This document shows, piece by piece, positions 1 to 15,767 of a DNA stretch of 15,767 nt. Both the position numbers and the translations under genes were made by a program. Position 1 is the first letter of the stretch, and every line of letters starts with the position of its first letter. Below the pieces are notes generated by a model that worked only from the letters and a program-made list of their open reading frames with translations, did not search any database and had not been told where the DNA came from. The DNA comes from an uncultured Prevotella sp. (lineage in GTDB: Bacteria; Bacteroidota; Bacteroidia; Bacteroidales; Bacteroidaceae): the NCBI GenBank assembly GCA_947303825.1, contig CAMYZK010000021.1, positions 1 to 15,767 on the forward strand, given 5' to 3'.

Positions 1-440
1 AGCCGGATGACGTTAGCCTTGTCGTGCTCAATGTTGAAGTACTTCAGTTGGAAGTCGCCAGCCACCGTGTCGCACGAGTACCACGCACGGCTGTAGTCGT
101 TGGCGTTCATCGTCAGGCGTCCACGCGTGAACTTCAGGTCACCGTCGGGCGCAAACAGCCGGCGCATCACCTCCTCCTGCTCCTCGGGTTTCAGCAGCTC
201 CAGCGCATCGAGGTCCAGCTCGTTGAAGCACGTGCCCCACGCCCTGAACACATGTCCCTGTTCCTGGCCCGTGATGGTTAATACCGGCTCTGCGGCAGCC
301 TTGCCACTGAGTTTCTGACTACTCTGTTGCCACTCATGCCCCTCGGTGGTGGTGTAGTGGGTGTACGTTTGGCCATTGACAATTGATGATTGAGCATTGA
401 CCATTACGGCCAATCCTATGACACAGATGATTCTTTTCAT
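1..440 (-). CDS. Secreted glycoside hydrolase, GH30-like, N-terminal fragment
   Basis: The start codon is at 440-438 and the frame stays open for 146 codons to the window edge, so only the 5' part of the gene is present. Residues 1-17 form a signal peptide (basic MKR, then a hydrophobic run ending at VNAQ), so the product is exported. From about residue 65 the sequence fits the start of a GH30-type (beta/alpha)8 enzyme: an aromatic-rich segment with C71-F72-N73-E74, a helix with EEQEEVMRRLF (87-97), a strand ending in R108, then N113-D114-Y115-S116, W120-Y121-S122 and GDF (128-130). GH30 enzymes cleave beta-linked glucosyl, xylosyl or related glycans. The two catalytic glutamates lie further downstream and are not in the window, so specificity cannot be read. 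Residues 13-24 are encoded by a 7-bp tandem repeat. No canonical promoter is visible on this strand. The family call rests on remembered motif spacing. Confidence 0.72.
   Translation of the reverse strand, partial: MKRIICVIGLAVMVNAQSSIVNGQTYTHYTTTEGHEWQQSSQKLSGKAAAEPVLTITGQEQGHVFRAWGTCFNELDLDALELLKPEEQEEVMRRLFAPDGDLKFTRGRLTMNANDYSRAWYSCDTVAGDFQLKYFNIEHDKANVIR
369..403. repeat. Five-unit 7-bp degenerate tandem repeat, plus-strand consensus TTGNNNA
   Basis: Five consecutive heptads fit TTGNNNA on the plus strand with no interruption. Their variable triplets are GCC, ACA, ATG, AGC and ACC. On the minus strand the array encodes residues 13-24 of the GH30-like protein, covering the end of the signal peptide and the first mature residues. 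Seven is not a multiple of three, so gain or loss of one unit would shift the reading frame. Confidence 0.8.
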
Positions 441-647
441 ATTGTTTTTAGCTATTTTTTGTTTCCAATAGTTTTCCAGTCGCAGTGCTTCCTCCTCTGG
501 TATAATCATAGGTAATCGCGCGCGAGTGAGCTAGGTTTTTTGTGAGTTTTATTATAGAAACGTTGAAATGTTGATATTAGTGTGTGTGTGTGTTCTGTAT
601 AATGAAAATTTGTGTTTTAGAAAAATAGGAAAGAATAACCCGAATTG

Positions 648-679
648 TTTGGCGGTTATCGGATTTATTTGTATTTTTG
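648..679 (+). promoter_or_regulatory. Bacteroidota-type promoter for the M6 protease/nuclease gene
   Basis: TTTG at 648-651, a 20-base spacer, then TATTTTTG at 672-679, an exact match to the TAnnTTTG -7 box with correct spacing. Transcription would start near 683, giving a leader of about 68 bases that contains the octanucleotide repeat. Confidence 0.75.
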
Positions 680-701
680 CATCCGATACCAGATGTTATT
701 A

Positions 702-741
702 ACTCACAAACTCAATAACTCACAAGCTCACAAACTTAAAA
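702..741 (+). repeat. 8-bp degenerate tandem repeat in the 5' leader, consensus RCTCANNA
   Basis: Four consecutive octamers at 702-709, 710-717, 718-725 and 726-733 fit RCTCANNA; two are ACTCACAA. A fifth, ACTTAAAA at 734-741, is diverged. The array ends nine bases before the start codon at 751 and would be transcribed as an unstructured A/C-rich leader. A related octamer array lies at 14030-14063. Confidence 0.75.
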
Positions 742-750
742 CTAAATATT

Positions 751-3700
751 ATGATTAGTAATATTTTCTCTACGGGCAGACAGCGCAGCGTGATGCTTGT
801 GCTGCTGCTTTTCCTGGCTGTGGCCGCTTTTGCCGTGCCTGCAAAGCCAGGTCTCTCACGTCTCTTAACGCTCACCGACGGTACTACCGTTCGCGCCACC
901 CTTGTCGGCGACGAGTATGCGCACTACTGGCTCGGTAGCGATGGAAAGAGCTACCAGATGGTGGCCGGCACCAACACCTATAAGGAGGTGAGCCGACAGG
1001 CCATCATCAAGCATGCCAGGCAGCGCCGTACACAGTCCAACATGCGCCGCTCGCGACGTCTGGCTCCACAGCGAGTGGGCGAGACGGGGGCTATGATAGG
1101 TCAGAAGAAGGGACTCATCATACTGGTCAACTTTGCCAACGCATCGTTTAAGGAGGCCAACGACAACGCCCTCTATCAGCGCATTGCCAACGAGAAGAAC
1201 TTCTCCTACGGCAAGTTCAAAGGCTCCGTGCACGACTACTTCCTTGCGCAGAGCGACGGGCTCTTCGACCTTACCTTCGACGTTGTGGGGCCCGTCACCG
1301 TGAGCGAAAACTATTCGCACTACGGAAGGAACGATTCACAAGGCAACGACCAGCACCCGGCAGAGATGATTATCGAAGCCCTTGCGCTGGCCGACCCCGA
1401 AGTGAACTTTGCCGACTACGACTGGGATGGCGACGGCACCGTAGAGCAGGTCTTTGTGGTCTATGCCGGCAAGGGCGAGGCCGACGGTGGCTCTGTTACC
1501 ACCATCTGGCCCCATGAGTTCACCCTGACAGAGGCTTTTGACTATGGCGACGGCACCGGGCCGCAGACCCTCGATGGCGTGACCATCGACACCTACGCCT
1601 GCGGTAGCGAGCTAGGCGGAGGGGGAAGCATTGCCGGCATTGGCACTATATGCCATGAGTTCAGCCACTGCCTGGGCTACCCTGACTTCTACGACACCGA
1701 CTACAGCGGCGGACAGGGCATGTTTGAGTGGGACCTGATGGACACTGGCTCGTATAACGGCGACGGCTACCGCCCCGCAGGCTACACATCCTACGAGCGG
1801 TGGGTGGCCGGATGGCGCACTCCCGAAGAACTCACCACCTCCATGCGGGTGAGCAACATGCCAGCACTGGTTAGCAAGAACGCACCCAGCTACGTTATCT
1901 ACAACCCCGGCAACCATAACGAGTACTTCCTGCTGGAGAACCGACAGCAGACTGGGTGGGACAGCGACATCCCCGGCTCAGGACTGCTCATACTGCATGT
2001 GGACTACAGCTCGGAGGCATGGGCCGAAAATACTCCCAACGATGACCCGTCGCACCAGCGCATGACATGGGTTGCAGCCGACAACGAGTATCAGTACACT
2101 CTCTATATGGGCACGAAATACTTCACCACCGAAGGTGCCGCCAACGACCCTTACCCATACAGAACGAACAACTCGTTCAGCAAGACGTCAACTCCTGCTG
2201 CAAAGCTCTACAACAAGAACGCCGATGGCACCTATTACCTCGACTGTTCTCTAGAGAACATCACTCGCAACAGCGACGGCACCATCTCGTTCAGCTTCGT
2301 AGGCATCAGCAACGTCGCCACTCCTACGTTCTCGCCGAAGGCCGGACGATATGACGATGCACAGACGGTGACCATCAGCTGCGCCACAGAGGGGGCGACA
2401 ATCTACTACACCCTCGACGGAACGAAGCCTGGCACGTCGTCCGACGTATATAGCGCTCCGCTTACCATCAGCCAGACAACCACCGTGAAGGCTGTCGCCG
2501 TGAAAGACGACGAGCCGAGTGCCGTGGCCACGGCAAGGTACTCCATAGGCCCCAGTACTAGCGACCCCACCACCACAAAGTTCAAGCGTGTTGCCTCTAC
2601 CGACGAGCTGGAGCCCGGCATGCGCTATATCATTGCCTGCGGAAGCAAGGGCATGGCCGCCGGCGCATTGAATAACACATACCTTAATAAGGAAGAGGTC
2701 ACTATCAGCAACGATGTGGCAACCATCACTGGCGACGTGGCAGTGTTCATCCTTGAGCAGGCCGGCGATGGCTGGACGTTCCTCAATGAGAGCACCAATG
2801 AGTATCTGTATGCTACCGACAAGAAGAAGGTGGCCTACAGCTCTTCCGAGAACGCATGGACGCTTGCCGACGGCAACGAGGGCGTCATCATGACATACGG
2901 AGGCTACGGCACAATGCTCTACAACGTGATCAGCCCCCGCTTCACCACCTATACCAGCAACCCTTCTGCCACAATGATACAGGCCAACCTGTACATGGAG
3001 TACAGCGACGGAGGCACCACCCCCATTGAGAAGGAAGACGTCACGATGACGTTCACTCCTGCTACGGCATCGGCCACCCTTGGCAAGCCCTTCACTGAGC
3101 CAGTGCTGACCACCAGTCCCGAAGGCCTTGCCGTGACCTATAGCAGCAGTGCACCCGCCATCGCCACTGTTGATGCCACCACCGGCAAGGTGACGCTCGT
3201 GGCTGCCGGCACCACCACCATCAAGGCCACCTTCGAGGGCAACGACAGCTATAACGGCGGCTCGGCCTCCTACAAGCTTACGGTCTCTGAGGCATCTACC
3301 GGCGGCGACCCGACAGATGATTTTGTACTTGTCACTTCCGTCGAGGAGTTTGTAGAAGGCGACTACCTCATTGTTTACGACAATGGCGCCATGAACACCA
3401 CGGTAGAGAAGAACCGCCTGCAATACTCTGAGGTGACTCCCGAAGGCGATGTCATCACCACCACCGATGCTGCCATCATCTGGCATATTGCACCCAGCGG
3501 CAGCTACTACACCATCTATAATGCTGGCCTGAGCAAATATGCAGCAAGCAACGGCACCAAGAACCAGGCTCAGCTGCTCGACGACGGTCGCGACGACAAT
3601 GCGCTGTGGACAGTGACCCCCGGCGAGACCTTTGAGTTTGTAAACAAGGGCAACGCCGACAAGGGTGTCAATGCCAACCTGCGTCGTAACGGCACTTACG

Positions 3701-5664
3701 GCTTTGCCTGCTACTCCACCTCTACGGGAGGGGCTCTGAGCCTCTACAAGCGCAGCGACGGCTCGGTGACACCTGTCGTCACTGTTGCGGCTCCCGTCAT
3801 CAGCGGTACCACGCCTTTCGACTACAGCACATCGGTGACCATCAGCTGTGCCACAGAGGGGGCAACAGTCTACTACACCCTCGACGGCACCACCCCTACC
3901 GCCGAGAGCTCGCTCTACGAGGCACCCTTCATGCTTGCCGAGACGGCCACCGTCAGTGCCATAGCCATCAAAGACGGCGTGAGCAGCACGGTGACCACCA
4001 AGGAGTTTGTACGTAATGAGATCCAGGCCGTAGCCTACTACCAGCAGGCCGACGGCAAGAGCGGCTCGGCCCTGAAGACAGCGTTGAGCAGCATCATCTA
4101 TAACCGCACCGAGAAGAGCTACGACTATCTGTGGACGGCATTTAAGACCACCGACGTGCGCAGCGACGGCAAGATATGGGACATCTACTCCAACATCACC
4201 AACTTCGTTCCCCAGACCAAAGGCTCCAACTACAGTAAGGAGGGCGACTGCTACAACCGCGAGCATGCCTTCCCGCAGAGCTGGTTTGGCAGCGGTGCTC
4301 CTATGAAGACCGACCTGCACCATGTGTTCCCCACCGACGGATATGTCAACGGACGACGCTCAAACAATCCTTACGGCGAGACCAACGGCGAGGCGTATAA
4401 GTCGGCCAACGACTTCAGCAAGCTCGGTGCCTGCACCTATCCTGGCTACATGGGCAAGGTGTTCGAACCCAACGACGACTACAAGGGCGACGTGGCCCGT
4501 GCCATCTTCTACATGGTGACCTGCTACGAGGAGCAGCTGCCCGACTGGTACTCCAGCTACACCGAGTCGCACCCCGTGCTCGACGGCACCAGCTATCCCG
4601 CCCTCACACAGTGGCAGCTCAACATGCTCATGGAGTGGGCCAAGGCCGACCCCGTCAGCGAGAAGGAGATAAACCGCAACAACGCCATTTATGACATACA
4701 GCACAACCGCAACCCCTTCGTAGACTATCCCGGACTGGAGGAGTACATCTGGGGCAGCATGACCACCACCCTGTTCAGCTACGACAACTACCAGGAGCCT
4801 ACGAGCATGCAGGCTGTCACCATGACGTTTACACCGGCTTCTGTCTCCCTGGTCCTCGGTGAGGAGTTCACCGCTCCCACGCTCACCACCCGTCCGGCCG
4901 ACCTGCCTGTCACCTACAGCAGCAGCGATCCCGCCGTGGCTACCATAGATGAGGCCACTGGCGAGGTGACCATCCTTGCTGTTGGCAAGACCATCATCAC
5001 GGCCACCTTCGAGGGCAACGAGAGCCACCTCGGCGGCTCGGCATCCTACACCCTGATAGTAAGGGAGCAGTCCTCGGGCGATGAGGAGACATTGCTCTAC
5101 GAAGGCGTCACAGGATATTCGTCTGCCGACGACAGCAACGCCGTGCTGACGGCAGAGAGCACCGCCCTCGACTTCAACAGATGGGCTTCGATAGACAAGG
5201 TGTATGCTGGAGGAACGGGCAACGCCTATAGCAACGGCGGATGCCTGAAGCTTGGCTCAAGCAAGGCGGCGGGTGCCATCTCTACAGAGCCCATAGAGCT
5301 GTTCGACAGCGGCATCCTGACCTTCTATCTCAAGCAGTATTGCAACGACGGCGGTAAGCTGAACGTCACGGTAGAGGGAGCTTCGGCCGATGCTACAGAG
5401 TTCACCCCCACCGGCGAATGGACGCTATGCACCGTGAACATCAGCAATGCCACGGGCGAGGTGGTCATCACCCTGGAGACGAGCAGCAAGCGTGCATACG
5501 TCGATGAGATCATGCTGGTAAGCAGCGAAGACTCTCCCACCACGGGAATTACCACACCCGGCGTGACAGGCAGAGCCGACACATGGTATCGTCTCGACGG
5601 GGACAGGAAGCCCACCGCGAAGGGACTGTACATCTACCAGGGCCGCCTATTCGTGATAAAGTGA
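751..5664 (+). CDS. Secreted bifunctional M6-type metalloprotease / endonuclease I fusion
   Basis: A 1637-residue exported protein. Residues 1-28 are a signal peptide ending AFA, followed by a propeptide-like segment. The protease domain (about 110-515) has an acidic Ca-type loop with D224, D226 and D228, the zinc motif H302-E303-F304-S305-H306 continuing to G309 and D312 (HExxHxxGxxD), and a Met-turn candidate at M330, as in M6 (immune inhibitor A-like) peptidases. Then come a chitobiase-C-terminal-like module (522-599), an unrecognised module (611-750), a Big_2-like module (763-845), a second copy of the unrecognised module (856-1001) and a second chitobiase-like module (1014-1088). Endonuclease I follows (1091-1335) with E1171-H1172, H1190-H1191 and N1200. 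These match the Vibrio Vvn/EndA arrangement in which Glu79 and Asn127 bind metal and His80 is the base. A second Big_2-like module (1355-1437), a jelly-roll-like region (1445-1592) and a tail (1612-1637, W-Y-R-L-D-G to V-I-K) resembling type IX sorting tails end the protein. It probably digests protein and DNA outside the cell. Both active sites look intact; the frame is continuous. Confidence 0.9.
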   Translation: MISNIFSTGRQRSVMLVLLLFLAVAAFAVPAKPGLSRLLTLTDGTTVRATLVGDEYAHYWLGSDGKSYQMVAGTNTYKEVSRQAIIKHARQRRTQSNMRRSRRLAPQRVGETGAMIGQKKGLIILVNFANASFKEANDNALYQRIANEKNFSYGKFKGSVHDYFLAQSDGLFDLTFDVVGPVTVSENYSHYGRNDSQGNDQHPAEMIIEALALADPEVNFADYDWDGDGTVEQVFVVYAGKGEADGGSVTTIWPHEFTLTEAFDYGDGTGPQTLDGVTIDTYACGSELGGGGSIAGIGTICHEFSHCLGYPDFYDTDYSGGQGMFEWDLMDTGSYNGDGYRPAGYTSYERWVAGWRTPEELTTSMRVSNMPALVSKNAPSYVIYNPGNHNEYFLLENRQQTGWDSDIPGSGLLILHVDYSSEAWAENTPNDDPSHQRMTWVAADNEYQYTLYMGTKYFTTEGAANDPYPYRTNNSFSKTSTPAAKLYNKNADGTYYLDCSLENITRNSDGTISFSFVGISNVATPTFSPKAGRYDDAQTVTISCATEGATIYYTLDGTKPGTSSDVYSAPLTISQTTTVKAVAVKDDEPSAVATARYSIGPSTSDPTTTKFKRVASTDELEPGMRYIIACGSKGMAAGALNNTYLNKEEVTISNDVATITGDVAVFILEQAGDGWTFLNESTNEYLYATDKKKVAYSSSENAWTLADGNEGVIMTYGGYGTMLYNVISPRFTTYTSNPSATMIQANLYMEYSDGGTTPIEKEDVTMTFTPATASATLGKPFTEPVLTTSPEGLAVTYSSSAPAIATVDATTGKVTLVAAGTTTIKATFEGNDSYNGGSASYKLTVSEASTGGDPTDDFVLVTSVEEFVEGDYLIVYDNGAMNTTVEKNRLQYSEVTPEGDVITTTDAAIIWHIAPSGSYYTIYNAGLSKYAASNGTKNQAQLLDDGRDDNALWTVTPGETFEFVNKGNADKGVNANLRRNGTYGFACYSTSTGGALSLYKRSDGSVTPVVTVAAPVISGTTPFDYSTSVTISCATEGATVYYTLDGTTPTAESSLYEAPFMLAETATVSAIAIKDGVSSTVTTKEFVRNEIQAVAYYQQADGKSGSALKTALSSIIYNRTEKSYDYLWTAFKTTDVRSDGKIWDIYSNITNFVPQTKGSNYSKEGDCYNREHAFPQSWFGSGAPMKTDLHHVFPTDGYVNGRRSNNPYGETNGEAYKSANDFSKLGACTYPGYMGKVFEPNDDYKGDVARAIFYMVTCYEEQLPDWYSSYTESHPVLDGTSYPALTQWQLNMLMEWAKADPVSEKEINRNNAIYDIQHNRNPFVDYPGLEEYIWGSMTTTLFSYDNYQEPTSMQAVTMTFTPASVSLVLGEEFTAPTLTTRPADLPVTYSSSDPAVATIDEATGEVTILAVGKTIITATFEGNESHLGGSASYTLIVREQSSGDEETLLYEGVTGYSSADDSNAVLTAESTALDFNRWASIDKVYAGGTGNAYSNGGCLKLGSSKAAGAISTEPIELFDSGILTFYLKQYCNDGGKLNVTVEGASADATEFTPTGEWTLCTVNISNATGEVVITLETSSKRAYVDEIMLVSSEDSPTTGITTPGVTGRADTWYRLDGDRKPTAKGLYIYQGRLFVIK
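2366..2420 (+). repeat. First copy of a near-identical 55-bp intragenic repeat
   Basis: This segment of the first chitobiase-like module matches 3833-3887 at 52 of 55 bases. It encodes VTISCATEGATIYYTLDG, one residue different from the second copy. The flanks diverge at once on both sides. Confidence 0.85.
3833..3887 (+). repeat. Second copy of the 55-bp intragenic repeat
   Basis: It matches 2366-2420 with three substitutions, in the same reading frame, inside the second chitobiase-like module. The rest of the two modules is much more diverged, so this core is unusually conserved at the DNA level. Confidence 0.85.
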
Positions 5665-5704
5665 CGGAACTTTAATAGAATAATAGTCCACCGCAATTCA
5701 ACTT

Positions 5705-5744
5705 CCGCATGAAGGGAGTGAAAGGGGGCACTCCCTTCATGCGG
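5705..5744 (+). terminator. Perfect 16-bp hairpin after the protease/nuclease gene; possible terminator or processing element
   Basis: The left arm at 5705-5720 and right arm at 5729-5744 are perfectly complementary around an 8-base loop (AAAGGGGG). The start is 41 bases after the stop codon. No U-tract follows, so this is not a textbook intrinsic terminator. It could still end or pause transcription, or protect the 3' end of the long upstream message. No promoter is visible between it and the nitroreductase gene, so some readthrough may be needed for that gene. Confidence 0.5.
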
Positions 5745-5751
5745 AGCTTGT

Positions 5752-5779
5752 GTAACTCATAATTCGTAATTCATAATTA
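5752..5779 (+). repeat. Four-unit 7-bp degenerate tandem repeat just before the nitroreductase start
   Basis: Heptads at 5752, 5759, 5766 and 5773 fit RTAAYTM (GTAACTC, ATAATTC, GTAATTC, ATAATTA). The array ends five bases before the ATG at 5785, where a ribosome binding site would normally be, and no Shine-Dalgarno sequence is present. Confidence 0.7.
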
Positions 5780-5784
5780 ATTAC

Positions 5785-6525
5785 ATGAAGTCACTCCTTA
5801 CTAGGCGTACCATACGCCGCTACAGTAACCGCCCGGTAGACGAAGAACTGCTCTCTCGCCTGCTGGAAGAGGCTGCCCGTACACAGACCATGGGCAACCT
5901 GCAGCTATACAGCGTGGTAGTCACACGCTCGCAAGAGATAAAGAAGCGGCTGGCACCCGCTCACTTCAATCAGCCCATGGTGACACAGGCACCTGTGGTT
6001 ATCACCGTCTGTGCCGACTTTAATCGCACCAGCCAGTGGGCCCGATGCAGGCAGGCCGAACCGGGTTACAATAACTTCCTCTCGTTTGTCAATGCTGCCA
6101 CCGATGCGTTGCTCTACACACAGACCCTCTGTTGTCTCATGGACGAGGAAGGGCTGGGCTACTGCTACCTTGGCACCACCGTCTACCAGCCGCAGACCAT
6201 CATAGATGTCTTGCAGCTGCCTCCACTCACCATGCCCGTGGCTACACTCACAGTAGGCTGGCCTGACGAGGAGCCTGCAATGTCCGACCGTCTGGCACCT
6301 TCAGCCTTTGTGCATCAGAACACTTACCATGACTATACCCCCGCAGATATAGACCGGCATTATACATATAAGGAGAGCTTGGAGGAGAACCGGCATTTTG
6401 TAGAAATAAACCATAAGCAGACGCTGGCACAGGTGTTCACCGATATCCGTTACACTCAGAAAGATAATGAGGCTATGAGCCAGGGGCTGCTCGACACCCT
6501 GCGCCGTCAAGGATTCTTGGAATAG
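5785..6525 (+). CDS. Nitroreductase-family flavoprotein (NfsA/FRase-like)
   Basis: A 246-residue cytoplasmic protein, the usual length for NfsA-type FMN oxidoreductases, which use NAD(P)H to reduce nitro compounds, quinones or flavins. The N-terminal FMN-phosphate motif is R7-R8-T9-I10-R11-R12-Y13. A second cofactor-contact segment at 35-40 reads TMGNLQ, where many relatives have SSGN or TSGN. The middle (about 100-160) carries the family's conserved dimer helix and a GLGYCYLGT segment (128-136). The C-terminal extension (about 190-246) ends in a helix with LAQVFTDIRYT, typical of Bacteroidales members as I remember them. The ATG at 5785 is the only start that keeps the FMN motif near the N-terminus. 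No own promoter is visible; the gene lies 120 bases after the protease/nuclease gene with a strong hairpin between them. The physiological substrate cannot be told from the sequence. Confidence 0.85.
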   Translation: MKSLLTRRTIRRYSNRPVDEELLSRLLEEAARTQTMGNLQLYSVVVTRSQEIKKRLAPAHFNQPMVTQAPVVITVCADFNRTSQWARCRQAEPGYNNFLSFVNAATDALLYTQTLCCLMDEEGLGYCYLGTTVYQPQTIIDVLQLPPLTMPVATLTVGWPDEEPAMSDRLAPSAFVHQNTYHDYTPADIDRHYTYKESLEENRHFVEINHKQTLAQVFTDIRYTQKDNEAMSQGLLDTLRRQGFLE

Positions 6526-6593
6526 GTTGTCTATCAGATTTCAACAGGTTTGCGACTATTGTAAGGCTGTCTTTTTTCTGTTGTGCAGGCTAA

Positions 6594-6627
6594 TTCGTCG
6601 AAAAGAATACGGCTTTTGGTCGAAAAG
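6594..6627 (+). promoter_or_regulatory. Paired 12-base direct repeat (TTNGTCGAAAAG) upstream of the receptor promoter; candidate LytTR-type operator
   Basis: TTCGTCGAAAAG at 6594-6605 and TTGGTCGAAAAG at 6616-6627 differ at one base and repeat every 22 bp, about two helical turns. They end three bases before the -33 element, an activator position. LytTR-family regulators commonly bind two 9-bp direct repeats with 12-13 bp between them; the identical 9-mers here (6597-6605, 6619-6627) have 13 between. A shorter GTCGAA recurs at 6664-6669 near the likely transcription start. Binding by the regulator encoded at 10262-11032 is inference. Confidence 0.45.
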
Positions 6628-6630
6628 TGC

Positions 6631-6661
6631 ATTGCTATGAATAAGCTATATGTTAACTTTG
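6631..6661 (+). promoter_or_regulatory. Bacteroidota-type promoter for the outer-membrane receptor gene
   Basis: ATTG at 6631-6634, a 19-base spacer and TAACTTTG at 6654-6661. The -7 box is perfect and the -33 box has one mismatch to TTTG, in line with a promoter helped by an activator. The predicted start near 6665 gives a leader of about 30 A-rich bases. Confidence 0.7.
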
Positions 6662-6694
6662 CCGTCGAATTAGAAACAAAACACAAAAAGGAAT

Positions 6695-9196
6695 ATGAAA
6701 CAGATTAGACTATTATTAACAACAATGCTGCTTACAGCCTCGGCAGCAATGACGGCCCAGACCACCACTGTAAAGGGTGTGCTGGTAGACAAGAACCTGG
6801 GCGACGGCGAGCCGTTTGCCACAGTACGCATTTTCAAGGCAGGCACAAAGGACAAGCCTGTGGCAATGTTTCTTACAAAAGTGGACGGACAGTTCCAGCA
6901 AGACGTGAAGGGTAAGGGCAAGTACGACATTGTGTTCAGCAGTGTGGGCAAGGACGACCTCAAACAGGCCATAGAGCTGGGTAACGGCAGCACGCTAGAC
7001 CTCGACACATTATATATTAAGACTAGTGAGAACATGCTTGGCGGAGTGGAGATTGTGGCACAGAAGCCTCTGGTGAAGATGGAGGTTGACAAGATGAGCT
7101 ACAATGTGGCCGAAGACGATGATGCCAAGGCTTCAACAGTGCTCGACATGCTGCGCAAGGTGCCAATGGTAACTGTTGACGGTCAGGACAACATAACCGT
7201 GAACGGCAGTTCGTCGTTTAAGGTATACGTTGACGGTAAGCCCAACGTGATGTTCTCATCTAATCCGTCGGTAATTTTCAAGAGCATGCCTGCTACGGCA
7301 GTTAAGAACATAGAAGTGGTGACAAACCCCGGTGCGAAGTATGATGCAGAGGGTGCCTCCGGTGTTCTCAACATTGTGCTTAACAAGCAGGCTGCCGGAG
7401 GTGCTGCCAGCATGGACGGCTACAACGGAACACTCCGTGCTGCCGCTGGAACCAATGGCTGGGGGGGCGGTGCCTTCCTCAGTGGGCAGCAAGGCAAACT
7501 GAGCTATAGTGCCAATGCTCTGTACCAGAAGATGTCGCCAAACACGACGAAGGTGGACAGCGAGATAGATCAGCAAATGATGATGCAGACCGGCAAGAGT
7601 GAGACCAAGACTCGTATTCCTGTTACCATGGGAAGCCTGTCGCTGGGCTATGACATAGACTCGATGAGTACCATGAGCCTGACAGCCGAGTTGACTAGCA
7701 TGCTGATGAAAAACACAGGAAGAACAGAGACCAATTTGCAGACATCTATGCTTGGCACCAATACGTTGGGTTGGCAATATGGCAACGACTTGGTGCTGAA
7801 GAACCGTCAGACATCGTTTAGTGCTGCTGCCGACTACCAACGCTTCTTCAACACCGAGCGCAACAGCTGGCTCACTCTGGCCTACCAGCTAAGCTATACA
7901 CCCACGCACAATGAGCAGCGCACCAACTTTGATGTGGTGACTGGCATACCCATTGACATTACCGACCGCTATAGCGACAACCATGAGAAGACCACAGAGC
8001 ACACCTTCCAGACCGATTTCACAACACCGCTGGGCAGCTCGGCAGCCAGCAAGCTGAACCTTGGCGCAAAGCTGATGGTGCGCAAGGCAACGTCGGATGC
8101 CTCCATGCTGTTCTATGACAATGCAGGAAACGTATTACAAGGCAATAGCATATACCAGGACTACGAGCACAAGAACCGCATAGGTGCCGCATACGCTGAG
8201 TATGAGGGTAAGTGGGGAAGCCTAGGGGCCAAGGCAGGCTTGCGCTATGAGCACACATGGCAGGATGTGGAGTACAAGACGGGTAACACCACCGACTTCT
8301 CTACCGACTATGGTAACCTGGTGCCGTCGGCCAGCTTGAGCTATTCGCTGGCTCCTACCAGCAATCTGGGACTGGCATACAACATGCGCATCTCCCGTCC
8401 GGGCATAACATACCTCAATCCATACGTTGACCGCTCCAGTCCCACAGCACTGACTTACGGTAACAGCGACCTCGACGTGGAAAAGATACACAACGTGGCC
8501 CTCGTCTTCAACAGCTTCAGCTCCAATCTTATGCTTAATCTCAATCTGAGTCACAACTTCACCGACAATGCCATTGAGCAGTACAGCTTTGAGAAAGACG
8601 GCATGCTCAACACCACCTATGGCAACATTGTGAAGCGTCACCAGACGACCCTCAACGGATATGCCAACTTGCTGCTGCACAAGAACACACGCCTCTTTGT
8701 CAACGGTGGTGTGAGCTACACCGACCTGCGTTCAGACGCACTCGATGCGAAGAACAACGGATGGTCGGCAAACGTTATGGCCGGTCTGCAGCAGACACTG
8801 CCTCTCGACATCAAGCTCGGTGCATACCTCATCAGCCGTACAAAGACCTATACCCTGCAAGGATGGAGTGGAGGCATGAACATGCTCATTGGCATGCTTT
8901 CGAAGACCTTCTTCAACGATAAGCTCACGCTGGGGCTTCAGGGCATGACGGGTCTTAACGACGGCGGATGCCTGAAGATAGAGACTTTCAGCAAAGGAAA
9001 CGGATTCTCAAACCACATGGACATACGTGTTCCCTTGTATGGACTTACATTCAACGTACAGTATGCCATTGGCAACACCAAGCAGCAGTTCCAGCAGCGC
9101 AGACAGACCCACATAGACAACAACTACATTGAGCAGGAGTCGCAGGGTGAGATGATAAACAGTGTGGGCTCAGACAACATGCAGAAGAAGTTTTGA
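6695..9196 (+). CDS. Outer-membrane beta-barrel receptor, TonB-dependent-receptor-like, with carboxypeptidase-regulatory domain
   Basis: An 833-residue outer-membrane protein. Residues 1-22 are a signal peptide ending in ASAAMTAQ. About 24-112 form a carboxypeptidase-regulatory-like beta-sandwich. About 125-230 form a plug-like domain with V149-L150-D151-M152-L153-R154, a VDG segment and N211-P212-G213-A-K-Y-D-A-E-G. This is the pattern of the Bacteroidota outer-membrane beta-barrel family related to TonB-dependent receptors. About 240-833 is a beta-barrel of alternating strands and asparagine-rich loops that ends in phenylalanine, as barrel proteins usually do. Such proteins import or sense a ligand at the cell surface, but the ligand is not evident. 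No SusD-like partner is adjacent, so a classical polysaccharide utilisation locus is not supported. The gene is followed 34 bases later by the histidine kinase, whose promoter overlaps its stop codon. Confidence 0.85.
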   Translation: MKQIRLLLTTMLLTASAAMTAQTTTVKGVLVDKNLGDGEPFATVRIFKAGTKDKPVAMFLTKVDGQFQQDVKGKGKYDIVFSSVGKDDLKQAIELGNGSTLDLDTLYIKTSENMLGGVEIVAQKPLVKMEVDKMSYNVAEDDDAKASTVLDMLRKVPMVTVDGQDNITVNGSSSFKVYVDGKPNVMFSSNPSVIFKSMPATAVKNIEVVTNPGAKYDAEGASGVLNIVLNKQAAGGAASMDGYNGTLRAAAGTNGWGGGAFLSGQQGKLSYSANALYQKMSPNTTKVDSEIDQQMMMQTGKSETKTRIPVTMGSLSLGYDIDSMSTMSLTAELTSMLMKNTGRTETNLQTSMLGTNTLGWQYGNDLVLKNRQTSFSAAADYQRFFNTERNSWLTLAYQLSYTPTHNEQRTNFDVVTGIPIDITDRYSDNHEKTTEHTFQTDFTTPLGSSAASKLNLGAKLMVRKATSDASMLFYDNAGNVLQGNSIYQDYEHKNRIGAAYAEYEGKWGSLGAKAGLRYEHTWQDVEYKTGNTTDFSTDYGNLVPSASLSYSLAPTSNLGLAYNMRISRPGITYLNPYVDRSSPTALTYGNSDLDVEKIHNVALVFNSFSSNLMLNLNLSHNFTDNAIEQYSFEKDGMLNTTYGNIVKRHQTTLNGYANLLLHKNTRLFVNGGVSYTDLRSDALDAKNNGWSANVMAGLQQTLPLDIKLGAYLISRTKTYTLQGWSGGMNMLIGMLSKTFFNDKLTLGLQGMTGLNDGGCLKIETFSKGNGFSNHMDIRVPLYGLTFNVQYAIGNTKQQFQQRRQTHIDNNYIEQESQGEMINSVGSDNMQKKF

Positions 9197-9223
9197 TTGG
9201 TGCGGAGAAGAATCGTAACTTTG
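9192..9223 (+). promoter_or_regulatory. Promoter of the histidine kinase gene, overlapping the receptor stop codon
   Basis: TTTG at 9192-9195, a 20-base spacer and TAACTTTG at 9216-9223. Both boxes and the spacing are canonical. The -33 box shares bases with the upstream stop codon TGA (9194-9196). The kinase ATG begins only seven bases after the -7 box, so the transcript would have almost no leader. Confidence 0.75.
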
Positions 9224-9230
9224 TAGCCTG

Positions 9231-10265
9231 ATGAAAAAGTTTGAAAGGAAGGACATATACTTGTTGATGGTGCAGGTGGCAGTGTGGGCAGTAATAATGC
9301 TTGCGCTGCCACTGGCAACGCTTCTGGGAACTCGCAGCTGGGAGCCCACGGCCACGTCGTGGCAGATGGTGTGGGACATGTTCCGCTCGCCATTGGTGAT
9401 ATACTTTGCTAACTTCTATGTTTTCGGCCCCAAACTCTTCTTCCGCCGCAAATACTGGCTTTTCTCTCTGTGCAACCTGCTGCTCATGGCTTTGTTGAAC
9501 TACAAATTCTTCTTTGTGGGCGAATACATGCCAGAGATGCCAGAGACAGCATGGATAGGATTCTTCTTGGGCATCTTTATCTTCGTGCTGCTCAACTTCT
9601 TCATGGGGGCTATAGCTATCGGGGTGCGCCATTTCATGCAGGTGAGCAAGATAAAGCAGCAACTTAAAGACGCCCAGGCCAAGAGCATAGAGGCAGAGCT
9701 GGCATGGCTTAAGAACCAGATAAACCCGCACTTCCTTTTCAATACGCTGAACAACATTTCCAGCCTTACACAGATAGACCCCGACGCAGCCCAGGACTCA
9801 ATAGCACAATTGAGCGACCTGCTGCGCTACGCCATGTACGAGACTAATAAAGACACCGTACCCATAAGCGGAGAGGTGGAGTTCATGCGCAACTATATCT
9901 CACTCATGAAGTTAAGGTGCAATGAGAAGGCAGAGGTGTTATGTCGGTTCTCTGTAGACAATGCCCAACAGGGTATAGCCCCTCTGCTCTTCATCTCAAT
10001 AATAGAGAATGCATTCAAACATGGAGTAAGCAGCAGCAGGGCATCAAAGATAGACATAAACTTTGAACAGCACAACGACACCATAACCTTCTCGTGCGAT
10101 AACACCAACTACCCGAAAGACGACTCAGACCGCAGCGGTTCAGGTATAGGCCTGGAGAACACCCGACGTCGTCTTGACCTGATGTACAAGGGCAAATACT
10201 CTTGGCAGCAGTCGCTGGAAGACGGAATCTATCATATTTGTATTTCCATAAACATGAAGAAATGA
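9231..10265 (+). CDS. LytS/YehU-type sensor histidine kinase
   Basis: A 344-residue inner-membrane sensor kinase. Four hydrophobic segments lie at about 9-32, 54-71, 75-96 and 108-132, followed by a charged coiled-coil-like linker (about 134-162). The phosphoacceptor box holds H167 in the N-P-H-F-L-F-N context typical of the His_kinase (LytS) family. The ATP-binding domain shows the N box E259-N260-A-F-K-H-G265 and a G box with G305-I306-G307-L308 followed by E-N-T-R-R-R. There is no periplasmic sensor domain of any size, so it probably senses within the membrane or through a partner protein. The regulator gene starts inside its stop codon (ATGA), which indicates translational coupling. It should phosphorylate the LytTR regulator at 10262-11032. 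The start at 9231 is preferred because it gives a basic N-terminus before the first membrane segment. Confidence 0.92.
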   Translation: MKKFERKDIYLLMVQVAVWAVIMLALPLATLLGTRSWEPTATSWQMVWDMFRSPLVIYFANFYVFGPKLFFRRKYWLFSLCNLLLMALLNYKFFFVGEYMPEMPETAWIGFFLGIFIFVLLNFFMGAIAIGVRHFMQVSKIKQQLKDAQAKSIEAELAWLKNQINPHFLFNTLNNISSLTQIDPDAAQDSIAQLSDLLRYAMYETNKDTVPISGEVEFMRNYISLMKLRCNEKAEVLCRFSVDNAQQGIAPLLFISIIENAFKHGVSSSRASKIDINFEQHNDTITFSCDNTNYPKDDSDRSGSGIGLENTRRRLDLMYKGKYSWQQSLEDGIYHICISINMKK

Positions 10266-11032
10266 ACTTGTCATGCATCATTGTTGACGACGAGCCCCTG
10301 GCCGTCAGACTTCTTGAGTCTTTTGTAGCCAAGACACCTGGGCTTACGCTCATGGCCTCCTTCACCGACCCTGTGGAAGCAGTGAATGCCGTAAAAGAAA
10401 ACAGGCCCGACTTGCTTTTCCTCGACATACAGATGCCCGACATTAACGGTATGGAGCTGGCACATGTCATACCTGAGGAAACACGCGTCATTTTTACAAC
10501 AGCATTCAAGGAATATGCCTTTGAGAGCTATGAAGTGAGCGCGCTCGACTTCCTGCTCAAGCCCATAAGATACAACAAGTTCGTTGCGGCGGTAGAGAAG
10601 GCAAGAATGTGGTTTGAAAGAACACATGAGACTATTGTGGAGAATAGTCGGGATTATGAAACCAGAAACGAAGAAACTATTTTCCTCAAGGTGGACGGCG
10701 AATATCAGCAGGTGTCGCTCTCAAATGTGCTGTATGTAAGCGGAATGAAAGACTACGTGATGTTCTACCTTGATGATAAAAGGCAGCTGGCTGTAGAGCA
10801 AGGCAAGGCATCAAGGCCGCTTGTCACACATCTCACAATGAAGGCGGTAGAAGAGATGCTTCCGCAGGACAAGTTCATGCGGGTGAACCGTTCTTATATC
10901 GTGGCATTGGACAAGATACGCAAGGTAGACCGAAATGACTGCATCTACATAGGTGGTGAGATAATACATGTTACCGATGCATACCTGGATAAATTTCTTG
11001 AATACCTGAAGAGCAGATGCCCGGGATGCTAA
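10262..11032 (+). CDS. LytTR-family response regulator
   Basis: A 256-residue cytoplasmic DNA-binding regulator, partner of the upstream kinase. The receiver domain (about 3-118) has the acidic pocket D9-D10, the phosphoacceptor D55 in L-F-L-D-I-Q-M-P-D, T79/T80 and K100-P101. The LytTR domain (about 150-250) carries the family signature F-M-R-V-N-R-S-Y-I-V. LytTR domains bind paired 9-bp direct repeats and usually activate transcription. The start is placed at 10262 because it overlaps the kinase stop as ATGA and puts the receiver's first strand at the N-terminus. The open frame extends 20 codons further upstream, but that part lies inside the kinase gene. A likely target is the paired repeat before the receptor gene. 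Confidence 0.93.
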   Translation: MNLSCIIVDDEPLAVRLLESFVAKTPGLTLMASFTDPVEAVNAVKENRPDLLFLDIQMPDINGMELAHVIPEETRVIFTTAFKEYAFESYEVSALDFLLKPIRYNKFVAAVEKARMWFERTHETIVENSRDYETRNEETIFLKVDGEYQQVSLSNVLYVSGMKDYVMFYLDDKRQLAVEQGKASRPLVTHLTMKAVEEMLPQDKFMRVNRSYIVALDKIRKVDRNDCIYIGGEIIHVTDAYLDKFLEYLKSRCPGC

Positions 11033-11106
11033 TCCCCCCAGGAAGCTAATAGACTCTGTTGTGGTATTTTTTCCCCCATTTGTTATCGAAATAAAAAGAT
11101 AATTGC

Positions 11107-11127
11107 TACCTTTGCCGAAAAAAAAAA
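11107..11127 (+). promoter_or_regulatory. -7 box and A10 tract before the MG2-domain gene
   Basis: TACCTTTG at 11107-11114 is a perfect -7 box, and transcription would begin at about 11118-11121, inside a run of ten A (11118-11127). A TTTG occurs at 11079-11082, but its 24-base spacer is longer than usual, so the -33 element is poor. The gene probably has its own, perhaps activator-dependent, promoter rather than relying only on the kinase-regulator message. Confidence 0.6.
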
Positions 11128-11134
11128 GATTAGC

Positions 11135-13915
11135 ATGTTTAAGAATGCCGTTATATACCTTCTGCTGGCTATTACTTCACTTGCCTCTAATGCACAAGTT
11201 ACGCTCGACAGCATAGGCACATTGCTGGCAAACGCCCCTGTTCAGGAAAAAGCATATTTACACCTGGACAATACCTGCTACTTTAAAGGCGATACCATTT
11301 GGTACAAGAGCTATGTAGTGCGTGCCGACGACCTGACCTATACTGATATGAGCAGAATACTGTATGTAGAGCTGGTATCGCCCGACGGATTGGTGGTGGA
11401 AAGGCAGAGCATGATTGTATCATCCGACGGCTATGGCGACGGCAATTTTGCCATTCCGGACTCGCTCTATTCTGGCTACTATGAGCTGAGAGCTTATACA
11501 CGGTGGATGCTGAACTTCAAGGTGAGTTCACACCAATATACTCGTACCGACAGGGAACAGTTCTACAACAGTATGATGGCGAGAGACTTCTTCAGACAAT
11601 ACGGTACAATATACAGTCGCGTCGTTCCTATTTATGAACGGCCAGACTCTGCTGGCGGCTACTCGCAGAAATACATAGTTAATCGTCCGAAGACAAGATT
11701 GGAAAAAGAGCAGAAGGAAAACCTTACTGTGAACTTCTATCCCGAAGGTGGACATCTCATAGCAGGCACCAAGTGTGCGGTGGCTTTTGAGGCATTGGGG
11801 GCAGACGGTGAACAGGTCGACGTGAAAGGCATACTGGAGCTGTCTGGCAGGAATATTGCCATCGCTACTGAACACCAGGGTAGGGGAGCGTTTACCATTG
11901 ATGTGCCAGAGAACGGCAGCATGAAAGCCAGATTCGACTATCATGGAAAGAAATATACCTTTGACTTGCCCAAAGTAGAGAAGCAGGGGTGCGCTCTTCG
12001 TCTTGATGCTTCTGGCGACAGACTTATAGCCGACATCTCTCTGAAAGGCAAAGGCTCTAGCTGTGAATACGGAGTAGCGGTGCTTTGCAGAGGTGTGCTA
12101 AAGCATTTCGAGAAGCTTACTGGTGACAGCCGCATACGGCTGGACTCATTGCAGTTGCCCACCGGTGTTTGTGACTTGATTGTGATAGACAGCGATGGGC
12201 GGGCCATGGCCGACCGTCTCTTCTTTGTAAACAACCACGATGTTGCCATGCAGCCTGTCACCGTGAGCGGCGTCAACGATGAATACCAGCCATACGACTC
12301 TATTGCACTGCATTTCCAGATGCCTGTAGGCACAAAGCACATTTCTATCAGTGTGCGCGATGGTGCATCCGACGACCCCACGTACGACACAGGCTCTATC
12401 ATGACTGACTTGCTGCTGGGCAGTGAACTGAAGGGATTCATTCCATACCCACACTATTACTTTGAAACCGACGATGAACAGCATCGCCGACATCTTGACC
12501 TGCTGATGATGGTGCAGGGGTGGCGCAGATACGACTATGCCGAGATTACCCGCGATGTCCCATTACGGTACGAACCAGAGAAGACGTTGACCGTAGAGGG
12601 CGCAGTATACAAGACAGTAGACTTTGAAGACCTGCGTGAGTGTGAGGTTCCCTATTGGCTTACAGGCATCTTCGGTTACTGCCAAGACGATGAAGACCAT
12701 AAAGACCCCAACGACCCTTCCAACATGAAGCAGTATGAGGAGTCTGAGACACTTACCACCCCCGATGGCTCTTTGGAGCTGGAGGAGATGGGAGTGATAG
12801 AGAAAGAAGCTGTGCCCGAAAGCGTGGTAGACCCTGAATTTGGCATTAACCACGGCGGTCTTGGATATGAGGTGGTGGTTAACGGTGAACTGGTCGTGGG
12901 AAAGGATGTTGCTACCGTAGACATGGAGACTACCAATGGTGGACAGTTCATGTTTAACGTTCCTCCCTTCTACGGCGATGGTATTCTTTTCCTCAGTGCG
13001 CATAAGAAAGACATCAGCGAAAAGAAATTGCATAAACTCGACACAAAGGGACGCCTGGACGAAGATGCATGGCCCGAGTACTACGTCAAGAGAAACTTGT
13101 TCTATCCTGTCTTTGCACGTAAATATGACTATTACCAGTGTCATATACCTGAAGAAGACCCATTAAACTTCGACAGTGGCTATGTGGCAGACACAGGACG
13201 TATTTCCAAGTTCGACACTGAACTAGACAACATTGATGTGAAATCGCACCGCCGTCGTGGGCGGCACGCCATTGACTATAGTAAGCCTGCCTATGTCTAC
13301 GATGCCTATGAGCTTTACAATCTGGCTACCGACTATGGACTGAGTTTCGGAAAACTTAACTTCCGGCGTTTCCCCATACAAGTCAGCATGCTGCTCCTAG
13401 GCAACTACAATAGCAAGCGCTTTTTCAACGTGCAGGCCAGGATGAGCGACGATATGGAGAAACCATACCTCTTCTACCGTAACTTCAAACCCGATGAGTC
13501 TGTCAACACCATGGCTTTCCGCAGCAATCATGCTATCGCATCCAATCTAAGACTCAACAGGCAGAACGAGATACGGCTCTTCACCGACTTTGAACTGCGT
13601 AATGAAGACAAGCCTATAGAGCAGTCTACGAGTGTGGCCGATGTCACCCTCGACTTTATGCTGATGCCAAGCGGGTCGAAACGCTATACCTATCGCGACC
13701 GTCGTATCATCTTCCACGGAATGTATGAGCCCGATGATTTCTATCATCCCGACTACAGCAACAGGGCAACTGATGCCATGCCTGCCGATTATCGACGCAC
13801 GCTCTATTGGAACCCCAATGCTCGTCCCGACGAGGATGGCGGCTTTACTGCCCGTTTCTATAACAATGGAAAGGCTACACGCATCAAAGTGAGCACCGCA
13901 GGAGTGTTCAGGTGA
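11135..13915 (+). CDS. MG2-domain (alpha-2-macroglobulin-like) surface or periplasmic protein
   Basis: A 926-residue exported protein with a signal peptide (1-20, ending SLASNA). Residues about 37-130 match an MG2-type module: Q-E-K-A-Y-L-H-L-D, then K-G-D-T-I-W-Y-K, and a strand pair ending in R-A-Y-T-R-W124-M-L-N-F. About 199-285 is a second beta-sandwich that starts with F-Y-P-E-G-G. A conserved V-Q-G-W463-R-R-Y segment follows, then a regulatory-like sandwich from about 480 interrupted by an acidic insert (about 516-575). The C-terminal part (about 640-926) includes L-Y-W892-N-P near the end. These features recur in large Bacteroidota proteins annotated as MG2-domain or plug-like proteins of unknown role; I recognise no catalytic residue. 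The protein stops soon after the final conserved strand. Its position after a two-component pair, with an outer-membrane receptor on the other side, suggests an envelope function. The biochemical role is unknown. Confidence 0.75.
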   Translation: MFKNAVIYLLLAITSLASNAQVTLDSIGTLLANAPVQEKAYLHLDNTCYFKGDTIWYKSYVVRADDLTYTDMSRILYVELVSPDGLVVERQSMIVSSDGYGDGNFAIPDSLYSGYYELRAYTRWMLNFKVSSHQYTRTDREQFYNSMMARDFFRQYGTIYSRVVPIYERPDSAGGYSQKYIVNRPKTRLEKEQKENLTVNFYPEGGHLIAGTKCAVAFEALGADGEQVDVKGILELSGRNIAIATEHQGRGAFTIDVPENGSMKARFDYHGKKYTFDLPKVEKQGCALRLDASGDRLIADISLKGKGSSCEYGVAVLCRGVLKHFEKLTGDSRIRLDSLQLPTGVCDLIVIDSDGRAMADRLFFVNNHDVAMQPVTVSGVNDEYQPYDSIALHFQMPVGTKHISISVRDGASDDPTYDTGSIMTDLLLGSELKGFIPYPHYYFETDDEQHRRHLDLLMMVQGWRRYDYAEITRDVPLRYEPEKTLTVEGAVYKTVDFEDLRECEVPYWLTGIFGYCQDDEDHKDPNDPSNMKQYEESETLTTPDGSLELEEMGVIEKEAVPESVVDPEFGINHGGLGYEVVVNGELVVGKDVATVDMETTNGGQFMFNVPPFYGDGILFLSAHKKDISEKKLHKLDTKGRLDEDAWPEYYVKRNLFYPVFARKYDYYQCHIPEEDPLNFDSGYVADTGRISKFDTELDNIDVKSHRRRGRHAIDYSKPAYVYDAYELYNLATDYGLSFGKLNFRRFPIQVSMLLLGNYNSKRFFNVQARMSDDMEKPYLFYRNFKPDESVNTMAFRSNHAIASNLRLNRQNEIRLFTDFELRNEDKPIEQSTSVADVTLDFMLMPSGSKRYTYRDRRIIFHGMYEPDDFYHPDYSNRATDAMPADYRRTLYWNPNARPDEDGGFTARFYNNGKATRIKVSTAGVFR

Positions 13916-14029
13916 TAGACATCTTCAGATGAAAGATGACAGATATGATTCTTTCCAATTTCTTTCTTGAATATTTGGATAAATTTTATATTTATGCAAA
14001 TTTGTTTCTAAACTCTAATGAAGGTCGAA

Positions 14030-14063
14030 CTCAAAAACTTAAAAACTCGAAAAAACTCTTAAT
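14030..14063 (+). repeat. 8-bp degenerate tandem repeat upstream of the symporter, consensus ACTCNAAA
   Basis: Octamers begin at 14030, 14038 and 14046 in perfect 8-bp register (ACTCAAAA, ACTTAAAA, ACTCGAAA). A fourth, ACTCTTAA at 14056, is offset by two extra A. The units resemble those at 702-741. Here the array lies upstream of the -7 box at 14093, so it would be promoter-upstream DNA rather than leader RNA. Confidence 0.65.
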
Positions 14064-14092
14064 TTCTTACCATTAACTCTTATCTCTTTCGT

Positions 14093-14100
14093 ACCTTTGC
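14093..14100 (+). promoter_or_regulatory. -7 box of the symporter promoter
   Basis: TACCTTTG is an exact TAnnTTTG match 21 bases before the start codon. No TTTG is found 19-21 bases upstream (that region reads TTACCA), so the -33 part is weak or activator-dependent. The predicted start near 14104 leaves a leader of about 18 bases. Confidence 0.6.
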
Positions 14101-14121
14101 ACCGTTTTTTAAATAAACGGT
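14101..14121. promoter_or_regulatory. Inverted repeat between the -7 box and the symporter start codon
   Basis: ACCGTTT (14101-14107) and AAACGGT (14115-14121) are perfect inverted copies around a 7-base AT loop. The right arm abuts the ATG at 14122 and the left arm straddles the predicted transcription start. This position suits a repressor operator; as RNA, part of the stem might be missing. Confidence 0.45.
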
Positions 14122-15666
14122 ATGATTATTAAAATTATTTTGACAATCATCTTTCTGGCCGTGATGATTGGAGTGGGGCTTTACACCCGCAAGCAGGCCA
14201 GCAGTGTCGATGGTTTTGTACTTGGCGGACGTGCCGTGGGGCCGTGGCTAACTGCATTTGCCTTTGGCACCAGTTATTTCTCTGCTGTGGTCTTTGTTGG
14301 CTACGCCGGACAGTTTGGTTGGAAATATGGTCTTTCCTCAACATGGATAGGCATTGGCAATGCTGTCATAGGCTCGCTTCTGGCATGGATTCTGCTGGGA
14401 CGTCGCACCAAGCTGATGACCCAGCACATAGAGAGCCGTACCATGCCCGACTTCTTCGGAACCCGCTTCAACGACCAGAGCCTGCGTGTCACTGCCTCGA
14501 TTATTGCCTTTGTGTTCCTCATTCCATATACTGCTGGAGTGTATAAGGGAATCTCCACACTCTTTGAGATGGGCTTTGGCATTCCCTATGAATACTGTGT
14601 CATCATTATGGCTGCGCTTACTGCTGTCTATGTCATCCTTGGCGGATATAAGGCTACGGCAATGAACGACTTCATACAGGGCATCATTATGCTCTTTGGC
14701 ATAGTAGCCGTGATAGCAGCCGTCATAGCCGCCCAGGGCGGACTCTCGGAGGCTGTCTCTAAGTTGTCACAACTGCCTGCCGACGGCGCAACAGAATCTG
14801 GAAGCGGAATGTTTGCCACACTGTTCGGCCCTGACCCGTGGGGGCTTCTCGGCGTTGTTGTCCTAACCTCGCTGGGCACCATGGGATTGCCTCAGATGGT
14901 AGGAAAGTTCTACTCCATCACCGACGAGAGTGCCATTCGTCGCGGCACCATTATCAGCACCGTATTCGCGCTCGTAGTGGCAGGTGGTTGCTACTTCCTC
15001 GGTGGCTTCGGACGTCTCTATGACCCAGTGATAATGGACAATGGCAAGATAGCTTTCGACTCTATAGTGCCTGCCATGCTTGTAAAGCTGTCACCGGCAC
15101 TCATCGCTCTTGTGGTGCTGCTGGTGCTTTCTGCATCAATGTCTACGCTTGCCTCGCTCGTGCTAACATCCAGCTCGACCATGACCCTCGACCTTATCTA
15201 TCGTGACAAGAAGTCTATGCCTGGTGAGGTAGAAGAAGGCTCCATTGACGACACCGTGGCAGAGAAGATTGAGCGACGCAAGGTGGTGGTGATGAGAGTG
15301 CTAATAATGTTCTTCATTGCCATCTCGCTGCTTATTGCCCTCAATCCGCCAACATTCATCGCACAGCTCATGGGCATCTCGTGGGGTGCTCTGGCAGGAG
15401 CTTTCCTGGCACCTTTCATGCTGGGTCTCTATTGGCGTGGAGTGACTCGCATCAGCGTATGGGCATGCTTCATTTGGGGTGTTGGCTTCACCGTAGTAAA
15501 TATGGTTCTTGGCAACCCGATAAACCCCATCAACTGCGGAGCCATTGCCATGGTGGGCGGCTTCCCTATTGTGTGGATTATTAGCCTCATTACGCCGAAG
15601 ATGTCTAAGCCCATGGTAGACCGAATCTTCGAGTGCTACAAACCAAACAAGGCCGTGGAAGCTTGA
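14122..15666 (+). CDS. Sodium:solute symporter (SSS family)
   Basis: A 514-residue inner-membrane transporter with about 13 hydrophobic segments, the usual topology of Na+-coupled SSS carriers. The family signature lies around G174-G175-Y176-K177-A-T-A-M-N-D-F-I-Q-G. In the ninth segment S341-T342, in A-S-M-S-T-L, align with the Na+-site Ser340/Thr341 of the proline carrier PutP. In the second segment S51-Y52-F53-S54 replaces the S-D-M-S that holds Asp55 in PutP, so proline is an unlikely substrate. Segments such as S-Y-F-S-A and G-I-P-Y-E-Y resemble the pantothenate (PanF) branch as I remember it, but this is not enough to name a substrate. A charged cytoplasmic loop at about 365-392 is rich in E, D, K and R. 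No metabolic gene is adjacent inside the window, so context does not help; genes beyond 15767 would be informative. Confidence 0.88.
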   Translation: MIIKIILTIIFLAVMIGVGLYTRKQASSVDGFVLGGRAVGPWLTAFAFGTSYFSAVVFVGYAGQFGWKYGLSSTWIGIGNAVIGSLLAWILLGRRTKLMTQHIESRTMPDFFGTRFNDQSLRVTASIIAFVFLIPYTAGVYKGISTLFEMGFGIPYEYCVIIMAALTAVYVILGGYKATAMNDFIQGIIMLFGIVAVIAAVIAAQGGLSEAVSKLSQLPADGATESGSGMFATLFGPDPWGLLGVVVLTSLGTMGLPQMVGKFYSITDESAIRRGTIISTVFALVVAGGCYFLGGFGRLYDPVIMDNGKIAFDSIVPAMLVKLSPALIALVVLLVLSASMSTLASLVLTSSSTMTLDLIYRDKKSMPGEVEEGSIDDTVAEKIERRKVVVMRVLIMFFIAISLLIALNPPTFIAQLMGISWGALAGAFLAPFMLGLYWRGVTRISVWACFIWGVGFTVVNMVLGNPINPINCGAIAMVGGFPIVWIISLITPKMSKPMVDRIFECYKPNKAVEA

Positions 15667-15767
15667 TAGGAAAAAAGAATAATCATGCGCAAATATGCTT
15701 AATAACGCATGGTAAGTTATATGCAAATGGATAAGATAAGTCAGTTTCAGCTTTAGGAATCCAAGGT

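Follow-up and report, generated by a model that had tools for sequence, protein, structure and literature searches.

A recurrent fusion of an M6 metalloprotease with endonuclease I in Prevotella and its relatives, and exchange of the protease for a subtilase

The window analyzed here, a stretch of 15,767 nucleotides from an uncultured Prevotella sp. (contig CAMYZK010000021.1 of assembly GCA_947303825.1), contains a gene encoding an M6-type zinc metalloprotease and, downstream in the same reading frame, an endonuclease I (EndoI) domain. The M6–EndoI fusion is no chance join. A database check for architectures with both enzymes, proposed in an earlier note on this DNA, found them in 88 of the 120 best homologues (of 1332; the window's protein counted), with the M6 domain first in all 88. 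Furthermore, in a second group of proteins a nearly identical DNase half follows an unrelated protease, a subtilase of family S8. The fusion is somewhat more probably than not a modular exoenzyme that would co-deliver proteolysis and DNA hydrolysis.

Domain organization of the fusion protein

The gene and its recognizable parts are as follows (positions in the window, all on the plus strand).

751–5664, plus strand: M6 protease–endonuclease I fusion gene (1637 codons plus stop; ATG start, stop-free inside)
751–834, plus strand: Sec-type signal peptide, residues 1–28 (AFA/VPA), read from sequence; helix 2–26 in the structure model
835–1086, plus strand: propeptide-like N-terminal region, residues 29–112; strands and a helix ahead of the protease core in the model
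1096–2307, plus strand: M6 metalloprotease, residues 116–519
1654–1686, plus strand: HExxHxxGxxD zinc motif, residues 302–312, present in 88 of 88 M6–nuclease fusions
2326–2550, plus strand: CHB_HEX_C_1/Fn3_assoc domain 1, residues 526–600
2578–3009, plus strand: beta-trefoil (ricin-B-lectin-like) domain 1, residues 610–753
3043–3294, plus strand: Big_2-like Ig domain, residues 765–848 (weaker Ig-like match at 786–826; strands in the model)
3325–3780, plus strand: beta-trefoil domain 2, residues 859–1010
3817–4005, plus strand: CHB_HEX_C_1/Fn3_assoc domain 2, residues 1023–1085 (Pfam match; module analysis of homologues)
4063–4731, plus strand: endonuclease I domain, residues 1105–1327 (Pfam 251.4 bits, cut-off 25; aligns to 1oup)
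4258–4350, plus strand: nuclease active-site stretch REH...DLHH...N, residues 1170–1200 (sequence; alignment)
4822–5007, plus strand: Big_2 Ig-like domain 2, residues 1358–1419
5089–5526, plus strand: reelin/meprin-like jelly-roll domain, residues 1447–1592
5563–5661, plus strand: short C-terminal tail (WYRLDG...KGLYIYQGRLFVIK), possible sorting signal (ad hoc tail pattern)

Matches to Pfam and NCBIfam models for both enzymes share this one frame, as do two stretches each of CHB_HEX_C_1/Fn3_assoc and Big_2, and the catalytic residues stand where the earlier note had placed them; its central observation, an unbroken frame with two active sites, is thus confirmed. Homologues 50–65% identical to the fusion protein cover 81–98% of it in a single alignment that spans the join (e.g., P0003, P0006–P0008, P0014–P0016, P0022, and P0038), which makes it very unlikely that codons 845–860 conceal a stop, a frameshift, or a misassembly. 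The GC content at third codon positions is 0.756 in the fusion gene and 0.57–0.67 in its window neighbors, and over nine homologous loci the GC difference is not consistent, which gives little ground for a recent acquisition of the gene.

The protease belongs to the M6 family, with Pfam Peptidase_M6 matching residues 139–348 (69.9 bits, cut-off 22) and the NCBIfam M6 domain TIGR03296 matching residues 124–416 (204.5 bits, cut-off 110.8). The zinc motif reads H302-E303-F-S-H306...G309...D312, and none of H302, E303, H306, and D312 varies across 46 aligned rows. An InhA-type M6 fold is backed by the structure model, in which the protease is matched best by InhA2 (4yu5), over residues 116–519; the InhA2 chain aligned there is a zymogen, and residues 29–112 of the fusion protein are, judging from the model, probably a propeptide. 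The fusion differs from InhA2 and immune inhibitor A (Peptidase_M6, PF05547) in the trefoils, Ig-like domains, and EndoI domain that follow the protease, and we know of no InhA protein with a nuclease.

The nuclease domain is likewise a member of its family, endonuclease I (PF04231), to which both its 251-bit match and its REH/DLHH/N active-site stretch liken it. R1170-E1171-H1172 and N1200 were found at the expected positions, and E1171, H1172, and N1200—whose roles we take to be those of their counterparts in the Vibrio nuclease—are invariant in 48 aligned rows. The domain aligns to nuclease 1oup (E = 4.7e-8) over the DLHH...N part but not the REH part. Unlike the crystallized chains of the family, which are 210–231 residues long, it is embedded behind a protease in a chain of 1637 residues. 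Structure prediction, suggested in the earlier note as a check on both active sites, supported the M6 fold and was uninformative for the nuclease half, where the model (pLDDT about 35–57) is too poor to use and the fold matches listed lie elsewhere in the protein; such a model is no argument against an EndoI fold.

As had been claimed, one chain thus combines two complete catalytic domains with a signal peptide, the latter recognized by reading the sequence, and the probable destination of the protein is the cell surface or the medium. A tail like that of the window's protein occurs in 55 of 102 fusions by an ad hoc pattern, and a looser form in 29 more. The type IX sorting domain TIGR04183 gave no match on the fusion protein at E values up to 0.1; the genome itself has 10 TIGR04183 matches (9 over the cut-off), none on the contig of the fusion gene, and the type IX translocon protein SprA (2612 bits). 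Passage beyond the inner membrane is something we infer, since the genome has SprA and ten sorting-domain matches but the tail of the fusion fits no such model.

Occurrence among homologues and genomes

Both catalytic signatures, HExxHxxGxxD and [RK]EHxxP, are intact in all 88 M6–nuclease fusions among the best 120 homologues, and DLHH is present in 85, varying in P0003, P0037, and P0040. Around this constant core the accessory modules are repeatedly shared, giving 42 module strings among the 120. The homologue sequences come mostly from metagenome assemblies, and where source names are given for fusions, they read just "endonuclease" or "M6 family metalloprotease"; the sources of P0074 and P0075 are named Alloprevotella and Bacteroidaceae. 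Of the loci taken from named genome contigs, 80 in all, 12 hold M6–EndoI fusions, in assemblies assigned to Prevotella, Prevotellaceae, Bacteroidaceae, or Bacteroidales. The titles of six of these 12 contigs name a ruminant or the rumen, and a suggested use in degrading neutrophil DNA–protein traps was not borne out.

Across 200 sampled genomes of the genus, EndoI was matched in 128 and M6 in 189, the latter with 1–10 M6 genes each. Among the EndoI matches listed, at least five genomes (G000, G112, G156, G161, and G196) carry an M6–EndoI fusion and at least one (G219) an S8–EndoI fusion. Protease–EndoI fusion is uncommon per genome. In the genome that the window comes from (71% complete), M6 was matched three times and EndoI once. 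In a family-wide sample, which reaches beyond the genus, EndoI was present in 100 of 251 genomes; among the frames listed from these genomes, none with EndoI exceeds 1250 residues besides that of the window, and seven regions with long EndoI frames (eight frames of 873–1218 residues) showed no M6 or S8 domain by our own models.

Exchange of the protease

Two frames in the fused clade of a first nuclease tree (at loci L143 and L082) lack M6 and have, by Pfam, a subtilase S8 domain at that spot; at L082 (positions 3880–8922) the S8 part is split across two adjacent frames. Our own models identified 14 S8–EndoI proteins among the best 120 of 644 matches to the L143 protein, and precomputed Pfam sets give 16. 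In all 14, S8 lies upstream of the nuclease and [RK]EHxxP is kept, with DLHH varying in P0126. Of the S8 active-site patterns, HGTHTA and GTSMA are present in all 14 proteins, and D[TS]G in 13 within the stretch searched.

The nuclease halves of S8 and M6 versions are closely similar: 92.6% identical over 1080 residues for P0122 and P0043, 82.4% over 1177 residues for P0128 and P0044, 78.2% over 1076 residues for P0127 and P0044, and 77.4% over 1122 residues for P0132 and P0007. Individual pairs may still reflect a chimeric assembly; P0122, P0043, and P0044 are each represented on one contig, P0127 on nine (the longest of 187 kb), and P0121 on four (155 kb).

S8 forms are interspersed with M6 forms in a tree built from 115 nuclease domains, where the 15 S8-linked rows need 12 label changes, eight of them forced by starred branches; a single clade of S8 forms was rejected (AU p = 1.2e-52). 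The clade containing the window's nuclease has 69 rows, of which 68 are protease-linked (53 to M6 and 15 to S8) and one to neither. Like all those built, this tree is of the quick kind; it samples the neighborhood of the fused clade with 25 of the 87 single rows that are unfused and leaves out five cut copies of fused frames (L001, L114, L118, L121, and L128). Standalone S8 frames beside M6 genes or within about 2.3 kb of them were found at seven of 240 loci scanned, and raw material for a protease exchange is thus available. These exoprotease clusters (L048, L060, L061, L064, L006, L015, and L092) comprise five divergent arrangements and two in the same direction.

A search anchored on EndoI, with the scored stretch free of protease, returned 16 protease fusions (14 M6 and two S8) among the best 120 of 4337 matches. 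One further match among the 120, P0251, joins EndoI to two other domains, presumably DUF1254/DUF1214, and two further accessions, PF22359 and PF26770, occur among the EndoI-anchored matches. At another locus (L155, positions 7850–11287, genome G169), EndoI stands behind an alpha-galactosidase (Melibiase_2) with NPCBM domains, and no second fusion of this kind was present among the best 120 EndoI-anchored matches. Dockerin domains (PF00404) occur on several M6, S8, and EndoI proteins (P0037, P0040, P0088, P0133, P0140, and P0142–P0147; L186 and L176), which hints at a possible cellulosome-like docking of proteases and nucleases.

Genomic context and origin of the fusion

EndoI genes of the genus were examined with their surroundings in 100 regions, some ending at contig edges, and four M6–EndoI fusions and one S8–EndoI fusion (that of L143) were present. 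In 10 of the 100, or 9 of 97 when three regions picked out of listed order are left out, a separate M6 gene on the strand of EndoI adjoins it immediately; in one more, M6 lies about 3.6 kb away. M6 followed by EndoI with short gaps was also seen at L035, L036, and L052. Since M6 genes number only 1–10 per genome, chance adjacency would by our own estimate be expected in under one case. Unfused neighbors of this kind point to a gene pair that is able to travel together and is available for fusion, and the expectation that the fusion arose from otherwise separate genes is upheld. The remaining 84 regions have no M6 gene, one of them (L216) having an S8 gene about 5 kb off; with 84 of 100 EndoI genes neither fused to nor beside an M6 or S8 protease, the pairing is optional. 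One locus in a one-contig genome (L165; G157, contig C1, 195488–198746) holds a tandem of three endonuclease I genes.

In the window, the fusion gene is followed at 6695–11029 by genes for a TonB-type outer-membrane beta-barrel (OMP_b-brl_3), a His_kinase-family (PF06580) sensor, and a LytTR response regulator, and a frame resembling glycoside hydrolase family 30, cut at the window edge, lies at 3–509 on the minus strand. No neighbor in the window recurs beside the fused gene at 14 other loci, counting frames of at least 120 residues, which fits a self-standing exoenzyme. Neighbors are shared pairwise at other loci (L034/L072, L068/L072, L033/L082, and L150/L082).

Fusion as one event was rejected, as placing all fused nucleases in one clade gives an AU p of 0.005. 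In two nuclease trees, the P0003 nuclease groups among unfused, mostly M6-adjacent nucleases (97% SH-aLRT), and that of P0012 groups with nucleases from M6 clusters (100%). Fused and unfused rows are also interleaved in the M6 tree (16 changes, six of them forced), which carries a long-branch warning. A single fusion point near residues 846–855, as suggested previously, is not supported: the blocks common to S8 and M6 versions start just after the protease in P0129/P0020, P0132/P0007, and P0125/P0035, inside the accessory part in P0127/P0044 and P0127/P0020, and shortly before the nuclease in P0122/P0043. At the named-contig loci, unfused EndoI genes begin with the nuclease and have their accessory domains after it, and many unfused M6 proteins already bear a trefoil and further accessory domains; the second trefoil was therefore more likely brought in by the protease partner.

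Proposed function

In the mechanism proposed, the signal peptide would take the chain across the inner membrane, probably to the surface or medium; the M6 zinc protease, similar to InhA, would probably start out as a proenzyme. Protease and endonuclease I would then share a scaffold in which lectin-like trefoils and a jelly-roll are combined with Ig-like domains; the trefoil and jelly-roll modules may anchor the enzyme to glycans or cell debris. Its likely job would be to break down, in one place, DNA coated with protein, from lysed microbes or biofilm matrix, with a gain in nutrients; the joint digestion of protein and DNA foreseen in the earlier note is retained as the likely use. The active sites would be co-delivered, and a fixed geometry between them would not be needed. 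The spacer between protease and nuclease ranges from 222 to 1234 residues in M6 fusions and from 373 to 1351 in S8 fusions; this loose spacing, the weakly conserved linkers, and the repeated use of two proteases fit co-delivery better than structural coupling or a programmed cut. That the same DNase is paired with unrelated proteases suggests a benefit from combining the two activities.

It is unlikely, though worth weighing, that the fusions reflect domain shuffling without function, in which clustered exoenzyme genes with similar accessory domains recombine, the activities stay independent, and the join is neutral or merely shares an export or attachment signal. The many module strings built from shared accessory domains would be expected of such a process, as would the closeness of M6, S8, and EndoI genes to one another, the one EndoI joined to an alpha-galactosidase instead, and the unfused state of most EndoI genes. 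However, the recurrent enzyme partner of EndoI is a protease (16 among the best 120 EndoI-anchored matches, against the single P0251), the domain order is fixed, and all but one of the 69 rows in the main fused nuclease clade are protease-fused, in the tree whose 25 unfused single rows were drawn from near that clade.

A self-processing precursor, whose protease cuts the chain and frees the nuclease as a separate soluble enzyme, was raised in the earlier note and is rather doubtful. It would be in keeping with the zymogen nature of the closest structural match to the protease and with the fused partners of both kinds being proteases. Release at a set site is weakened, however, by the variable M6–EndoI spacer and by linkers whose identity to the window's protein is 0.37–0.59 in 14 proteins, against 0.71–0.73 for the catalytic domains, with some accessory domains as low (0.33–0.39, partly through gaps). 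The nuclease is, in addition, flanked by accessory domains on both sides, and the two protease classes would need differing cut sites. An antibacterial protein resembling a polymorphic toxin, with a releasing peptidase and a nuclease directed against rival bacteria, is highly improbable: the order of protease then nuclease is like the layout of such toxins, where a releasing peptidase stands ahead of the toxin, but the nuclease is not C-terminal (the chain runs on for 310 residues past the Pfam EndoI match here, and for a median of 494.5 in the 88 fusions), no neighboring frame of at least 120 residues recurs between the window and the 14 loci, and endonuclease I is a family of ordinary secreted nucleases.

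The preferred reading, a co-delivering exoenzyme, has partial parallels among known systems. Modular multi-enzyme exoenzymes such as multicatalytic glycoside hydrolases carry several catalytic and binding modules per exported chain and exchange these modules. The fusion is alike in its modular, apparently exported chain with module exchange, but combines a protease with a nuclease and has a whole protease class exchanged. In the genus itself, Prevotella intermedia NucA and NucD are secreted DNases that act on the DNA of biofilms and neutrophil traps (PMC12568770); the fusion may likewise be a secreted DNase, and in the portion of that article consulted no protease fusion is mentioned and the words "metalloprotease" and "endonuclease" are absent. 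No paper on an M6–EndoI fusion appeared among the search results listed from openly licensed literature.

Significance

With nearly identical DNase halves on two unrelated proteases, these proteins form a natural experiment in enzyme modularity, in which the question of why such activities fuse becomes testable by direct comparison. Single-chain protease–DNase reagents are a possible by-product. More broadly, and with confidence evenly balanced, gut Prevotella and their kin in ruminants may keep a class of protease–DNase exoenzymes, with a DNase lineage that stays protease-linked while its protease is swapped between M6 zinc and S8 serine types; selection would then act on co-delivery, that is, on a one-chain enzyme for nucleoprotein debris. 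The fusions also point to digestion of nucleoprotein from dead cells and biofilms as a possible trait of gut Prevotella.
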